From Lysinibacillus irui (GTDB taxonomy: Bacteria; Bacillota; Bacilli; Bacillales_A; Planococcaceae), in NCBI RefSeq assembly GCF_028877475.1, contig NZ_CP113527.1:4147501-4211500 (forward strand): a stretch of DNA of 64,000 bases. The letters are read 5' to 3'. A program made the position numbers and the translations under genes. The notes beneath the pieces are model-generated. The model worked only from the letters and a program-made list of their open reading frames with translations. It was not told the DNA's origin and ran no database searches. Below, piece after piece: positions 1 to 64,000 of the stretch. The number at the start of each line of letters is the position of its first letter. The first letter of the stretch is position 1.

Positions 1-635
1 ATAGGTAAACCGTCAACATCACGAATTTCCATAGCCTCTTGTAGATGTAATAGTCTTTTTCGAATTCCCTTGAAAAATAAAAAGGAAACGGCAATAAAAA
101 ATAGGATAACGGCTACAACACCAAAAAATAAGAAGCTACCGTAGTTATCATAAATCTTTATAAGTGGGGGCTTAAAGACATCCCTTGAAATCTCTAACAC
201 AATAAAGCCATTTGACACATCATCACCTAAGAAAGCAATTACAGTAAATGGATCACTTCCATAGCGCTCTTTAATAAATTTGGTTGTAAATGCAGGTGTC
301 CATATTTTAGGAAGCTCATCCTGAACATTCATGGTAGTCAGTAAATTTCCCTTTTCACTTACCCAGAACATTGAAGCTGTAGGATATTGCGTTTGCCATT
401 TTTGAAAAAGCTGTTCAATGGTAGCTTCTGATGCATTCTTTATACTTTTTGCTTGTGTATGCCATTGTTCCTCAATATCACTTTCCAGAAGAGCTTCACT
501 TGAAAAGTCTCCAGATCCTGTCTTTGAAATGCCTAACATGAAAGTAGCAACACCGAGATAGGAAATTTGAACAATCGATATAGCTAATACAATAATGAGC
601 ATATATTTCGCTAATAATGAACGGAAAAATTTCAT
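1..635 (-). CDS. Sensor histidine kinase, N-terminal part (runs off left edge)
   Basis: This is the membrane sensor partner of the response regulator just upstream. Its ATG overlaps the regulator's TGA as ATGA at 632-635, so the two are translationally coupled. About 211 residues are in the window. They show a first membrane segment at roughly residues 8-33, an extracytoplasmic sensor domain of about 130 residues with no recognised ligand motif, and a second membrane segment near residues 170-192. A HAMP-like stretch (RKRLLHLQEAMEIRDVDGLP) begins after that. The dimerisation and ATPase domains lie outside the window, so the kinase assignment rests on the topology, the HAMP-like start and the adjacent regulator. 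Signal and target genes cannot be read from this part. Confidence 0.85.
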   Translation of the reverse strand, partial: MKFFRSLLAKYMLIIVLAISIVQISYLGVATFMLGISKTGSGDFSSEALLESDIEEQWHTQAKSIKNASEATIEQLFQKWQTQYPTASMFWVSEKGNLLTTMNVQDELPKIWTPAFTTKFIKERYGSDPFTVIAFLGDDVSNGFIVLEISRDVFKPPLIKIYDNYGSFLFFGVVAVILFFIAVSFLFFKGIRKRLLHLQEAMEIRDVDGLP

Positions 636-1300
636 AGTTTCACCCTATAGCCAATTCCTCTAATTGTTTCGATAATCTGGGGTTTTGCAGGATTAATTTC
701 TATCTTTTCTCTTAAATATCGAATATGAACCATCAATGTTTTATCACCTTCAATGTAACTCTCACCCCAAACACCCTCATAGAGTTGTTCCTTCGTTAAA
801 ATTTGATTTAGATGACGAATAAAATACTGCAATAAATAAAATTGTTTGCCAGTTAGAAGAATTTCTTCTTCATTTAATGTATTAATAATTCGCATATCTT
901 TTGTATAAATTTTAAGATGCTGCAATGCCAATACATCATCGTTTTTTTGATATCTTCTTAGTAATACCTCTAATCTTGCTACTAGTTCATCAGGATGGAA
1001 TGGCTTTGTTAAATAATCATCAGCAAAATTAAGCCCTTCAATTTTATCCTCAACGGCTGTTCGAGCAGATAGCATCAAAATAGGTAAATCTTTATTCTCT
1101 CGTTTTATTCTTTTGCCAATCGAAAAACCATCTAACCCGGGTAGCATGACATCCAATATAGCAAGATCTTTTGAAGCAATATGTTGTTCAAGACCTTCGC
1201 CAGACTCTAGCCATGTTACCTCATAGCCTCTTTCCGTTAACTCCTTGCTAACCCATTGTCCTATTTCTTTCTCATCTTCTATGTACAATATATGAATCAA
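632..1300 (-). CDS. OmpR/PhoB-family response regulator
   Basis: This is a DNA-binding response regulator of 222 residues. The receiver domain (about 1-115) shows the acidic pocket E8/D9, phospho-acceptor D50 in ILDVMLPG, and the conserved K99 in LTKPF. The C-terminal winged helix (about 125-222) ends with the typical GIGYRVKL. The loop before the lysine reads GLNFADDYLTKPF, one residue shorter than the usual form with Gly-Ala-Asp-Asp-Tyr, a small oddity. The RBS AGGAGGAT lies upstream of the ATG. It heads an operon with the histidine kinase that follows. The target genes are unknown; cell-envelope or antibiotic stress is a common role for such pairs but nothing here proves it. Confidence 0.93.
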   Translation of the reverse strand: MIHILYIEDEKEIGQWVSKELTERGYEVTWLESGEGLEQHIASKDLAILDVMLPGLDGFSIGKRIKRENKDLPILMLSARTAVEDKIEGLNFADDYLTKPFHPDELVARLEVLLRRYQKNDDVLALQHLKIYTKDMRIINTLNEEEILLTGKQFYLLQYFIRHLNQILTKEQLYEGVWGESYIEGDKTLMVHIRYLREKIEINPAKPQIIETIRGIGYRVKL

Positions 1301-1670
1301 TGTTCATCCTCCTTCTTGTTAATAATCAAAAGCTATATTAAAATACCATATTTTGCAATATGAAGTTAACTAGAAATTAAAAACAATATTATTGCATACA
1401 TGGTTATTATAGGATAAACGCTATTTATTTTCTTAGGAAATGTCTATTAATTGAGTAGATATAAAAAAGCGCAACTATTAATAGCTTTGTGTAAGTTGCG
1501 TTTTAAAGGTAGATATTATTATCTGTAATTGCTTTCTCATCTGCTCTAAATACAATTAGAAACTTCACACGTAGGTGCTAGAATATGCTAACATGACACT
1601 AACTATATGAAAAACATTAAAAAAATTTGTTTTACTTAGGTTTTACATATAATAAAGGGGTGTGACTTAA
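1301..1670. other. Divergent intergenic region with an orphan hairpin
   Basis: This region separates two divergently transcribed genes, a response regulator and a LysR gene, and should hold both promoters. An inverted repeat at about 1469-1503 (CGCAACT/AGTTGCG flanked by A-run and T-run) looks like an intrinsic terminator, yet no gene points into it from either side. I see no ORF, operator or riboswitch that I can name. The LysR RBS AAAGGGG at 1654-1660 is clear. Confidence 0.4.
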
Positions 1671-2549
1671 TTGGATATTCGACAACTAAGATATTTTATA
1701 GCGATTGTGGAGGAAAGGAAGATTTCTGCTGCTGCTGAAAGACTGCATATTTCTCAGCCACCATTAAGCCAACATCTAAAAACAATGGAAGAAGAGCTTG
1801 GTTCAAAATTGGTAGAGAGAAGCGGCAAGTACTTTGAAGTGACGGAGGCTGGGAAGACCTTATATAAATATGCATTGCAGGTTGCTCAATTAATGGACGA
1901 GGCGGAAGCAGAGGTCAAGGATGTAGGGCTAGGCATTCATGGACGATTAACATTAGGCATCAATACATTTTCAGTTGTTGAGTTACCCCAATTATTACAT
2001 CAATTCCAACAACAATTTCCTAAGGTAACTTATAAAATTCAACAAAATGAATCCTCTTATCTCTGTAAGCTTGTAAGAGATCGTGTAGTAGAACTAGCGA
2101 TCATTCGTTTGCCCTTAGAATTAGATGATTTCTCTGTCCTTCATATGTACACAGAACCGTTTTATTTTATACAATCCAAGAAGTTTAAGTTGTTAGAACA
2201 TGAGGTGACTTTGGCCGAAATTCAAAATTGGCCGATTTTATTACCGAGTACAGAAGGGTTAGGAGTTCACTATTCAATTTTAGAAGCATTTTCCCGCTTC
2301 CAATTACAGTCCCATATCGTCGGGGAATGTTCAGATACTGCGCTTTTAATGAATTTAATCGAATCAGGTTTTAGCTCCTCCATCGTACCTGAAACCATTC
2401 TAAAGCAATTTGAAGACCTACCGCTTCATGCCTACAAAATCCCAACTACAGAGTTATCCACTTCCGTAGGACTTGTATGGATGAAGAATCATTATTTATC
2501 TAAAGCTGCACAAAACTTTGTGAATTTAATGAGGGAACATTATTGTTAA
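1671..2549 (+). CDS. LysR-family transcriptional regulator
   Basis: This 292-residue protein is a typical LysR regulator. An N-terminal winged helix-turn-helix (DIRQLRYFIAIVEE ... ISQPPLSQHLKTMEEELG, residues 2-58) is followed by an effector-binding domain of the periplasmic-binding fold. The start is TTG, chosen because AAAGGGG lies 10 bases upstream and the family always begins with this short M-D-x-x-Q-L-R-Y-F motif. Its downstream neighbour is convergent, so its target is not obvious. The effector is unknown. Confidence 0.9.
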   Translation: MDIRQLRYFIAIVEERKISAAAERLHISQPPLSQHLKTMEEELGSKLVERSGKYFEVTEAGKTLYKYALQVAQLMDEAEAEVKDVGLGIHGRLTLGINTFSVVELPQLLHQFQQQFPKVTYKIQQNESSYLCKLVRDRVVELAIIRLPLELDDFSVLHMYTEPFYFIQSKKFKLLEHEVTLAEIQNWPILLPSTEGLGVHYSILEAFSRFQLQSHIVGECSDTALLMNLIESGFSSSIVPETILKQFEDLPLHAYKIPTTELSTSVGLVWMKNHYLSKAAQNFVNLMREHYC

Positions 2550-2561
2550 GCAGTCAATGGG

Positions 2562-2598
2562 AAAGAGCACACTAACGTTTCTAGTGAGCTCTCTTTTT
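2562..2598. terminator. Intrinsic terminator between convergent genes
   Basis: The inverted repeat AGAGCACACTA / TAGTGAGCTCT is followed by a T-run on the plus strand and preceded by an A-rich run. It can end transcription of the LysR gene and, less strongly, of the convergent VOC gene. Confidence 0.7.
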
Positions 2599-2604
2599 GA
2601 ATCA

Positions 2605-3045
2605 TTATTGAATAATTAGCATATCATTTTCATCAAATTTCCACATATCACCATAAGCTACTTCCCAATAGTAACCGTTTGGATCTTGGAAGTAGCCACT
2701 ATAACCGCCCCAAAATACTGTTTCTGGCTCTTTTACAATAGACGCTCCAGCTTTTTTAGCTAATGCAAATACGCGGTCCACCTCTTCTTTTGATTTACCA
2801 TTGTAAGCAAGGGTGATACCTCCAAAGCCGGGGCTAAGTTCTGGTGGGTTTGCTTCATTGATATCGTTTACAAGACGTTCAATTGGAAATAGTGATATTT
2901 TAGTTCCCCCATTATTAAAGAACATTACATCTGGATTTGTTTCTTCTCCATACACTACTACTTCAAAGCCAAGTCCCTCTCGGTAAAAGGTAAGTGACTC
3001 CACCATATTTTTAACGCCTAATGTGATTAAGTTTAAACGATTCAT
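2605..3045 (-). CDS. VOC-family (glyoxalase/bleomycin resistance) protein
   Basis: This is a single-module vicinal-oxygen-chelate protein of 146 residues with two beta-alpha-beta-beta-beta halves. The first half opens with NLITLGVKNMVESLTFYREGLGFE. The second carries PETVFWGGYSGYFQDPNGYYWEVAY, the common end motif with a glutamate metal ligand near residue 129. The first-half metal ligand, often His or Gln, is not obvious, so the metal site may be altered. The RBS AAGGGG lies 8-9 bases upstream of the ATG. It is monocistronic between terminators. The substrate is unknown; such proteins serve in fosfomycin/bleomycin resistance, glyoxalase or dioxygenase roles. Confidence 0.85.
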   Translation of the reverse strand: MNRLNLITLGVKNMVESLTFYREGLGFEVVVYGEETNPDVMFFNNGGTKISLFPIERLVNDINEANPPELSPGFGGITLAYNGKSKEEVDRVFALAKKAGASIVKEPETVFWGGYSGYFQDPNGYYWEVAYGDMWKFDENDMLIIQ

Positions 3046-3401
3046 TTTACAATCCCCTTTTTAAAGCAGTATTACTATTTAAATTCTCTATCCAACAAAT
3101 TTTTCCTTTTAATTCGGGAAGAAAGTCATTTGGTTGCATCAGCACAGAGATAATCATAATCTATTCATTTTTTTAGATTTCACTATGGATTACCCTTCAT
3201 TTCTTTATATCCTCCTGATTTCACCTGTAATTTTAAATTGCAAAAAGTACTATTAAAAAACTTTTATCTCTCTAACCATTGGCATCACACAAAAGTTACC
3301 TCGACGTTTCTATGAAACAAAAATGTACGTACTTTTTTTTCTTCTTGTGGGGCATCATAATGAAAAAGCAATCAAGCAAACACACAATTGGAGGAATAAT
3401 A
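3046..3401. promoter_or_regulatory. Divergent region with AAAAGTAC motifs before the aldo/keto reductase
   Basis: No gene is supported here. Reading through to 3279 would add 41 unrelated residues to the reductase. The sequence carries AAAAAGTAC at 3242-3250 and a near-palindrome around GTACGTAC (3325-3332), flanked by A- and T-runs, which contains AAAAGTAC on the minus strand. The same octamer occurs in the promoter of the neighbouring HxlR/MFS pair at 4716-4723, so it is a candidate shared operator. The strong RBS GGAGG at 3390-3394 fixes the reductase start. Confidence 0.4.
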
Positions 3402-4247
3402 ATGATTACTCATTTACAAGATACAATCACATTAAATAACGGCCTACAAATGCCTGGTATGGGTTTAGGCGTTTTTCAAGTAGAAAATGACGCTACTGCA
3501 GAAATGGTTAAAAATGCGATCGAGGTTGGCTATCGAAGCATCGATACTGCTGCTATTTATGGAAATGAAGCAGGTGTAGGAGAAGGTATTAAACAAGCTC
3601 TAGCATCAACTGGCTTACGTCGTGAAGATTTATTTATTACATCAAAAGTATGGAACGATGGCTTAAGCTATGATGAAACAATTGCAGCATATGAAGAGAG
3701 CCTAAAAAAATTAGGATTAGATTATTTAGATCTTTATTTAATTCATTGGCCTGGTAAAGATAAATATGCTGAATCGTGGAAAGCACTTGAAGACCTATAT
3801 GAACAAGGCAAGATCAAAGCAATCGGTGTATGTAACTTTACTGTGGCACACTTGGAAAACTTATTATCATTTGCTCGTATTAAACCTGTTTTGAACCAAG
3901 TGGAATTCCACCCACGCTTACAACAAGTGGAGCTTCGTTCATTCTGTGACAAGCACCAAATTCAACTTGAAGCATGGGCACCTTTAATGCAAGGTGGTCT
4001 TCTTGAAGATGAAACGATTTCAAAAATTGCAACAAAATACGGAAAATCAAATGCTCAAGTTATTTTACGCTGGGATGTACAAAATGGAGTGATTACAATT
4101 CCAAAATCAGTACGTAGAGAGCGTATGATGCAAAACGCTGATATCTTTGACTTTACTTTAACAGACGAAGAAATGGCATTAATCAATGAGATGAATCGTG
4201 AACAACGTGTTGGTCCAAATCCAGATGAATTTGACTTTGCTCTATAA
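3402..4247 (+). CDS. Aldo/keto reductase (YvgN/YtbE type)
   Basis: This is an NADPH-dependent reductase of aldehydes such as glyoxal and methylglyoxal. From the chosen start the protein has 281 residues, close to the 276-280 of Bacillus YvgN and YtbE. The catalytic tetrad is intact: D48 (YRSIDTA), Y53, K82 (FITSKVW) and H115 (LDLYLIHWPG). The C-terminal cofactor site IPKSVRRERMMQN is present. The ATG at 3402 is preceded by GGAGG at a spacing of 7 bases. The next genes are an HxlR regulator and an MFS pump, the combination known as ytbE/ytcD/ytbD in Bacillus subtilis, which suggests a stress-induced detoxification and export unit. It ends at a strong terminator. Confidence 0.93.
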   Translation: MITHLQDTITLNNGLQMPGMGLGVFQVENDATAEMVKNAIEVGYRSIDTAAIYGNEAGVGEGIKQALASTGLRREDLFITSKVWNDGLSYDETIAAYEESLKKLGLDYLDLYLIHWPGKDKYAESWKALEDLYEQGKIKAIGVCNFTVAHLENLLSFARIKPVLNQVEFHPRLQQVELRSFCDKHQIQLEAWAPLMQGGLLEDETISKIATKYGKSNAQVILRWDVQNGVITIPKSVRRERMMQNADIFDFTLTDEEMALINEMNREQRVGPNPDEFDFAL

Positions 4248-4261
4248 GCATTAAAAAGAGG

Positions 4262-4297
4262 AAAGAGACTGTCTTGTATGTGACAGTCTCTTTCTCC
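4262..4297. terminator. Strong intrinsic terminator
   Basis: A perfect 12-bp stem AAAGAGACTGTC / GACAGTCTCTTT with an 8-base loop lies between the convergent aldo/keto reductase and HxlR genes. A-runs and T-runs on both sides let it act in both directions. Confidence 0.88.
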
Positions 4298-4301
4298 CTC
4301 A

Positions 4302-4685
4302 TTATGATGTTTGCTGCATAGCGATATCTTCATCGCGTTGTTTTAACAGAACATCTTCACCTTTATCCTTTAGTAATTCAACATGCTTTTCGCCCCAAGT
4401 GCAAAGCATATTCAAAATAGGCTCCATCCCTTGTCCATAGGAAGTCAATGAATATTCCACTTTAGGCGGTACTTGATTGAAGACCTTGCGATGGATTAAA
4501 CCAGCTTGCTCTAACTCTCTTAATTGACTTGTAAGCATTTTTTGGGAAATGCCTGGAATCAATCGTCGAAATTCATTTGTTCGAATTTCACCATGGTGGT
4601 TCAAATGGCAAAGAATGACCGGTTTCCATTTACCACCAATAACTTCAAGCGTAGCTTCAACACCTATATTATAAATTTTTTGCAT
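4302..4685 (-). CDS. HxlR-family transcriptional regulator
   Basis: This is a small winged-helix regulator of 127 residues. It has the family signature: IGGKWKPVILCHLNHHGEIRTNEFRRLIPGISQKMLTSQLRELEQAGLIHRKV, followed by a short beta wing and C-terminal helix. The only cysteines are near residues 26 and 95, not the N-terminal Cys6/7 used by the thiol-stress sensors YodB and HypR, so redox sensing is not assured. It is divergent from the MFS gene and convergent with the reductase. By analogy with YtcD it probably represses or activates one or both through the intergenic repeats at 4706-4724. Confidence 0.9.
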   Translation of the reverse strand: MQKIYNIGVEATLEVIGGKWKPVILCHLNHHGEIRTNEFRRLIPGISQKMLTSQLRELEQAGLIHRKVFNQVPPKVEYSLTSYGQGMEPILNMLCTWGEKHVELLKDKGEDVLLKQRDEDIAMQQTS

Positions 4686-4705
4686 TGTAAACCCCCGTAA
4701 TATTC

Positions 4706-4724
4706 AAAAGTAACTAAAAGTACT
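4706..4724. promoter_or_regulatory. Candidate HxlR operator, tandem AAAAGTAAC/AAAAGTACT
   Basis: Two 10-bp direct repeats (AAAAGTAACT, AAAAGTACTC) contain an imperfect palindrome AGTAACTAAAAGTACT at 4709-4724. They sit in the 109-bp divergent promoter of the HxlR and MFS genes. The octamer AAAAGTAC recurs twice before the aldo/keto reductase. Assignment to the HxlR protein is an inference from position. Confidence 0.4.
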
Positions 4725-4794
4725 CTACACAACTTTTAGGCATGCATGAATATTACTACACATACTAAAAAAAATCAAAGGAGATATTAGTAAA

Positions 4795-5979
4795 ATGTCA
4801 CAATCAAAAAAGCCAAATGCAAAATTGACATTGCTAGCACTTGCAATCAGTGCATTTGGTATAGGGTCCACTGAATTTATCAGTGTTGGACTTTTACCAT
4901 TAATTACAGATGATTTTGGTATATCTTTAAGCACTGCCGGTTTAACCGTTTCTATATACGCACTAGGTGTCACTGTTGGTGCTCCATTATTAACAGCCTT
5001 AACATCTCGTCTTAGTCGAAAAACAGTTTTATTGCTTGTTATGACCATTTTTATAGCGGGGAATTTAACTGCAGCTATCGCACCAATTTTTTCTATACTG
5101 ATAATAGGTCGTATTATTTCAGCATTAGCTCATGGTGTGTTTATGTCGATCGCCTCTGTTATAGCAGCTGATGTAGTTGAACCAAATAAACGAGCAAGCG
5201 CGATTGCCTTTATGTTTACAGGCTTAACGCTAGCTACTGTGACCGGTGTTCCACTTGGTACATTTATTGGACAAGTAACAGACTGGCGTATGTCGTTCAT
5301 TTTTATCGTCATTATAGGCATTATCGGTTTAATTAGTAATGCTTTACTAGTACCTAACCAATTATCAAAAGGTAATCCTATTTCTTTACGTGATATTGGC
5401 AAAGTATTAGGCAATATTCGCATGTTATTAATCCTTTTCATTACAGCTATTGGATATGGTGGGGCCTTTGTAGTCTATACGTATGTTTCACCTATTTTAG
5501 AGCAATATATGGGCTATTCCCCACATGCAGTAGTAATTATATTAGTTGTCTATGGTATTTGCGTTGCTATTGGTAATACATTAGGAGGCCATTTTGCTAA
5601 CCAAAATCCGCTACGTTCCATCTTTATAATTTTTGTTGGACTTGCCTTAGCGTTACTTGGTATTGGCTTCACTCTTGAATCACCGATTATCGGTTTAGTC
5701 ATGGTACTGACAATGGGATTATTTATGTTCATGAATGTCCCAGGATTACAGTTATATGCTGTTCTACTGTCTGAAAAATATGTGCCGTCAGCTATTTCTA
5801 TGGCTTCAGCATTAAACATTTCTGCTTTTAACATTGGTATATTTTTAGGATCCTATATTGGAGGTTTTATTATTCGCCATCAATCATTAGCACATACGCC
5901 TCTTTATGGATTCCTAATGGTTATGCTAGCAGCGATTGTTACATTATTATGGTTGCTTTTCGATAATAAAAAACAATAA
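4795..5979 (+). CDS. MFS transporter, DHA1/AraJ-like efflux pump (YtbD-like)
   Basis: This is a 12-TM major facilitator of 394 residues. The first helix LALAISAFGIGSTEFISVGLLP is the hallmark of the AraJ/YtbD/YbcL drug-proton antiporters. A motif-A-like loop SRLSRKTVLL follows TM2 and motif C-like GVPLGTFIG lies in TM5. The RBS AAAGGAG is 11 bases before the ATG. It is divergent from the HxlR regulator, which very likely controls it, and it lies next to an aldo/keto reductase. The natural substrate is unknown; export of toxic small molecules is the family role. Confidence 0.9.
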   Translation: MSQSKKPNAKLTLLALAISAFGIGSTEFISVGLLPLITDDFGISLSTAGLTVSIYALGVTVGAPLLTALTSRLSRKTVLLLVMTIFIAGNLTAAIAPIFSILIIGRIISALAHGVFMSIASVIAADVVEPNKRASAIAFMFTGLTLATVTGVPLGTFIGQVTDWRMSFIFIVIIGIIGLISNALLVPNQLSKGNPISLRDIGKVLGNIRMLLILFITAIGYGGAFVVYTYVSPILEQYMGYSPHAVVIILVVYGICVAIGNTLGGHFANQNPLRSIFIIFVGLALALLGIGFTLESPIIGLVMVLTMGLFMFMNVPGLQLYAVLLSEKYVPSAISMASALNISAFNIGIFLGSYIGGFIIRHQSLAHTPLYGFLMVMLAAIVTLLWLLFDNKKQ

Positions 5980-6052
5980 TATTGTTAGTCCGTTTATCTA
6001 GCATTTACTTGATATTTTGGTAATTTAACATCGGTATATATACAATATTGAT

Positions 6053-6083
6053 AAAAAGGAAGCTCCCTGTGGCTTCCTTTTTG
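6053..6083 (+). terminator. Intrinsic terminator after MFS gene
   Basis: An 11-bp perfect stem AAAAAGGAAGC / GCTTCCTTTTT with an 8-base loop and terminal T-run. Confidence 0.88.
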
Positions 6084-6112
6084 TGTTATAAGTAAGACAA
6101 GAATGGAGTTAC

Positions 6113-6140
6113 ACCTAAATTCGCTTGAATACATAAGATA
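6113..6140 (+). promoter_or_regulatory. Sigma-K-like promoter
   Basis: ACC at 6113-6115, then 16 bases, then CATAAGATA at 6132-6140. This fits the mother-cell sigma-K consensus (AC, 16-17 bp, CATAnnnTA). The expected transcription start is about 25 bases before the TTG of the next gene. The cupin gene at 28221-28727 has the same layout, ACC-N16-CATAAACTA. Confidence 0.55.
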
Positions 6141-6171
6141 AGATATCAGCTATAGGATAGGAGGAATTCCA

Positions 6172-6570
6172 TTGTATTACAATCCTTATCCGTATTTCGT
6201 TCATCCCTATCATTACTCAGCGCCACCAATTGCCAACCACCTTGCTGTAAGATCCTTTCCCCAACATCTTGCAATGCCGACCAACAATCCCTTTCCACCT
6301 GTTGATACACATAAATTAAAATCATCGGTTACACGGATAAAGGCAATTATGCAGCAAGCCCAATTACTGACGGATAAAATTGAAAGCTCCCAGCAATTTG
6401 CCCATGATTTAATGAATGCAGCACAACTTTCAAATAAAGCAGAAGTGGAGAAATTAATTTCATCCACAGGTATTACGATGAAATTCGAAACGAACTATAC
6501 ACCTGATAGTTTTAGAATACGTCTAATTGATAATGGCTGTTGTGGTGTCATATTGAATTTAAATTGGTGA
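6172..6570 (+). CDS. Tyr/His/Pro-rich N-terminus protein, probable sporulation protein
   Basis: This 132-residue protein is not one I can name. Its first 20 residues are rich in Tyr, Pro and His (MYYNPYPYFVHPYHY), a composition common in Bacillus spore-coat proteins. A helical, probably coiled region spans about 47-95 (VTRIKAIMQQAQLLTDKIESS). A short beta-rich tail ends in IRLIDNGCCGVILNLNW with a Cys-Cys pair. The start is TTG, set by GGAGGAA 6-7 bases upstream. A sigma-K-like promoter just upstream supports late mother-cell expression. The gene stands alone between terminators and riboswitch. Coat localisation is an inference. Confidence 0.75.
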   Translation: MYYNPYPYFVHPYHYSAPPIANHLAVRSFPQHLAMPTNNPFPPVDTHKLKSSVTRIKAIMQQAQLLTDKIESSQQFAHDLMNAAQLSNKAEVEKLISSTGITMKFETNYTPDSFRIRLIDNGCCGVILNLNW

Positions 6571-6595
6571 AAAAAACCCTAACCTTGTATCCCTA

Positions 6596-6625
6596 TTGAA
6601 CTTGTAAACTATAGAAAACTATGAT
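6596..6625 (+). promoter_or_regulatory. Sigma-A promoter for the riboswitch transcript
   Basis: TTGAAC at 6596-6601 and TATGAT at 6620-6625 are separated by 18 bp. The predicted start near 6632 gives about 33 nt before helix P1 of the SAM riboswitch. Confidence 0.6.
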
Positions 6626-6664
6626 AAAGTGTTTGTATTATTATTTCTGAAAATTCTTATATTT

Positions 6665-6808
6665 TTCTTATCAAGAGAGACGGAGGGATTGGCCCGATGA
6701 AGTCTCAGCAACCAGCTCAACAGTATGGTGCTAATTCCAATTGGCCTAATTCCAAAGCCTTGAAGATGAGAAGATGAACTACCGTTGTTTATTCAGGAGT
6801 CCTCTTCT
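6665..6808 (+). promoter_or_regulatory. SAM-I (S-box) riboswitch
   Basis: The aptamer shows the S-box order of conserved blocks: TTATCAAGAG, GGAGGGATTGGCCCGATGAA and CAGCAACC, then P3/P4 hairpins. P1 pairs TTCTTATC (6665-6672) with GATGAGAA (6765-6772). An antiterminator can form between AGAAGA (6769-6774) and TCTTCT (6803-6808), overlapping both the P1 3' strand and the terminator stem. High SAM should therefore stabilise P1, free the terminator and switch the downstream gene off. The 3' block AGTCTCAGCAACC departs slightly from the commonest form but keeps GCAACC. Confidence 0.9.
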
Positions 6809-6826
6809 ATAGGGGGCTCTTTTTTT
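6797..6826 (+). terminator. Riboswitch expression-platform terminator
   Basis: Stem GAGTCCTC (6797-6804) / GGGGGCTC (6812-6819) with G-U pairs, followed by eight T. Its 5' arm is shared with the antiterminator, as expected of an S-box OFF switch. Confidence 0.85.
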
Positions 6827-6855
6827 ACTACTATTTTAAGAAAGCAGGGAAAACG

Positions 6856-7593
6856 ATGCCTAATGAATTATTACAAGCATTACAATTATTAAAATCTAAA
6901 CAATGGGTCGATTTAACACATACATTCGGCCCTAACTCACCCCATTTTTTCATGTTCGAAGATGCAAAATTTGAAACATTATTCTCTCACGATGATGGGT
7001 TCTTTGCACAACAGTTCACTTTCCCTGGTCAATATGGTACGCATATCGACCCACCCATTCATTTTGTGCGAGACACACGGTACCTTGAAGAGCTCGATTT
7101 AAAAGAGCTTGTTCTTCCCCTTGTTGTCATTGATAAGTCCGAAGAAGCTGCTAGCAATCATGATTTTTCTTTAAGTGTTCAAGATATACTTGAGTTTGAA
7201 GCACAGCACGGAAAAATTGAGGCAGGTACCTTTGTAGCGCTACGTACCGATTGGAGTAAACGTTGGCCAGATAAGGAAGCATTCAGCAATAAAGATGCGG
7301 AAGGGTATAACCATATTCCAGGTTGGGGCTTAGAGGCTTTACAATTTTTACTGACGGAACGTAAAGTTAGTGCGATTGGTCACGAAACATTCGATACTGA
7401 TTCAGCAGCTGATTTTCGTAAAAATGGCAAACTAGATGGTGAATACTTTGTGCTCGAACAAGACACTTATCAAATTGAGTTAATGACTAATTTAGACAAG
7501 CTACCTGCAACAGGTGCAATTATTTTTAATATTGTACCTAAACCAGAAAAAGCATCTGGATTCCCTGTTCGCTCCTTTGCTATTTTGCCATAA
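6856..7593 (+). CDS. Cyclase family / kynurenine-formamidase-like metal hydrolase, SAM-controlled
   Basis: This 245-residue protein belongs to the PF04199 cyclase family (COG1878), metal-dependent hydrolases typified by the KynB arylformamidase. The signature metal-binding stretch is GQYGTHIDPPIHFV near residues 55-68, with two His and one Asp in the family spacing. A second conserved block is IGHETFDTDSA near 175-185. No kyn pathway gene is nearby. The gene sits alone behind an S-box riboswitch, so its expression should rise when S-adenosylmethionine is scarce. That points to sulfur or methionine metabolism rather than tryptophan breakdown. The substrate is unknown. Confidence 0.88.
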   Translation: MPNELLQALQLLKSKQWVDLTHTFGPNSPHFFMFEDAKFETLFSHDDGFFAQQFTFPGQYGTHIDPPIHFVRDTRYLEELDLKELVLPLVVIDKSEEAASNHDFSLSVQDILEFEAQHGKIEAGTFVALRTDWSKRWPDKEAFSNKDAEGYNHIPGWGLEALQFLLTERKVSAIGHETFDTDSAADFRKNGKLDGEYFVLEQDTYQIELMTNLDKLPATGAIIFNIVPKPEKASGFPVRSFAILP

Positions 7594-7596
7594 CTT

Positions 7597-7624
7597 AAAA
7601 GTCGGTATAGAGATACCGACTTTT
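7597..7624. terminator. Bidirectional terminator
   Basis: A perfect 12-bp stem AAAAGTCGGTAT / ATACCGACTTTT with a 4-base loop lies between the convergent cyclase and DedA genes. Its outer bases overlap the DedA stop codon. Confidence 0.88.
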
Positions 7625-8219
7625 ATTTTTGTACATTTCTTTTTTTGAATATAAAGTAAACGACGAACATTAATAGAACAAATAATAGGATGAGATACAT
7701 ACTATAATGGGATAAGTAGTAACCAACAAACCGCCATTTCTCTCCAAGCATTTTCCCTAACGTTATAAATGTGAATGTCCAGATAAATGCTCCTGTATAG
7801 GCAAAGAACGCAAACTTTTTATATGGATAATTATTAATAGCCGCAATATACGCTGTTATGTGGCGGACACCAGGGATAAAATAGCCTATTAACAATAAGA
7901 TAGGTCCAATTTTGGCAAACATTTTTTTCGTAAAATCAATTTTTTGTTCAGTTATATGAATTTTTGGCCCATACTTTTGTAGTAATGGTAAGCCAAATCG
8001 ATAACCAATATAGTAGCTTAAAGTAATACCTCCAACTGCGCCAATCATGGCACTTACTAATGCAGGGATATGTTCAAGGCTTTCCCGATAAACACTATAA
8101 CCTACATATGTTAAGAAAACCTCATCAGGAAGTGGCAATCCAACTATACCTCCAATTAGGATTACGATAATGCCAAAATACCCGTAATGTTCAATTAGAG
8201 ATTGCACGTGATGTGCCAT
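7623..8219 (-). CDS. DedA/VTT-domain membrane protein
   Basis: This 198-residue integral membrane protein has the DedA (VTT/SNARE-associated) architecture. A re-entrant first region carries GLPLPDEVFLTYVGY (residues 28-42). The central amphipathic helix is followed by GYFIPGVRHITAYIAAINN (about 113-131), with the conserved Arg-His. Two C-terminal TM helices and a Lys-rich tail complete it. DedA proteins are lipid scramblases, and some recycle undecaprenyl phosphate or phosphatidylethanolamine. The start has GGTGGGA at about 7 bases. The specific lipid cannot be told from the sequence. Confidence 0.9.
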   Translation of the reverse strand: MAHHVQSLIEHYGYFGIIVILIGGIVGLPLPDEVFLTYVGYSVYRESLEHIPALVSAMIGAVGGITLSYYIGYRFGLPLLQKYGPKIHITEQKIDFTKKMFAKIGPILLLIGYFIPGVRHITAYIAAINNYPYKKFAFFAYTGAFIWTFTFITLGKMLGEKWRFVGYYLSHYSMYLILLFVLLMFVVYFIFKKRNVQK

Positions 8220-8313
8220 AAACTATCCCACCTAAAAATTTTTTAACTATAAAATATACAGGTTTCATTATAATCAAACTGCGGAAAACAGAAGAAGCAA
8301 CTTGAAGATTGTT

Positions 8314-9087
8314 TTAAATTATTTGAAGCTGACGCAAAGCAAAGTCAATACCGCCCTCGGTAGATTTCTTTGTAACAAAATCAGCAACGTTTTTCAAAGC
8401 TAAGCTGCCATTTCCCATAGCAATTCCTAATCCTACCAGCTCCAGCATATCCATATCATTATCCCCATCTCCAAAAGCAATGGCATTTTTAGAATCAATG
8501 TTAAAATAATCTAGTACTGCTTGAACAGCTATTGACTTGGAAACATCCTGCTGTAGTACATTCACAATATAAGGATGCCATCGCTGCCATAATATATTCG
8601 GAAATTGACTAACATATCTTTTTTCTCCCTGTTCATCTGTATATAGACACATGAGAAAAACTTCCTCATTCGTAATTTTTTCATTTATAACCGGAAAATC
8701 TCCCAAAGACAATGTTTCCTGCATAGCATGTAAAGCAGCTGGACTTTGTATGCTATTCATCGCTAGCTGCTCTGTAAAAAATGTTAAGCTATGCTGTTGT
8801 TCCATTGCAAAAGCCTCAACATTTTGGACAATCTCTTTAGCAATAGGCGTTTTATGTAGGACAAGATCATGATGTTTCACATATGCACCATTTGCCGTAA
8901 TAAAGGTCTCTATCCCCAACTCTTCCAACTCACGGCACATGGATAAAGGTCTTCCTGTAGCTGCTACAAGGTGAATTCCCTTATTCTTTAATAAATCAAT
9001 TGCCTGCTTTGTACTTTCTTCTACACAGCCATCCTCATAATTGATGAGTGTGCCGTCTACATCAAAAAACACTATTTTATAGTTCAA
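8314..9087 (-). CDS. HAD-superfamily Cof-type phosphatase (YkrA-like)
   Basis: This cytosolic phosphatase of 257 residues belongs to the Cof/HAD-IIB group. Motif I is FFDVDGTL (D9 and D11), motif II is ATGRP near residue 44, motif III uses the lysine near 183 (DVSKSIAV), and motif IV is GDGDNDMDMLE near 205-215. The large cap domain sits between motifs II and III. Length and motifs match B. subtilis YkrA. Such enzymes dephosphorylate sugar phosphates, FMN or PLP; the substrate is not predictable. The start is TTG behind GGAGG. Confidence 0.92.
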   Translation of the reverse strand: MNYKIVFFDVDGTLINYEDGCVEESTKQAIDLLKNKGIHLVAATGRPLSMCRELEELGIETFITANGAYVKHHDLVLHKTPIAKEIVQNVEAFAMEQQHSLTFFTEQLAMNSIQSPAALHAMQETLSLGDFPVINEKITNEEVFLMCLYTDEQGEKRYVSQFPNILWQRWHPYIVNVLQQDVSKSIAVQAVLDYFNIDSKNAIAFGDGDNDMDMLELVGLGIAMGNGSLALKNVADFVTKKSTEGGIDFALRQLQII

Positions 9088-9423
9088 CTTGAATCATCCT
9101 CCAAAACAATACTTTTGAACCACACAAAAAAAATCCCTTTAACGATTACTAATAAAATATTTGTACGTATTTCGACAAACTTTCAACCATCTATATAACT
9201 TACATTAACAGCACCGATAAATACTATTAAAGGAACAGTTCTAGTGACAATTAATAAATAATGTAATGATTATTTTTATTTTAATAATTCTAAAGGAGTA
9301 TACCAAAGAACACAGAATTGTTAAAATAAAAGATAATCATTTAAATATATTGAACGATACTTTTTAACGAATAGATAGAACAAAAGAAATAATTTTCTAA
9401 AGCAGGCAAAGGAGTTGATTCTT
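9088..9423. other. AT-rich intergenic region, promoter region for DUF2225 gene
   Basis: This stretch of about 335 bp separates two divergent genes. I see no ORF with an RBS, no strong inverted repeat and no riboswitch. AAAGGAG at 9408-9414 fixes the start of the next gene at ATG 9424. Confidence 0.4.
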
Positions 9424-10107
9424 ATGGCATTTAACATTTATTACTACGAAAGTAGTGTAGATTGCAAATTTTGCAAAAGGCATTTTACAACATATAAAGT
9501 ACGCCCTAATCGATATAAAATCATCGAGGAACAAACAGATTTCATGCCTGTTTATGATGGCCTAAATCCTTTGCTGTATGAGGTCGCTGTATGCCCACAT
9601 TGTGGCTACGCCTACCACAAATCTATGACAAGGACTTATGGACCGTTCATGCAGCTCATTGATGAACTATACATTAAAGAGCTCCAAAAACCCATGGACA
9701 TCTGCCAGGAACGTACAATCGATGATGCCATAATCAGTTTTAAGCTTGCTTATTTAGTATCCCGTGCTTCAATGGAAGAATCTCTCTTAATGGCGAATTT
9801 CGCATTAAAAATAGGTTGGCTATATCGTTTAAAAAACGATGAAGAATCCGAAAAACGCTACCTTTTTGCAGCAAGAGACTTTTATAGTAAATCCTTTGCA
9901 TCCAATCAGGAGGGTGGAGAGAGAATTCAGTTTTTACATGCTGAACTAAGCCTCCGACTTGGTGATATGGCGGAAGCCCAAAAAGGCTTCTCTCGCTTAA
10001 TCGCTGATAGAAATGTCTCGCCAAAATATCGAAAGCTTGCCCGTAATCGTTGGGAAAATTATAAATATGACGAACAACCTATAACAGTTAATGAAACTAT
10101 TAATTAA
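9424..10107 (+). CDS. DUF2225 zinc-finger/TPR-like protein
   Basis: This 227-residue protein matches the DUF2225 family of Firmicutes. Two CxxC pairs, CKFCKRHF (residues 14-17) and CPHCGYAYH (near 58-61), form an N-terminal zinc ribbon. The rest is helical with TPR-like repeats (SFKLAYLVSRASMEESLLMANFALKIGWLYRLK, AELSLRLGDMAEAQKGFSRLI). The ATG at 9424 has AAAGGAG 9 bases before it; the TTG three codons earlier overlaps the RBS region. It is followed 22 bases later by a second small zinc-finger gene, probably one operon. The function of the family is unknown. Confidence 0.88.
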   Translation: MAFNIYYYESSVDCKFCKRHFTTYKVRPNRYKIIEEQTDFMPVYDGLNPLLYEVAVCPHCGYAYHKSMTRTYGPFMQLIDELYIKELQKPMDICQERTIDDAIISFKLAYLVSRASMEESLLMANFALKIGWLYRLKNDEESEKRYLFAARDFYSKSFASNQEGGERIQFLHAELSLRLGDMAEAQKGFSRLIADRNVSPKYRKLARNRWENYKYDEQPITVNETIN

Positions 10108-10129
10108 TGGGACGAGGAGAGGACTTGTA

Positions 10130-10483
10130 ATGTTGCTATTTCATAAGAGAATAGATGTGAGAGAAGAGGATATATTTTCAGAGTTGCATCACTTTCTATT
10201 AAGGAAAAATAATCGCTACTTAACAAATGATGAGGTTGTCACTTTAACAGGAGTGTCCTCTGAGCTGCTTTTCAAATGGGTAAAAGCAGGAAAGTTAAAA
10301 AAATCAATTTTCCCTAATTTAGGTGCACCTTGTGAACGTTGTGGACAAATTACACAGGCTAAAATTTGTGTGAGCTGCTCCTCCTCCATTGTTGGTACGT
10401 TAAAACAAGAAGAAAAAGACCGCGCATGGTTCAATCAAATCCAACGTAACCATGTTAGAGCTAGTACGTACCATTATAAATAG
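10130..10483 (+). CDS. YvyF-like small zinc-ribbon/HTH protein
   Basis: This 117-residue protein resembles the C-terminal half of the flagellar-operon protein YvyF. A helical DNA-binding-like segment (YLTNDEVVTLTGVSSELLFKWVKAGKL) leads into FPNLGAPCERCG and CVSC, a four-cysteine ribbon. The N-terminal zinc finger of YvyF is absent. The ATG at 10130 follows GAGGAGAGGA; the upstream ATG at 10091 lies inside the previous gene without an RBS. It is next to a DUF2225 zinc-ribbon gene, not in a flagellar operon. The role is unknown; a paralogue of YvyF with a separate job is likely. Confidence 0.75.
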   Translation: MLLFHKRIDVREEDIFSELHHFLLRKNNRYLTNDEVVTLTGVSSELLFKWVKAGKLKKSIFPNLGAPCERCGQITQAKICVSCSSSIVGTLKQEEKDRAWFNQIQRNHVRASTYHYK

Positions 10484-10489
10484 CAATCG

Positions 10490-10524
10490 AACATCTTCAT
10501 TAATCGAAGATGTTTTTTCTTTTT
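10490..10524 (+). terminator. Intrinsic terminator
   Basis: Stem AACATCTTC / GAAGATGTT with a 7-base loop and a T-rich tail just after the YvyF-like gene. Confidence 0.85.
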
Positions 10525-10540
10525 AACTGACCCTACCAAA

Positions 10541-10595
10541 TTTAAACAAAATTTAAACTAACTCTTCCTAAGCTTTAAACTAAGCTCTCTATAAT
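10541..10595 (+). promoter_or_regulatory. Activator-type promoter with 11-bp direct repeats
   Basis: TTTAAAC occurs at 10541, 10552 and 10574, spacings of 11 and 22 bp. The intervening unit at 10563-10573 is degenerate. A good -10 (TATAAT, 10590-10595) follows, but there is no -35 at the expected place; the last repeat lies there instead. Such phased repeats with a missing -35 are typical of OmpR-family activators such as PhoP. Confidence 0.5.
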
Positions 10596-10628
10596 TAGTA
10601 TCAACATAAAGAGAAGGACTGATTATCA

Positions 10629-12047
10629 ATGAAGAAGGCTAGGAAGCATAAAGTTTTATTAAGTTTTGCACTGGCAAGTTTAATGACATTGAACGGCGTA
10701 GCAAGTGTCTCTGCAGCTGTTCCTGCAAAAGAGCAACAGGTCAATATAGAAAACAAATCTACAGTTAAACAGGCTAGGACCTCTAATGAAACATTACTTG
10801 ATTGGAAAAAGTGGGTGAACGATCATGCTTACAGTTTGTCATCCATCCAACCTGAAGTATCGAGTGGAACGAAAATCCCTTCTAATCAATTTGAGGATTT
10901 GGAGATGCTTAAGCCGTTATTACACGATAAACGTATTGTTTTTCTAGGAGAGAGCTCTCATGGTGTGGCACAATTCAATCATGTTAAAACACGTTTAATA
11001 CAATTTTTGCATCAGGAAATGGGCTATAATGTTCTTGCCTTTGAAAGTGGTATGGGTAATGTGATGAACGCCCAAGGGCAAATTGACAAACAAGCAGCTC
11101 TACAAACAATGAAGGATTCTATTTTTGGAGTTTGGTGGACGAAAGAAACATTGCCTCTGTTTGACTATGCAAAATCAACTCAAGCAACAGAACAACCACT
11201 TATACTTACTGGCTTCGATATTCAACAGCAAGGGGCATTTACGAACGGCGATTGGCTCCAGAATCCTAAGTTAGCTCAACAATTTAGTGAAGCTGAGAAA
11301 CAACTAGCTGAATGGAGCTCCGGGAAAGATTTAAAGGGCTATCAGCAAGTAAAAGCTACAATCATAGATGTGTATAAACAAGTAAAGTCTCAAATTCAAT
11401 TGAAAGAAAAAGAATTACAAGCGGCTTATCCAAACGAGTCTCATATTGTCAAACTAATGGAACGTACTGTAACAGATCGCATTCGCTTAGCAGACGAATA
11501 TGTGGAACTAACGATCCAGTCCAATATTGATATTGAACAAAATAATATTGAAACATTTTTAAAAACAATGGAATGGCGTGATCAATCGATGATGGAGAAC
11601 TTACTTTGGTTAGCTGAGGAGGTTTATCCAACAGAAAAGTTCATCGTATGGGCACATAACGACCATATTCGTAAGGCACAATCGGAAGTAATGGGTTCCC
11701 CTTATCCAGTCAAATTAATGGGGGAACGTTTACCAGAAATCTACAAGAAATATAGCTATGTATTAGGTCTATATATGACTAGCGGAGAGACAGCAAATAA
11801 TATGGGTGAACCGATGGCTGTTTTACCTCCTATCAAGGGATCTATTGAGGATATACTGTCTTCAACTAGTAAACCTTACACATTCATTGATTTGCGCAAC
11901 CGCCAGAATGAACGAGGCAACTCATGGATGTTCGAGCCCCGCTTATCTTACAGTTGGGGTATGATACAGGAAAGCTTAGTTCCTCGCGATCAATACGATG
12001 GTATACTTTTAATTGATAAGGTGAATAAGCCAACTTATGTGAAATAA
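10629..12047 (+). CDS. Secreted erythromycin-esterase-family protein (YbfO-like)
   Basis: This protein of 472 residues has a Sec signal peptide at about 1-30 (MKKARKHK, hydrophobic core, cleavage near VSA-A). It is followed by an erythromycin-esterase domain (PF05139). Family residues are present: E108 and H111 in LGESSHG, E139 in AFESG, the EWRDQSMMENL block near 315-325, and H343/H346 in WAHNDHIRK. EreA/EreC open the macrolide lactone ring, but this exported member resembles B. subtilis YbfO, for which resistance is not established. It is a single gene behind a repeat-containing promoter and before a 14-bp terminator. The substrate is unknown. Confidence 0.88.
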   Translation: MKKARKHKVLLSFALASLMTLNGVASVSAAVPAKEQQVNIENKSTVKQARTSNETLLDWKKWVNDHAYSLSSIQPEVSSGTKIPSNQFEDLEMLKPLLHDKRIVFLGESSHGVAQFNHVKTRLIQFLHQEMGYNVLAFESGMGNVMNAQGQIDKQAALQTMKDSIFGVWWTKETLPLFDYAKSTQATEQPLILTGFDIQQQGAFTNGDWLQNPKLAQQFSEAEKQLAEWSSGKDLKGYQQVKATIIDVYKQVKSQIQLKEKELQAAYPNESHIVKLMERTVTDRIRLADEYVELTIQSNIDIEQNNIETFLKTMEWRDQSMMENLLWLAEEVYPTEKFIVWAHNDHIRKAQSEVMGSPYPVKLMGERLPEIYKKYSYVLGLYMTSGETANNMGEPMAVLPPIKGSIEDILSSTSKPYTFIDLRNRQNERGNSWMFEPRLSYSWGMIQESLVPRDQYDGILLIDKVNKPTYVK

Positions 12048-12060
12048 TTTCATATATTAA

Positions 12061-12091
12061 AATAGCAAACTAGGCTTCCTAGTTTGCTATT
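12061..12091. terminator. Bidirectional terminator
   Basis: A perfect 14-bp stem AATAGCAAACTAGG / CCTAGTTTGCTATT with a 3-base loop lies between convergent genes. Confidence 0.88.
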
Positions 12092-12094
12092 CCT

Positions 12095-13270
12095 TTAAGT
12101 ATCCATTGATATAGTATCCCATTCTTCATCTTGATAGCCCATCATCCAGAATAAGCCTCTACGTCTTTCCATCACAACACTTTCATTTAACGATAAAGGA
12201 GCTACTTGTCCATTTATTCGACTATCTACACAAGCCCAATGTAATCTGTAGATCTTATCTGCTTCATCTAATATCTCTTCCTTACTGCGCAATACTGTTT
12301 GCTTATAAAATTGTTCAAATGTTTCACAACGAGAAACGACCTGTATAGCATATTCACAATCACATACGTCGTCAGGGAAATCTAGCTCTTCTACAAGGCC
12401 TAATGCCCAAATGAGTGTCCAATAGGCTTCATACTGCCATGAAATATTGACAGCATCTTGAGGACTGGGATGCTGAGTCTCAAGAAAGAATTTTTCATGC
12501 TCTGTTAAAGATTCTTGCACCTCATATGTACGTAACATATTAGTGAAGAATTCTCTAGACTCTTCAATATTTCCATTTTGTGCTACATCACAGGCAAATT
12601 GAATAACAATCAACAGGGAAACTGCCCTTTTTGCAATTTCTTCTTGGCTCTTAAAGCGGCAACCTTCTAATGGTGGCAGTTGGGGTAGAGAAGTTGCATA
12701 AGGGATTTCTTTGTCTGTTAAAAAGGCAATCGTTCTGTTTTTTCGTGTTTCCCCCTGCTCTGATGTCACTTCCTGACTTCTTATCTTCCTTGCACAGGCT
12801 TGAGGTCTAAAATTTGCAGGACCTGACTCCCCATTAGAATAAACAATAACGCTACCACTCTGATCCAGTAAAGTGCCATCCGGTAGAAAACCTACACCAC
12901 CTATGCTTGCTAGCAGTCTCGTAAATAGTTGCATATGGTTTTCCGTTATCTCTTTATCCATTTCGATTGCAATGACTGTATTGAATACAGATATTTGTAT
13001 CATAACCTGTTCTTTTAAATCTTCATCCTGAAAAGGAATTCTATCGTAATACCCCATCATCCCCGGGATGTTTTGAGTGAAATAATCTGGATTAGTATCT
13101 TCAAATAAAACAGTAATAGAACATCTGGATTTTTTGAAAAGCCCTTTGGATTTTACTAAATATCCACTATCACCTCGTTCAATGGTAAAGCCTTTTGCAA
13201 ATACCTCTGCTATTTTGTCTTGAATATCATCCACATCATTTTTAGACGCAAATATTGTAAAATGATTCAA
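12095..13270 (-). CDS. DUF4272-domain protein
   Basis: This 391-residue cytosolic protein carries a DUF4272 domain in its C-terminal half (about 200-391: EEIAKRAVSLLIVIQFACDVA ... WQYEAYWTLIWALGLVEELDFPDDVCD), ending with the family tail ERRRGLFWMMGYQDEEWDTISMDT. The N-terminal 190 residues form a separate unnamed domain. The TTG start at 13270 is chosen because AAAGGAGAGAG lies 6-8 bases upstream and the previous gene ends one base before it. A start upstream of this would lie inside the previous gene without an RBS. It forms a tight two-gene operon with a SUKH-domain gene. The function is unknown. Confidence 0.85.
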   Translation of the reverse strand: MNHFTIFASKNDVDDIQDKIAEVFAKGFTIERGDSGYLVKSKGLFKKSRCSITVLFEDTNPDYFTQNIPGMMGYYDRIPFQDEDLKEQVMIQISVFNTVIAIEMDKEITENHMQLFTRLLASIGGVGFLPDGTLLDQSGSVIVYSNGESGPANFRPQACARKIRSQEVTSEQGETRKNRTIAFLTDKEIPYATSLPQLPPLEGCRFKSQEEIAKRAVSLLIVIQFACDVAQNGNIEESREFFTNMLRTYEVQESLTEHEKFFLETQHPSPQDAVNISWQYEAYWTLIWALGLVEELDFPDDVCDCEYAIQVVSRCETFEQFYKQTVLRSKEEILDEADKIYRLHWACVDSRINGQVAPLSLNESVVMERRRGLFWMMGYQDEEWDTISMDT

Positions 13271-13271
13271 A

Positions 13272-14573
13272 CTACTCTCTCCTTTGTTGCATAAAGCTTG
13301 CCAGTTTCCAATTATCCAAATGATTAAGAACTTGGCTAAACAACTGTCTATTTTTACGAAGAACCTCATGCTCATGCCAATAGGTCAGCAAGAGCCGCCA
13401 TTTTCCCTCGTCAACAATCGTCGTTGGGATTTTGCCTTGCTGCATCATATGCCAAATAGCTCTGATTGAGGTAATCCTCTCTGCCTCACTACCACTCAAC
13501 CATTCAAGTAATATATCAGCACTAGGCTGTGACTCTGCCAACAGTATATCCCAACCATCGATTGGAAATGCCACATATGGTCTCATCCATTCTATGATGG
13601 TTGGATTGTGTAAATGATGTAATCGATGTAAGGCAGTATAAGCATTAATCTTATCCTTTTCCATATCAGATAAAATGAATGCTAAGCCTTCCTCTGCTGG
13701 CAAACAATGTGCCGTTAAATAATCACGCAACCAGTTGGGAATATCGCTTTTCTCTTGCCAAAGCTCTCTTACCCAATTTTCAGCCTCTTTTGAACATACC
13801 TTTATTAGCACTTCACTCCATGCCTTTTGATCTGATGGAGATAGCGCCCGCATAATTTTATGTTGGAGAGCCTGATACACCTTCTCTTTATCAAAATGCA
13901 AGAAGGCTTCCTGCACTTGAGCTTCCTTTACGCCATGCATGGAAACATAATGAAGTAACGATTCTAGACTAGCTTTAGCCAATTGTAAATTAGAGCTTAA
14001 AAATTGCTTTAGCCATGTTAGCCATATTTGTGAGCTTGTCAGATGAATATCCAAACCATTTTCGCTACAAAATTGTCGGTGTTGCCCACAATCTACCCCA
14101 ATACATCCTAAAGCTGTCATACTGTCAACATATGTATGAAAGCTGTCGGCAAGGAAATCAAATTCATCCTCTTCATGACTCCAATACCAAATCGATTCAT
14201 CCTCTAGCTTGATAAGAAGCGCATCCCCATTACCTGCAGTAAAAAATTGTACGTATTGTTGTTCAAGATTTTTATCATCCCCGCCAAAGTATGGGAAATC
14301 TAAGTCTTTCAAGCTCCAGCCAAACTCACCTGATGGCGTATCAATCAGTTCGTTTGGCAAGATAGCCTCATCTGGCAACGACCAATAGATACTCACTTGT
14401 TGTGAGCTGGTTTGCATTGCTTGACGGAACTTCTTAGGAAGTTGTATACCAAGCCTTGACTCTACCTTGCGTAAATCTTGTTCACTAGCGACAGGTTGTA
14501 CTTCAATTGGATGTACAAAGGCACCTTGTTGCTTCAGCTGTTTCATCAAAAAATTCCAACGCTCAATCCACAT
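13272..14573 (-). CDS. SMI1/KNR4 (SUKH) domain protein
   Basis: This 433-residue protein begins with a SUKH domain (residues about 25-150: VASEQDLRKVESRLGIQLPKKFRQAM ... DFPYFGGDDKNLE ... GDALLIKLEDESIWYWSHEEDEF), followed by a long helical region with no named domain. SUKH proteins in bacteria are often immunity proteins of contact-dependent or polymorphic toxins, but no toxin gene is present here. The last codons contain the RBS of the DUF4272 gene, so the two are surely co-expressed. The ATG has GGAG 10 bases upstream. Another possibility is a general protein-interaction factor. Confidence 0.82.
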   Translation of the reverse strand: MWIERWNFLMKQLKQQGAFVHPIEVQPVASEQDLRKVESRLGIQLPKKFRQAMQTSSQQVSIYWSLPDEAILPNELIDTPSGEFGWSLKDLDFPYFGGDDKNLEQQYVQFFTAGNGDALLIKLEDESIWYWSHEEDEFDFLADSFHTYVDSMTALGCIGVDCGQHRQFCSENGLDIHLTSSQIWLTWLKQFLSSNLQLAKASLESLLHYVSMHGVKEAQVQEAFLHFDKEKVYQALQHKIMRALSPSDQKAWSEVLIKVCSKEAENWVRELWQEKSDIPNWLRDYLTAHCLPAEEGLAFILSDMEKDKINAYTALHRLHHLHNPTIIEWMRPYVAFPIDGWDILLAESQPSADILLEWLSGSEAERITSIRAIWHMMQQGKIPTTIVDEGKWRLLLTYWHEHEVLRKNRQLFSQVLNHLDNWKLASFMQQRRE

Positions 14574-14728
14574 TGTTGCTCATCTCCACATCGTGCTCAA
14601 ATTTCCGTCTTTTTTATTTCTATCGTCAGGAAATCATTTACTAATGAGGTTAATTTTTAATTTAACTACAAAATACTCTTATTTTACTGACATCAAAGCA
14701 TCCAAGTATGATAAATTACTCAACCAAT

Positions 14729-15583
14729 TTAGTTCGTTCTTCTTAAGCTGTGTTTACTTAATTTTTTTACCTCCATCATAATCTTTGTCACATATTCTTC
14801 CTCTCGATTTTTAATAACGGCATCATAAATATATTCCTCATAAACGTATTGACCTAATTCATAGCCCTTTTCATGCATGACATTAAATAATCGTGTATAT
14901 GTCTCTCCAAGCTTCGCAGAAGGTCCTACATGATAACCAATAACAAATTCACCCTCAATTGCTTTAAAATAAGGATGTCCTTCTCTTGGATTAGGTTGTT
15001 CAATATATAGATAGCTATAATTATCGTAATTTCCAGCTAAAACCTGCTCTCTCCTTGTCATTCCACCGATTGGATAACCTGTATCCAATTGAGAACGATC
15101 TAACTCCTCGATAAAATCCGATACAGCCTTTACAAACTGCTCTTCTGTAGAATCTTCGATATTTTTACTTAGATATAGTGTTTCTTCAGGAAAATATTCA
15201 ATTGTAATATCGTCAAAGTTAAGGTGAAGTGCTTCCTCATTTGTTTTAATTTTGACATCAATGATATTTTCAATCATTTCTAGCTCTCGACGTTTCTTTG
15301 CTACGATTTCCTTTTGCTGATGCATTAATTCTAAAAAATTTTCTGGGGATTTCTCCGCCATATATTGCTGAATATCCTTTAATGACATACCAACTGCCTT
15401 TAATAATTCAATGACACCAAAAAAATCATATTGTGCAAGTGAATAATAACGATAATCTTTACTATCTTTCATGATGGGAGATAACAAACCAATTTGATCA
15501 TAATAAATTAATGTTTGTTTATTAACCTTACATATTTTGGCAAATTCACCCGTTGTAAAATATTTTACATTTTTATTAAGCAT
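14729..15583 (-). CDS. MerR-family multidrug/polyamine regulator (BltR/BmrR-like)
   Basis: This 284-residue regulator begins with a MerR winged helix (YFTTGEFAKICKVNKQTLIYYDQIGLLSPIMKDSKDYRYYS, residues 8-48), then a long dimerisation helix. A GyrI-like effector domain follows (about 130-275, rich in Tyr/Glu as in BmrR). The ATG follows GGGAGGAAA. It is divergent from an acetyltransferase closely resembling BltD and a MATE pump. In B. subtilis BltR activates blt-bltD in response to hydrophobic cations. Here it should bind the palindrome at 15606-15622 and activate the divergent operon. Confidence 0.92.
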   Translation of the reverse strand: MLNKNVKYFTTGEFAKICKVNKQTLIYYDQIGLLSPIMKDSKDYRYYSLAQYDFFGVIELLKAVGMSLKDIQQYMAEKSPENFLELMHQQKEIVAKKRRELEMIENIIDVKIKTNEEALHLNFDDITIEYFPEETLYLSKNIEDSTEEQFVKAVSDFIEELDRSQLDTGYPIGGMTRREQVLAGNYDNYSYLYIEQPNPREGHPYFKAIEGEFVIGYHVGPSAKLGETYTRLFNVMHEKGYELGQYVYEEYIYDAVIKNREEEYVTKIMMEVKKLSKHSLRRTN

Positions 15584-15600
15584 TTTTTGAGTTTCCTCCC

Positions 15601-15631
15601 TTGACTATATAGTAACTATATACTTTAAATT
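15601..15631 (+). promoter_or_regulatory. MerR-type promoter with embedded palindrome
   Basis: TTGACT at 15601-15606 is followed by the perfect inverted repeat TATATAGT-A-ACTATATA (15606-15622). A weak -10 (TAAATT, 15626-15631) lies at an over-long 19-bp spacing. This is the classic layout of MerR/BmrR/BltR-activated promoters, where the regulator twists the spacer to activate. Confidence 0.75.
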
Positions 15632-15669
15632 GTACCTATTCACAATAAAAATAGAAAGGTTTTGACATT

Positions 15670-16137
15670 ATGTTCACGGAGATTCGTGACATTACAGCTT
15701 TTAACAAGCAAGAAATTTTAGCATTACGTATCGCTGATAATCAGCAACATTTTATTGAATCAACAGACCAATGCTTAGCAGAGGCAGAATTGGATCAACG
15801 CTTTACCCCCTTAGGTCTGTATAAAGATAACATCGCAATCGGCTTCGCTATGTATGGTCTATTCCCCCACGAAGATCACAGTCAGCGTGTATGGCTAGAT
15901 CGCTATTTAATTGATGAACGCTATCAACAGCAAGGATTAGGTAAACATTTTTTACAGCAACTTATTCAATACTTAGCGGTAAAGTTCAACTGTCGCCAAA
16001 TCTATTTAAGTGTGTATGAAAATAACGCTGTAGCCATTCAACTATATAAACAATTTGGTTTTATGTTTAATGGTGAACTAGATGACAAAGGAGAAAAAGT
16101 AATGGTGCTGGAGGTATATGGACATGACAACCATTAA
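15670..16137 (+). CDS. Spermine/spermidine N-acetyltransferase (BltD-like GNAT)
   Basis: This 155-residue GNAT enzyme closely follows BltD of B. subtilis along its length: FIESTDQCLAEA, PLGLYKDNIAIGFAMYGLFPHEDHS, RVWLDRYLIDERYQQQGLGKHFL, IYLSVYENNAVAIQLYKQFGFMFNGELDDKGEKVMV. The acetyl-CoA loop is RYQQQGLGKH. BltD acetylates polyamines in the cytosol. It is first in an operon under the divergent MerR regulator and overlaps the MATE gene by 14 bases, so acetylation and export are coupled. Assignment rests on remembered similarity of the motifs. Confidence 0.88.
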   Translation: MFTEIRDITAFNKQEILALRIADNQQHFIESTDQCLAEAELDQRFTPLGLYKDNIAIGFAMYGLFPHEDHSQRVWLDRYLIDERYQQQGLGKHFLQQLIQYLAVKFNCRQIYLSVYENNAVAIQLYKQFGFMFNGELDDKGEKVMVLEVYGHDNH

Positions 16138-17470
16138 TCCAATTGAAACAAGACCACTAAAACCATTGTTTTTATCGTACTTATTTCCAGCAATGATTGG
16201 TATGCTGTTGATGTCTGTTAATATTTTGGTGGATGGTATTTTCGTTAGTCATGGCGTGGGACCATCAGCATTAGCAGGGGTTAATATTGCCGTCCCCATT
16301 TTCTCAATTTTGCTATCGATTTCTCTGTGGATCGGTATGGGAGGAGCTACACTTTACTCGATTTCTCTTGGGGAGGGGAATAAACAACGAGCCCACCAAC
16401 TCTTTACATTGGCGTTCACTACGATGCTAATGGTCGTGATCACGATTATTGGACTTCTTGCGTTCTATCTAAAGGAGATTTCCTATATATTTGGAGCAAG
16501 CGACGTTACATTTCCATATGTGCAACAATACCTACACGTCATTTTACTCTTTGGTGTGTTTTACACGATTGAAAATCTATTAAGTATTTTCATTCGAAAC
16601 GATGGTAACCCGAGACTTGCTATGCTTGGCTTAATAACGACGTCCGTATTAAATATTATCTTAAATTATGTCTTTATCTTTGTACTAAATTATGGTGTCA
16701 CAGGCTGTGCCTTAGCAACAGCCATAGCTACTATTATAGGTACGTCTGTACTATGTCTCCATTTTTTCCGCCCACAATCTGAATTAAAGTTTGTCCCTTC
16801 ATTTTTTAATCTGTCAGATTTAAGAAAAATTTTTGCTATTGGACTACCTAGCTTTATCGTAGAAGCTTCGGTAGCTGTTATCGTTATTTTATATAATGTG
16901 ACCTTCTTACACTATTTAGGGGCAAATGGCATTACAGCCTATGCCATGGTCAACTATATCCATACTGTATTATTAACAATTTTCCTTGGGATCGGTATGG
17001 CCCTTCAACCATTAGTTAGTTATCATCATGGGGCAAGATTAATAGAAAGATTAGTAGCATTATTAAAAATCGGCTTAGCTACTGCTTTTATTTTAGGGTT
17101 AACGACAGCACTTATTGCCATGCTATTCCCTTCGCAGTTAATGGCATTATTCGGAGATAGCTCATTTGAAATTCGTAGCATGGCTGCTCAAGGCTTTATT
17201 CACTTTGCCATTGGCTATGTATTTTTAGGTATTAATATGGTGCTCGCAGAATTCTTTCAATCTATAGAGAAAATTCGAATTGCTACAACCATTATGTTAC
17301 TACGTAGTATTATTTTATTTATACCGACACTTATCCTATTGCCTAAATTCCTTGGCCCACAGGCAATATGGTGGACCTTTCCAGTAGCGGAGGGAATTAC
17401 AGCCTGCCTTATTTACTGGTACATTAAGAAAAATCCTCGGACGATTTCAACTTCCGAAATGCTTAAATAG
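16124..17470 (+). CDS. MATE-family multidrug efflux transporter
   Basis: This is a 12-TM MATE antiporter of 448 residues. It has the two pseudo-symmetric halves (LFLSYLFPAMIGMLLMSVNILVDGIFVSHGVGPSALAGVNIAVPIF and the repeat from about residue 230). The ATG at 16124 is preferred to the one two codons earlier because GGAGG at 16110-16114 then lies 9 bases away rather than 3. It overlaps the end of the BltD-like gene. In the known blt locus the pump is an MFS protein; here a MATE protein takes its place. Probable substrates are cationic drugs or polyamines. Confidence 0.9.
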   Translation: MTTINPIETRPLKPLFLSYLFPAMIGMLLMSVNILVDGIFVSHGVGPSALAGVNIAVPIFSILLSISLWIGMGGATLYSISLGEGNKQRAHQLFTLAFTTMLMVVITIIGLLAFYLKEISYIFGASDVTFPYVQQYLHVILLFGVFYTIENLLSIFIRNDGNPRLAMLGLITTSVLNIILNYVFIFVLNYGVTGCALATAIATIIGTSVLCLHFFRPQSELKFVPSFFNLSDLRKIFAIGLPSFIVEASVAVIVILYNVTFLHYLGANGITAYAMVNYIHTVLLTIFLGIGMALQPLVSYHHGARLIERLVALLKIGLATAFILGLTTALIAMLFPSQLMALFGDSSFEIRSMAAQGFIHFAIGYVFLGINMVLAEFFQSIEKIRIATTIMLLRSIILFIPTLILLPKFLGPQAIWWTFPVAEGITACLIYWYIKKNPRTISTSEMLK

Positions 17471-17500
17471 AAAGAGACCTCACGAGATCTCTTTCTGTTT
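17469..17500 (+). terminator. Intrinsic terminator after MATE gene
   Basis: Stem AGAAAGAGA / TCTCTTTCT with a 10-base loop, overlapping the MATE stop codon, and a T-rich tail. Confidence 0.75.
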
Positions 17501-17503
17501 CTC

Positions 17504-17632
17504 TTAACAAAATTGCATTTTCAGAGTACCCTTCCCATCTTCCACTACAACTTCACCTACTGCTCCATTAACTAAAATTAATTGGGGTGTACATGGCCAA
17601 TATCTACATCAGACTTGTTGATCTTTTATCAA
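17504..17632 (-). pseudogene. Small broken ORF with strong RBS
   Basis: On the minus strand a strong AAGGGGGGG (17641-17649) precedes TTG at 17632. The reading frame MIKDQQV is stopped by TGA after 7 codons. It then continues in the same frame as CRYWPCTPQLILVNG ... EDGKGTLKMQFC to a TAA at 17504. The tail looks coding by residue choice. A one-base shift would also join the start to SDVDIGHVHP and then to the same tail. I read it as a decayed 42-codon gene or two tiny ORFs; the family is not recognised. Confidence 0.35.
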
Positions 17633-17659
17633 TTTAAATCCCCCCCTTGAACATTAAAT

Positions 17660-17692
17660 AAGGAACCATCTTGTATATGTGGATGATTCCTT
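17660..17692 (-). terminator. Terminator of the AI-2E-family gene
   Basis: An 11-bp stem (17660-17670 with 17682-17692, one G-U pair) followed on the minus strand by ATTTAAT. It sits 9 bases after the stop of the permease gene. Confidence 0.75.
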
Positions 17693-17700
17693 TGTTAGAT

Positions 17701-18753
17701 CTATTCTATTTGTTTCTCATTGGGTACCACTACTGCTTTCTTGTGAGGATCTTCCGAGGATGTTACCCCCAGAATATCAAGAAGGAACATAAATAGTGGA
17801 ATACCTATAATCAATCCCCATACACCAAGGAAATGCTCTGAGAAGAGAATGACCATGAATGTGTAGAAAATCGGTAAATCAGTCTTTGCGGACATTAGCT
17901 TTGGATTTAAAAAATAGGCTTCAATAGCATGTAATACCATGACAATCACTAATATATAGACAATATACATCAAACCACCGATACTATAGGCAATAATACT
18001 TAGTGGAATTAATGAAATGATAACACCTGCAACTGGTACTAAGCCTAAAATGAAGAGCATGATACCAAGGGCAATCAAATGTGGGAAGCCCATAATAGAA
18101 AGGGCAATTACTGATAGCACACAGTTAACCGCTGCAATAATGAACTGTGCCTCAATTACTTTACCAAATGAGCGAATGAATATTCTTGAGAAATAATGAA
18201 GTTCATCATAAAGTGGTCCAACCTTACTATCCTTAAACTTTGCTGTGAACTCAATAATGCGCTTCTTTTCTAACAGAATGAACAAACTCAATATAAGTGA
18301 AATCAATATTTGCATAATGATTTTACCAATATTCGTAATATTTTTAAGAGTTAAATCTACACCTTGCTCTAAATATTTCCCAAGTTCAATTTTCTCAAAG
18401 GTAGGAGCTAAGTACCTAGCAATTTCATTATCATCTGGATCGAGATTAAAACTCGCAATTAGATCAAAAAGCTGTGTAATTTGTTGGGTCACAATCGGCA
18501 AATATTTGTATATCACTGCAACTATACCTGCAACAAGTAAAAGGTATAACGTTACCGTAACAGCTTTTTCATTCATCGGTACATATTTTTTAATACCCTT
18601 CGTCGTCTTCGTAGTAAGCTGATTCATCAAATAGGTAATAATAAACGTTAGCAGAATTAGATTGATCATACTACGCATTAAATATAAGGCAATAGCAATA
18701 CCAACTAGAATTATAAAACGTTTAAATCCATTACTCCGAAAGAAATTAGTCAT
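17701..18753 (-). CDS. AI-2E family (UPF0118) permease
   Basis: This is a polytopic membrane protein of 350 residues. It has about seven TM helices and the AI-2E domain: paired N-terminal helices, an extended soluble middle (about 90-150), and the C-terminal block ALGIMLFILGLVPVAGVIISLIPLSIIAY ... HAIEAYFLNPKLMSAKTDLPIFYTFMVILFSEHFLGVWGLIIGIPL. The family includes the TqsA autoinducer-2 exporter and Na+(Li+)/H+ antiporters such as the YdjI/YtvI-type proteins. The transported species here is unknown. The RBS GAAGGAG is 8 bases before the ATG. The gene is monocistronic. Confidence 0.9.
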   Translation of the reverse strand: MTNFFRSNGFKRFIILVGIAIALYLMRSMINLILLTFIITYLMNQLTTKTTKGIKKYVPMNEKAVTVTLYLLLVAGIVAVIYKYLPIVTQQITQLFDLIASFNLDPDDNEIARYLAPTFEKIELGKYLEQGVDLTLKNITNIGKIIMQILISLILSLFILLEKKRIIEFTAKFKDSKVGPLYDELHYFSRIFIRSFGKVIEAQFIIAAVNCVLSVIALSIMGFPHLIALGIMLFILGLVPVAGVIISLIPLSIIAYSIGGLMYIVYILVIVMVLHAIEAYFLNPKLMSAKTDLPIFYTFMVILFSEHFLGVWGLIIGIPLFMFLLDILGVTSSEDPHKKAVVVPNEKQIE

Positions 18754-19184
18754 TTATTCACTCCTTCTACAAAACGGCCTCGCTGTTTCTGCTACCTAGG
18801 GCTACACTATCAACTAAACACAATAAAAAATTGAATTATAACAATACGCATCATTCTTATGTAAAAATTTCCCTCTTATTAATTAAGTATAGCCAGCTAC
18901 CTTCAAAATAAGACGAAATTTATGTTTCTAAAGAAGTGTCTATATAAAACCTAAGGCGTGGGTGAATTGTATGTCTTGTCAAATTAAAATGTCAATACTT
19001 TTATCCTTTGTGAAAGCTTTATCAGCGTATAAGCCTACATTCTATGAATCTATTATAACCCTTTATAACAGCATATCCAATTTGTATGTTCTTTTATAAT
19101 GGTATTTGTAAGAATCTTTTAATTACCGATACCTTATGTTAACTTGATTAAAAGTACAATTTAGAAATAGATAGGACTGATTCC
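18754..19184. other. AT-rich gap without a supported feature
   Basis: This is about 430 bp between two divergent genes. I find no ORF with RBS, no strong hairpin and no known riboswitch motif. It must hold the promoters of the flanking genes. Confidence 0.4.
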
Positions 19185-19574
19185 ATGAAAATTTCAAGAA
19201 ACCCTGAGAATATTCATCAACCCGTCGCTCCTTATGTCCATCAAATCGAAGTCACTGGTCCACATAGATGGTTAACCTTATCTGGACAAATTGGCATGCA
19301 ACCAGATGGAACTATACCTGAAGACGCGGTAGCTCAATTGAAGATAGCGCTAGAAAATATTAGAAAAAATTTAGAAAATGCTAATATGGAGGTTCGTGAT
19401 ATTACAAAGCTCGTATTTTATTTAGTAGGAGATATGGAAGCTAGTCAACGAAAGGAAATAATAGGTGATTTTTTGGGAGATCATCTACCTTGCATGACAT
19501 TAATTTACGTAGTAGCACTGGCTACTCCTTCCTTAAAGGTTGAGATAGACGCATGGGCTTGTAAGGAATTATAA
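19185..19574 (+). CDS. RidA/YjgF-family protein lacking the catalytic arginine
   Basis: This 129-residue protein has the chorismate-mutase-like Rid fold, with WLTLSGQIGMQPDGTI, a central AQLKIALENIRKNLENANMEVRDITKLVFYL and the end VEIDAWA. In enamine deaminases of the RidA type an arginine stands in the P-A-R-S-x-V-E block. Here the block reads LPCMTLIYVV, with Met in its place. The protein therefore probably belongs to one of the Rid2-7 groups without 2-aminoacrylate deaminase activity. The RBS is weak (AGGA). The gene stands alone; its function is unknown. Confidence 0.85.
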   Translation: MKISRNPENIHQPVAPYVHQIEVTGPHRWLTLSGQIGMQPDGTIPEDAVAQLKIALENIRKNLENANMEVRDITKLVFYLVGDMEASQRKEIIGDFLGDHLPCMTLIYVVALATPSLKVEIDAWACKEL

Positions 19575-19687
19575 AATCATTCTATGTTAGATTTTAATAA
19601 AGTGTGCAGTTTTGTGTATTCCCCCAAGTACCCCTTTACCACTCCTAAAGGGGCACCGCTTCTTCTGCCATTCCTTCATACATTGTT

Positions 19688-20269
19688 TTATTTAAGTAAT
19701 GTAAGAGTCGTTGCAATTGCATTGTCAACAAATGATCTTTGGGGCTGTGATTTCAGCATGACCGTTAACCCTATTAACGCAACAATTAAAGCTTGTGCTA
19801 ATGATTTGGCATCTGTGTCAGCATCCAATTCACCAGTCTGGATTCCTCGTTCTATCGTCTCTTGAAAAATGACAGCTAAATAAAGTTGATGCTCTCTAGT
19901 CAAGATCTCAAATCTTTCATCATGAGGTGCCAGTTCTACCATTGTATTTATACAAAAACACCCCTTACTAATATCACCTGTATATTCTCCAGCAATTACA
20001 TCTTCGAAAAAAATAGTAAATGCCTTTTTTACAGATGAATGACTTTGAAGTCTTGCTCGTATATCAGCCGCTCGAGATGTCGTATATTTACGAAGTGCTG
20101 CTTCAAATAGCTCCCTTTTATCCCCAAAGGTTGAATAAATACTAGGACGCTGAATCTCCATTCTAGCAGTAAGATCACTTAAAGAAGTCGCTTCATATCC
20201 CTTTTCCCAGAATAATTGCATAGCAGCTTCTAATACCTTTTCCTCATCAAATTCACGGGTTCTTGCCAT
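19688..20269 (-). CDS. TetR/AcrR-family repressor
   Basis: This 193-residue regulator has an N-terminal TetR helix-turn-helix (KVLEAAMQLFWEKGYEATSLSDLTARMEIQRPSIYSTFGDKRELFEAAL, residues 10-58) and a ligand-binding helical domain with GCFCINTMVELAP near 105-117. GGAGG is 10 bases upstream of the ATG. It is divergent from an MFS-oxidoreductase-esterase operon. Two near-identical palindromes, one beside its own promoter and one just before the MFS RBS, are its likely operators. The inducer is unknown. Confidence 0.93.
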   Translation of the reverse strand: MARTREFDEEKVLEAAMQLFWEKGYEATSLSDLTARMEIQRPSIYSTFGDKRELFEAALRKYTTSRAADIRARLQSHSSVKKAFTIFFEDVIAGEYTGDISKGCFCINTMVELAPHDERFEILTREHQLYLAVIFQETIERGIQTGELDADTDAKSLAQALIVALIGLTVMLKSQPQRSFVDNAIATTLTLLK

Positions 20270-20322
20270 TCAAATTTTACCTCCGTTATTTAAGGATTCG
20301 AGAGTAGGTCTTATATTTTTAA

Positions 20323-20336
20323 ATACCAAACAGTAT
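20323..20336. promoter_or_regulatory. TetR operator copy 1
   Basis: ATACCAAACAGTAT followed by GT, a variant of the palindrome at 20465-20478. It is close to the tetR start and suits autoregulation. Confidence 0.6.
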
Positions 20337-20464
20337 GTATTTATTGTATTACCTATTGTTATTATTGTCAATTTCCACTTTATAAATCAAACCATTTATA
20401 CATTATTTTTAATAAACCTTGACATGATAAATACGACTAAGATATATTTACCAATAATTATATT

Positions 20465-20478
20465 ATACCGAACGGTAT
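20465..20478. promoter_or_regulatory. TetR operator copy 2
   Basis: A perfect 6-bp inverted repeat ATACCG-AA-CGGTAT followed by GT, about 23 bp before the RBS of the MFS gene. It matches copy 1 at 12 of 14 positions, and the repetition across the divergent region supports one shared repressor. Confidence 0.7.
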
Positions 20479-20517
20479 GTTATGATGACAATTCATTATG
20501 AAAGGAGAATATACAGC

Positions 20518-21735
20518 GTGGACTATGATCCAAAACCACAAAAAGATGCACCCTCTTTAAGTCAACAACCTACGATGTCTCAAGCTGTAACATTATTATT
20601 TGCAACCGCCTGCGGAATGTCTGTCGCCAATATTTATTTTGCACAGCCGTTGCTTGATCAACTAGCTCTAGAGTTTGCTATTGATCATTCGATTATTGGT
20701 TTGATTATTACTATCACGCAAATTTTTTATGGTCTAGGCTTACTACTTCTAGTGCCACTTGGAGATTTACTAAACCAACGACGCTTGATTATTGGTCAAA
20801 TGCTATTATCCACCGTGGCTTTGTTTATAGTCGGTACTGCCTCCTATATTGTAGTGCTATTCGCTGGTATGGCCCTAGTTGGTTTACTTGCCGTTGTGAC
20901 ACAGACACTGGTGGCATTTGCAGCAACCATGGCTTCTTCTACAAATCGTGGTCGTGTCGTTGGCATTGTCACAAGTGGCATCGTCATAGGTATACTACTT
21001 GCTCGAACCTTTGCTGGTCTATTAACAGATCTTGCAGGCTGGCGTTCTGTCTATCTTGTCTCTGCCACCCTCATGCTTTTAATGGTCAGTCTGTTTCTCA
21101 AAGTGTTACCAAGAGTAGAGCGTGAAGTAAAATCACTATCTTATTGGCAGCTAATTAGCTCCGTGTTTACGCTGTTTATTCAAGAAAGAACATTACGTAT
21201 TCGCTCTGTTGTAGCCATGCTAATTTTTGCTGATTTCAGTATTTTGTGGACGCCACTTGTTCTGCCACTTAGTGCGCCACCATTAGCTCTTTCACACAGT
21301 GTCATTGGAGCATTTGGCCTTGTTGGAGTGGCTGGTGCTTTAGCGGCTGCAAAGGCAGGGAAATTAGCAGATCAAGGTTTTGGACAAAAAACCACAGGTA
21401 TTGCTTTAATGCTTTTACTCATTTCATGGTTGTTTATCAACTATTTAGAACAGTCGTTATGGGCATTAATTGTAGGTATCGTGTTGCTTGATTTGGCTGT
21501 ACAGGCAGTTCATGTCACAAACCAGGCGATGATTCTTCCATTGCTTAGCGAAGCCCGCAGCCGTCTTACCGCTGGCTATATGGTGTTCTATTCTATCGGA
21601 AGCGCTGGCGGTTCAATCGCTTCTACACAGACGTATGCACTCTTCGGCTGGAAAGGCGTTTGCTTGCTTGGAGCTTCTATTAGCACGATCGCCCTTCTTT
21701 TTTGGGTAACGACAAAACGATTTACAAATTATTAA
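20518..21735 (+). CDS. MFS transporter under TetR control
   Basis: This is a 12-TM major facilitator of 405 residues. It opens with ATACGMSVANIYFAQPLLDQLALEF, a motif of the YnfM/YgaY-like DHA1 group. It continues with the motif-A-like loop PLGDLLNQRRLI and a typical TM5 motif. The GTG at 20518 is selected because AAAGGAG at 20501-20507 gives 10-base spacing; the in-frame ATG at 20482 would leave the RBS inside the gene and nearly abut the operator. It is first in a three-gene operon with a flavin oxidoreductase and an esterase, which suggests export linked to modification of one compound class. The substrate is unknown. Confidence 0.9.
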   Translation: MDYDPKPQKDAPSLSQQPTMSQAVTLLFATACGMSVANIYFAQPLLDQLALEFAIDHSIIGLIITITQIFYGLGLLLLVPLGDLLNQRRLIIGQMLLSTVALFIVGTASYIVVLFAGMALVGLLAVVTQTLVAFAATMASSTNRGRVVGIVTSGIVIGILLARTFAGLLTDLAGWRSVYLVSATLMLLMVSLFLKVLPRVEREVKSLSYWQLISSVFTLFIQERTLRIRSVVAMLIFADFSILWTPLVLPLSAPPLALSHSVIGAFGLVGVAGALAAAKAGKLADQGFGQKTTGIALMLLLISWLFINYLEQSLWALIVGIVLLDLAVQAVHVTNQAMILPLLSEARSRLTAGYMVFYSIGSAGGSIASTQTYALFGWKGVCLLGASISTIALLFWVTTKRFTNY

Positions 21736-21756
21736 TTTGATTAGGAGATATACAAA

Positions 21757-22830
21757 ATGGAAATAGGAATTACTTCTTTCGTAGAAACAAAACCAGACAT
21801 TCACAGTGGTGAAGTAATTAGTCATGCCCAGCGTTTACGTGAAGTAGTAGAAGAGATGATTCTTGCAGATCAAGTAGGATTAGATGTCTTTGGCATTGGC
21901 GAGCATCATCGAGAAGATTATGCCGCATCCTCTCCAGCAATGGTGCTATCTGCTGCTGCTTCTCAAACGAAAAACATTCGACTCACAAGTGCCGTAACTG
22001 TCCTTTCTTCGGCAGATCCTGTGCGTGTCTTTCAGGATTTTTCCACATTGGATGGACTATCGAATGGACGTGCAGAAATCATGGCAGGTCGTGGTTCCTT
22101 TATCGAATCCTTCCCCTTATTTGGCTACGATTTACATGATTACGATGAACTATTTGAGGAACATTTAGACTTACTACTTAACATTCGACAGTCCGAGAAA
22201 GTAGTTTGGGAAGGTAGACATCGACCAGCAATCAATAATTTAGGTGTGTATCCTAGACCAGTTCAGGAGTCTCTTCCAATCTGGGTGGCTAGCGGAGGAA
22301 ATCAACAATCTGCTATGCGTGCTGGCCTTTTAGGATTACCGCTTATGCTAGCCATTATTGGTGGCAGCCCAATGCAGTTTGCACCGATTGTACAGCTGTA
22401 TAAAAAGGCCGCGCTTCATGCAGGTCATGATTTATCAAAACTTCAAGTAGGTTCTCATTCAATAGGTTTTGTTGGGCCGAATAGGGAATGGGCAGCAGAC
22501 ACATTTTTCCCATCAACAATGGCTGGTATGAATAAATTAGGCAAAGAAAGAGGATGGCCTTATTATGATCGTTCTAGTTATGATGCTGCACGAAGTTTTG
22601 ACGGAGCATTATATGTCGGAGATCCAGATACTGTTGCTGAAAAAATTATTCACCTTCGTAAACACGTCGGAATTACACGCTTTATGCTATACGTGCCATT
22701 AAGTACAATGCCACATGATCAAGTCATGCAAGCTATAGAACTACTTGGAACAGAAGTTGCCCCTCGTGTACGTGAGGAAGTCGCCAAATGGGAAGCTGAA
22801 ATGGCTCTAGAAGGAGAGCCATTTCTTTAA
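21757..22830 (+). CDS. LLM-class flavin-dependent oxidoreductase
   Basis: This 357-residue TIM-barrel protein belongs to the luciferase-like monooxygenase group (SP_0267/Atu2307-type). Visible features are GLDVFGIGEHHREDYAASSPAMVLSAAA (residues 40-67), ITSAV-like strand TSAVTVLSSADPVRVFQDFSTLDGLSNGRAEIMAGRGS near 77-112, and a C-terminal GALYVGDPDTVAEKIIHLRKHVG. It uses reduced FMN to oxygenate or reduce an unknown substrate. It lies 21 bases after the MFS gene with RBS TAGGAGA, in the TetR-controlled operon. Confidence 0.92.
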   Translation: MEIGITSFVETKPDIHSGEVISHAQRLREVVEEMILADQVGLDVFGIGEHHREDYAASSPAMVLSAAASQTKNIRLTSAVTVLSSADPVRVFQDFSTLDGLSNGRAEIMAGRGSFIESFPLFGYDLHDYDELFEEHLDLLLNIRQSEKVVWEGRHRPAINNLGVYPRPVQESLPIWVASGGNQQSAMRAGLLGLPLMLAIIGGSPMQFAPIVQLYKKAALHAGHDLSKLQVGSHSIGFVGPNREWAADTFFPSTMAGMNKLGKERGWPYYDRSSYDAARSFDGALYVGDPDTVAEKIIHLRKHVGITRFMLYVPLSTMPHDQVMQAIELLGTEVAPRVREEVAKWEAEMALEGEPFL

Positions 22831-22861
22831 GACTTCATTATTCAACAGGAGGAGTTTATTT

Positions 22862-23803
22862 ATGACCATTATTAACCGAGTCTTACCAGAATTAAGGCAG
22901 GCTTACACAGAATTTCCTGGCTTTCGATTGGAGGAGGATTTAACTTGGAGTCGAAGTCTCCTGTCCCATCCACCTTCGAAAAGATCAGAACATGTACTTA
23001 CTAGCAACCGGATGATTCCTAGAGATGACGGGAGCGAAATGTTGGTTAAAATCTATGAACCAGCTAAACGGAAGCAGGATAAACTTCCAGCTATGCTTTG
23101 GATACACGGTGGTGGCTTTGTCATGGGACACCCTGATATGGATGATGTTTTATGTGAACGCTTTGTTCAAGCAGCTAACTGCGTTGTCGTATCCATCGAT
23201 TACCGACTGGCACCTGAACATCCTTATCCAGCAGCAATTGAAGATTGTTATGCTGGATTAGTTTGGATGACTAATAAGGAGCAATCACTTGGTATCGATG
23301 TCAGACGGGTGGCAATTGCTGGTGCAAGCGGTGGTGGAGGATTAACAGTAGCACTAGCATTAATGGCTCGCGATAAAGGAGGACCATCAATTATATTCCA
23401 GATGCCACTGTATCCGATGCTTGATAACCGAAACGAAACACATTCTAGCTATGAGATCATTGATGATCATGCAACATGGAATAGAACAAATAATATGACT
23501 GCCTGGCGTATGTATTTAGGAGAGGAAGAGAACATTAATGCCCTTTCTCCGTATGCAGTCCCTTCAAGAGCCGAAAACTTAGCAGGATTACCGCCAACCT
23601 ATATATGTATTGGTCAACTTGATTTATTTCGTGATGAAACCCTTGATTATGTAACACGTCTTGCACAGGCAGGAGTTGAGGTTGAATTCCACCTCTACCC
23701 TGGCAGTTACCATTGTTTTGAGGTCTTTGTGCCAGAAGCGAAAATAAGTCAGCTGGCTATTCAGAACTATTTAGATGCCATGGCACGCGCACTCAATATT
23801 TGA
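22862..23803 (+). CDS. Alpha/beta hydrolase, hormone-sensitive-lipase family
   Basis: This 313-residue esterase has the HSL-family oxyanion motif HGGGF (near residues 80-84). The nucleophile elbow reads GASGGGG rather than the common GDSAGG, with Ser near 159. The acid is in GQLDLFRDE and the His in GSYHCFE near 280-284. It probably hydrolyses short-chain esters in the cytosol. It follows the LLM oxidoreductase by 31 bases with the strong RBS AGGAGGAG, the last gene of the TetR operon. Confidence 0.9.
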   Translation: MTIINRVLPELRQAYTEFPGFRLEEDLTWSRSLLSHPPSKRSEHVLTSNRMIPRDDGSEMLVKIYEPAKRKQDKLPAMLWIHGGGFVMGHPDMDDVLCERFVQAANCVVVSIDYRLAPEHPYPAAIEDCYAGLVWMTNKEQSLGIDVRRVAIAGASGGGGLTVALALMARDKGGPSIIFQMPLYPMLDNRNETHSSYEIIDDHATWNRTNNMTAWRMYLGEEENINALSPYAVPSRAENLAGLPPTYICIGQLDLFRDETLDYVTRLAQAGVEVEFHLYPGSYHCFEVFVPEAKISQLAIQNYLDAMARALNI

Positions 23804-23847
23804 TTAGTCATTTCGCCTTCTAATCACCCATGAATCAAGAGATATAA

Positions 23848-23885
23848 AAATGCGAAAATGTTGATAACACAACATTTTCGCATTT
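23848..23885. terminator. Bidirectional terminator, 16-bp stem
   Basis: A perfect stem (23848-23863 with 23870-23885) around loop ATAACA lies between convergent operons. Confidence 0.9.
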
Positions 23886-23895
23886 ATTTGTTCAT

Positions 23896-24504
23896 CTATT
23901 GTGGACGTTCTATCGAGAAAATCTCGCCAACTTTAGCATAGTTTGATCCCGCAAGCCTGCTAACAGCATTTAGTTTTCTTGGATCGATTCTTCCTTCATG
24001 ATAAATTGCTTCATCTATATGAAATTGAACAACTTCTCCAATAAATAAATCTCCTGTCTGTTCCTCCCCATTCATCAAAGGAACGGATTGTACTAGGCGA
24101 CACTCCATACGAATCTTTGCTTCTCGAATGCCAGGAACGGCAATTTGTTGACTATCGACTAATGTAAAATTTGTTCGTGCAAGTTCGCTTTCTGTAACAG
24201 GCAATGAAGCTGCTGTTTCATTCACCTGCTCTACATTATCTTCATCGACAATATGAACTACAAATTGTTGCTGATGATGGATATGTCGAGCTGTGTCCTT
24301 TAAACGTCCATTTGGTCTTTGGATCGCTAAAGAAATCATCGGTGGATTGGATGACACGATATTAAAGTAACTAAATGGTGCTCCATTGATACCCCCTTGC
24401 TCTGACTTCGTCGTTACAAACGCGATTGGTCTTGGAATAATACTTCCAATCAATAACTTATAGTTTTCGCGCTCTGAATTATTCTTAGGATCAATCAAAA
24501 TCAA
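23896..24504 (-). CDS. Flavin reductase family protein (FMN split barrel)
   Basis: This protein of about 202 residues belongs to the DIM6/NTAB flavin-reductase-like family: LLIGSIIPRPIAFVTTKSEQGGINGAPFSYFNIVSSNPPMISLAIQ, then RKLNAVSRLAGSNYAKVGEIF at the end. It binds FMN and either reduces flavin for a partner or acts on its own. The TTG at 24504 is preferred over GTG at 24513 because AGAGGGG then lies 8 bases away; the difference is three residues. It is last in an operon with a ring-cleaving dioxygenase and an FMN reductase. Confidence 0.88.
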   Translation of the reverse strand: MILIDPKNNSERENYKLLIGSIIPRPIAFVTTKSEQGGINGAPFSYFNIVSSNPPMISLAIQRPNGRLKDTARHIHHQQQFVVHIVDEDNVEQVNETAASLPVTESELARTNFTLVDSQQIAVPGIREAKIRMECRLVQSVPLMNGEEQTGDLFIGEVVQFHIDEAIYHEGRIDPRKLNAVSRLAGSNYAKVGEIFSIERPQ

Positions 24505-24518
24505 GCGACTCACCCCTC

Positions 24519-25457
24519 TTAATCAAGCTCACGCACTTTAATCGGGATTAATGTTCTTTCTAATTGCTCTCGATGCTGCTCATACTGAGGTGGCAACATT
24601 AATTGGCTACCCATTGTTTCTGGTGTTTCATCATGAGCAAATCCAGGAGGATCTGTAGCGATTTCAAATAAAATTTCGCCAGGTTCACGGAAATAAATCG
24701 CATTAAAATAATTACGATCTTTTACTTCCGTTACATGTTGTCCATGATTCATAACATACTCTTGCCATTCTAAATGATCCGTATTATCTTGAGCTCTCCA
24801 CGCAATATGGTGAACTGTCCCTACACCCATTTGACCACGTTGACCTGCAACTGTTTTTAAATCTACTGTATTGCCGATCTCTGCACTAGATTTATATCGA
24901 GTATAGTCACCTTCTGTCGCTACTTTTTCAAAACCCATTACCTCTGTTAAAACTTTTGCCGTTTCTTCAGGGTGGCTTGAATATAGAATAGCTCCACCAA
25001 AGCCTTTAATGGCAACTTCAGGTGTGACTTCACCAAATGTCCATTCATTTAATTCACCTTCAGCACGTGCAACGAGTTCAATATGCAGACCATGCGGATC
25101 ATCGAATTGAATGACTTGCTCACCAAAACGTTCAGCTTTTTGGAAAGGAACAGAGAACTTCGCTAAGCGATTCACCCAAAATGGTAGTGCCCCTTCTGGT
25201 ACAACATACGTTGTGACACCGACCTGACCGTCACCAATACGTCCTTGATAAGCATTAGCCCAAGGGAAGAATGTAATGATTGTTCCCGGTTTCCCACCTT
25301 TATCACCGAAATATAAATGATATGTGCCTGGATCATCAAAGTTTACTGTTTGTTTTACTAAACGTAAGCCTAACACTCCTGCATAAAAATCAATATTTTC
25401 TTGCGGATGTCCTACGATCGCTGTGATATGGTGAATACCTGCTGTATGTTTTTTCAT
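24519..25457 (-). CDS. Ring-cleaving dioxygenase (MhqO-like)
   Basis: This 312-residue extradiol-type dioxygenase has two VOC modules: HHITAIVGHPQENIDFYAGVLGLRLVKQTVNFDDPGTYHLYFGD and, in the second half, HHIAWRAQDNTDHLEWQEYV. Metal ligands are the His of GIHHIT and GTVHHIAW and the Glu of GEILFEIATDPPGF. Length and motifs match the MhqA/E/O enzymes that degrade 2-methylhydroquinone and catechol. The ATG at 25457 has AAGGGG 9-10 bases away; the ATG six codons earlier has no RBS. It is in the operon behind the MhqR-like operator at 26183-26200. Confidence 0.92.
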   Translation of the reverse strand: MKKHTAGIHHITAIVGHPQENIDFYAGVLGLRLVKQTVNFDDPGTYHLYFGDKGGKPGTIITFFPWANAYQGRIGDGQVGVTTYVVPEGALPFWVNRLAKFSVPFQKAERFGEQVIQFDDPHGLHIELVARAEGELNEWTFGEVTPEVAIKGFGGAILYSSHPEETAKVLTEVMGFEKVATEGDYTRYKSSAEIGNTVDLKTVAGQRGQMGVGTVHHIAWRAQDNTDHLEWQEYVMNHGQHVTEVKDRNYFNAIYFREPGEILFEIATDPPGFAHDETPETMGSQLMLPPQYEQHREQLERTLIPIKVRELD

Positions 25458-25533
25458 GTTAACAAGCCCCTTCATGACTAATTTATCTTACCTTTACTGT
25501 GCCCAATTACAACCTACCTCAAACTATATAAGC

Positions 25534-26127
25534 TTAGCGAATTGTATATAGCGCTTTAGACCAAGGGATTAATTGATCTAACATTTGATTTACTGAATCT
25601 GTTTGTACTTCTTTTGGTTTAAAGTCTGTTCCATTTTCAAAATCTGTGAATAATGATAGTGCTGGGTGAACACGTACATCTGCGATTAAAAGCTCGCCCA
25701 TAATGCCACGTAAATGTTCTGCTGCACGAGCACCGCCAACAGAACCATAAGATACGATTCCAGCTGCTTTGTTATTCCACTCTACACGTAAATAATCTAG
25801 TGCATTTTTTAATGCTCCTGTAATAGAGTGATTGTATTCTTGTACGATGAATACAAAACCATCTTGTTTAGCAATAATTTCTGACCAACCTTGTGCTCCT
25901 GAAGCATCTTGTCCTGGTTCGCCTAATAAAGGTAATTTATAATCAGCAATATCAATTACTGTATAATTTGCGTCACCGCGTTGATCTGCAATTTCCTTTA
26001 CCCATTGTGCTACTTGAGGGCTTACTCGCCCCTCACGAGTTGATCCAATAATAATACCAATATTTAATTCTGCCATTGTTTGTTCCTCCTCTTTTTTTGA
26101 ACTAAATAATTTATTCAAAAAACCCAT
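25534..26127 (-). CDS. NADPH-dependent FMN reductase (quinone/azo reductase type)
   Basis: This 197-residue flavodoxin-fold reductase shows GIIIGSTREGRVSPQVAQWV as phosphate-binding loop, FVFIVQEYNHSITGALKNALDYL and VSYGSVGGARAAEHLR. It probably reduces quinones or azo compounds with NADPH and FMN. Two starts have excellent RBSs: ATG at 26127 (AAGGAGG, 7 bases) and an in-frame ATG 17 codons later (GAGGAGG, 7-8 bases, protein begins MAELNIG). The short form is the family length; the extra Lys-rich leader is unusual. It is first in an operon behind an MhqR-like operator. Confidence 0.9.
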   Translation of the reverse strand: MGFLNKLFSSKKEEEQTMAELNIGIIIGSTREGRVSPQVAQWVKEIADQRGDANYTVIDIADYKLPLLGEPGQDASGAQGWSEIIAKQDGFVFIVQEYNHSITGALKNALDYLRVEWNNKAAGIVSYGSVGGARAAEHLRGIMGELLIADVRVHPALSLFTDFENGTDFKPKEVQTDSVNQMLDQLIPWSKALYTIR

Positions 26128-26182
26128 AATTGTACCTCCTTGCGAGAACTAAAGGTTTGAATTCATTTATCTTGAATTTATA

Positions 26183-26230
26183 TATCTTGAATTCGAGATA
26201 ATAATAACACGATATTTTATTAAACGTCAA
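26183..26230 (-). promoter_or_regulatory. Promoter with MhqR-like operator
   Basis: On the minus strand TTGACG (26225-26230), an 18-bp spacer and TATTAT (26201-26206) form a sigma-A promoter. Directly after it lies the palindrome TATCTTGAATTCGAGATA (26183-26200, reads as TATCTCGAATTCAAGATA on the minus strand), overlapping the start site. It closely resembles the operator known for the quinone-sensing repressor MhqR. A partial copy TATCTTGAATT lies at 26168-26178. No mhqR gene is in the window. Confidence 0.75.
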
Positions 26231-26252
26231 CACCTTTCTTTTTTAATTTTAA

Positions 26253-26280
26253 AAGGCAGAGAAATTTAGCTCTCTGCCTT
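26253..26280 (-). terminator. Terminator overlapping the YunG-like gene end
   Basis: Stem AAGGCAGAGA / TCTCTGCCTT. On the minus strand the 5' arm is inside the last codons, the stop codon is in the loop, and TTTTAAAATT follows. Confidence 0.75.
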
Positions 26281-26610
26281 ACTTAAAATCTTATCCACTT
26301 GTGATTTTAAATAACTATATTGGTCATCATTCGTATCTTGAAAAGCCTCTGCTCTATTTGAATCGATATCTTGATAGTCAATTATGTATGAAAACTGTTC
26401 CTTCGTAAAATCCATTCTTTCCCCATTAATTACATTATAAAAGTGCCAACCTTCATCAAGAAATGTCTTCTTTATGTCGCCACCAAGGATATTCTGTACA
26501 ACTAAAGAAGTGACTCCACATTGTCCTTTTGCAGGGTTATCTAAACTCCATTTAGAACTAGAATGAATCGACCAAGATTTTCTTAAGACACTTAATAACT
26601 CGTTGTTCAT
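26266..26610 (-). CDS. YunG-like conserved small protein
   Basis: This 114-residue soluble protein resembles B. subtilis YunG. A helical N-terminus is followed by WSLDNPAKGQCGVTSLVVQNILGGDIKKTFLDEGWHFYNVINGERMDFTKEQF. The Cys in QCGVTSLV, a His in GWHFYN and the Asp in RMDFT could form a papain-like Cys-His-Asp arrangement, an inference from spacing only. AAGGAG is 10 bases before the ATG. It follows a GNAT gene by about 24 bases, so the two may be co-transcribed. The function is unknown. Confidence 0.8.
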   Translation of the reverse strand: MNNELLSVLRKSWSIHSSSKWSLDNPAKGQCGVTSLVVQNILGGDIKKTFLDEGWHFYNVINGERMDFTKEQFSYIIDYQDIDSNRAEAFQDTNDDQYSYLKSQVDKILSKAES

Positions 26611-26633
26611 GTCAAAGCGCTCCTTACAAATAT

Positions 26634-27158
26634 TTAAAATGGTACTTCATCTATTTTAATGGGTGTAGTTTCTCCTAAAACCCAATCATCTTTAATGGCA
26701 CCATACAAAATACTATCTGTCACTGTACCATCTTCGTTTTCCCACGCATTTCTCAAATAGCCTTCTTTCACAAAACCAGCTTTACTAAAGCACTTGCGCA
26801 TGCCAATATTATCAACCCTTGTATAGCCTTCAATACGGATCTTACCTTTTTCGCCAAATAAATAATCTTGTAGCCAACGTAGTGCTTGGACACCGTATCC
26901 TTTCCCTCTACATTTTGCATCTAAACGAATATCAAAAAGAGGGATAGTATCGCCTATATCATGAATAATCATAACCCCTATTTTTTCTTCATTTTCAAGT
27001 AACCAATATGTTTCACGATCGTCTTTAAAAAAGCCCTTTGCATACGCTGCTCGAACAGACTCTGCTTTTACATGCTGATCCGTGTGATAAAACCATTCAT
27101 TTTGTGTTAAAAAATGTACTAATGCATCAATTTCATCTACAAATAATTTGATGTCCAT
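26634..27158 (-). CDS. GNAT-family acetyltransferase (RimJ/RimL type)
   Basis: This protein of 174 residues has the acetyl-CoA motif A RLDAKCRGKGYGVQALRWL, and motif B VDNIGMRKCFSKAGFVKEGYLRNA typical of the RimJ/RimL-like group that acetylates protein N-termini or small amines. The ATG at 27158 lies 6 bases from AAGGAG, the GTG just before only 3. It stands between an Lrp/AsnC regulator and the YunG-like gene on the same strand, likely one operon. The substrate is unknown. Confidence 0.88.
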   Translation of the reverse strand: MDIKLFVDEIDALVHFLTQNEWFYHTDQHVKAESVRAAYAKGFFKDDRETYWLLENEEKIGVMIIHDIGDTIPLFDIRLDAKCRGKGYGVQALRWLQDYLFGEKGKIRIEGYTRVDNIGMRKCFSKAGFVKEGYLRNAWENEDGTVTDSILYGAIKDDWVLGETTPIKIDEVPF

Positions 27159-27172
27159 CACTATCTCCTTCT

Positions 27173-27595
27173 TTAATAAATGTCGTCACATATATCAGAA
27201 AAGATAAAATTAGTTTTTGTATGTGCATATGGTTGTAATTCATCAATAAATTGTTCTACATCAGAAAAAGATTGAAAATGGGCTTTTAATAAAAAACAAG
27301 CTTCACCAGATATTCGATAACAAAAATCCATATTTGTATAAGCCTTAATATAATCTTTAAAATCCGCATAGCGATTATTTTTGATTGTTGCTTCGATTAT
27401 AGCTTCAATTGGAAAACCTAATGCCTTTTGATTTATATCTAGTGTATACCTCTTAATAACTTCTTGTTCCTCTAATTGCTTTACTCTTTCACGTACAGCT
27501 GGTGCAGATAAATGTACCCTTCTCCCTAATTCACTTATGGAAATCCGACTATCTTTTTTCAACTCTTTTAGTATCATTTCGTTAATGAAATCCAT
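27173..27595 (-). CDS. Lrp/AsnC-family transcriptional regulator
   Basis: This regulator has 140 residues from the chosen ATG at 27595, which follows AAGAAGGGA and gives the normal family length. The helix-turn-helix is ILKELKKDSRISISELGRRVHLSAPAVRERVKQLEEQEVI. A RAM effector domain of beta-alpha-beta type follows (about 65-140). It probably senses an amino acid. It is divergent from an AhpD-like gene and precedes a GNAT gene by 14 bases. Confidence 0.92.
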   Translation of the reverse strand: MDFINEMILKELKKDSRISISELGRRVHLSAPAVRERVKQLEEQEVIKRYTLDINQKALGFPIEAIIEATIKNNRYADFKDYIKAYTNMDFCYRISGEACFLLKAHFQSFSDVEQFIDELQPYAHTKTNFIFSDICDDIY

Positions 27596-27700
27596 TTTGG
27601 AAATATCCCTTCTTTTTAAAAGAAAATAATAACATCTTCCTTCGAATGTGTATGTCAACTTCGTTATTCACATTTTACACTAATTAAAGGAGGGATGTTT

Positions 27701-28105
27701 ATGACACTAATTCATTTACACGACAAAGGCTTAACGCCATTTCAACAACTTTTAGGCTATAACGAGGGCATACAGCTGCACTGGCAACAGTTGGGCGAGG
27801 TACTCGAAAAGGATGGGCATTTATCTGCTCCATTAAAAGAAGAGGTTCGCAAAACATTGGCTCAAAAAAATGGTTGTCAATATTGTAAGGCAAAGGGAAA
27901 ACCCGATCCACAGCATTATGATGAGAAAACAGCGATATGTACAGGGTTTGCCGAAGCCTTCCTAGCCTCAAAAGGCCATACAGCTCCTAATGTCACGGCT
28001 GTTTTAAAAGACTATTTAACAGAGGCAGAAATTAGTGAGCTGCTAGCATTTATTTGCTTTACAACAGCACAGCAATATTTTGGCGCTCTCATGCAATTAA
28101 AATAA
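27701..28105 (+). CDS. Carboxymuconolactone-decarboxylase/AhpD-like protein
   Basis: This 134-residue protein has the AhpD-like helical fold with NGCQYCKAKG (CxxC near residues 55-58), but the usual His two or three positions later is replaced by a Lys-Gly stretch. Such proteins are peroxidase-like or thiol-disulfide reductases. The ATG at 27701 follows GGAGG by 6 bases; the ATG at 27695 overlaps the RBS. It is divergent from the Lrp/AsnC gene, which may regulate it. The substrate is unknown. Confidence 0.82.
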   Translation: MTLIHLHDKGLTPFQQLLGYNEGIQLHWQQLGEVLEKDGHLSAPLKEEVRKTLAQKNGCQYCKAKGKPDPQHYDEKTAICTGFAEAFLASKGHTAPNVTAVLKDYLTEAEISELLAFICFTTAQQYFGALMQLK

Positions 28106-28109
28106 AACA

Positions 28110-28135
28110 GAACTAGGGTATTTCCCTAGTTCCTA
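28110..28135 (+). terminator. Intrinsic terminator
   Basis: Stem GAACTAGGG / CCCTAGTTC with a 5-base loop just after the AhpD-like gene. The T-run is weak. Confidence 0.6.
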
Positions 28136-28220
28136 TCAGTTTATTTTTAGCATTCTATCCATCACTTTAAATACTCTATTAGTTTGTTCAACTGCCCTAA
28201 CTGTCACTTTTGCCATTCTA

Positions 28221-28727
28221 TCATTCTGCTGCCATCGCATCTGCCTTTGTTATGTGAACAGTTCCAAATGGATGATTTGGTGGTGCATAAATCGAATAAA
28301 GCTTTAGCGGTTTATTGCCTGTATTCGTAAGATTATGCCAAGTTCCTGCAGGTACCATGATAGCCGTATCTTCTGAGACATATCGTTGATCATTTAAATA
28401 ATCCTTTGTAGGACCCATTTGTACTACTCCATGTCCCTCCTCAATACATATAAATTGATCGACATGAGGATGAACTTCTAAGCCTATATCTTCACCTATA
28501 TTGAGACTCATCACCGTTACTTGTAGGTTTTTACCTGTCCACAATGCTGTGCGATAATTTTTGTTTTGCTTTGTTACCTCTTCAATGTCTACAATGAATG
28601 GCTCAGGCCCATAGTCAGTTCTTACAATCTTTCTTTCCCCCTGCTCTATTTGATTTGGATAGGTCCAATAAACCGGATGATAGCCATAATAATACATTTG
28701 GTTATTTCCATAATAAGGGTGATACAT
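28221..28727 (-). CDS. Cupin protein with Tyr-rich N-terminus, probable spore protein
   Basis: This 168-residue protein has a Tyr/Asn/Pro-rich leader (MYHPYYGNNQMYYYGYHPVYW) and a single cupin domain (about 55-160). Cupin motif 1 is LEVHPHVDQFICIEEGHG, with two His and a Gln/Glu, and motif 2 is MVPAGTWHNLTNTGN with His. A metal site is therefore present, giving a possible isomerase, oxygenase or binding role. The upstream ACC-N16-CATAAACTA fits sigma-K, and the leader resembles the Tyr-rich protein at 6172-6570, so mother-cell expression and coat association are likely. The RBS AGAGGA is 10 bases from the ATG. Confidence 0.83.
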   Translation of the reverse strand: MYHPYYGNNQMYYYGYHPVYWTYPNQIEQGERKIVRTDYGPEPFIVDIEEVTKQNKNYRTALWTGKNLQVTVMSLNIGEDIGLEVHPHVDQFICIEEGHGVVQMGPTKDYLNDQRYVSEDTAIMVPAGTWHNLTNTGNKPLKLYSIYAPPNHPFGTVHITKADAMAAE

Positions 28728-28757
28728 TCAACTCAATCCTCTCACGCATAATAACAT

Positions 28758-28785
28758 TAGTTTATGCAGTTGAATGAAAGAAGGT
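28758..28785 (-). promoter_or_regulatory. Sigma-K-like promoter of the cupin gene
   Basis: On the minus strand ACC (28783-28785), 16 bases, then CATAAACTA (28758-28766). The expected start lies about 23 bases before the ATG. Confidence 0.55.
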
Positions 28786-28819
28786 ACACCTATAAAAAGA
28801 GTGGGCGAAGTTGTCATGT

Positions 28820-28963
28820 ATGAGAGACTGGTCAAAAAGCTATCTATCTAGTAGTACTGCGATAAAATGGGTTTCTGAACAAGGAGTTGAAGATGATTGG
28901 AAACGAGATGCCGAAGCAGAGCTTGGATTTAGCTTGCACGATCCTACTGCTGGTGTACTATGA
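28820..28963 (+). CDS. Possible 47-residue small ORF or gene remnant
   Basis: This open frame reads MRDWSKSYLSSSTAIKW then SEQGVEDDWKRDAEAELG and ends in FSLHDPTAGVL. Its residue choice looks coding, but no convincing RBS precedes the ATG. It lies on the opposite strand to both neighbours. It may be the end of a lost gene. I do not recognise the family. Confidence 0.35.
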   Translation: MRDWSKSYLSSSTAIKWVSEQGVEDDWKRDAEAELGFSLHDPTAGVL

Positions 28964-28982
28964 GTTCCCTGCTAAAGGCAAC

Positions 28983-30104
28983 TCACGACTCAGACAATTC
29001 CTTTTTTAAACGCTTCCGAAAGCCCTCATCTGTAAGAAATTTCAATTGAAAACTATTCATACTATTAGATAATTTCAGTTGTTCCATCGTATTTAAGTCG
29101 TTAGCAAAAAAGGCGATTTCCGTTTGATTCCCTTTTTTATCTTCCGCGTAGGCAGCTAAAGTTAACACAAAAGCTGTCGATCCCCCCTTTTGGCCTGCAT
29201 GTTTGAGCCATTCTTGATTTTTGGGGTTAAGCATCAACTGCTCCATTACAGGATCTAAGTACTTATGTACATCTTCACTAAAATAATTTTTACTATTCAA
29301 TTTTTCTAAAATAGAGATGTAATTGTCTGTGGAAGCCCTTATTAAACGATCAGACCATACCTTTTGAAAATCCATATTGAGCATTTTTAGTGCCTTTGCT
29401 TTCTCTTCTTTTGTTAAAGGGAGCTCTACCCAATTCTCGTGAATAGTCAATGCCCTTTCTCGATATTCAGTCATATCCATATCTCTTAAAGCTGTTAATG
29501 TTTCTTTTTTCGTTAAACTCTTTTCCTCCATTAATTGAGTGGGAATATAGATAGCACTTACGATTGGATATAGGGGCTCATGCTCTTTTACAGCGAGTTG
29601 TGTAAGAACATCATTTACATATTGAAGACCGAGTATATGCATTAAGTAATCCGTATTCGCATTGGAACTATACGCAATCATACCGTTTGCTACCTCGCTC
29701 AAAGGGACACTTTCCATACCCTGAAGGTCTAATTGTGCTAACCATGCTTCATGTGCACCGCCATCTGTTTTAGGAATATAAAATGGCTCTAATTCCTTTA
29801 GATCGACCTGTTGCTGAGGATTAATACGACCATCTGCTGCCTGTTGCGCATAAGCGATGGCTACGATTATTTTAACCGTACTTGCAAGCGGTAACGGTTC
29901 CTTTGTATTGAGCTCCACCCAATGTTGTTGATTGTATTGAATTGCTACAGAAACATTTTTATCTTCTTTATGTTCCTTGATAAATTGCACAATATATTCA
30001 GGATCATCCTTCTTAATTTCCTTCTGAAACTTCCAAAAGACAATGCCTAGTACTGATACTGCACAAACTAAAACAGTGCCAATCACCCAAAACAACGTTC
30101 TCAT
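28983..30104 (-). CDS. Membrane-anchored serine hydrolase, class A beta-lactamase fold
   Basis: This 373-residue protein has an N-terminal signal anchor (residues 4-25) and an extracytoplasmic beta-lactamase/transpeptidase-like domain. The three catalytic elements are visible: S75-T-V-K78, S146-S-N148 and K306-G-G. The class A omega-loop glutamate motif is not obvious, and an unusual insertion of about 100 residues lies between the SxN and KGG boxes. The role could be a penicillin-binding carboxypeptidase-like enzyme or a weak beta-lactamase. It is a single gene. Confidence 0.85.
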   Translation of the reverse strand: MRTLFWVIGTVLVCAVSVLGIVFWKFQKEIKKDDPEYIVQFIKEHKEDKNVSVAIQYNQQHWVELNTKEPLPLASTVKIIVAIAYAQQAADGRINPQQQVDLKELEPFYIPKTDGGAHEAWLAQLDLQGMESVPLSEVANGMIAYSSNANTDYLMHILGLQYVNDVLTQLAVKEHEPLYPIVSAIYIPTQLMEEKSLTKKETLTALRDMDMTEYRERALTIHENWVELPLTKEEKAKALKMLNMDFQKVWSDRLIRASTDNYISILEKLNSKNYFSEDVHKYLDPVMEQLMLNPKNQEWLKHAGQKGGSTAFVLTLAAYAEDKKGNQTEIAFFANDLNTMEQLKLSNSMNSFQLKFLTDEGFRKRLKKELSES

Positions 30105-30157
30105 ATTCTCCTCCCATCACTCTGCTACTTCCAGCAACCATCGCTGTAGACGATTGA

Positions 30158-30278
30158 TTATTTAAGCGTAACGCTATTTTCTGTGCTTATTTCTTCTGGT
30201 AGCATCACTCCCACAAGGATACAAATAGAAGCTCTTGTTTGATTCAAGGCAAACTCCATCGCTGTTAGCCGTTGTCAT
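30158..30278 (-). pseudogene. Degenerate ORF remnant between serine hydrolase and SRPBCC genes
   Basis: On the minus strand GGAGG lies six bases before an ATG at 30278, which opens a 34-codon frame to 30174 of unlikely composition. In another frame QRLTAMEFALNQTRASICIL then VGVMLPEEISTENSVTLK to a TAA at 30158 looks coding but has no start near the RBS. I read this as a decayed gene end. Confidence 0.25.
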
Positions 30279-30289
30279 ACCCTTCCTCC

Positions 30290-30733
30290 TCAATGAATTA
30301 ACGAAGCTCTTAAAGTACTAATTCCATTCTCTACATATCCTTTGAGGCATGTTAACGTATAAACCCAGCCCTCTTTTTGACCCATCATTTTTGCCACAAT
30401 TTCTGGGTCATGTGCATTAAATCCTGACTCCACTACAGTAATAATCGTTTCCTTTTCTGACTCTTCAAGGGTAATGGTAACCATTGTCACTTCTCCTTGC
30501 TCTTCGCCCCAAACAAACACAATTTTTTTACTGGCCTCCAATTCCAGCACGGTGATGACACCCTCGAACTGATATTCATCATATTTAAGCGTAATTCTTT
30601 TACCCACTCCCCATCTTTCAGAGCTGCTAGAGAACCAATAGTTCCCGATCTCAGTGGGAGAAATAATGGCTTCAAATACTTTATGGGCTGGCTGATTAAT
30701 TTTTAATTTTGTCGTCACACTCGTATTGATCAT
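30290..30733 (-). CDS. SRPBCC/AHSA1-like protein
   Basis: This small soluble protein of 147 residues has the START/Bet v1-like AHSA1 fold: TKLKINQPAHKVFEAIISPTEIGNYWFSSSSERWGVGKRITLKY, then GWVYTLTCLKGYVENGI at the end. Such proteins bind hydrophobic ligands or act in stress responses; no catalytic residue is known. Several ATG codons follow AAAAAGGG; the one at 30733 has the best spacing (9 bases). It is a single gene. Confidence 0.85.
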   Translation of the reverse strand: MINTSVTTKLKINQPAHKVFEAIISPTEIGNYWFSSSSERWGVGKRITLKYDEYQFEGVITVLELEASKKIVFVWGEEQGEVTMVTITLEESEKETIITVVESGFNAHDPEIVAKMMGQKEGWVYTLTCLKGYVENGISTLRASLIH

Positions 30734-30814
30734 CGTCATCATCCCTTTTTATAATGTCTATCTTACACCTTCGCCAAATTTTCCCTTTTACCTCCTTCAA
30801 AATAAAAATTCAAT

Positions 30815-30848
30815 AAAAAAGATGCGATTCTCCTAATAGAAGAATCGC
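30815..30848 (-). terminator. Terminator of the ABC-F gene
   Basis: Stem GCGATTCT / AGAATCGC, extended by outer pairs, followed on the minus strand by TTTTTTATTG. Confidence 0.8.
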
Positions 30849-30857
30849 ACTTTTTAT

Positions 30858-32306
30858 TTAAAATATCTTTTTATTTTCTATTACAAACTGGACATCCGCT
30901 ACATTTTTGATGAACTTTTTATCATGCGTGACAAAGATGATTGTTCCTTCATAGGCAGCCATAAATTGCTCAAGCGCTTCTAATGCATGAATATCTAAGA
31001 AATTAGTCGGCTCATCCAATAGTAAAATATTATAGTTTCCCAAAAATAGCTGACAGAGCTGGAGGCGTATGGCTTCTCCACCACTTAAAAACTTTACGAC
31101 TTTTTGTATATCGGTTCCTATAAACTGCATGGAATGAAGCACACTTCGTAATAGGCCTTCATCATATTCAGAGCGATTTTCCAAAAATTGCAGAACGGTC
31201 TCCTCGCTTTTAAATTGATAGCTCATCTGTAGGAAATGACCTATCTTAGCCTTAGGGGAGATGGTTAATCCTTCACCATTATTAGCGATATGTCGTAGTA
31301 AGGTACTTTTACCACAACCGTTACTACCTGTAAGCGCAATTTTTTTACCCAATGGTATTTGAAAGCTTACATTATCCAATAGTACCTTTTCCTGAACGTG
31401 TAAACAGAGCTGCTCGGCCATAATCGGAAATTTATTGTGTAGTTTTAAAGGCTTCGGTTGCCGGAAAACTATTTTTCTCTCTCCCTGTACAGCCTCTACT
31501 TTCCGGAGCTTTTCTATTCGATGCTCGATGGCTTTAGCTGCACGCTGCACAGATTTTTGACTTGTGCCTTTGGACTTTGTCATAAACATACGATTCGGTT
31601 TTGCGTTAGCCTCTCTTTTCGACATACTACCTGCTTGAGCAATTTTTTCAGCTTTTTTCAGCTTTTCATCAACAGCTTTTTCAAGTCTGCTTTTTTCTTT
31701 CAAGTATTGGTCATATGCTTGACTTTGCTGATCTCGTTCTAATTGCTTTTGGTAAGCATAATCACTGTAATTGCCCGCATAAATTGTGATCTTACCATTT
31801 TCAACTTCCCATATGGTTGTAACCAGATCATCTAGTACAGCACGATCGTGACTTATTAGTATAAGTGCCCCATAATAATAGCGCAATTCATCAAGTAGAA
31901 ACGAAATACCCTTTTGATCCAAATGTGTTGTTGGCTCATCAATGAGCAAAGCTTCCTCATAAATAGAAAATAATTGTGCTAGCTTTAATCGTGTTTGCTC
32001 TCCACCACTAAGCTGGTCAGATTGCTTGGGTACGGCAAGTTTGCCCAATAAGGCTGGATCTGGTTTAGTGGATGTCGGTGCTTCCACTTGTTCAAAATAC
32101 CCGAAATGAACATGGCTTTTTATCCTCCCGTTTGTTAGTCGAATCTTCCCAGCAAGTAATTTCATTAATGTACTTTTACCAGCACCATTTTTACCAACGA
32201 TTCCTATTCGGTCAAATTGATGCACAGCTAATTTTTCTATATTCAATATCTCTTGATCTAAATAAGTCACGACTACATTCTCTAATTCAAAGCAAACCTT
32301 TTCCAT
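30858..32306 (-). CDS. ABC-F ribosome-protection protein (antibiotic-resistance class)
   Basis: This soluble protein of 482 residues has two ABC ATPase domains and no membrane segment. Domain 1 has Walker A GKNGAGKST (about 38-46), signature LSGGEQTRL and Walker B ALLIDEP. Domain 2 has GSNGCGKST, LSGGEAIRL and ILLLDEP. The charged linker between them (about 195-275, YQKQLERDQQSQAYDQYLKE ... SMSKREANAKPNRMF) is of the Vga/Lsa/VmlR/Msr type that reaches the peptidyl-transferase centre and displaces bound drugs. The drug range (lincosamides, pleuromutilins, streptogramins or macrolides) cannot be fixed. Expression is surely attenuated by the long leader upstream. The RBS is GGGAGG, 7 bases before the ATG. 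Confidence 0.92.
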   Translation of the reverse strand: MEKVCFELENVVVTYLDQEILNIEKLAVHQFDRIGIVGKNGAGKSTLMKLLAGKIRLTNGRIKSHVHFGYFEQVEAPTSTKPDPALLGKLAVPKQSDQLSGGEQTRLKLAQLFSIYEEALLIDEPTTHLDQKGISFLLDELRYYYGALILISHDRAVLDDLVTTIWEVENGKITIYAGNYSDYAYQKQLERDQQSQAYDQYLKEKSRLEKAVDEKLKKAEKIAQAGSMSKREANAKPNRMFMTKSKGTSQKSVQRAAKAIEHRIEKLRKVEAVQGERKIVFRQPKPLKLHNKFPIMAEQLCLHVQEKVLLDNVSFQIPLGKKIALTGSNGCGKSTLLRHIANNGEGLTISPKAKIGHFLQMSYQFKSEETVLQFLENRSEYDEGLLRSVLHSMQFIGTDIQKVVKFLSGGEAIRLQLCQLFLGNYNILLLDEPTNFLDIHALEALEQFMAAYEGTIIFVTHDKKFIKNVADVQFVIENKKIF

Positions 32307-32332
32307 GTTGCTACCTCCCGAAATTTAATTTT

Positions 32333-32382
32333 CGTATCGATAGCTATGGTATCGATACGAGCTTCTATTAAAAGCTCGTATC
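32333..32382 (-). promoter_or_regulatory. Two mutually exclusive hairpins before the ABC-F RBS
   Basis: Hairpin 1 pairs 32354-32364 with 32372-32382 (11 bp, GATACGAGCTT arms). Hairpin 2 pairs 32333-32342 with 32350-32359 (10 bp, CGTATCGATA arms). They share 32354-32359, so only one can form. The stop codon of the second leader ORF lies inside hairpin 1, so a ribosome there should favour hairpin 2. A small stem at 32319-32334 touches the ABC-F RBS. Confidence 0.75.
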
Positions 32383-32404
32383 AAAAGAATAATAGACTGT
32401 ACAT
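32381..32404 (-). CDS. Second leader peptide, MYSLLFF
   Basis: A 7-codon ORF with a strong RBS (GGGAGGG, 7 bases before the ATG). Its stop codon overlaps the 5' arm of hairpin 1. Position and RBS suggest a translated regulatory uORF for the ABC-F gene. Confidence 0.6.
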   Translation of the reverse strand: MYSLLFF

Positions 32405-32426
32405 TACATTTCCCTCCCTATATTCA

Positions 32427-32459
32427 ATAAAAAAACACAGACTTGGTTTTGTCTGTGTT
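32427..32459 (-). terminator. Leader terminator A
   Basis: Stem AACACAGAC / GTCTGTGTT (32434-32442 with 32451-32459), followed on the minus strand by a run of T. It lies inside the ABC-F leader and can stop transcription before the gene. Confidence 0.85.
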
Positions 32460-32497
32460 GAAAAGTAAAAGAGATATAGTGTAGATTTATTCTCACT

Positions 32498-32523
32498 AAA
32501 AAAGAAGCCCTTGCTTCCCTTTT
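32498..32523 (-). terminator. Leader terminator B
   Basis: A stem of about 11 bp with two G-U pairs (5' AAAAGGGAAGC, 3' GCTTCTTTTTT on the minus strand) around a 4-base loop, with a T-run in its 3' arm. It is about 40 bases upstream of terminator A. Confidence 0.65.
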
Positions 32524-32554
32524 CTTATACATATGAAGATGATTAAAAAAGGAC

Positions 32555-32636
32555 AGACTATCCCGTTTACTCTGATTTCACAAACAGAGTTTTTGACCCT
32601 ATTTAGTTATTGGTTCAACATTGGGAAACGTAGTCT
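32555..32636 (-). promoter_or_regulatory. Long-range pairing of the leader ORF with the attenuator
   Basis: On the minus strand AGACTA and CGTTT within the MRLRF codons (32626-32636) can pair with AAACG and TAGTCT (32555-32568, 3-base bulge), closing over a smaller ACTCTG/CAGAGT hairpin at 32569-32590. A ribosome stalled on Arg-Leu-Arg would break this helix, a plausible drug-sensing switch upstream of terminators B and A. Confidence 0.55.
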
Positions 32637-32651
32637 CATAGCATGTGTCAT
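32607..32651 (-). CDS. ErmD-leader-like stalling peptide, MTHAMRLRFPMLNQ
   Basis: A 14-codon ORF with AAGGAGG 11 bases before its ATG, about 26 bases after the predicted transcription start. The peptide is nearly the ErmD leader (MTHSMRLRF...) and keeps Arg-Leu-Arg, the +X+ motif at which macrolides arrest the ribosome. It heads the leader of the ABC-F gene rather than an rRNA methylase gene. Confidence 0.88.
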   Translation of the reverse strand: MTHAMRLRFPMLNQ

Positions 32652-32683
32652 TTTTTAATAATCCTCCTTGAATTGTTACGATT

Positions 32684-32711
32684 ATTATAAATTCTATCTA
32701 CAATATGTCAA
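32684..32711 (-). promoter_or_regulatory. Sigma-A promoter of the ABC-F leader
   Basis: A perfect TTGACA (32706-32711) and a perfect TATAAT (32684-32689) are separated by 16 bp on the minus strand. This strong constitutive promoter is consistent with control by attenuation downstream. Confidence 0.85.
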
Positions 32712-32854
32712 GTTTCAATATTCCCTCTAAAGACAAACTAATTATTGTCGATATATCACAAATGAACATTCTAAAAAGTATATCATTTAGAGAAAACCTG
32801 ATATAGTATGGAATTTAAGAAAAAAATAAACTTCGATATGGTGGTGTTATGTGA

Positions 32855-33694
32855 ATGAAAAAATACGTTATTGATATTTTTATGATTATGCTTGGAGCTT
32901 TGCTTTTTGCCCTAGCGGTTAACTTATTTGTTATTCCGAATGATTTGGGTGAGGGTGGCGTAACAGGCTTAACAATTATAGCTTACTATTTGTTCGGATG
33001 GTCGCCAAGTATTGTCAGCTTTGTTATGAACGCAGTTTTACTGATCATCGGCTATAAATTTTTAAATAGGCAAACGACAATCTACACAATTATTGCGGTC
33101 TCCTTCCACTCGCTGTTCTTACATTTAACAGAATCTTGGTCTATTTCCTCAGATGAAATTATCGTCAATACGATTTTTGGTGGCGTTTTTGCCGGAGTCG
33201 GCATTGGCTTGATTATAAGAGTTGGTGGTACAACGGCAGGCTCTACGATTTTAGCTAGAATTACTAACAAATATCTTGGTTGGAGTATTAGCTATGGACT
33301 TCTATTCTTTGATTTAATTGTCGCTTTTTCATCTTACTTTATTATTGGGGCAGAGGCGTTAATGCTAACGATTATTATGCTCTATATCGGCACAAAGGTG
33401 ATGGAGTTTGTCATTGAGGGGGTTAACCCTAAAAAGGCTGTTACAATTATCTCCAAAAAACCTGAAGAAATTGCTGGACAGGTGACTGCTTATATGAATC
33501 GTGGTGTTACAGTTCTTGCAGGCCATGGCTATTATACAAAGGAACAAAAGGAAATCCTGTATATTGTGATTAGTAAGCAAGAAGTTGTAAAGCTCAAAAA
33601 AATTGTCAAAGAGGTCGACAAAGACGCCTTTATTGCCATTCATGATGTAAGAGACGTTTTTGGAGAAGGTTTTATTGAATTAGCAAAATCTTAA
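32855..33694 (+). CDS. YitT/DUF2179-family membrane protein
   Basis: This 279-residue protein has five or six TM helices (about 6-180) beginning DIFMIMLGALLFALAVNLFVIPNDLGEGGVTGLTII, and a cytosolic C-terminal DUF2179 domain (KKAVTIISKKPEEIAGQVTAYMNRGVTVLAGHGYYTKEQKEILYIVIS ... DAFIAIHDVRDVFGEGF). The family is widespread in Firmicutes; transport is suspected but not shown. The RBS GGTGGTG precedes the ATG. It is a single gene ending at a 15-bp terminator. Confidence 0.92.
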   Translation: MKKYVIDIFMIMLGALLFALAVNLFVIPNDLGEGGVTGLTIIAYYLFGWSPSIVSFVMNAVLLIIGYKFLNRQTTIYTIIAVSFHSLFLHLTESWSISSDEIIVNTIFGGVFAGVGIGLIIRVGGTTAGSTILARITNKYLGWSISYGLLFFDLIVAFSSYFIIGAEALMLTIIMLYIGTKVMEFVIEGVNPKKAVTIISKKPEEIAGQVTAYMNRGVTVLAGHGYYTKEQKEILYIVISKQEVVKLKKIVKEVDKDAFIAIHDVRDVFGEGFIELAKS

Positions 33695-33702
33695 AAAAGT
33701 CA

Positions 33703-33738
33703 AAAACACCTTTTGTTCGCAAAAACAAAAGGTGTTTT
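33703..33738. terminator. Bidirectional terminator
   Basis: A perfect 15-bp stem AAAACACCTTTTGTT / AACAAAAGGTGTTTT with a 6-base loop lies between the convergent yitT-like and ddl genes. Confidence 0.9.
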
Positions 33739-33745
33739 CTCTATT

Positions 33746-34654
33746 TTATCCATTTCTCTTAATCTGTAAGGAGCTTTCAATAATGCTATCCAATAATGCT
33801 GAATAGCTAATTCCAGCAGCCTGTGCACTTTTTGGTAGTAAGCTATTTGGTGTCATTCCAGGGAGTGTATTAACCTCCAGCACATAAGGAACGCCATCCT
33901 TAACCAACATATCCACTCTAGCATAAACGCTACATTTTAATGCCTTGTAACTAATCATAGCAGCCTTTGCTACTCGTTCATGAATAGCAGGCGGAAGTTC
34001 TATTGGCTCCTCTATCGTGGAAGCATCATCATATTTCGCCTTATAATCAAAAAATACTGCCGTATGTTTGATTGATAGGACAGGTAATAGCTCCTCATTC
34101 AGTATCCCGCATGTAATCTCGTCTCCGATCAAATACTCCTCGATAATAATTTCGTTATTCGATTTAAATACGTCCGTAACAGCAGCTAATAAGGCACTCC
34201 GATCGTGAACGATGTGAACACCTACACTTGAGCCATCCGCATTCGGTTTAACAACAAGTGGATAGCCCATAAGCTCTATATTCTGTAAAGGAAGCTCCTC
34301 GCCCTTAACAAAGTGCAGCCAATTAGGTGTAGCAACCCCTTCATAGCGTAGTATTTTTTTAGTCATATTTTTATCCATACACAAACTACTAGCTAACAGA
34401 CCGCTCCCGGTATAAGGGATATCCAATGCTTCTAATACACCTTGAATCGTACCGTCCTCTCCAAACTTACCGTGTAGTGCCAGTAACGCCACATCAATGT
34501 CACGAACCTTATCTATTACCTCTTTGTTGTCATCCAACGTAATGGCAAAAACATCGTATTTGTGCTTATCTAATTGAGCGACCATTTCCTTACCAGTCAT
34601 AATCGAAACTTGCTTTTCGGAGGAAGTGCCACCCATGATTACGCCAACCTTCAT
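33746..34654 (-). CDS. ddl: D-alanine--D-alanine ligase
   Basis: This 302-residue ATP-grasp ligase makes the D-Ala-D-Ala dipeptide for peptidoglycan. It shows VIMGGTSSEKQVSIMTG, ALHGKFGEDGTIQGVLE, the ATP loop NADGSSVGVHIV, YKAKYDD with the Tyr that selects D-Ala over D-lactate, and EVNTLPGMTPNSLLPK. It is a short, DdlB-sized form, so it may be a second, inducible ligase. Its RBS (GAGGGG) overlaps the end of the MocR gene, four bases upstream, so both are translated from one mRNA. Confidence 0.93.
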   Translation of the reverse strand: MKVGVIMGGTSSEKQVSIMTGKEMVAQLDKHKYDVFAITLDDNKEVIDKVRDIDVALLALHGKFGEDGTIQGVLEALDIPYTGSGLLASSLCMDKNMTKKILRYEGVATPNWLHFVKGEELPLQNIELMGYPLVVKPNADGSSVGVHIVHDRSALLAAVTDVFKSNNEIIIEEYLIGDEITCGILNEELLPVLSIKHTAVFFDYKAKYDDASTIEEPIELPPAIHERVAKAAMISYKALKCSVYARVDMLVKDGVPYVLEVNTLPGMTPNSLLPKSAQAAGISYSALLDSIIESSLQIKRNG

Positions 34655-34658
34655 TTTC

Positions 34659-36110
34659 TCAACCCCTCATGTCATTTTTCAATGTATCACCGATGATTTG
34701 AATTCCACGAATTATATCCTCGTCTGATAATCGAGAAAATCCTAAACGAAATGTATTATTACCTCTTCCATTTGTGAAAAATACATCTCCCGGATAAAAC
34801 ACGACACCCTTGTTATAGCATTTCTCCAATAGTATCCGTGCATCTACACCCTCTTCTAGCTCTATAAAAAGATGGAGGCCCCCATCACCTGTTATTCTGC
34901 TAAAGGGAATATATTGCATACAAGCTTGACGAGCAAGCTCATATTTTTTCTTATAAACAGACCTTGCCTTCTTTAAATATTTTTCAAAATAGCCATCCTG
35001 CAAATATTGGTATAACACCGCCTGATCTAATGTCGATGTATGAATCGTTCGAGCTCTTTTCATGCTCTCTAAATAACTGATTAATTCTTTATCTGCTAAA
35101 ATCCAGCCAACACGTAGGCCTGGAAATAGGATTTTAGAGAAGCTGCCAATATAGACAATGTTATTACCTGATCCGCTAAAGGCTATCAGTGGTGCCAAAT
35201 GAGAACCTGTGTACCTTAATTCTTCGTTAAAGCCATCCTCTACAATGGGGATTTGGTATTTTGAAAAGAGCTGGAAAATAGCATTCCTTTTTTCAGAAGA
35301 AGTGACGATTCCAGTTGGATTATGATAGGACGGGATGAAATAGGCAAAATCAAATTGCTTTTCCGCTAAGTCTTGTTCCACCTGACCTATATCAACCCCA
35401 TCATCACTCATATCGATCCCATGAATGTCTAATCCATGCATACGGAAAAGCTTCAATGCTGCATGATGCGTAGGGTTTTCACATAGAACACGCCCTGACT
35501 TTTTGGCGAAAGAGGACAATAATATATCTAGCCCCTCCGTAAAACCATTAGTAATCATAATATCTTTATTAGAAATATCTACACCCTTCATTTCCATATA
35601 ACCAAGAAGGTAATCAATTAAAGGTTTATATCCCTTTGCATAGCCATAATTTAAAACAATATCTCCTTCAATGGACATTCTTGTGAGGAATGCCCTTTTG
35701 AAGTTTTCAACATCAAAAAGCTTTTCTTCTGGGGCTATACTAATAAAAGAAATCATGCCCTTTTGCCAGTGTATATCTTGTCTTATTAAATCAATTTCAT
35801 CTGCTAATAAAGTCGTATCATTTAACCTCTTCTTCCAATCCATTTCAATAATAGACGATGTTTTTAATGTAGTAACCTTTCCAACAAAATGCCCTTTGCC
35901 CTTCACTGCATAGATAATGCCATCTTGCTCTAATTCGGCATATGCGTTCAACACTGTATTTCTACTGACTGTTAATAACTTACTAAGTTCACGGGTAGAT
36001 GGAAGCTTTTGATGCTCCAATAGATGTCCCTTGACAATCATATCTTGAACATATTTCTTTAATTGCACATAAACAGGACCTTCATCTAAAACCTTAAAAT
36101 CATTAAACAA
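34659..36110 (-). CDS. MocR-family (GntR-aminotransferase) regulator, DdlR-like
   Basis: This 483-residue protein fuses a GntR winged helix (GPVYVQLKKYVQDMIVKGHLLEHQKLPSTRELSKLLTVSRNTVLNAYAELEQDGIIYAVKGKGHFV) to a fold-type-I aminotransferase domain. The PLP lysine is in IGSFSKILFPGLRVGWI. MocR proteins use PLP as sensor rather than catalyst. The adjacent ddl gene points to the DdlR group, which senses D-alanine-related ligands and controls ddl. The TTG start is set by GGGGG 8 bases upstream. The stop is 4 bases before ddl. Confidence 0.92.
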   Translation of the reverse strand: MFNDFKVLDEGPVYVQLKKYVQDMIVKGHLLEHQKLPSTRELSKLLTVSRNTVLNAYAELEQDGIIYAVKGKGHFVGKVTTLKTSSIIEMDWKKRLNDTTLLADEIDLIRQDIHWQKGMISFISIAPEEKLFDVENFKRAFLTRMSIEGDIVLNYGYAKGYKPLIDYLLGYMEMKGVDISNKDIMITNGFTEGLDILLSSFAKKSGRVLCENPTHHAALKLFRMHGLDIHGIDMSDDGVDIGQVEQDLAEKQFDFAYFIPSYHNPTGIVTSSEKRNAIFQLFSKYQIPIVEDGFNEELRYTGSHLAPLIAFSGSGNNIVYIGSFSKILFPGLRVGWILADKELISYLESMKRARTIHTSTLDQAVLYQYLQDGYFEKYLKKARSVYKKKYELARQACMQYIPFSRITGDGGLHLFIELEEGVDARILLEKCYNKGVVFYPGDVFFTNGRGNNTFRLGFSRLSDEDIIRGIQIIGDTLKNDMRG

Positions 36111-36234
36111 CTTCCTAACCCCCTTGCTTCATTTTTGCATATTCATCGTTTATCTAAAAGGTCCACACATTATGTAATTTCCTGTTAGAGTGGTTGCTCT
36201 TCCTTTTATCATATTTCCATTGTATAAAAAGAAA

Positions 36235-36269
36235 ACTCCCATTTTGAGAAATATCTTCAAAACAGGAGT
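36235..36269 (-). terminator. Terminator of the symporter gene
   Basis: A 13-bp stem (36235-36247 with 36257-36269, two G-U pairs on the minus strand) followed by TTTTCTTTTT. It separates the symporter from the MocR-ddl operon. Confidence 0.8.
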
Positions 36270-36301
36270 TCCACTTATTATTCTAAAATACTTTTAAACT
36301 T

Positions 36302-37747
36302 CTACACTTTTATTTGCTCTTGCTCTTTATCAGGACATACTAAAGACACGATAACCCCAACAATTAAACAAATAAAGAATGTCGCTGCCTTAGCCGAAAC
36401 AATGGCCTCCATAGGAGAGAGAGACCATGCAATTGCACTAATGAAACCTACAACAATTGTGGCAATGACCCCAATACCTGAAACACGTTTCCAGAAAAAG
36501 ATTAAAAGAATGACAACAGAAAATGTATTACCAATCCCTGCCCATGCAAAGGAAACTAAATTATAAATGACTGAGCCTGATTTAAGTGAAATAATAATAC
36601 CTACAATCCCACTAATCACTGCAACTAGACGAGAAAGGTGAACTAGTTTTTTACTAGAAACATTCCAACGTAATGTCTTGTGGATAATATCCTCACTTAT
36701 AGACGTTGTAATCACTAATAATTGTGATGATGCTGTGGACATAATTGCTGCTAAAATACCTGCAACAATAATTCCCGCAACCCACGGTGGTAAGATTTCA
36801 AATACCATATGAGGTAAAATCATCTCTGGGTCTTCTATAGAGCCTTGTTTATACAAAGTGGATGCGAAAATAGCTGATAAGAAAGCACCTACATATACAA
36901 TGAGCGTCCAAATGATGGCCATATTACGTCCTGTAATGCGCTCTTTTTCAGTTGTAATAGCCATAAAACGAGAGCTTAATTGAGGTTGTCCGCCTAGCCA
37001 ACCAAAGAACCATGACAGATTTGTAAATAGCATAGCTCCTAAAGCAAGTCCATTTAAGCCGCCCACCCAGCTATCCGCACCATTGCCCATATTCGCAAGC
37101 TCTGTTGAAATGCTTAAACCCTGATGTTGGATTTCCATATAAGCCGCGATAGGGACAATAATAAATGAGATGAGCATTAAAAAACTTTGGATTGTATCTG
37201 TCCACACAACAGACATAAATCCTCCCATACATGAATAGGCAATTATTATTGCACCAATAATAATTGTACCCCAAGTAATGTTTAATCCTGAGAAGGAGTA
37301 AATCGTTTTGCCCATCCCTGAAAATTGAGCAGCTAAATAACAAACAAAGAATAACACCATAACCGCAGAAGCTAGCCAACGAATAATGTCAGCATGCTTT
37401 GGAAATTTGACAGCAATATAGTCTGTTAAACTATTCACCTTATATTTTTGTTGCTCAGTCATAAAACGTTTTGATAAAAATAACCATGAAGCAACTACCC
37501 CTAAGAGCATGCCTGATAAAATCCAAATGCCAGAAAGTCCTGCTACATAAATAAAGCCAATTGCCCCTAAAAACATGTAGGCTGACTCCCCAGTAGCTCG
37601 TTCTGAAAAGGCTAGCGCCCAGCCAGGTAGTTTATTGCCCCCTAGAAAGTAATCATTATGTGATAAATCTTTTTTGCTAAAGTAAATCCCAACTCCAAGC
37701 ATTGCGAGTAAATAGATAAATATCTCAACATAAACAATCGTATGCAT
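36302..37747 (-). CDS. Sodium/solute symporter (SSS family, PutP-like)
   Basis: This 481-residue protein has about 13 TM helices and SSS-family features: GWALAFSERATGESAYMFLGAIGFIYVAG near the first unwound helix, and SWFFGWLGGQPQLSSRFMAI around 245-265. It is nearest to Na+/proline PutP. The ATG at 37747 follows GGAGGAC by 9 bases; the ATG six codons earlier has no RBS. It lies on the same strand as, and 87 bases after, a LysR gene that is divergent from the ATC hydrolase operon. It might import ATC or a related zwitterion, an inference from position. Confidence 0.9.
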   Translation of the reverse strand: MHTIVYVEIFIYLLAMLGVGIYFSKKDLSHNDYFLGGNKLPGWALAFSERATGESAYMFLGAIGFIYVAGLSGIWILSGMLLGVVASWLFLSKRFMTEQQKYKVNSLTDYIAVKFPKHADIIRWLASAVMVLFFVCYLAAQFSGMGKTIYSFSGLNITWGTIIIGAIIIAYSCMGGFMSVVWTDTIQSFLMLISFIIVPIAAYMEIQHQGLSISTELANMGNGADSWVGGLNGLALGAMLFTNLSWFFGWLGGQPQLSSRFMAITTEKERITGRNMAIIWTLIVYVGAFLSAIFASTLYKQGSIEDPEMILPHMVFEILPPWVAGIIVAGILAAIMSTASSQLLVITTSISEDIIHKTLRWNVSSKKLVHLSRLVAVISGIVGIIISLKSGSVIYNLVSFAWAGIGNTFSVVILLIFFWKRVSGIGVIATIVVGFISAIAWSLSPMEAIVSAKAATFFICLIVGVIVSLVCPDKEQEQIKV

Positions 37748-37833
37748 AACCCAAACGTCCTCCATCTGATTAAAGTAAACAATCCCAATTGGTTTTATCA
37801 GATAATAGTTCGGGTTATTTTAATTGTCAATAA

Positions 37834-38715
37834 CTAAATTTGTAAAAAGGATGCAAAGTATTTCGATATTTCTACAAACTTTAAAGCCCCCGGAGAAAGA
37901 TGAACACTGTGTTTGTATGCAATTCCAACCTGTCGAATATATGCTTGAGAAAATTTTTTTCTAATCAAACTACTTGGCGCATGTAGTAAGAGAGAATTCG
38001 GAACAATGGAAATACCTAAATTTTCATTAACCATTGTTAAAATGACCTGATCGACCGATAATTCATATACCACATTCGGGTGGATTTTATGTTTGGCTAA
38101 AACCCTTGATACATCTCGGTCAATAGTACGTTTAGGCATAATCCAACGTTCATCCTGTAATTGCTCAATGTTAAGTTCACTCTCTTTTGCTAATGGATGC
38201 TCCTTCGCCATGATGCAGACAAGTTCATCATCAAAAATCGCGTCAAATACAAGATGTTTAGAATGTGGTTGTACTAAAAATCCAATATCTACTACCCCAT
38301 TATGTAACCAATCCTCTATTTGGTCATAATCCCCTTCCAACAAACGAATGTGTAAATCCGGATGATGCTGTTCAAAGTACGCTAAAACCTTTGGCAGTAA
38401 GACAAGTGAAACACTTGGTAGAATACCAACGGATAACGTACCACCAATTAGGTTTTTTAATTTAGCGACTGAGGTTTCTAGTTGCTGCTGTTGCTGCAAT
38501 ATCTTTGAGATATGCTCATAAATAATCTTTCCCTCACTCGTTAAAACAATATTGTTACGGTTTCGAATAATTAGTGACAAACCAAATTCTGCCTCTAAAT
38601 TACTAATCGTGTGACTGATTGAAGACTGTGTAAGATTTAGCTTTAATCCTGTCTCTGTAAAATTCCCCGTATTGATCAGCGTATGGAAAGCAATATATTG
38701 TGCCAATGTTGCCAT
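37834..38715 (-). CDS. LysR-family regulator of the ATC locus
   Basis: This 293-residue LysR regulator has the N-terminal helix-turn-helix (YIAFHTLINTGNFTETGLKLNLTQSSISHTISNLEAEFGLSLI) and an effector-binding domain. It is divergent from the ATC hydrolase and N-carbamoyl hydrolase genes across a 139-bp region and precedes the symporter. LysR proteins usually control the divergent operon and themselves, so the likely inducer is ATC or a cysteine precursor. Confidence 0.92.
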   Translation of the reverse strand: MATLAQYIAFHTLINTGNFTETGLKLNLTQSSISHTISNLEAEFGLSLIIRNRNNIVLTSEGKIIYEHISKILQQQQQLETSVAKLKNLIGGTLSVGILPSVSLVLLPKVLAYFEQHHPDLHIRLLEGDYDQIEDWLHNGVVDIGFLVQPHSKHLVFDAIFDDELVCIMAKEHPLAKESELNIEQLQDERWIMPKRTIDRDVSRVLAKHKIHPNVVYELSVDQVILTMVNENLGISIVPNSLLLHAPSSLIRKKFSQAYIRQVGIAYKHSVHLSPGALKFVEISKYFASFLQI

Positions 38716-38771
38716 ATTACCGCCATCTCCTTTTATGATTTTTTTTCATAATAAATTGTGTAAATATTCAT

Positions 38772-38801
38772 TTGATTTCATTTACTAGCCACCTCTATAA
38801 T
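38772..38801 (+). promoter_or_regulatory. Promoter of the ATC hydrolase operon
   Basis: TTGATT (38772-38777), 18 bp, TATAAT (38796-38801), with the predicted start near 38808 and RBS GAGGGGG at 38840-38845. Confidence 0.6.
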
Positions 38802-38854
38802 AAAAATAAAATCCAAGTAAATCAATAAGATTTGTATTGAGGGGGCTCATACTA

Positions 38855-39550
38855 ATGGCAGGGGAAAAATTAATGATGAAGGCTTTATCCATGGACGTAA
38901 TTACGGCAAAAATGTTTACAGAGTTACATCTCTCCATTACAGAGCAATATGGGGAGTATGGTCGTGAATTAATACAAAAAGGTTTAGAGGCATTTGGTTT
39001 AAAGGACGCTGAAGCCATGGCTAAGAAGGCAACAGCAGAAGGCGAAAATCATACTTTCTTTGAATATTTACCATCGATCGTGGAAGGTGAAGAGAAATTT
39101 GCGGATTTAACAACGTTCGCCCGTTTTTCAAAAATGTTTGCACAAATTGCTAAGCCAGTTGTAGATGAGTTTGGTGAAGCGGGTGAACAGGTCATCATGC
39201 GCGCAGTCGAACGTTTCGGCCATAAACGGGGCCAAGGTATTGCTCAACGTGCACGCACAAACGGCCTAGAAAATTCAGTGGATAACTATTTAACAAACTA
39301 TGATATGGGCCGTAGTGATTTATTTGAAATTGAAACCGTCTATAAAGAAAATGAGGTAGAACAAACATTTACTCACTGCCCACTAGGTCAACAATGGGCT
39401 GATGATGATATGGGCAAATACGGCATTTTATATTGCAAAGTGATCGACCCCTCTATTGCCAAAGGGTACAATAAAAATTTAGAGGTGGTTCATGACCAAT
39501 TTGTCTTGCGTGAAGGTCAATGCCACTTCCAATTCCAAATGAAAGAGTGA
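38855..39550 (+). CDS. L-2-amino-thiazoline-4-carboxylic acid hydrolase
   Basis: This 231-residue protein matches the ATC hydrolase family (PF14196), the enzyme that opens L-ATC to N-carbamoyl-L-cysteine in Pseudomonas. Conserved features are THCPLGQQWADDDMGKYGILYCKVIDPSIAKGYN with C175 and C194, and REGQCHFQFQ with C223; these cysteines may form the catalytic or metal site. The ATG at 38855 has GAGGGGG 9 bases upstream. The next gene, 6 bases on, encodes an M20 N-carbamoyl amino-acid hydrolase, exactly the second pathway step. Confidence 0.88.
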   Translation: MAGEKLMMKALSMDVITAKMFTELHLSITEQYGEYGRELIQKGLEAFGLKDAEAMAKKATAEGENHTFFEYLPSIVEGEEKFADLTTFARFSKMFAQIAKPVVDEFGEAGEQVIMRAVERFGHKRGQGIAQRARTNGLENSVDNYLTNYDMGRSDLFEIETVYKENEVEQTFTHCPLGQQWADDDMGKYGILYCKVIDPSIAKGYNKNLEVVHDQFVLREGQCHFQFQMKE

Positions 39551-39555
39551 TTGTC

Positions 39556-40767
39556 ATGATTAATGGAGATAGACTCTTACAGCATCTTCAAGACTTAAGC
39601 CAAATTGGCCGTAATGAAGCAACAGGTGGTATTAATCGTTTCTCGTTCACGCCGGAAGAAAAGCAAGCCATTGAGTTAGTCACAACTTATATGGAACAAG
39701 CAGGAATGCGTGTAACAGTCGATGCAGTTGGAAACCTTATTGGAACTTATGGTGAGGGTAATGAAACCATAATGCTAGGCTCTCATATTGATACAGTACC
39801 AGAAGGCGGTAAATATGATGGTGCATTAGGTGTGCTAGCGGCAATTGAAGTGGTACATACTATGCACGAGCAACAGTTACTACCTTCAAAAAAAATTCAA
39901 GTTGTCGCCTTTAAAGATGAGGAAGGTACGAGATTTGGCTTTGGTCTACTTGGCAGTAGCGCAATGGCTGGCCTATTAACAGAGGAACAATTACAGCATA
40001 AAGATGAAGTTGGCATCTCCATTGAAGAGGCAATGAAGGAATTCAACTTGACTCCTTATCCTTTAATAAATGCACAACGTAATGACATTACAGCTTATTT
40101 AGAAATGCATATTGAGCAAGGAAAAGTATTAGAGAATGAAGATCTACCCGTCGGTGTTGTAACAGGCATAGCAGCCCCATTATGGCTAGAGGTAACCGTA
40201 ACAGGTGTCAGCGAACACGCTGGTGCAACACCTATGCCGCTTCGTCAGGATGCGCTAACTGCAGCAAGTGAAATGATTTTAACTATTGAGCAGCTATTAA
40301 ATGACACAACTGAATCTGTCGCAACTGTCGGCAAGTTGACTGTCTCTCCAAATGGCACAAACGTTATTCCTGGCAAGGTCACATTCTCGATTGATCTACG
40401 GGATATTGACGAAAATAAAGTAAGTACATTAGAGGCTGCCATATTGCAACAACTGCAACTGATTGCTAAACGAAGACATGTCACATTGACTTCTAAAGTG
40501 TTACAGCGCATTAAACCTGCAAAAACAAATACAGCGCTACAACAACAATTAGCTACAAGCATTGAAAAACAGGGAATACGTCCTTACTCCCTCATCAGTG
40601 GTGCTGGGCATGACGCCATGAATATCGCGGAAATTGCACCGATTGGGATGTTATTCGTCCGTTCAAAGGACGGTATTAGTCACAATCCTTTAGAATACAG
40701 TTCAGATGAAGATATTATTGTAGCAACTAATATTTTTTATGATACCGTTGTCGAGCTTGCTAGATAG
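39556..40767 (+). CDS. N-carbamoyl-L-amino-acid (L-cysteine) hydrolase, M20 family
   Basis: This 403-residue zinc amidohydrolase belongs to the allantoate/N-carbamoyl-amino-acid hydrolase group. Metal and catalytic residues are H77 (LGSHIDTV), D88 (YDGALGV), E122/E123 (FKDEEGTRFG) and H of EMHIEQG near 195. The bridging HisAsp is in GAGHDAMN. In the ATC pathway this enzyme removes the carbamoyl group from N-carbamoyl-L-cysteine to give L-cysteine, CO2 and ammonia; the partner gene upstream strongly suggests that role. The ATG at 39556 is 8 bases from GAAAGAG; an overlapping GTG at 39547 is possible. It ends at a terminator. Confidence 0.88.
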   Translation: MINGDRLLQHLQDLSQIGRNEATGGINRFSFTPEEKQAIELVTTYMEQAGMRVTVDAVGNLIGTYGEGNETIMLGSHIDTVPEGGKYDGALGVLAAIEVVHTMHEQQLLPSKKIQVVAFKDEEGTRFGFGLLGSSAMAGLLTEEQLQHKDEVGISIEEAMKEFNLTPYPLINAQRNDITAYLEMHIEQGKVLENEDLPVGVVTGIAAPLWLEVTVTGVSEHAGATPMPLRQDALTAASEMILTIEQLLNDTTESVATVGKLTVSPNGTNVIPGKVTFSIDLRDIDENKVSTLEAAILQQLQLIAKRRHVTLTSKVLQRIKPAKTNTALQQQLATSIEKQGIRPYSLISGAGHDAMNIAEIAPIGMLFVRSKDGISHNPLEYSSDEDIIVATNIFYDTVVELAR

Positions 40768-40781
40768 ACTATTTATAAAAG

Positions 40782-40814
40782 AAAGCCATTCTCTATATTG
40801 TTGAGAATGGCTTT
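40782..40814. terminator. Bidirectional terminator
   Basis: A 12-bp stem AAAGCCATTCTC / GAGAATGGCTTT lies between the convergent hydrolase and GrpB genes, touching the stop codon of the latter. Confidence 0.85.
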
Positions 40815-41335
40815 TATAGTAAGTCTTCAACTTTTGCCCTAGCAATAATTTTTTGAATGAACGGCCCTTTTTTCTTGGTATAGGTTTGGCGATCATACTG
40901 AAAGTGATTAGCAAGCTGTTCTTTTAACGTTTCATATTCTTTCGCTGCTTGAGGATTTATTCGGAGATAATCTCGGAACAGGCATTTATCATTCCACTCT
41001 TTACTGTTATATTCACATACATGTAAATGACATGTTCCTTGGCCCCATAACCCTTTTCTAAAAAATCTTCTATCCATTAGCTCTAGCTTCGGAACGTATT
41101 CATAGTCAATATTACTTAGCGCCTCTATTAATTCTGGCACCTCCTCTATACTTTTGACGCCTAGTAGAATATCAATAATGGGCTTGGCCTTCAAACCTTT
41201 GATAGATGTGCTACCGATGTGCTCAATCCCTAATAATGCATGTCCAATAACTTTTTGAATTCTTCTTTTCTCATATAAAAATTGTTCTTCCCAATTCAAG
41301 TCATACTCTGACAATACCACTTTAATTTTTCTCAT
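40814..41335 (-). CDS. GrpB family (UPF0157) nucleotidyltransferase-fold protein
   Basis: This 173-residue protein has the GrpB signature: EYDLNWEEQFLYEKRRIQKVIG, IEHIGSTSIKGLKAKPIIDILLGV (nucleotidyltransferase-like G-S and D-x-D elements), and HLHVCEYNSKEWNDKCLFRDYLRINPQAAKEYETLKEQL. GrpB proteins are of unknown biochemical role; a CoaE-fused form exists elsewhere. It follows the methyltransferase gene by 6 bases, so they are one operon. Confidence 0.92.
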   Translation of the reverse strand: MRKIKVVLSEYDLNWEEQFLYEKRRIQKVIGHALLGIEHIGSTSIKGLKAKPIIDILLGVKSIEEVPELIEALSNIDYEYVPKLELMDRRFFRKGLWGQGTCHLHVCEYNSKEWNDKCLFRDYLRINPQAAKEYETLKEQLANHFQYDRQTYTKKKGPFIQKIIARAKVEDLL

Positions 41336-41341
41336 CTTTGT

Positions 41342-42046
41342 TTACCTAGCTATTTCTTTTTTAAATAATCCTACAATAAATCCATCTAATCCGAAATATA
41401 GATCATCCGTAGACCTAGATAACATTTTTCTTATTTCTATCTCCTCTAAAAAGTGAAATATTTCTTTTAATTGATTTTGTGTATAGCCAAGTCCTCCCTC
41501 TAAACTTCGTTTTAAATATACTTCTTCATCCGTCATGGCAGAACCGCCATATGCACCATTTTCCTCAAACAAGCATAAAGCAAAGTAGCCACCTGGTTTT
41601 AATAATTTATCAATCATATCTATATAACTAACACGACGATGTGGCGCTATATGATGAAAACATCCTGAATCATAAATAAAGTCAAAACTATTCTGTTCAT
41701 AATCCAACTCAAAAATATTAGCGCAGACGAATTCTATATTGACATTTTCTTCATTCATTCTTCTTTGAGCCCATTTCAGTGCGTTATCGGATATGTCCAC
41801 TCCAACCACGGAACATCCATTTTTAGCTAAATAAATAGCATTTCGTCCAGCACCACAGCCAATTTCCAACACTTTACCAGGATTAATCATATTCTTCTCA
41901 AAGTAGTGTACAAGATTTTCGTCAGGCTTATTCACAAAGAAAGGAATATTTTGAAATGTATCATAAAAGTCATTCCAGAAATGTTGGGGCTCACGCAACA
42001 AACCGTCTAATAAAACAAGCAAATCTTCATTGGATTTAATTAACAT
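41342..42046 (-). CDS. Class I SAM-dependent methyltransferase
   Basis: This 234-residue protein has a Rossmann methyltransferase domain. Motif I is VLEIGCGAGRNAIYLA (about 59-74), motif II VVGVDIS, and motif IV FDFIYDSGCFHHI. It resembles the TehB/thiopurine-type small-molecule methyltransferases. GGGAGG lies 8 bases upstream of the ATG. The substrate is unknown. It is first in an operon with the GrpB protein. Confidence 0.9.
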   Translation of the reverse strand: MLIKSNEDLLVLLDGLLREPQHFWNDFYDTFQNIPFFVNKPDENLVHYFEKNMINPGKVLEIGCGAGRNAIYLAKNGCSVVGVDISDNALKWAQRRMNEENVNIEFVCANIFELDYEQNSFDFIYDSGCFHHIAPHRRVSYIDMIDKLLKPGGYFALCLFEENGAYGGSAMTDEEVYLKRSLEGGLGYTQNQLKEIFHFLEEIEIRKMLSRSTDDLYFGLDGFIVGLFKKEIAR

Positions 42047-42143
42047 TCCATACCTCCCAATCTTCCCTTTACAACATTAATTATATGGGAATTGCTAAAT
42101 ACAATACCAGCTTCAAAATACCCGAAATATCCCATGTACAATA

Positions 42144-42170
42144 AGTAGAGAAAATATGATTTTCTCTACT
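42144..42170. terminator. Terminator of the first ECF sigma operon
   Basis: A perfect 12-bp stem AGTAGAGAAAAT / ATTTTCTCTACT with a 3-base loop. Its T-run is moderate on both strands. Confidence 0.7.
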
Positions 42171-42181
42171 ATTTATTAGTA

Positions 42182-42436
42182 TCACCTAATCCTTCTTTCA
42201 TCCGGATTCAACTTTTCTAATAGCTGATAAATCATATCTTCATAACTGTGGGCTTCTTTATAGGCCCGCTCAACTATCTGCCCCCTCTTAAAACCCAATC
42301 AAAATTGAAAACCTTTATTTTTCTTTTTTAGAACGTCCAGACAAATGGTGATGAGCAATTTTATAAAGCCAAGAGAAAAAGAGACCGTATAAGAAAATTG
42401 ATGAATTAAATTCGGAGAAATTAATTTAGTGGTCAC
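42182..42436 (-). pseudogene. Decayed 84-codon ORF after the anti-sigma gene
   Basis: On the minus strand GTG at 42436 opens a frame reading VTTKLISPNLIHQF, then FSLGFIKLLITICLDVLKKK, stopped by a TGA at 42301. The same frame goes on at once with KRGQIVERAYKEAHSYEDMIYQ and LLEKLNPDERRIR to 42182. The two parts look coding, and a single in-frame stop divides them. No RBS is visible. A degraded gene, or two short ORFs, is likely; the family is not recognised. Confidence 0.35.
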
Positions 42437-42438
42437 GA

Positions 42439-43278
42439 TTAAAAGATTTTGCCATTTTCATCACAGTAAAATTCAATGGTAAACCTCTTCTCGTATTGTA
42501 TTGTATTTAGCTCAAATATCCCCTCTATTTGAATACTAAATGTTCGCCCATCGTCAATTAACGCTGTTTTATAGGAGGTTTGCTTCCACGTTCCTGATTG
42601 CGTTTTTATTAGGCTTGTAGAAACATTTTCAACAGAAGAAAACAGTTGGCGTTTGTGGGATGCATCATATTGCGTTTCAAAATCCCCTGTTACTTCAACA
42701 GTTCTTAAAATATCAGGGAAGTACATATAGGTTTTTTTAGTAGTACTACCATCGTCATTGGTAATTACAGGTTCTGGTGTAATCAGGTAGTTATTAATTC
42801 TTTCGCGTTCTGTGGCTAAATGTTGTTTTACCCAAGATTGAACATTCTTTTTAAATTCTTCAGGTGAAATCCAATATTCATCTTCGAAATCCTCCATTGG
42901 TCCAACAGCAATGTTTAAACCTGATTTCAGCGCCATAGCCTCCTCTATAATTTTTACATATTGCGCATAGTACTGTTTTTTTATTTCTTCTGTTAGAGGT
43001 GGAAGTGGCTTTATAGCAGTACTTTCTACTAATTGAGACTCATCACGCGTATCTGTAGTAGCTAAGGGAGAATCTATTGTAGTTTTCTCTACTGTTTGAA
43101 GAGTAGGTAAGAGACTAATTCCAATTAGGACAACTGCAAAAATAGAAACCACCAAAGGTTTCCACTGATATTTATAATTAGGAGATTGGTTTATTTTAGC
43201 CAAAATATCTGCTCTATCTTTCTTTGTAAATTTAATAGACGTAGGTATTGATTTCTCCAGTTCATTTTTAATACTCAT
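42439..43278 (-). CDS. Probable membrane anti-sigma factor
   Basis: This 279-residue protein has a short cytosolic N-terminus (about 1-40, charged, TKKDRADILAKINQS), a single TM helix (about 41-60) and an extracytoplasmic domain with no named fold. Its gene starts 11 bases inside the end of an ECF sigma gene, the usual arrangement for an anti-sigma factor. The N-terminal segment should bind the sigma factor and the outer part sense an envelope signal. No zinc-binding HxxxCxxC motif is present. Confidence 0.82.
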   Translation of the reverse strand: MSIKNELEKSIPTSIKFTKKDRADILAKINQSPNYKYQWKPLVVSIFAVVLIGISLLPTLQTVEKTTIDSPLATTDTRDESQLVESTAIKPLPPLTEEIKKQYYAQYVKIIEEAMALKSGLNIAVGPMEDFEDEYWISPEEFKKNVQSWVKQHLATERERINNYLITPEPVITNDDGSTTKKTYMYFPDILRTVEVTGDFETQYDASHKRQLFSSVENVSTSLIKTQSGTWKQTSYKTALIDDGRTFSIQIEGIFELNTIQYEKRFTIEFYCDENGKIF

Positions 43279-43792
43279 ATTCTAAATTACCCTCCTCTAT
43301 CGTTATTTTTGCTAATTTCCGCCCTCTAGCTAACCTGGTTTTAACTGTGTTGGGAGAGCATTTTAACACTTCAGCCATTTCTGCTATTGATAATTCAACA
43401 TAATAGTGGAGCCAAATTACTTCTCGATATTTGATGGGTAAAGAATTCACTATTTGCCCTATAGACTGATTTTGCTCTTGGCGTAAAACATCTAGTTCAA
43501 TAGAGTCTCTTTTTAACCAATTTTTCACTCTTTCTGTCACTTCAAATTTTTTATAATGCCAGCTTTTTAAGTAATTTTGACATTCATTCACTGCTATTCG
43601 ATATAAATATGTTTTAATAGTAGAACGTCCTTCAAAGACATCAAGGCTTTTATAAAATTTAATAAAAACTTCTTGTAAAAGATCCTCCGTCTTCTGAATT
43701 TCTTTTACATATGTATAAATTAATCTTTTTAAATAATCCCCATGTTGATTCATTACTTCATAAAGCAATTTTTCTTTGTCATCAGTTGTCAT
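43268..43792 (-). CDS. ECF RNA polymerase sigma factor
   Basis: This 174-residue sigma-70 family protein has region 2 (LLYEVMNQHGDYLKRLIYTYVKEIQKTEDLLQEVFIKFYKSLDVFEGRSTIKTYLYRIAVNECQNYLKSW) and region 4 (SLPIKYREVIWLHYYVELSIAEMAEVLKCSPNTVKTRLARGRKLAK). It resembles the SigV/SigW-like group. GGGAGGG is 8 bases before the ATG. An ECF promoter-like site (TGAAACC-N16-TGTCTAA) lies just upstream, consistent with autoregulation. Confidence 0.95.
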   Translation of the reverse strand: MTTDDKEKLLYEVMNQHGDYLKRLIYTYVKEIQKTEDLLQEVFIKFYKSLDVFEGRSTIKTYLYRIAVNECQNYLKSWHYKKFEVTERVKNWLKRDSIELDVLRQEQNQSIGQIVNSLPIKYREVIWLHYYVELSIAEMAEVLKCSPNTVKTRLARGRKLAKITIEEGNLEYEY

Positions 43793-43816
43793 AATAAACC
43801 CTCCCTTCTTATAAAG

Positions 43817-43846
43817 TTAGACAAAGCTGGAAATGAACTGGTTTCA
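43817..43846 (-). promoter_or_regulatory. Autoregulatory ECF promoter 1
   Basis: On the minus strand TGAAACC (43840-43846), 16 bp, TGTCTAA (43817-43823). It fits the AAC-type -35 and the CGTC-like -10 of Bacillus ECF sigma factors, about 25 bases before the sigma gene. Confidence 0.65.
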
Positions 43847-43931
43847 TTTTACCAAAAGGAATTTTTCTACTTATAAGTATGCTATAGTGTAGTTATGGTA
43901 AAATTTCTAGAAATTAGAAAGGAGCTAGGAA

Positions 43932-44714
43932 ATGGAGGAAATTTTAACGATTACGAATTTAACGAAGAGTTATGGGAACAAGGAAATCTTAAAGGGGATT
44001 GACCTTCATGTATCTAGAGGAGAAATTATTGGCTATATTGGCCCAAATGGCGCTGGGAAAAGTACAACTGTAAAATTAATTTTAGGGCTTGAGGGCGATT
44101 ATGGCGGAGAAATCAAGCTTTTTGGAAAAACCATAGAGCAGGATCAAATTGATTATAAGCGGAAAATCGGGTATGTTCCTGAAATTGCGGATGTTTATGA
44201 TAACTTAACAGGCTATGAATATTTAACATTTATTGGGCAGCTGTATGGACTGGAGCTTGAGGAGGCATCTGACAAATCGAAATCGCTAATGGAACTGTTT
44301 GGTGTTGGTGAAGCGTATCATTCTAGAATTTCTTCTTATTCAAAGGGTATGCGACAAAAACTACTAATCATTGCAAGCGTCATACATAATCCAGACCTAC
44401 TATTTTTAGATGAACCGATTAACGGCTTAGACGCAAACAGTGTCATGATATTTAAAGAAATCTTAACTCAGCTAGCTGCCCAAGGAAAAACCATCTTCTA
44501 CTCATCTCATATTATGGATGTCGTTGAAAAAATCAGTAGTCGTATCATCCTGCTGTATGATGGGAAAATTGCTGCGGACGGAACATTTGCCCAATTACAA
44601 GCTGATAACATGGAAGGAACGCTGGAAAGAATTTTTAACCAGTTAACTGGATTCCATGAACATCAGGAGATTGGAGAAAAGTTTGTCTCCATCGTACAAG
44701 GAGTGTCATTATGA
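43932..44714 (+). CDS. ABC transporter ATP-binding protein
   Basis: This 260-residue ATPase has Walker A GPNGAGKST (about 36-44), Q-loop, signature YSKGMRQK and Walker B LLFLDEPINGLD. It is of the ABC-2/CcmA type that powers drug, lantibiotic or polysaccharide export. RBS AAAGGAG is upstream of the ATG. Its stop overlaps the permease start as ATGA. Confidence 0.93.
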   Translation: MEEILTITNLTKSYGNKEILKGIDLHVSRGEIIGYIGPNGAGKSTTVKLILGLEGDYGGEIKLFGKTIEQDQIDYKRKIGYVPEIADVYDNLTGYEYLTFIGQLYGLELEEASDKSKSLMELFGVGEAYHSRISSYSKGMRQKLLIIASVIHNPDLLFLDEPINGLDANSVMIFKEILTQLAAQGKTIFYSSHIMDVVEKISSRIILLYDGKIAADGTFAQLQADNMEGTLERIFNQLTGFHEHQEIGEKFVSIVQGVSL

Positions 44715-46333
44715 CGGATTTTAAAACACTTCAATTGCTTGATATATTTCGATGGCTTTTTGTAAAAATGGGCATTGATTATGACATGATGAGAAAAATT
44801 CTACAACTTAAACTAACGATGGATGAGCGTAAAGTACCCACACTATTTCAACAGAATAAAAAGAAAGACGATCAAAAATTTGGCTATATTAAGTCTCTAT
44901 GGATTTATGTCTTATTCGGACTTATACTCATCCCACTTATGGGATTTGGTCAAAACTTTCTTTTTCAAATGAGTATTGCCTTTGCAATGATCTTATTTTT
45001 AATTATGACTTCTTTGATTTCTGACTTTTCTTCTGTGCTCTTAGATGTGCGAGATAAAAGTATACTTTCGACGAAGCCGATTTCTGCTAGAACTATTAAT
45101 GCCGCAAAATTTATGCATATTTTTATTTATTTATCCTATTTAACAATGGCCTTAACAGCTATCCCCCTTGTTATCAGCCTCTTTACGCAAGGAATTGTAT
45201 TTTTTATTTTAACAGGTTTTGAAATCATACTCATTAATTTATTTATCGTGGCGTTTACTGCCATTTTATATATCGTTATCTTACGTTTCTTTGATGGCGA
45301 AAAGTTGAAGGATATGATTAACTATGTACAAATTGCACTATCTCTGATGCTCATGATTGGTTATCAAGTGCTGATTCGATCATTTGAATTTGTTAACTTA
45401 GATATGGTGGTTTCGTTTCATTGGTGGAGCCTCTTCCTCATCCCGATGTGGTTCGCCGCTCCGTATGAATTAATACTTCATGGTGACACATCCTTATTAA
45501 CAGTAATCTACAGTATCTTAGCAGTGATTATTCCTATCATCTCTATTTGGTTATATATCAAACTCATCCCAACGTTTGAACGCAATCTTCAAAAACTACT
45601 AAGTACAAGTAAATCTAAAAAAGAGAAGAACAATAGACTCAAATCATTGTTATTATCTCTTATTTGTAGAACACATGAAGAACGAGCCTTCTATCGTTTT
45701 TCCACTCTGATGATGAAGCAAGAGCGAGAGTTTAAGCTCAAAGTCTATCCTTCTTTAGGTTTTTCATTTATTATCCCATTTATTTTTATCTTTACCTTTA
45801 GCAGATCTGAGGAGATTGACTACTCGAGCAGTATGGGCTACTTAACGATTTATTTTAGTATGCTAATTATACCTTCTGCAGTGCTTTTCCTTGGTCATTC
45901 TGCTAAATATAAGGCCGCTTGGATCTATAAAACACTTCCGATTAAAGATTATATAGGTTTACAAAAAGGTAGCTTAAAGGCCTTTTTAATTAAATTGTAT
46001 ATACCTTTATATATCGTACTAAGTATTGTATTTTGCTATATTTACGGCGTTCGAATTATCCCAGATTTGTTAGTGGTTTTAGTAACAAGCTGGCTATATA
46101 CGGTCTTCTGTTTTGTTATGATGAGCAACAAAATACCCTTTACCAGACCCTATGATGAAATTGGAGATGCTCAAGGCTGGAAAACAATGTTGTTGTTTAT
46201 CCCTTTAGCTATGCTGGCAGGTTTACACTTTTTAATCGCTAGTCAGGTTACTTTCGGATCCACTGTTTATTTCATTATGCTTTTCTTTATCAATATGGTG
46301 ATATGGAAAGTTGCTTTTAAATCTTCTTTGTAA
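44711..46333 (+). CDS. ABC transporter permease, 540 residues
   Basis: This large polytopic protein has about 12 TM helices in two clusters (about 60-290 and 355-540), divided by a cytosolic stretch rich in Lys (STSKSKKEKNNRLKSL). It is encoded in ATGA overlap with an ABC ATPase and ends at a terminator, so the two form a complete exporter-type ABC system. No substrate-binding protein is nearby. The substrate is unknown. Confidence 0.85.
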   Translation: MTDFKTLQLLDIFRWLFVKMGIDYDMMRKILQLKLTMDERKVPTLFQQNKKKDDQKFGYIKSLWIYVLFGLILIPLMGFGQNFLFQMSIAFAMILFLIMTSLISDFSSVLLDVRDKSILSTKPISARTINAAKFMHIFIYLSYLTMALTAIPLVISLFTQGIVFFILTGFEIILINLFIVAFTAILYIVILRFFDGEKLKDMINYVQIALSLMLMIGYQVLIRSFEFVNLDMVVSFHWWSLFLIPMWFAAPYELILHGDTSLLTVIYSILAVIIPIISIWLYIKLIPTFERNLQKLLSTSKSKKEKNNRLKSLLLSLICRTHEERAFYRFSTLMMKQEREFKLKVYPSLGFSFIIPFIFIFTFSRSEEIDYSSSMGYLTIYFSMLIIPSAVLFLGHSAKYKAAWIYKTLPIKDYIGLQKGSLKAFLIKLYIPLYIVLSIVFCYIYGVRIIPDLLVVLVTSWLYTVFCFVMMSNKIPFTRPYDEIGDAQGWKTMLLFIPLAMLAGLHFLIASQVTFGSTVYFIMLFFINMVIWKVAFKSSL

Positions 46334-46336
46334 TTA

Positions 46337-46382
46337 AAAAAACGGCTGGATTCCCTTTATTCAATGGGATTAGCCGTTTTTT
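46337..46382. terminator. Bidirectional terminator with nested stem
   Basis: Outer stem AAAAAACGGCT / AGCCGTTTTTT with an inner TCCC / GGGA pairing, between convergent genes. Confidence 0.85.
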
Positions 46383-46392
46383 CTTCTTAAAA

Positions 46393-46935
46393 CTATCCGT
46401 TTAGCAAGTTTTTTAGTTCACTTAAAACAGAATCTACTTGAATCTCGTTTGTTACATAAAATTCTTTGTATGCATGTTCTACACTTTTCTTTAGCTGATA
46501 ATCTTTTTGTGAGTTAAGAACATCCTTAAAAGTTTGAACGGTTCGCAAAATAGAGGTATCACGCCTCGCCTCATTAATTCTAGATTCCAGTATTTCTATA
46601 GGTAAATCAAATTTGACAATGATGATGTGAAATCCGCTATTATTAAACCTTTGTATAAGACGGTTTCTATTAAATTCGTTTAAATTAGAATTACATAACA
46701 CAATATGAAACTTCGTATGATCTACCGCATATTGTACGAGTGTTTCTGTTAATTTATATTTAATCGTATTTTCCCCATTATTCGGGATTAGCTTAGAATA
46801 AGAATCATATAAAAATTGTGCTTGTTGATCTTGATCTATCACAATACAATTTTGGCACATCTGCTCTAAACTTCGTGCAAATGTAGATTTACCACTGTGT
46901 GTCTTACCAATAGTCAGCACACAAAATCTAGTCAT
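46393..46935 (-). CDS. P-loop kinase/ATPase (AAA_33 type)
   Basis: This 180-residue protein has Walker A GKTHSGKST at about residues 10-18 and a helical insertion, followed by VLCNSNLNEFNRNRLIQRFNNSGFHIIIVKFDLPIEILESRI, as in small-molecule kinases and zeta-toxin-like proteins. A catalytic Asp is present in VIDQDQQ. Without an antitoxin-like partner it is more likely a metabolite kinase. GGGGTG precedes the ATG. The substrate is unknown. Confidence 0.85.
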   Translation of the reverse strand: MTRFCVLTIGKTHSGKSTFARSLEQMCQNCIVIDQDQQAQFLYDSYSKLIPNNGENTIKYKLTETLVQYAVDHTKFHIVLCNSNLNEFNRNRLIQRFNNSGFHIIIVKFDLPIEILESRINEARRDTSILRTVQTFKDVLNSQKDYQLKKSVEHAYKEFYVTNEIQVDSVLSELKNLLNG

Positions 46936-46976
46936 GGTAACACCCCATTCACTTTTTTAGTACCTCATTGAAAGTT

Positions 46977-47591
46977 TTAAAAAGCTTTCCGCTCATAAAT
47001 ACGTATCGATAGCAACCATGAGCTAATAAATAACAGAACAGTAATGATTGTGGCAAAAAGGTATAGTTGTAGTTCCTGTACAGTCATAAAATTTTGCACT
47101 AGGGTTCTTAACCTATCATTAAAGTTAGGAACAAAATAATTTATTACGACCATATACATTCCAACTAAAGCAATACAAATAATAGTTAGATACTTGGTTT
47201 TAAATTTATAGGATATCGGTAAAATAAATGATATGGCAATCATAACGAGACCCATATTAAGTAATATTTCTTTCCACAATATTAATACCACTGTTCCATT
47301 TAAAAGATAATTGGCTAAATACGTATAGCATATGAATAATCCTGTAAAAATTAACGCTCCAATATATTTTGAACTAACAATTTCTTTTCGTGTATAGGGT
47401 AATGAATTAAGTAAGATGTTGGCATTATCTTTTTCATCACTAGAGAAAGCATTTAAAATAAAAACAACACTATAAACAAATACTATAAATACCGGAGAAA
47501 CATTAACCAGTAAATAAAGTAGAATAGTAGCTATGTAGATGATGAGCGTGTTTTTTTGGATTAAGATATCCTTTAGAATAAGATTCAGCAT
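46977..47591 (-). CDS. ABC-2 type permease, YtrC/YxlG-like
   Basis: This membrane protein of 204 residues has six predicted TM helices (DILIQKNTLIIYIATILLYLLVNVSPVFIVFVYSVVFIL ... YLFATIITVLLFISSWLLSIRIYERKAF). Between TM2 and TM3 is the conserved SSDEKDNANILLNSLPYTRKEIVSSKYIGAL, typical of ABC-2_membrane_5 permeases. The ATG at 47591, with AAGGGGTGG, overlaps the end of the ATPase gene. It is last in a GntR-ATPase-permease operon. Confidence 0.88.
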   Translation of the reverse strand: MLNLILKDILIQKNTLIIYIATILLYLLVNVSPVFIVFVYSVVFILNAFSSDEKDNANILLNSLPYTRKEIVSSKYIGALIFTGLFICYTYLANYLLNGTVVLILWKEILLNMGLVMIAISFILPISYKFKTKYLTIICIALVGMYMVVINYFVPNFNDRLRTLVQNFMTVQELQLYLFATIITVLLFISSWLLSIRIYERKAF

Positions 47592-47592
47592 A

Positions 47593-48450
47593 TTACCACC
47601 CCTTCTTTGTATAATACATAATATCTTCAAGCGTGGGTTTTTCTACAACAACGGTATCACCAAATATAGTTTTAATACGATGTTTCTCATTCGCTAACGC
47701 TTCAAATCCGCTGTTTGTTTTGCGAATGGACACGAACTCCTGCTCCGTTTCACGATCTAATAGATCAAGTGTCCCTTTGACGACGGCATAATCCTCTTCA
47801 ATCTTATAAAACTCCTTCGTAAATATATGCTCACCTTGGTGAATAAAGGTTATATAGTCTGCAATGCGATCTAAATCTGTTGTAATATGTGTTGAGAAAA
47901 ATATAGTTTTTTCTTCATCTTGCATTAATTCATGTAAAATATTTAGAAGCTCTCTGCGAAAAATAGGGTCAAGACCTGACGTTGGCTCATCCATAATAAT
48001 TAATTCCGCATGGTGAGCTAAGGCAATCGCTAATGATGCCTTCATCTTCATCCCCTTTGAGAAGGTTTTCATATTTTTGTTCAGAGGTAACTCAAACTGT
48101 TCAATATACTGCTGAAATGCCTTGTCATCCCAGTTTTTATAAGCTGGTTTAATGATTCTTTTCATATCATTTAGTGTGATATTTTCATAAAAAATATTCT
48201 CATCATAGACAAAACCGATTCGCTCTTTTATTTCTTTTTCGTGCTTCTTATAACTCTTACCGAAAATAGAAATGGTCCCACTATCCTGCTGTAATAAATT
48301 CATAATCATTTTAATTGTGGTCGATTTCCCTGCTCCATTCCCTCCTATAAACCCTGTGACAAAACCTTTCTTAACGTTAATCGAAAGATCTTTTATTTGA
48401 AAACCTTTAAAAGATTTTTGTATATGTTGTAATTCAATAACACTTTCCAT
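47593..48450 (-). CDS. ABC transporter ATP-binding protein, YtrB-like
   Basis: This ATPase has 285 residues. Walker A is GGNGAGKST (about 37-45), signature FSKGMKMK (a degenerate LSGGQ) and Walker B LIIMDEPTSGLD. A C-terminal extension of about 60 residues follows. YtrB-type ATPases work with an ABC-2 permease in cell-envelope antibiotic stress. Its ATG overlaps the GntR stop (TGATG), with GGAGG 8 bases upstream. Confidence 0.92.
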   Translation of the reverse strand: MESVIELQHIQKSFKGFQIKDLSINVKKGFVTGFIGGNGAGKSTTIKMIMNLLQQDSGTISIFGKSYKKHEKEIKERIGFVYDENIFYENITLNDMKRIIKPAYKNWDDKAFQQYIEQFELPLNKNMKTFSKGMKMKASLAIALAHHAELIIMDEPTSGLDPIFRRELLNILHELMQDEEKTIFFSTHITTDLDRIADYITFIHQGEHIFTKEFYKIEEDYAVVKGTLDLLDRETEQEFVSIRKTNSGFEALANEKHRIKTIFGDTVVVEKPTLEDIMYYTKKGW

Positions 48451-48827
48451 CACTCATCCTCCGTATACAATAAAGTAAGCATTTCCTTTAACTCAACTAA
48501 GCTAATATCCATTTCCTTCGCATTTTGAATCGCCACTAATAACTTTTCCTCAATAGCCTTCATTTTTCTTTCCTTCATGATTTCTGTATTTTGTTCAGAG
48601 ATAAACGAACCTTTTCCAACAATAGAGTAAATAAAGCCGTTTTTTTCAAGCTCTTCATAAGCTCGTTTCGTTGTAATGACACTAATTTCTAAATCCTTTG
48701 CTAGCTGGCGCATGGAAGGTAATGGATGCCCCTCTTGTAATTCACCTGTTAAGATCGATTTTTTAATCTGCGCATATATTTGTTCATAAATAGGCTCTTT
48801 TGAACTGTTTGAAATAATAATTTGCAT
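48450..48827 (-). CDS. GntR-family regulator, YtrA-type
   Basis: This is a short GntR protein of 125 residues. The winged helix (EPIYEQIYAQIKKSILTGELQEGHPLPSMRQLAKDLEISVITTKRAYEELEKNGFIYSIVGKGSFI) is followed by a short helical dimerisation tail, as in YtrA. The ATG at 48827 is chosen because AGAGG lies 7-8 bases upstream. It heads an operon with the ABC ATPase and permease, and a perfect 12-bp palindrome upstream is its probable operator. Cell-wall-active antibiotics induce the related ytr operon. Confidence 0.92.
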   Translation of the reverse strand: MQIIISNSSKEPIYEQIYAQIKKSILTGELQEGHPLPSMRQLAKDLEISVITTKRAYEELEKNGFIYSIVGKGSFISEQNTEIMKERKMKAIEEKLLVAIQNAKEMDISLVELKEMLTLLYTEDE

Positions 48828-48846
48828 GCAATTACCTCTTCGTGAA

Positions 48847-48875
48847 ATATTGTATATATACTTTATATACAATAT
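48847..48875 (-). promoter_or_regulatory. Palindromic GntR operator
   Basis: A perfect 12-bp inverted repeat ATATTGTATATA / TATATACAATAT around 5 bases, 20 bases before the GntR ATG. It should overlap the promoter and mediate autorepression. Confidence 0.75.
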
Positions 48876-48994
48876 ATACACATTAAACCAGATTTGCAAC
48901 TATAATTTACTTTTATTTAGCAATTTTGTGTAACTATCCCCACTACGCGACCAAGACCCACAATAGGGATATAGTTACCGTGAAGAGAAAAAAT

Positions 48995-49028
48995 AGAGCA
49001 TATAGCCAAATTAATGACTATATGCTCT
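48995..49028 (-). terminator. Terminator after the transporter-suffix gene
   Basis: An 11-bp stem AGAGCATATAG / CTATATGCTCT followed on the minus strand by ATTTTTTCTC. It lies about 105 bases past the stop of the 49133-49408 gene. Confidence 0.75.
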
Positions 49029-49132
49029 CAGTTTTTAAAATATAAATTTTTAACGAATTGATCCAGCCATATATGAACAGTCGCTTCAGGAGATGTAATG
49101 AAGCGATACAAAAATTCAAACAAGTGCTTTGA

Positions 49133-49408
49133 TTATTGCTTCGATTTCGTGTCGTCTTTTTCTCGCCATTTTTTAGGGTTGAGGTAACTTTTAAATTTGT
49201 TAGCTACTTCCTTCCCAACAAGTAGAGCACCTAGCCAAAACATGATTTCAGCTACAATAATACTTCCTGGAATAAGCCCAGCCTTTACTTTTGTAGGTAT
49301 GGGTGTGAATGGTGTAATGATTGGGACTAACCATAGCGAAAGAGAAAAAATAATAACGCCTATACCAAGCTTATAGGTAAAGGATTTTTTGTTTTCAGTA
49401 GAGGGCAT
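49133..49408 (-). CDS. Transporter-suffix-domain small membrane protein
   Basis: This 91-residue protein has two TM helices: IGVIIFSLSLWLVPIITPF (about 16-34) and IIVAEIMFWLGALLVGK (about 50-66). A basic C-terminal tail follows. The pattern matches the transporter suffix domain found alone or after permeases. No transporter gene is adjacent on the same strand. The function is unknown. Confidence 0.72.
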   Translation of the reverse strand: MPSTENKKSFTYKLGIGVIIFSLSLWLVPIITPFTPIPTKVKAGLIPGSIIVAEIMFWLGALLVGKEVANKFKSYLNPKKWREKDDTKSKQ

Positions 49409-49446
49409 AACATGAATCTCCTCATTTAATTTAAAATAGTTCTATT

Positions 49447-50148
49447 TTACAAACTATAAATATAATAATATAGCTTGGAGAAATCCTTAGCTTTTAGGGC
49501 TTCTCTTTCAATAAAGAATTGCATTGTACCTGAATCTAATATCATGGCATAGGTCTTTTTATCATTACCTTCCATATCTAATTGAAACAGCAATTCGGCA
49601 TGGCTATTATGTTCATCAAAACTATTTTTATCCATGAACGCATAGCCCCCTATCTTTGTGCCACTACTATCCGTTTTATCAAAATACTTACCATACTCAG
49701 GATCCTCCATTGGTAATTCATAGTGAACTGAACGTGGATCAGTATAAGGTACTAACTCCTCCTGTAAAGTAGCTTTTAATGCATAAGGGCCACCAAAGAT
49801 GATCGGTTCACATAGCTCATACTCCTCTTCTTCTTCAGAAAAAGGCTCAATATCAACGGAGGTTTCAATTTCCTCATAGTACCTACAATAATAGCCATCC
49901 TCATAAAGACCATAATCCTCATCTGCCAATACAAAAAACTGCAAAAGACCATGCTGTGGGGAATTTTCTAGCTTAGGTAGCTGTGAAAAATTAAGCTGTG
50001 CCAAAAACATATAAGGTGTTCCACTCTCATGGATGGGGAATTCATCACCCGGCTTACAATAAGGTTGACCACCTAGTTTACTGTCCGTGTATGTAACCGG
50101 CTCTTCTACTGCTTGCAAGACAATCGCTTTTTTCAAAGAATGTTCCAT
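49447..50148 (-). CDS. YwqG-family (DUF1963) protein
   Basis: This 233-residue soluble protein has the DUF1963 fold: SKLGGQPYCKPGDEFPIHESGTPYMFLAQLNFSQLPKLENSPQHGLLQFFVLADEDYGLY ... SGTKIGGYAFMDKNSF ... LLFQLDMEGNDKKTYAMILDSGTMQFFIEREALKAKDFSKLYYYIYSL. B. subtilis YwqG is of unknown function and linked to the ywq toxin-immunity region. It may be part of a conflict system but stands here without one. It starts at ATG. Confidence 0.87.
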   Translation of the reverse strand: MEHSLKKAIVLQAVEEPVTYTDSKLGGQPYCKPGDEFPIHESGTPYMFLAQLNFSQLPKLENSPQHGLLQFFVLADEDYGLYEDGYYCRYYEEIETSVDIEPFSEEEEEYELCEPIIFGGPYALKATLQEELVPYTDPRSVHYELPMEDPEYGKYFDKTDSSGTKIGGYAFMDKNSFDEHNSHAELLFQLDMEGNDKKTYAMILDSGTMQFFIEREALKAKDFSKLYYYIYSL

Positions 50149-50257
50149 TTCAAATTTCCTTTCTTCCTCATACTAAGAGGTAAATCAAACTAATAATCGT
50201 GTGCAATTCTAATGTAACTTATTTAATTATACATGTGCGGTAACTCTATAAAAATAA

Positions 50258-50294
50258 AATCCCACTCATTTGAAGTATCCAAATAAGTGGGATT
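50258..50294 (-). terminator. Terminator of the second ECF operon
   Basis: A 15-bp stem (50258-50272 with 50280-50294) with one mismatch, followed on the minus strand by TTTTATTTTTAT, 11 bases after the stop. Confidence 0.85.
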
Positions 50295-50304
50295 GGTAAG
50301 CCTT

Positions 50305-51948
50305 TTATTTCAAAGATTGTAGTGGCACACGTAGCTCTGCATCTGGGTGGTTCGTAGTATATTTCCAAACATATATATCAAGATCTTTACCTTTGAAATT
50401 CTTATACTCATCTATATTCTTATTATTATTATCACCGAGAAATCCTACTGTGAGAGGCATCCCATAATTTCGATCTTTATGGTCTAGGTAATAAGTTTGA
50501 CTGACACCACCAAACGTTGGATCAGAGCTAAAGGATTCAACGTAAAGGTTATTGTCCTTCTTATAATACGTCCATGTAATTGGAAAATCCCCAATCGTAG
50601 ATGTTTTAATTTGAGGTTTCTCTGATATGTCAGTCAAACGAATCGGTTTATGATCGCCATCTTCTACATCCACTCGGTGTTTGGCTACTAAGGTTATAGA
50701 TTGTTTCGCCAACATCGACACATCAACCCCCGTCATTTCAAAGCGAAGTTCTACTTTATAGGGATCATTTTCTACATCCCATCTTCCTCCATCTAATAGT
50801 ACTCCTCCAATATCCAGTTGATAATCCATATAAGGTTGATGAGCATATCTCTCTTCACTTGTCAGAATTAATCGAACTTGTGTTGGTGTAACTTTCATTT
50901 CATGAATTTTTGTTCCACCAGGGACATTTTCTAAAGGAATATTTACCACTTTTCTAAATGATCCTTTTTTCAGTTGCTCTTTGGTCAGATTCATCTCAAT
51001 ACTCCAAGTATCCTCTGCAACACCTAAAGTATGTTCATACGCCAGTTGGAAATTTGACCCTTTGGTTTTTAAGCTATCTTTAGTAAAAATTTGTTGACTC
51101 AAGTATTCATCTGTTGCTCCAGGAGTACCAAAAACAGGTGTTTCCGCTTCTTGTATAGGTTGATTCTTATCATCTAAAGCCTTGATACGTACCCACTTGT
51201 TCTTCATTTTAGCGTCTGTAAACGTAACGGCTGATTGAAGGAGTATTTTCCCCTCTGGTTGTTCAAAAGCTTGTATAGTTACATTATCAATTCCATCCTT
51301 TTGAATAGTGAAAACCTGCGTATTAGTATCATTAGGATTATAGTTAATTGACTTCTCTTCATTACCAATCGAATGAATATTTTTCATCGAGAAATTAATA
51401 TTGGACTTCTGGTCATCAGCAACCCAGTCTGTCTCAAAATATCCTTGGAAGAGGCCGAGATCTTCATTCCAAAGATGTGCATAATTTCCTTTAATAAAAT
51501 CTCCGTTAGAGTCTGTAAGACCAATTTGATCAAAACTAACATCCTTTCCTTTCCAAGAGGCGTCAGGTTTTAAACTATACAAAAGGAAGGTTCTGTTTTC
51601 ATCAATAAACACCGTATGTACGGTTAGCATAAACCCACTCTTCGTAACAGATTGTTCAACTTTTTGGCCTAAGCCCTGTTCTAAAGCAGACTGAATTCCC
51701 TCTCTATACGAAAGTATGTTAGACCAGTCATAATTCAATGCTGCATAGACAGGGGTAGCCATTAGAGCCACAGCTAGGCCCGCTATTAAAGCAAATTTCT
51801 TCCTTCTACGAGGTCGAAGTTCGATTGGTTCTTCTAAAGTCTTTAACTCATCTTTCTGGATACTGCTCCACATTTGATCAAAATCAGGATACTGTACATT
51901 ATTGGTTGTCTTCATCTTGCTTTTAAGCTTCTTCTCAATGCGTTCCAA
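50305..51948 (-). CDS. DUF4179 anti-sigma-like membrane protein
   Basis: This 547-residue protein has a cytosolic N-terminus (about 1-50), a basic RPRRRKKF stretch, one TM helix (about 52-71) and a large extracytoplasmic part beginning with a DUF4179 domain (LNYDWSNILSYREGIQSALEQGLGQKVEQSVTKSGFMLTVHTVFIDENRTFLLYSL). DUF4179 proteins act as ECF anti-sigma factors with an outer sensor. It starts 14 bases inside the sigma gene, TTG with AAGGGAGAG. The signal is unknown. Confidence 0.88.
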   Translation of the reverse strand: MERIEKKLKSKMKTTNNVQYPDFDQMWSSIQKDELKTLEEPIELRPRRRKKFALIAGLAVALMATPVYAALNYDWSNILSYREGIQSALEQGLGQKVEQSVTKSGFMLTVHTVFIDENRTFLLYSLKPDASWKGKDVSFDQIGLTDSNGDFIKGNYAHLWNEDLGLFQGYFETDWVADDQKSNINFSMKNIHSIGNEEKSINYNPNDTNTQVFTIQKDGIDNVTIQAFEQPEGKILLQSAVTFTDAKMKNKWVRIKALDDKNQPIQEAETPVFGTPGATDEYLSQQIFTKDSLKTKGSNFQLAYEHTLGVAEDTWSIEMNLTKEQLKKGSFRKVVNIPLENVPGGTKIHEMKVTPTQVRLILTSEERYAHQPYMDYQLDIGGVLLDGGRWDVENDPYKVELRFEMTGVDVSMLAKQSITLVAKHRVDVEDGDHKPIRLTDISEKPQIKTSTIGDFPITWTYYKKDNNLYVESFSSDPTFGGVSQTYYLDHKDRNYGMPLTVGFLGDNNNKNIDEYKNFKGKDLDIYVWKYTTNHPDAELRVPLQSLK

Positions 51949-52468
51949 ATTGATTCTCTCCCTTCAACCAAAGGTTTTGATTTTGCTCCAGTTCTTTTCG
52001 CATGATTTTCAATGCTTTATGAAGCCTAGATTTTACTGTGCCTACTGGGATCTTTAATGTTTCTGCAATTTCTGCTAGCGATAATTCTCCGATATAGCGG
52101 AGAGTGATAACAGCCATCAGCTTTTCTGGTAGCTGCTTTAGAAGATCTTCCCACTCCTCCTCTGCTGCTTTTTCCAGTACAATGGTGTCGACAGATTTAA
52201 CTGATGCCGTAGTCTGTTCGTGGAGCAATTGAATCTGACTCTGTTTTTTCAGGTGAGATTGCTTTCTTTTTAGTAGATTTAAGCATTGATTCATTGCAAT
52301 ACGCATAATCCAAGCTCTTATGTGTTCAACGCTTTTCCAATCCTGACGAAAGACGATGACAAAGACATCATGGCAAAGATCTTCTGCATCTTGGGTGTTC
52401 CGTAGCATGTAATAACAAGTACGGTATACATCTTTGTTGTATGAATCGAATAATTCACGTTCAGTCAA
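51935..52468 (-). CDS. ECF RNA polymerase sigma factor
   Basis: This 177-residue sigma factor has region 2 (YNKDVYRTCYYMLRNTQDAEDLCHDVFVIVFRQDWKSVEHIRAWIMRIAMNQCLNLLKRKQ) and region 4 (QLPEKLMAVITLRYIGELSLAEIAETLKIPVGTVKSRLHKALKIMRKEL). The start is TTG behind AAAGGAG. A promoter TGAACC-N16-TGTTTA lies upstream, so it is probably autoregulated. It is paired with the DUF4179 protein. Confidence 0.95.
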   Translation of the reverse strand: MTERELFDSYNKDVYRTCYYMLRNTQDAEDLCHDVFVIVFRQDWKSVEHIRAWIMRIAMNQCLNLLKRKQSHLKKQSQIQLLHEQTTASVKSVDTIVLEKAAEEEWEDLLKQLPEKLMAVITLRYIGELSLAEIAETLKIPVGTVKSRLHKALKIMRKELEQNQNLWLKGENQFGTH

Positions 52469-52501
52469 TTTATGGCACTCCTTTCTGCTTGTTCTAACTT
52501 A

Positions 52502-52529
52502 TAAACAAATGACTATTAAGAAAGGTTCA
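52502..52529 (-). promoter_or_regulatory. Autoregulatory ECF promoter 2
   Basis: On the minus strand TGAACC (52524-52529), 16 bp, TGTTTA (52502-52507). Same geometry as the first ECF promoter, but a different -10, as expected for sigma factors of different specificity. Confidence 0.5.
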
Positions 52530-52595
52530 TTTTTTTAGATTTTTCTATGTAATTTAATTATAAAAAGCCACCATAACATGAAGCATGTTGAAAAT

Positions 52596-52646
52596 AAAAA
52601 AGCAGATGGCCATATAGAAATCCTGATAGGACATCTAAACCATCTG
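52596..52646 (-). terminator. Terminator of tlp
   Basis: Stem CAGATGG / CCATCTG (52603-52609 with 52640-52646), with an inner pairing, followed on the minus strand by a run of T. Confidence 0.65.
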
Positions 52647-52710
52647 ATCAATGATATCTTACCCTTATGGGAAGTCGATGTTTTATTTCTTTATTTCCAA
52701 CAATACAGTA

Positions 52711-52947
52711 CTACACTTCGCCATTTTTACGTGCTGCCATTTCATCTTTCATTTCATCTTTCAACGCTTCTATCGATTGTTTACGACGCTCATTTTTTTC
52801 TTTTACCATTTTACTTTGCATAGGATCTGCAAACTCCATACTAATTTCTGCTTCATGAAGTTTTTCTTCGGTATTTTTAATAATACCCTGAATTCGTTCA
52901 ACATTATTGGATCGATCATCTGGTTTTCGTTGTCTTGAATTAGCCAT
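52711..52947 (-). CDS. tlp: Small acid-soluble spore protein Tlp
   Basis: This 78-residue protein is Tlp, a minor SASP of the forespore. It shows KPDDRSNNVERIQGIIKNTEEKLHEAEISMEFADPMQSKMVKEKNERRKQSIEALKDEMKDE, the conserved pattern of the family. AGGAGG lies 6-7 bases before the ATG. I could not find a convincing sigma-G promoter, only a CATATAAT -10-like element at about 52997-53004. It shows that the organism forms endospores. Overlapping plus-strand frames in this region are shadows. Confidence 0.93.
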   Translation of the reverse strand: MANSRQRKPDDRSNNVERIQGIIKNTEEKLHEAEISMEFADPMQSKMVKEKNERRKQSIEALKDEMKDEMAARKNGEV

Positions 52948-53075
52948 GTTAACCTCCTAAAATTTTGACATAACATTATTCTGGGTTGTTTTTTTGATTA
53001 TATGAGTGCTAACTTTTACTAAGAGAAATTCTCTTTAACATGACTAATACTAGCTAAAATTAGAGTGGTCCTACT

Positions 53076-54287
53076 TCAGACAATCTCTTCTTTCAAACCC
53101 TCATATGCTGATTTTGAATGCATAAATACATATAAAATAAGCGAGATAAAAATAGCGACCGCACCAAATACGATACAAACCATTTGTAGCGAAAACCATT
53201 CGGCTAGCAATCCTAAAGCTAAAGTAAAACCAATTTGCAGTACATTTATTACCATTGTTGAAACACTGCCAAACCGCCCCATGATAGCTGTTGGAACACT
53301 TAATTGATAAAATGTACTATAGCCTGCATTACAAAATGACATACATATCCCTAAGGCAATAAAACTAATAATTGCTAATGTAACATTCGGTGATGAGTAA
53401 AATAATGTGTAGCAGATCATTGTCAGGAGCAGACCATAAACAATATATTGTCTTGTCGAAAACTTTTTAGCATATCGTGCAGCCATTGCTCCTCCAATAA
53501 TGGCACCAATTCCTGCAATACTGACAATTACACCATATAGACCATCTGAAGCTTGTAAGTTCTGTTTAATAAATGTAGCTTCTTGTGAGTCTAATGCAAA
53601 AGCAATCATTAAAGCACCTTGAAAATAGAGAAAAACTTTTGCAAAAGCGCCCTCTTTTTTTGTAAATGAATAGACAACACCATAATCCTCTTTTAGCATT
53701 TGCCAAGTAATGCGCTGTCGATGCATGTTCTGATGATCTTCTACTGCTGGAAGCTTAAAAATCGAGAAAGCACAGACAAAGAACGTCAAGGCGTTAAACC
53801 AAATCGCAACAGATACACTGGATATTGCAATAATAAACCCAGCCAATGCAGGTCCAATTAAAAACGAGCCAGAGCTAAACATTCCTAAAATTGCATTAAA
53901 GGATTGTTTATCTTCGTCTGGAATATATTTTGAAATATAATAGGTACTACTCGGTCCAAAAAAGCTACTTACTATATTAGATAAAAATAATACGCAATAA
54001 ATAAGCCAAATCGAGGATGTAAACGGTAACAATAAAATCAATATGCCACGAACAATATCACTATAAATCATCAATTTTTGTTTATTGGATCGATCAATAA
54101 TAGAACCTGCAAAAAAGCTCGTTATAATACGCGCAATTGGCCCCACAATAAAGATACTAGCCATAGCTGCTGGGGACTCTGTTAAGTGCCAAACTAATAA
54201 ATTAAGGGCAACTAAATTCACCCAATTTCCCAAATATGAGAAACCAAAGCCAAACAGAATGAGACGATACTTCCTAATGGTGCTCAT
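53076..54287 (-). CDS. MFS transporter (MFS_3, macrolide-efflux-like)
   Basis: This 12-TM permease of 403 residues begins STIRKYRLILFGFGFSYLGNWVNLVALNLLVWHLTESPAAMASIFIVGPIARIITSFFAGSIIDRSNKQKLMIYSD. That is the MFS_3/MefA-like subgroup with a motif-A variant DRSNKQKLM. The ATG at 54287 follows AAAGGAG by 5-6 bases; the ATG six codons earlier has no RBS. It is a single gene. Probable efflux pump of unknown substrate. Confidence 0.9.
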   Translation of the reverse strand: MSTIRKYRLILFGFGFSYLGNWVNLVALNLLVWHLTESPAAMASIFIVGPIARIITSFFAGSIIDRSNKQKLMIYSDIVRGILILLLPFTSSIWLIYCVLFLSNIVSSFFGPSSTYYISKYIPDEDKQSFNAILGMFSSGSFLIGPALAGFIIAISSVSVAIWFNALTFFVCAFSIFKLPAVEDHQNMHRQRITWQMLKEDYGVVYSFTKKEGAFAKVFLYFQGALMIAFALDSQEATFIKQNLQASDGLYGVIVSIAGIGAIIGGAMAARYAKKFSTRQYIVYGLLLTMICYTLFYSSPNVTLAIISFIALGICMSFCNAGYSTFYQLSVPTAIMGRFGSVSTMVINVLQIGFTLALGLLAEWFSLQMVCIVFGAVAIFISLILYVFMHSKSAYEGLKEEIV

Positions 54288-54387
54288 AAGTCTCCTTTCT
54301 ATCATCCAAGAATGAATTATTGGTCTTTTTTTACATAAAAGTATTCCTTTAGATAATCATATCTATCTATGAAATACAGTGCAACTA

Positions 54388-54432
54388 AAACAAGCAACCC
54401 TAGCTAAATGCATAGCTTTGGGTTGCTTGTTT
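54388..54432. terminator. Terminator of the hexuronate operon
   Basis: A 13-bp stem AAACAAGCAACCC / GGGTTGCTTGTTT with a nested AGCT/AGCT, overlapping the LacI stop. Transcription from the right ends here. Confidence 0.88.
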
Positions 54433-55429
54433 AGTTTGTTGAATCTCGCTGAATTAAAATCGGTTTAAAGCGATATAATTTTTGTTCATCAGCTAGTGGT
54501 TCTTTTTTGATTTTTGCTAGGAGCAACGAAGCCGCCTTCTGAGCCATTGGTAAAATGGGCTGCTTCAAGGTTGTAATGGAAGGTGTTAAAAAATTTGCAT
54601 ATGGTACATCATCAACAGCGATTACTTGTACATTATTTGGCACATGTAAGTTTCTTTTTTTAATATAAAGCATTAATTCCTGAAAAATACGATCATTTGC
54701 CGCAATAATTCCCTTTGGTGGTTGTTCCAATGTAAATAATTGATTGAATATCTCTGTCATCTCAGCTGGCTCACCATTTTTTATATAGCGCTCATCAATC
54801 AACAGATTCCTATTTCTGAGCGCTTGTCGAAATCCTTCTAAACGTTCTACACGAGGAGTAATCGGTAAGGCTAAAGAAGTAGTGATAATGGCTAATGGTT
54901 GTTTTTGGAACGTCTCTACCGCCATATCCATTGCAGAAAAATTATCAAGCAACACAGCAGGAATATCTACTCCCTCAATAAATCGGTCAATAAAAACGAT
55001 TGGCATTGCTTGTTGATGAAGTCTTATATAGAGATTTTTATTTTCTCCCGTTGGAAAAACGATTAAGCCATCCACCTGTTTTTCTAGTAAGGTTTCGATA
55101 TGCTTTTTCTCTTTTTTAGGGTTATCCGCCGAGTTACATACAATCATATGGAAGCCTTCTTTATCGAACTCTGCTTCCAATGCATTAATAATTTTTGTTG
55201 AAAAGTCATGGATTATATTCGCTACTATAATACCTATCGTAAAGGTGGATTTCTGTTTTAAGCTACGAGCCATTAAATTTGGACGATATTGCAAAGTTTC
55301 AATAGCTTCTTCAATTTTCTTACGGGTCTCTACACTCATATATTCATATCGCTTATTTAAAAATTGAGAGACGGTACTATTTGAAACATTTGCATATTGC
55401 GCAACATCGGCAATTGTTGTTTTTTTCAC
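54431..55429 (-). CDS. LacI-family regulator of the hexuronate operon (KdgR-like)
   Basis: This regulator of 332 residues has the LacI helix-turn-helix (TTIADVAQYANVSNSTVSQFLNKRYEYMSVETRKKIEEAIETLQYRPNLMARSLK) and a periplasmic-binding-like effector domain. The GTG at 55429 is chosen because AGGAG lies 9-10 bases upstream. It is the last gene of the hexuronate operon, and in Bacillus KdgR/ExuR-type repressors hold this place. The likely inducer is KDG or a hexuronate. Confidence 0.9.
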   Translation of the reverse strand: MKKTTIADVAQYANVSNSTVSQFLNKRYEYMSVETRKKIEEAIETLQYRPNLMARSLKQKSTFTIGIIVANIIHDFSTKIINALEAEFDKEGFHMIVCNSADNPKKEKKHIETLLEKQVDGLIVFPTGENKNLYIRLHQQAMPIVFIDRFIEGVDIPAVLLDNFSAMDMAVETFQKQPLAIITTSLALPITPRVERLEGFRQALRNRNLLIDERYIKNGEPAEMTEIFNQLFTLEQPPKGIIAANDRIFQELMLYIKKRNLHVPNNVQVIAVDDVPYANFLTPSITTLKQPILPMAQKAASLLLAKIKKEPLADEQKLYRFKPILIQRDSTN

Positions 55430-55504
55430 TAAAATCAATCTCCTACCTATAAATATGAAAACTCTCCTTGGTATTATGTAGCATAGCATACTTTACTAGT
55501 TAAA

Positions 55505-56503
55505 TTAACTATTCAAATAGTTATACACTTGTTCAGGTAAATCAATGCCCTTTTCCATTGTTTCCGCACTTCGTTTCTGTTCAATTTCGCCTGGTACCAG
55601 TACTTGATCAAAATTTGGTGCCGTTGGAGCATCATGTAATTCATTAATCATTTGTGAGATATTTGCTTTGAATTGATCAATATCTCCAAAAATATTTGGA
55701 TCTAATACATATAAATATTGTCCTAGATTACGCTTTTGTTCGTAATCACCATACATTTTTGAAATATGTGGACCAAAAGCTGCACTTGCTAAAATTCCGG
55801 AGAGAACATCTACTACAAGTGCCATACCATATCCTTTTGCCCCTGCAAACGGTGTTAAAGATTTTACTTGATGAGGATCTGTAGTTGGCGCCCCTTGTAC
55901 GTCAACTCCCCATGTATTAGGGATTGTCTCTCCTTTTTCACGTGCATATAAAATTTTCCCGAGGGCCACATTACTTGTTGCCATATCCAAAATGATTGGT
56001 TTATCGTCTGTTGGAAAACCGTAAGCTATCGGATTCGTGCCAAAATAAGGCTCTTTTCCTCCAAAAGGGACAACTGCTGAGTCGGTTTGAGAGCACATGA
56101 TAGCAATTAAATTTTCGCTCGTAGCCTGTTCAAGGAAATAGCCGAGTGCCCCACAATGGCTGCTTTCTTGAATAATCGTTGTACATGAGCCATGTTCCTT
56201 TGCTATTTTAATCGTTTCATCCATTGCTTCCTTACAAATAACATGTCCAAAACCATTATCCCCCTTAAATAGAAGGTGATTTGTGCCACGCTTTTCAACT
56301 GAAAAATTTGGGTTTTTCGTTATGCCCCCTGCCTTTAAACGTGTTATATAATGTTCCACACGCATAACGCCATGAGAACTGACACCACGTAAATCTGCAT
56401 AAATCAAAACATCTGCTACTTGCGCCGCAGTTTCAGCGTCAACACCATGAGCTGTGAATTTTTGAGCAACTAATTCTTTTAATGCTGATACAGAAATATT
56501 CAT
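55505..56503 (-). CDS. Ldh2/malate-lactate-family NAD(P)-dependent oxidoreductase (YjmC-like)
   Basis: This 332-residue enzyme belongs to the MDH2/LDH2 family (PF02615). It shows LIYADLRGVSSHGVMRVEHYITRLKAGGI, NGFGHVICKEAMDETI, SSHCGALGYFLEQA, GTNPIAYGFPTDDKPIILDMATS, and KGYGMALVVDVLSGILASAAFG. The same kind of gene (yjmC) lies in the B. subtilis exu operon. It may act on a 2-keto or hydroxy acid of hexuronate catabolism. GGGGAGG precedes the ATG. Confidence 0.9.
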   Translation of the reverse strand: MNISVSALKELVAQKFTAHGVDAETAAQVADVLIYADLRGVSSHGVMRVEHYITRLKAGGITKNPNFSVEKRGTNHLLFKGDNGFGHVICKEAMDETIKIAKEHGSCTTIIQESSHCGALGYFLEQATSENLIAIMCSQTDSAVVPFGGKEPYFGTNPIAYGFPTDDKPIILDMATSNVALGKILYAREKGETIPNTWGVDVQGAPTTDPHQVKSLTPFAGAKGYGMALVVDVLSGILASAAFGPHISKMYGDYEQKRNLGQYLYVLDPNIFGDIDQFKANISQMINELHDAPTAPNFDQVLVPGEIEQKRSAETMEKGIDLPEQVYNYLNS

Positions 56504-56518
56504 TGAAAGTCCTCCCCA

Positions 56519-57526
56519 TTATTTAAAATAAATTTGCGCTTTGTTCGTGTTATATTGTTTTGCCTCAAAGTAAGAAATCGCTTCGTCAAATGCAATATTT
56601 TTCGTAACATAGCCTTGCTTTATCGCTCCTGACTGCATATAGTTCATCACTGTCTCAAAATCTTCTAAAGTAGCATTTCTACTACTCTTTAACGTTAATT
56701 CCTTTGAATGAAATTCAGGATCATTAAATGTAATGGTCTTCTTCATTAAACCAATAAATACTAATGTGCCGCTATTTTCTACGTATTGGAATGAAGATTC
56801 CATTGATTGTTGATTACCTGTTGCATCAAAGACAACTGTAGGAAGTTCACCATTAAATTTTTCATGTAACTGCGCCATTATGTCATGGCTACCAACAATC
56901 ACACCATCCGCTTCCGACCATGCCTGTCCTTCTTTTAAACGTTCTTCGTTCAAATCCATTAATACTGTTTTTGCACCGCGTAACTTAGCAAAACGTGCTG
57001 CTCCTAATCCAATTGGCCCTGCACCGATAACAAGTACCGTATCATTTTCTGTTAGTTCCGAACGACGTACTGCATGGGCACCAATAGCTAATGGTTCCAC
57101 AATGGCTAATTGGTCACCTGATACAGCATTATCTGTAATGACAATACTGTCATCAACTACGATATATTCGCCCATACCACCATCCATATGTACACCTAAT
57201 ACTTTCAAAGATTTACAGCAGTTTGTTTGACCTCGACGACATGCAACACACTCTCCACAATGAATGTATGGAATAACTGTTGCACGATCTCCTACGTAGA
57301 TGTCCTTAACTGCTTCACCGACTTCCTCCACGATAGCAGCTAGTTCATGGCCTAACACTCGTGGATAACTAAAGAATGGCTGTTCACCTGCAAAAGCATG
57401 TGTATCTGTCCCACACACGCCAATATGTGTGATTTTTAATAGAACATCATGACTTTTTTTAATAATTGGCTTGTCTACCTCACGTTCCACCATTTGAAAT
57501 GGTTCATTAATGATCAATTGTCGCAT
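56519..57526 (-). CDS. Zinc-binding alcohol dehydrogenase (YjmD/LgoD-like), copy 1
   Basis: This 335-residue medium-chain dehydrogenase shows the catalytic zinc site GVCGTDTHAF (Cys) and GHE, a structural zinc site with four Cys (HCGECVACRRGQTNCC), and the NAD fold VLVIGAGPIGLGAARFAKLRG. It probably oxidises a sugar acid such as L-galactonate or a related hexonate. It overlaps uxaB by 13 bases. A second copy of this type lies at 62433-63464. Confidence 0.9.
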   Translation of the reverse strand: MRQLIINEPFQMVEREVDKPIIKKSHDVLLKITHIGVCGTDTHAFAGEQPFFSYPRVLGHELAAIVEEVGEAVKDIYVGDRATVIPYIHCGECVACRRGQTNCCKSLKVLGVHMDGGMGEYIVVDDSIVITDNAVSGDQLAIVEPLAIGAHAVRRSELTENDTVLVIGAGPIGLGAARFAKLRGAKTVLMDLNEERLKEGQAWSEADGVIVGSHDIMAQLHEKFNGELPTVVFDATGNQQSMESSFQYVENSGTLVFIGLMKKTITFNDPEFHSKELTLKSSRNATLEDFETVMNYMQSGAIKQGYVTKNIAFDEAISYFEAKQYNTNKAQIYFK

Positions 57527-58779
57527 GCTATTTCCTCCAATAATCTATGAATTGTGGATAATTGCTGAATAACCTTAGTTGCATCACACTGGAAATGTTC
57601 TTCAATAAATTGTTGCATTGGCTCTGTTTGACCTTGTTCAAAATGGTTATGGATTTCAGTCAGTATTTCAATAATCTGATCCGATTCACGCATGGAAAAG
57701 CGTCTTGGATTCATTGCATAGATTCCTAACGCTAAAGCTTGATAGTATATTTCTGTTTCGGCGTATGGTGCAATTCTCGTTTGCCACTTTGATAACTCAT
57801 TTAATTGAATATCATATAGCTGATGCTCAATAAATGGATTTAAAAAACGTTCAAAAACATCTTGCTGATAGTGTTCATCCACTTGAAATCGTTTGGTAAA
57901 ATCATTTGTTACTTTTTCAATAAATGCTCGAATACCTGTGTTAGAAAATGCATCTCTTACAGTTGTATATTGAAAAATTTTCCCAAATGCTGAAAGCAAA
58001 ATATGACTACCATTTAAAATGGCAACTTTGCGTTTCCGATACATGTCTAAATCATCAAATACAAAAGGTAAATCATTATTTGTTGGCCAATGTTTAAACG
58101 GCTCTTTCTGATCAATTACAAAAAGGAAATAGGGTTCACAAACTGTATAAAGGGCATCTTCACCGTGATAATCTTGTGGATAACCTGTTACAATACGGTC
58201 TACTAGTGTATTACAAAAAGTTAAAGTAGCAAGCCATTCATTAAATGCTGTAGGCAGGTTCCAGTCTTTAGCATGCTGTAGGCAAATAATTTTTAGGGTA
58301 GAACCATTCTGTTCTATTAATTCCAGAGGCACAATGGCCAGTTGTTTTTCACCTTGAAAATGATTGAAATATTGTTCTAGGAAGACTGTTAACTTTGCTG
58401 CATAGCTTGTTGGACAGGCAGTTGGATAAGGGATATTTTCGTAATAAATTCCGGCCTCTGTTGTATTTGACACAATCATTTCAAGTGTTTCTGACTGCGC
58501 ATATTGCAAAAATGAATGCCAGTTCACATATGGATGAATAGTATCTTGAATAACCTTAACGGTGGTTTCTTCTTCTACAACCTCACCATTTTTTAACCCT
58601 CGTTCCATCACAGTGAATTGCAACTGTTGTTCTTCTAGTTGTTTGACCGTTTTTCCTCTTGCTGTCGCTGCAACGGAAACGATACTGCAAGGAACTTGAA
58701 GTTTTTCAACCGCTAGGTCAAAAAAGCCTCTAATAAAATTCCCATCACCTATTTGCATAATTTTAATAGGATGCTTCAT
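57514..58779 (-). CDS. uxaB: Tagaturonate reductase
   Basis: This 421-residue mannitol-dehydrogenase-family enzyme converts D-tagaturonate to D-altronate with NADH in galacturonate catabolism. It shows MQIGDGNFIRGFFDLAVEKL (NAD site), NTTEAGIYYE, DRIVTGYPQDY and KRKVAILNGSHILLSAFGKIF with the conserved catalytic Asn/Lys region. It lies just after uxaA, 13 bases apart, as in the B. subtilis exu operon. Confidence 0.9.
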   Translation of the reverse strand: MKHPIKIMQIGDGNFIRGFFDLAVEKLQVPCSIVSVAATARGKTVKQLEEQQLQFTVMERGLKNGEVVEEETTVKVIQDTIHPYVNWHSFLQYAQSETLEMIVSNTTEAGIYYENIPYPTACPTSYAAKLTVFLEQYFNHFQGEKQLAIVPLELIEQNGSTLKIICLQHAKDWNLPTAFNEWLATLTFCNTLVDRIVTGYPQDYHGEDALYTVCEPYFLFVIDQKEPFKHWPTNNDLPFVFDDLDMYRKRKVAILNGSHILLSAFGKIFQYTTVRDAFSNTGIRAFIEKVTNDFTKRFQVDEHYQQDVFERFLNPFIEHQLYDIQLNELSKWQTRIAPYAETEIYYQALALGIYAMNPRRFSMRESDQIIEILTEIHNHFEQGQTEPMQQFIEEHFQCDATKVIQQLSTIHRLLEEIACDN

Positions 58780-58792
58780 GTCATTTTCTCTC

Positions 58793-60292
58793 CTACATCG
58801 TCACGCCATCTTTAAAAATGGCGATTTCTTTGAAACCATACTTCTCATTATTCGTTTGTACTTCACCTGAAGCTAACGCTAATATATACTCCATAAATCC
58901 ATCGACTACTTCATCCATAGGCTTACCATCCACTAACTGCCCTGCGTTAAAGTCAATCCAATTTTTTTTGCGTTCATAAAGTGGAGTATTTGTTGAAATT
59001 TTAACTGTAGGTGTAGGTCCTCCAAACGGTGTTCCCCTACCTGTTGAGAAAAGAACAATTTGGCAGCCTGTTGCGGCAAGTGCTGTTGTTGATACAAGAT
59101 CATTTCCTGGGCCATTTAGTAAATGTAGCCCCTTTGTTGACATACGGTCGCCGTAATCAAGCACCTCTTTTATTTCTTGGAATCCACCTTTTTGAATACA
59201 GCCAAGTGACTTTTCTTCCAATGTTGTTATTCCACCCGCTTTGTTTCCTGGAGAGGGATTTTCATATACAGGTTGATTATATTTCATAAAATACTGTTTA
59301 AAATCATTTACTAAATGCACAATATCCTCGAAAACAGCGGCATCTTTTGCACGTTCCATTAAAATCTGTTCAGCACCAAACATTTCTGGAACTTCCGTTA
59401 ACACCGTTGATCCACCTGCTGAGATTAATTGGTCAGAGAATAGGCCAATCATCGGATTAGCTGTAATGCCAGAGAAACCATCACTACCACCACATTTCAA
59501 ACCAATTTTCAGTTCTGAAATAGGTAATGCTTGTCTTTTAAATGTCGTCACATAGTCAAAGGCCTTTTCCAGCAATTGTTGACCCTCTTCCATTTCATCT
59601 GCTGACTCTTGAACATTTAAAAAGGCTACGCGTTGTTCGTCATAATGCCCGACTGTTTTCTTAAATAACTCAATATAATTGTTCTCACATCCAAGCCCTA
59701 ATACAATGACCGCCCCTGCATTAGGGTGGTGAACCAAATTAGCTAAAATTTTTTGTGTATACGTTAAATCATCACCCAGTTGTGAGCAACCATATGGATG
59801 GGCGAAATGCTGTACACCATCAAAATTGTCAGCCTTTAATAATTGATTGCCTAACTTCGCCAAATTTTCAGCTACCTTGTTAATACAACCAACCGTATTA
59901 ATAATCCAGATTTCATTCCGCACGCCAACCTGACCATCTGTTCTACGATAGCCCTTAAACGTGCGCTGTACATGACGAGGCTCTGCTATGGGATGTGTTT
60001 TGGGTTTAAATTCATAGCTTAATTCTCCTGATAAATTGGTTTTCATATTATGTGAATGAACCCAACTACCTAATGGGATTTCTTCTGTCGCATGACCAAT
60101 TGGAAAACCATATTTTGTGATATGTGTATCTTTAGAAAGAGTTGTGATGGCAATCTTATGCCCACGTTGTACTGGTTGCTGTAACGTTATTTCTATCCCA
60201 TCCAATGGAAGTAAAAAGCCTTGAGGAAGATCACTCAAGGCTATGACAATATTGTCCATCGGATGGATTTTAATAACTGACTGATTGTTCAT
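58793..60292 (-). CDS. uxaA: Altronate dehydratase
   Basis: This 499-residue enzyme dehydrates D-altronate to 2-keto-3-deoxygluconate. The N-terminal SAF domain (about 12-100, MDNIVIALSDLPQG ... GHKIAITTLSKDTHITKYGFPIGHATEEIPLGSWVHSHN) and the large catalytic part (RTDGQVGVRNEIWIINTVGCINK, HPYGCSQLGDD, GLGCENN, GLKCGGSDGFSGITANP, FSTGRGTPFGGPTPTVKISTN) with several conserved Cys for the Fe site are all visible. It lies 21 bases from the transporter gene. Confidence 0.95.
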   Translation of the reverse strand: MNNQSVIKIHPMDNIVIALSDLPQGFLLPLDGIEITLQQPVQRGHKIAITTLSKDTHITKYGFPIGHATEEIPLGSWVHSHNMKTNLSGELSYEFKPKTHPIAEPRHVQRTFKGYRRTDGQVGVRNEIWIINTVGCINKVAENLAKLGNQLLKADNFDGVQHFAHPYGCSQLGDDLTYTQKILANLVHHPNAGAVIVLGLGCENNYIELFKKTVGHYDEQRVAFLNVQESADEMEEGQQLLEKAFDYVTTFKRQALPISELKIGLKCGGSDGFSGITANPMIGLFSDQLISAGGSTVLTEVPEMFGAEQILMERAKDAAVFEDIVHLVNDFKQYFMKYNQPVYENPSPGNKAGGITTLEEKSLGCIQKGGFQEIKEVLDYGDRMSTKGLHLLNGPGNDLVSTTALAATGCQIVLFSTGRGTPFGGPTPTVKISTNTPLYERKKNWIDFNAGQLVDGKPMDEVVDGFMEYILALASGEVQTNNEKYGFKEIAIFKDGVTM

Positions 60293-60313
60293 TTGAATCC
60301 ATCCTTTCTATTT

Positions 60314-61579
60314 CTAAGCTATTTCTTTATGAACTATTGGTGTAACAAATTTAATAACTGCTAATGAAGCGATGACTGCTAAGCCACCTGCAAGTAGGAA
60401 AGCAGCAGAGAACGTTCCTGTTTTATCTACTAGGAAACCTGTTAAAGTTGGTCCAATAATCCCCGCCGTGTTTGCAAGAAAATGCATAAATCCACCAACA
60501 GATCCAACATACTTAGATTCCACCACATCATTAATAATGGCCCAGTAAATAGCCCCTGTTAAATATAAGAAGAAAACGGAAGTGGCAACAAGCGCAACAG
60601 CACTAATTGTTGTTGTTACAATACCTGCACAGCCAATAGAGACAGCAGCTAAGAATAAGCATGTAACTAGCACGACTTTACGAGAGAATAAAACACCCTT
60701 ACGCATAAAGCGTTTATAAATGAAATCTGATACAATCCCACTCAATGCTAAACCTAGGAATCCTAAAATCCATGGGATAACTGTTACGATACTCATATCT
60801 TTAACAGCCATGCCACGAGCTTCCACTAAGTAGCTTGGGAACCAAGTCAAGAAAAAGAACAGAATATAGTTATAGGCAAAAAATGAGAAGGCTGTAAATA
60901 ATACTGTAGGCTGTTTTAAATAATAAGACAGGCCACGACTATGATTGATATCTTCTGCTGCAATTTCTAATTGTGCCATTGATTCTACACTGTCTTCTTT
61001 GTTCGGCTTTTCTTTTACTACTTTAAACCATACAATTGCCCAAACAAATCCAAGGATCATGATCGCAATAAATGAATACTTCCAGCCATATGCTAATGCT
61101 ATATAACCAACAATTGGACCAGCGATCGCACCACCGAGTGGCGTACCACTATTGGCTAGCCCTACTACAGAGGCACGTTTATCCGCTGGGAACCAGTTAT
61201 TCACCATTTTATTTATGGTTGAGGATAGTGGCCCTTCCGCCATACCAAATACAATACGAACAATAATTAATGAAGCAAACCCTACTACTAATACCATTGC
61301 TCCACTGAATAAAGACCATACAATCATTGCTACAAATAGCGTTAACTTAGCACCAAATTTATCGGAAGCCATTCCACCTAAGAAATTGAAAATGGCATAC
61401 CCAACAGAGAAGCTACTAAAGATAATCCCTAATTGTGTTGACGTTAGATGAATATCTTCTTGAATAAATGGTGCTGCAATTGATAATGCTGAACGGTCTA
61501 AATAGTTAATGACACCCGCTAAAAATAGCATGACAATAACAACCGTTTTGCCATCTCCAAAAATACCTTGTTGTTTCAT
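60314..61579 (-). CDS. exuT: Hexuronate transporter, MFS/ACS family (ExuT-like)
   Basis: This 12-TM anion:cation symporter of about 421 residues begins VVIVMLFLAGVINYLDRSALSIAAPFIQEDIHLTSTQLGIIFSSFSVGYAIFNFLGGMASDKFGAKLTL, the ACS-family hallmark. It has the second conserved stretch WFPADKRASVVGLANSGTPLGGAIAGP. It should import galacturonate/glucuronate with protons. The ATG at 61579 has AGGGG 8 bases away; the ATG three codons earlier is too close. It lies within the uxa/uxu operon. Confidence 0.9.
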   Translation of the reverse strand: MKQQGIFGDGKTVVIVMLFLAGVINYLDRSALSIAAPFIQEDIHLTSTQLGIIFSSFSVGYAIFNFLGGMASDKFGAKLTLFVAMIVWSLFSGAMVLVVGFASLIIVRIVFGMAEGPLSSTINKMVNNWFPADKRASVVGLANSGTPLGGAIAGPIVGYIALAYGWKYSFIAIMILGFVWAIVWFKVVKEKPNKEDSVESMAQLEIAAEDINHSRGLSYYLKQPTVLFTAFSFFAYNYILFFFLTWFPSYLVEARGMAVKDMSIVTVIPWILGFLGLALSGIVSDFIYKRFMRKGVLFSRKVVLVTCLFLAAVSIGCAGIVTTTISAVALVATSVFFLYLTGAIYWAIINDVVESKYVGSVGGFMHFLANTAGIIGPTLTGFLVDKTGTFSAAFLLAGGLAVIASLAVIKFVTPIVHKEIA

Positions 61580-61615
61580 ATCATTCACCCCTAAATTTGA
61601 AATAAATCCCCTCTG

Positions 61616-62449
61616 TTAAACGCCGGAGTAAGCCATAAATCCACCATCAACAGGAATCGTTACGCCAGTGACAAATGCTGAGTATGTATCATCAGCTAAA
61701 AATAATAATGTTCCTAATAAATCTTGTGGTTTTCCAAAACGTTTTTGTGGTGTAGCTGTAATAATTTTTTCTGAACGGGTTGTTAGTGATCCATCTTCAG
61801 TCAGCAATAAATTACGGTTTTGTTCAGTAATAAAAAATCCAGGTGCGATGGCATTAACTCGTAGACCTGCTTCTGCAAAATGCACAGCCATCCATTGCGT
61901 AAAGTTATTAATCGCTGCTTTTGCCGCGCTATATGCAGGCACTTTTGTCATAGGGGCATAGGAACTCATGGATGAAATATTAATAATCGTCCCCTTCGTT
62001 TTCAGCAATGCTTCTCCAAAAACCTGAGAAGCTATAAACGTACCTGTAAAATTATTCGAGAATACGCTTTCAAAACCGTTTGGCGTTAATTCAAAGAAAT
62101 TGGGTGTAATTGATTCTTCTTTATATACTTCATCAGCCGTAATAGCATCTGGATGATTGCCACCCGCTCCGTTAATAAGAACATCAATTTGACCATAACG
62201 CTGTAAAGTTGCTTGTCTCGCTGCTATTAATGATTCTTTGTTTAAAACATCCACAGTAAAATTAATAGCTTCTCCGCCATTTTCTTTAATCGATTGGACG
62301 ACTGCTTCTCCTTTTTGTGCTGTACGATTTAAAATGGCAACTCGCATACCTTGCCTAGCCAATTCCCTTGCCATCTCTGAGCAAAGAACACCACTACCAC
62401 CTGTTACAACGGCAACTTTATTTTGTAATGCTTCATGCACCTTTCTCAC
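61616..62449 (-). CDS. uxuB: D-mannonate oxidoreductase, SDR type (UxuB/YjmF)
   Basis: This 277-residue short-chain dehydrogenase reduces fructuronate to mannonate in glucuronate catabolism. The [15 protein letters not shown] loop, [10 protein letters not shown], catalytic S (ISSMSS), Y-x-x-x-K (YSAAKAA) and the end [14 protein letters not shown] match the YjmF-type mannonate oxidoreductases. Start GTG at 62449 overlaps the ADH gene by 17 bases; a GTG three codons later is also possible. It is in the operon after the dehydrogenase. Confidence 0.9.
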
Positions 62450-63464
62450 CTACTTTTAAAATAACTTTACGTACTTCATTTGGGTTTTTTTCTATATATT
62501 CAAAGGCTTCTTTTGCTTCATGTAATGAGAAAGTATGTGTAATTAAACCTTGTTGCTGTAGCTTCCCAGCATCAACAAGCTTCACTACGTTTTCAAATTG
62601 GAATGTTTGTAAACGTGATCCTTTTATCGATAATTCCTTTTTCGTGATTGGTAGGGGGGCAAGCTCAATGGCTTCCTCTCCAAAGCTAAGAACTACCACT
62701 CTTCCAGCAACTGAAACAGCATCGATCGATTGCTTAAATGTTAGTGGAATACATACCGCATCAATAGATACATTGACACCTACTCCATCTGTCCATTGAT
62801 TAACAGCCTCTAATAAATCTTGTTCCTTTACATTGACAACTTCATCCGCTCCAAGTTCTTTTGCGTATGAAAGCTTAGCTGGATCCAAATCAGAAATCAT
62901 TACACGAGCATCCATTAATTTAGCCATCTTTAAAATACAAATGCCAATCGGTCCTGCACCTTGAATTAATAGGGTTTCACCTTTCTGTAGTTCACCACGA
63001 TATACGGCTTGTGCGCCAATTGTGTAAGGTTCGATTAAGACAGCCTCTTCAAAAGGTGTGTGATCTGCTACTTTATGCAATTGCTTTTCTGCAACTACAA
63101 AACGCTCACGCATACCTCCATCTTCATGAACACCAAAAACAGAAAGCTGTTCACAGACGTTTGGTTGTCCTTTACGGCAAGCGTAGCACTCACCACAATA
63201 ACGAATTGGTTCGACAACAACTTTGTCACCCACTTTTAATCCTTGTACCTCTTGGCCAACCTCTAATACACGTCCAACAACTTCATGCCCAGGTATACGA
63301 GGTAATGTCGCTAATGGATTCGAACCATGATAAATATGCATATCTGAGCCACATATTCCAACATATGCTGTTTGTACAAGCACGTCTGTTGAATTTGTTA
63401 TCACTGGTTCTGCTACATCAATTAAAGCCATTTCAAAAGGTTTCATTACTTGTAGTGCTTTCAT
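62433..63464 (-). CDS. Zinc-binding alcohol dehydrogenase (YjmD-like), copy 2
   Basis: This 343-residue medium-chain dehydrogenase has [27 protein letters not shown], a four-Cys structural zinc site ([16 protein letters not shown]) and the NAD fold [18 protein letters not shown]. It resembles copy 1 in the same operon but lies between uxuA and uxuB, suggesting a different hexonate substrate. ATG 63464 follows AGGTGA; a GTG three codons upstream is also possible and overlaps the uxuA stop. Confidence 0.9.
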
Positions 63465-63473
63465 ACATGTCAC

Positions 63474-64000
63474 CTATTTCTTTAGATTTTCATAAGCATC
63501 CCAAAGACCATTTAAATACATAATGCCAAGTGCACGATCATATAAGCCGTAGCCTGGACGACATTGTTCGCCCCAAATATGACGACCATGATCTGGACGA
63601 ACATAGCCTTCATAGTTTTGGTCATTTAATGTACGGACAATATTTTTAATATCGATTGAGCCATCCGATGTAAAATGCGATGTTTCAAAGAAACTACCAT
63701 TTTCCTTGATTTTCACATTACGGATATGGGCAAACGGAGCACGATGTGCGTATTTTTCAGCGATTGCTACCATATCATTTTGTGGGTCTGCTCCCATTGA
63801 ACCTGAGCAAAACGTAAAGCCATTCGCATTTGAATCAGATATTTTAATTAATTTTTCATAGCTTTCTGATCCTGTAATAATGCGCGGTAAGCCAAAGATT
63901 GAATACGGTGGATCATCTGGATGAATCGCCATTTGAATACCTACTTCTTCTGCAACTGGTAAAATAGCTTGTAAGAAGTAAGCTAAGTTATCCCAAAGTT
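63474..64000 (-). CDS. uxuA: Mannonate dehydratase, C-terminal part (runs off right edge)
   Basis: The window holds the last part of UxuA, which dehydrates D-mannonate to 2-keto-3-deoxygluconate. Visible are [66 protein letters not shown] and [41 protein letters not shown], with the Cys, His and Asp metal ligands of the family. The start and operon promoter lie beyond 64000, so the operon is read leftward from there. Confidence 0.95.

Follow-up and report, generated by a model that had tools for sequence, protein, structure and literature searches.

Two successive drug-sensing RNA switches apparently control a macrolide-resistance gene of Lysinibacillus irui

The ErmD and ErmK leaders belong to one type of attenuator, and the ErmC translational attenuator is built from four RNA arms. 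As reported in the available portion of Chancey 2015, the ErmD and ErmK leader peptides are alike, and the erm(K) leader carries two adjacent terminators (citing Kwak 1991). In the ErmC scheme, a stall on the leader ORF refolds the RNA so that the gene's Shine-Dalgarno becomes accessible (outlined in PMC10219788, as excerpted), and ErmB has two leader peptides, ErmBL and ErmBL2, with translational attenuation of the methylase gene (PMC8274638, as excerpted). Leaders with a +x+ motif (R/K-x-R/K) also precede ABC-F genes: the available part of Chancey 2015 lists MTASMRLK for msr(A) and MTASMKLRFELLNNN for msr(C) in its Table 3, so a +x+ leader before an ABC-F gene is not new. In streptococcal mefA/msrD, msrD stands under two leader peptides, MefAL (MTASMRLR) and MsrDL (MYLIFM), of which MsrDL acts through an intrinsic terminator; this has been described as dual regulation and as a double lock (Fostier 2023, PMC10314930, in the sections available). 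A layout of this kind is also present in phi1207.3. Transcription and translation attenuation are combined, in the descriptions at hand, on the ABC-F genes vmlR and cplR. Here, we describe a locus of the soil bacterium Lysinibacillus irui in which a predicted attenuator homologous to the ErmD leader and a second, apparently ErmC-like switch stand one behind the other before a single msr gene.

Layout of the locus and its relatives

The window is the whole stretch of DNA that was analysed, 64,000 nucleotides in length. All parts of the leader lie on its minus strand at the positions given here and below, and their layout is more than chance. The outermost parts are:

32684..32711, minus strand: sigma-A type promoter TTGACA-16-TATAAT, 12 of 12 consensus matches
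30858..32306, minus strand: ABC-F ribosomal protection ATPase of the Msr family, 482 aa, matched by NF000168

Promoter-like sites in the region are as numerous as expected from shuffles (3 versus 3.1 ± 1.8), so the support for the promoter, predicted from the outset as perfect, comes from its match and its position. Terminator-like sites number 3, against 0.2 ± 0.5 expected from shuffles; a single one of them is on the minus strand. The ABC-F protein passes the NCBIfam family model NF000168 (ABCF_Msr_all; 756.3 bits, cut-off 680) and fails the narrower Msr(A) model (384, cut-off 1100), while its plasmid relatives, 72-81% identical, are named Msr(G). Judged by these matches, the gene preceded by the two serial leaders is Msr-family and Msr(G)-like, and its product is predicted to confer macrolide and streptogramin B resistance via ribosome protection.

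Relatives were sampled as 94 loci, of which 87 were distinct once seven duplicates had been dropped. The slot between the two layers holds, in these relatives, a gene for Mef, Erm, Mph or an RlmA-like methylase, or is empty as in the window, and about 50 of the 87 distinct loci have both layers without an intervening gene. In whole genomes, the DNA pattern of ORF1, the first leader ORF, occurs in 7 of 261 genomes of the family and 2 of 299 of the class. Rfam gave no match in the layer region at gathering score, only a chance-level one (E 0.49) on the other strand.

Layer 1, a relative of the ErmD leader

Layer 1 shares 86.3% DNA identity over 145 nt with the ErmD leader of a B. licheniformis plasmid, identified by plasmid search. 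ORF1, the strands of domain D1, a T2 and a T3 align in the same order; in the window the D1-T3 stretch is shorter and T2 is different. Layer 1 is, on this alignment, homologous to the ErmD leader, and the predicted likeness to ErmD is firmer than first claimed because it extends from the peptide to the leader DNA. Its features are:

32607..32651, minus strand: ORF1, leader peptide MTHAMRLRFPMLNQ, ErmDL/ErmKL-like with Arg-Leu-Arg, kept in relatives
32535..32666, minus strand: domain D1, about 130 nt, folding over ORF1 (pairing in relatives, shuffles)
32666-32646 with 32555-32535, minus strand: D1 helix P0, Shine-Dalgarno/AUG
32618-32612 with 32599-32593, minus strand: D1 helix H0
32590-32585 with 32574-32569, minus strand: D1 helix H1
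32451..32589, minus strand: proposed antiterminator AT3, 32589-32560 with 32485-32451 (complementarity)
32498..32523, minus strand: T2, terminator-like hairpin and U-run, sequence not conserved
32434..32459, minus strand: T3, conserved intrinsic terminator AACACAGAC..GTCTGTGTT, then a T-run (folding, relatives)

The strong ribosome-binding site foreseen for ORF1 is AAGGAGG at 32669-32663. ORF1 and its structured block occur in 75 of the 94 loci (70 of 87 after subtraction of duplicates), and layer 1 was not seen within the searched reach in the other 17 distinct loci. Across 51 distinct relatives, D1 pairs in 93.8% of 2,373 pair cells, compared with 41-48% for slid partners, and covaries at 12 pairs with 45 doubly changed cells, a result reached by 0 of 500 shuffles. 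In codon 7 of ORF1, the third base and the base that it pairs with vary in concert (A-U in 24, U-A in 9 and G-C in 6 of 51), and the P0 duplex averages -19.9 versus -8.0 ± 2.6 when shuffled (59 segments). In H0, 92.2% of 399 cells are paired and 8 are doubly changed; at one of its pairs roughly half of the sequences have an A-G mismatch, and its pair types are no more numerous than in shuffles (5 versus 6.0). Folded in the window, D1 has a z of -2.84 that none of 200 shuffles equals. The domain, which also comprises helices P1 and P2, would hide ORF1's own Shine-Dalgarno and start.

The two terminators of the original prediction fared differently. The first is better read as the distal D1 strand over ORF1, and two candidates stand downstream, one variable (32523-32498) and one conserved (32459-32434). 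As a simple terminator, the block 32589-32545 was rejected: its local hairpin is weak and variable, and its U-run (32550-32545) serves chiefly to pair, as 3′ strand, with the ORF1 Shine-Dalgarno and start region, with which it covaries. A direct anti-terminator for this block, AAAGG:CCUUU, was not above shuffles. T2 folds at -10.4 kcal/mol, with a z of -2.89 that 4 of 200 shuffles attain, and its position holds a different hairpin in relatives. T3 folds at -12.3 kcal/mol (z -4.68; 0 of 200), and a hairpin of its type was recognised in the ErmD leader and in 46 of the 60 loci scanned, 14 going unrecognised.

The upstream strand of AT3 consists of the H1 loop, the H1 3′ arm and GGGAU; its downstream strand ends in the T3 5′ arm. 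Over the 46 loci in which both stretches were recognised, the duplex averages -21.0 kcal/mol versus -10.6 ± 3.1 kcal/mol for shuffled partners (-17.6 kcal/mol in the window). Of 821 cells, 86.1% pair, versus 39-54% with slid partners. Covariation is absent from AT3: permuted partners pair equally (86.1%; 273 of 500 permutations equal or exceed the observed value), and swapped partners bind equally well (-20.6). When a ribosome is placed at codon 8 in equilibrium folding, T3 has a mean of 0.75 over 44 loci (below 0.5 in 11) and stays at 1.0 in the window, where folding found no thermodynamic ON state for layer 1. A ribosome at the ORF1 stop lowers T3 further, to a mean of 0.67, so equilibrium folding cannot tell stalled from terminating ribosomes.

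Lock 1 would then act at the level of transcription, as in ErmD and ErmK. Without drug, fast reading of ORF1 would let the RNA close as D1, hiding the ORF1 start and keeping H1 and GGGAU occupied, so that T3 is free and transcription ends. A ribosome stalled by a macrolide at Arg-Leu-Arg, around codon 8 and inside D1, would mask the codons of P1, P2 and H0, and the released H1/GGGAU strand could capture the T3 5′ arm as AT3 and allow RNA polymerase to continue. The window retains Arg-Leu-Arg, D1 (z -2.84), the AT3 complementarity (-17.6) and, with a z of -4.68, a strong T3; this fits a working lock better than a rival reading in which only layer 2 senses and layer 1 is the eroding remnant of an ErmD/Mef-type operon leader that lost its middle gene. 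Such erosion would explain why layer 2 occurs in 85 of the 87 distinct loci versus 70 for layer 1, why +x+ is gone from 7 of the 70 distinct ORF1s, why two relatives (L039 and L067) carry a broken mef and a mef remnant between the layers, and why the D1-T3 stretch of the window is shorter and its T2 differs. With roughly 50 of the 87 distinct loci having both layers and nothing between them, we consider a mere remnant unlikely. Loss of the leader ORFs with the terminators kept, which the original prediction had said would count against it, is not the pattern found: ORF2 persists in 85 and ORF1 in 70 of 87.

Layer 2, a proposed four-arm switch over the msr start

The second layer is made up of a short ORF, anticipated from the start together with its ribosome-binding site, and the RNA arms behind it:

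32381..32404, minus strand: ORF2, leader peptide MYSLLFF, kept in 85 of 87 distinct loci
32303..32381, minus strand: layer-2 switch, arms A 32381-32372, B 32364-32351, C 32349-32330 and D 32323-32303

ORF2, whose Shine-Dalgarno is AGGGAGGG at 32419-32412, was found in 92 of the 94 loci (85 of 87 without the 7 duplicates). Its consensus there is MxxLLF[F/Y]-stop, with a last residue that varies among F, Y and H. Across the loci, the two leucines of LLF draw on six and five different codons, and its phenylalanine on both that are available. Two mutually exclusive hairpins had been expected behind ORF2; A:B and B:C are both present and overlap by five bases (32359-32355) instead of six, and a third helix, C:D, which hides the ABC-F start, had been overlooked. 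The OFF state is A:B plus C:D, in which C:D covers the Shine-Dalgarno (32319-32314) and the AUG (32306-32304), and the ON state is B:C. These are ErmC-like exclusive stems 1:2, 2:3 and 3:4 with the Shine-Dalgarno in 3:4.

Among 77 distinct sequences, A:B is paired in 99.7% and B:C in 100% of 693 cells, and the outer C:D helix, which includes the Shine-Dalgarno end, in 100% of 462 cells; the inner C:D helix is seen in folds and lies outside these counts. The C:D of msr is near-invariant in the same 77, with no doubly changed pair. Seven copies of the layer precede mef; the Shine-Dalgarno flank that they cover is another one (GUAUCGAU pairing with AUCGAUAC, as read by eye), and their letters make them an independent version of C:D. 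A covariance model of the element matched in 19 of 299 class genomes, 18 times directly upstream of an msr gene and once upstream of an msr remnant. RNAalifold, unaided, gives A:B plus C:D, and the fold in the window has a z of -6.25 (0 of 200 shuffles as good). Conservation, covariance-model matches and folding versus shuffles rule out a chance origin. Over 85 loci, the best fold without masking averages -31.8 kcal/mol. Once arm A is masked (84 loci), B:C is on average 1.8 kcal/mol off the best fold, and in 58 of these loci the best fold leads by over 0.5 kcal/mol; B:C must therefore win kinetically if it is to form.

Layer 2 looks like an ErmC-type translational attenuator, because no terminator follows: none was found between ORF2 and msr on the minus strand of the window, and in the 77 aligned loci A:B, B:C and C:D all lack a U-run behind them. 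The streptococcal type of terminator was likewise sought downstream of ORF2, and rejected, on these loci and the window. That layer 2 might nonetheless work on transcription or RNA stability is suggested by MsrDL in streptococci, where MYLIFM uses an intrinsic terminator (Fostier 2023, PMC10314930, in the sections available). The lack of U-runs, the pairing of outer C:D with its Shine-Dalgarno end in 77 of 77 sequences, and the different letters with which the seven mef copies hide the start make this quite improbable. Very improbable is a role for ORF2 as no drug sensor, its translation simply helping to open the ABC-F start or passing ribosomes on: ORF2 stalling is itself a reading of the sequence and the last residue is variable (F, Y, H), but in the window 74 nt separate the ORF2 stop from the ABC-F start downstream, LLF is retained despite synonymous codon changes although coupling alone would not need it, and arm A begins at the stop codon (within one base of it in 77 of 85), where a held ribosome would cover it.

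Lock 2 would accordingly act on translation in the ErmC manner. The read-through RNA would form A:B and C:D, the latter burying the ABC-F Shine-Dalgarno and AUG, until a ribosome held at the last codons or stop of ORF2 covers arm A, lets B:C pair and opens the start.

A probable double lock among known systems

A double-lock leader on an Msr-type ABC-F gene is the best explanation of the locus, and a probable one; the evidence supports the predicted order of a transcription attenuator and then a second leader with translational control. Comparison of sequences establishes, for lock 1, its homology with ErmD, the D1 helices and T3 and, for lock 2, the exclusive pairings, the conserved ORF2 peptide and its position directly before msr. 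From these we infer that drugs stall ribosomes on the two ORFs, in which order the RNA folds, that AT3 forms in vivo, and that induction under two-step control is the outcome. We also lean, less firmly, towards layer 2 being an undescribed, portable drug-sensing element of Bacillales, in which an MxxLLF[F/Y]-stop arrest peptide serves a four-arm switch over the msr or mef start and which, with an ErmD/K-type attenuator, forms a two-step AND gate around a cargo slot. The layout suggests that macrolide-resistance operons are assembled from a shared leader, a middle gene that can be exchanged, and an msr under a lock of its own.

An ErmK-like transcription stop and ErmC-like start hiding would stand in series on one gene and be served by separate sensor peptides. 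This layout allows a direct test of what stacked locks provide: reduced leakage, a sharper threshold, or the ability to sense different drugs. LLF[F/Y]-stop is also a candidate new arrest sequence alongside MsrDL. The open-licence literature searched yielded no description of the LLF[F/Y] element or of a serial arrangement with one leader ORF per level, and no occurrence of six leader peptides as text words. The original statement that no case with both layers is known was too strong, given msrD, vmlR and cplR; what stands, for the available parts of those sources, is that one leader ORF per level in series is undescribed.

The ErmD/ErmK attenuator has homologous DNA and the same order of parts as layer 1, and D1 may already appear in the ermK structure of Kwak 1991; here the downstream gene is an Msr gene and a second lock follows. 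Unlike ErmC, layer 2 has the peptide LLF[F/Y]-stop, an arm A at the stop codon, and Msr or Mef as its gene. ErmB, in the available description, resembles the locus in having two leader peptides upstream of one macrolide resistance gene. Streptococcal mefA/msrD, as far as its available description goes, is alike in its RLR first leader and its short hydrophobic second leader immediately upstream of an Msr gene; there, the two leaders are separated by mef and each lock attenuates transcription, whereas here lock 2 is a start-hiding switch without a terminator and the window has no gene between the leaders. The VmlR uORF, in the accounts at hand, sits in an anti-antiterminator hairpin much as ORF1 sits inside D1, and VmlR and CplR use one tripeptide uORF for both levels, whereas this locus has a separate leader ORF for each.

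Layout of the double leader and its cargo

The ABC-F gene of the window is read from the minus strand behind a promoter that agrees fully with the consensus:

32711-32684, minus strand: sigma-A type promoter, 12/12 consensus match

There follow ORF1 (MTHAMRLRFPMLNQ) and a structured region, then ORF2 (MYSLLFF) with a second structured region behind it, and finally the 482-aa ABC-F gene, hereafter msr. Its protein passes the NCBIfam Msr-family model (756.3 bits against a cut-off of 680), finds its top match among solved chains in 5zlu_EE ('Macrolide efflux protein') and has plasmid relatives labelled Msr(G) at 72-81% identity. In the tree, the assembly clusters with species of Lysinibacillus. 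Its genome also encodes, outside the window at G000:C1:4126278-4127621, another ABC-F-like gene that shares 34% identity with msr, and a SAM riboswitch occupies window positions 6665-6772 on the plus strand (Rfam RF00162, 83.1 bits).

Relatives were drawn from two sources: 61 genomes searched at the protein level, and a set of named genomes whose scan contributed the best 80 of 200 relatives. The 94 loci counted comprise L001-L014 (at least 69% identity) and L031-L110 (at least 62%), and seven duplicates among them (L031-L035, L071, L074), recognised by the length and range of their contigs, leave 87 distinct loci; protein-search loci at 47% identity or less were excluded. Upstream reach was 1.5 kb for L001-L014, and the search for layers was extended to at most 1.9 kb. 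In this set, which includes the best 80 of 200 relatives, ORF2 is present in 92/94 loci (85/87 distinct) and the ORF1 block in 75/94 (by subtraction, 70/87 distinct). The double leader of the original prediction is real, and layer 2, the ORF2 part, is the more constant of the two. All 75 loci with the ORF1 block have a short ORF with a Shine-Dalgarno sequence there. The LLF[F/Y] leader was absent from the five distant loci inspected (L015-L019).

Several loci depart from this layout. ORF2 is missing only from L100, where a terminator-like hairpin lies directly 5′ of msr, and from L110, which lacks layer 2 and where the start of msr overlaps the stop of an RlmA-like gene. The Arg/Lys-x-Arg/Lys motif is gone from ORF1 within a retained block in L002, L012, L067, L082, L083, L084 and L108. 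At L174, an ABC-F-like second stretch lies directly upstream of msr and its ORF2 element. A plasmid record labelled Stenotrophomonas rhizophila (L176, CP031730.1 213891-222298) shows D-Ala ligase, YitT, msr and carboxypeptidase arranged as in the window and is perhaps a mislabelled or mixed Lysinibacillus record. The msr locus of a contig titled Arthrobacter (L049) places among Sporosarcina and Paenibacillus rows in the tree, perhaps through a wrong label or mixed assembly.

Other genes can stand between the layers or directly before layer 2. A full-length Mef match does so in 10/87 loci (L011, L038, L044, L050, L052-L054, L063, L094, L109), while Mef is broken in L039 and reduced to a remnant in L067; a weak match in L068, on the opposite strand, was discarded. 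Further cargo consists of Erm (L078), Mph (L096-L099) and an RlmA/Erm(32)-like methylase (L104, L105, L107, L110), with L097 and L105 assigned via spacing and near-identity. When one example per kind was run against NCBIfam, Erm passed its broad model, and Mph, RlmA-like and Mef scored well yet did not reach the cut-offs set for named members. Both layers stand in a window-like arrangement, with ORF1 at -310 to -602 and no room for an intervening gene, in 50/87 loci (the 70 minus cargo loci and L100, which has no ORF2). Cargo types are scattered over a tree with unsettled bootstrap and four wrong hand labels, the pattern that repeated gain and loss would be expected to give.

Layer 1, an ErmD-type leader

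The window's leader aligns to the ErmD leader of Bacillus licheniformis plasmid pBL141-1 at 86.3% over 145 nt (blastn of plasmids), with ORF1, the stems, a terminator-like hairpin T2 and a terminator T3 in identical order. Folding the ErmD leader gave an RNA domain of 47 pairs, D1, which was counted on 51 distinct sequences (59 segments, namely 57 layer-1 loci plus L154 and L155, minus 8 near-duplicates). The remaining layer-1 loci were identical or did not meet the search expression or the Shine-Dalgarno pattern (L091, L093, L094). Pairing was standard in 93.8% of 2,373 cells, and 12 pairs and 45 cells were doubly changed. On four of five measures 0/500 shuffles did as well, and on further pair types 77/500 did; slid partners were 41-48% paired. 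In the window itself D1 has a z of -2.84, with no shuffle as good. In helix P1, codon 7 of ORF1 covaries at its third position with the pairing partner (A-U 24, U-A 9, G-C 6; unpaired in 11/51). Helix H0, counted separately, is paired in 92.2% of 399 cells; 8 are doubly changed and 0/500 shuffles did as well, but one pair is an A-G mismatch in about half of the sequences.

A stretch originally taken for a terminator is more plausibly the partner strand of the ORF1 Shine-Dalgarno and start in helix P0, whose duplex averages -19.9 (range -28.7 to -8.8) over the 59 segments, against -8.0 ± 2.6 kcal/mol when shuffled. T3, recognised in 46/60 loci scanned, is the conserved terminator of layer 1.

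We propose that layer 1 opens through an antiterminator, AT3, upon a stall at ORF1 codon 8. A ribosome there would mask the ORF1 codons involved in P1, P2 and H0 and so free GGGAU, and the freed GGGAU/H1 strand would pair with the stretch ending in the T3 5′ arm. In the 46 loci with both stretches recognised (44 of the 60, L154 and L155), the duplex of the H1 loop, 3′ arm and GGGAU with that stretch averages -21.0 kcal/mol against -10.6 ± 3.1 when shuffled, and reaches -17.6 in the window. Partners swapped between loci bind equally (-20.6) and no AT3 covariation was found, because both sides hardly vary. In equilibrium folding, a mask at codon 8 brought T3 below 0.5 in 11/44 loci (mean 0.75) and left the window's T3 at 1.0; a mask at the ORF1 stop codon gave a mean of 0.67.

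Layer 2, a probable start-hiding switch

ORF2 ends in LLFF, LLFY or LLFH in 89/92 loci and in LFFF, PLFF or LFFH in the other three. The two leucines use six and five leucine codons and phenylalanine both of its codons, which argues for conservation as a peptide, beyond RNA alone. UGA and UAA serve as stop codons in the ORF2 loci examined, and UAG in none of them. Arm A starts at most 1 base from the ORF2 stop in 77/85 loci, which would place it within reach of a ribosome held on the last ORF2 codons or the stop.

On 77 distinct sequences, A:B is paired in 99.7% of 693 cells (12 doubly changed; 0/500 shuffles) and B:C in 100% of 693 (3 doubly changed; 1/500), with two of five B:C measures no better than shuffles (144/500). 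Outer C:D is paired in 100% of 462 cells with zero doubly changed. RNAalifold returns A:B plus outer C:D from the alignment, C:D in the window additionally pairs CCAU with AUGG of the start, and no U-run lies behind the layer-2 pairings. A ribosome held at the ORF2 end would cover arm A and open the msr start through B:C. With arm A masked, the B:C fold lies on average 1.8 kcal/mol above the best fold (within 0.5 in 26/84 loci), and opening would therefore need B:C to form first, during transcription.

A covariance model of the element matched 19/299 class genomes, just 5′ of an msr gene in 18 (in L171 the gene matches in two pieces) and before an msr remnant in one. Its DNA pattern matched 39/261 family genomes, where a reversed control pattern had 0 matches. 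Among 30 pattern loci fetched, the element precedes an Msr start in 29, with a short open frame in L125 and L135; in L133 it precedes mef, with a second copy before a broken msr. An ORF2-type leader and switch of its own also precedes mef in 7/12 Mef loci examined (L038, L044, L050, L063, L094, L109 and the G210 locus, L141). In these copies, judged by eye, GUAUCGAU behind the Shine-Dalgarno sequence pairs with AUCGAUAC, a putative Shine-Dalgarno-hiding pair that keeps the layer-2 logic in different letters.

Comparison with known systems

The roles of drugs at both leaders we infer from homology, geometry and conservation. Two leader peptides are described for msrD (Fostier 2023, PMC10314930) and for ErmB (PMC8274638); erm(K) is reported to have two adjacent terminators, and +x+ leaders are tabulated for msr(A) and msr(C) (Chancey 2015, PMC4335068). 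Both msrD leaders are described as transcription attenuators, whereas layer 2 lacks a U-run and appears as a start-hiding switch. The original prediction knew of no described case with both layers; vmlR and cplR do combine transcription and translation attenuation, but through one uORF (Takada 2022, PMC9226507; Obana 2023, PMC10201436), unlike the one leader ORF per level seen here. The open-licence literature searched yielded no account of a serial arrangement with a separate leader ORF for each level, or of the LLF[F/Y] element, and Rfam gave no match to the element. The individual parts are of known kinds; what looks new is the way they are combined, together with the second leader element.
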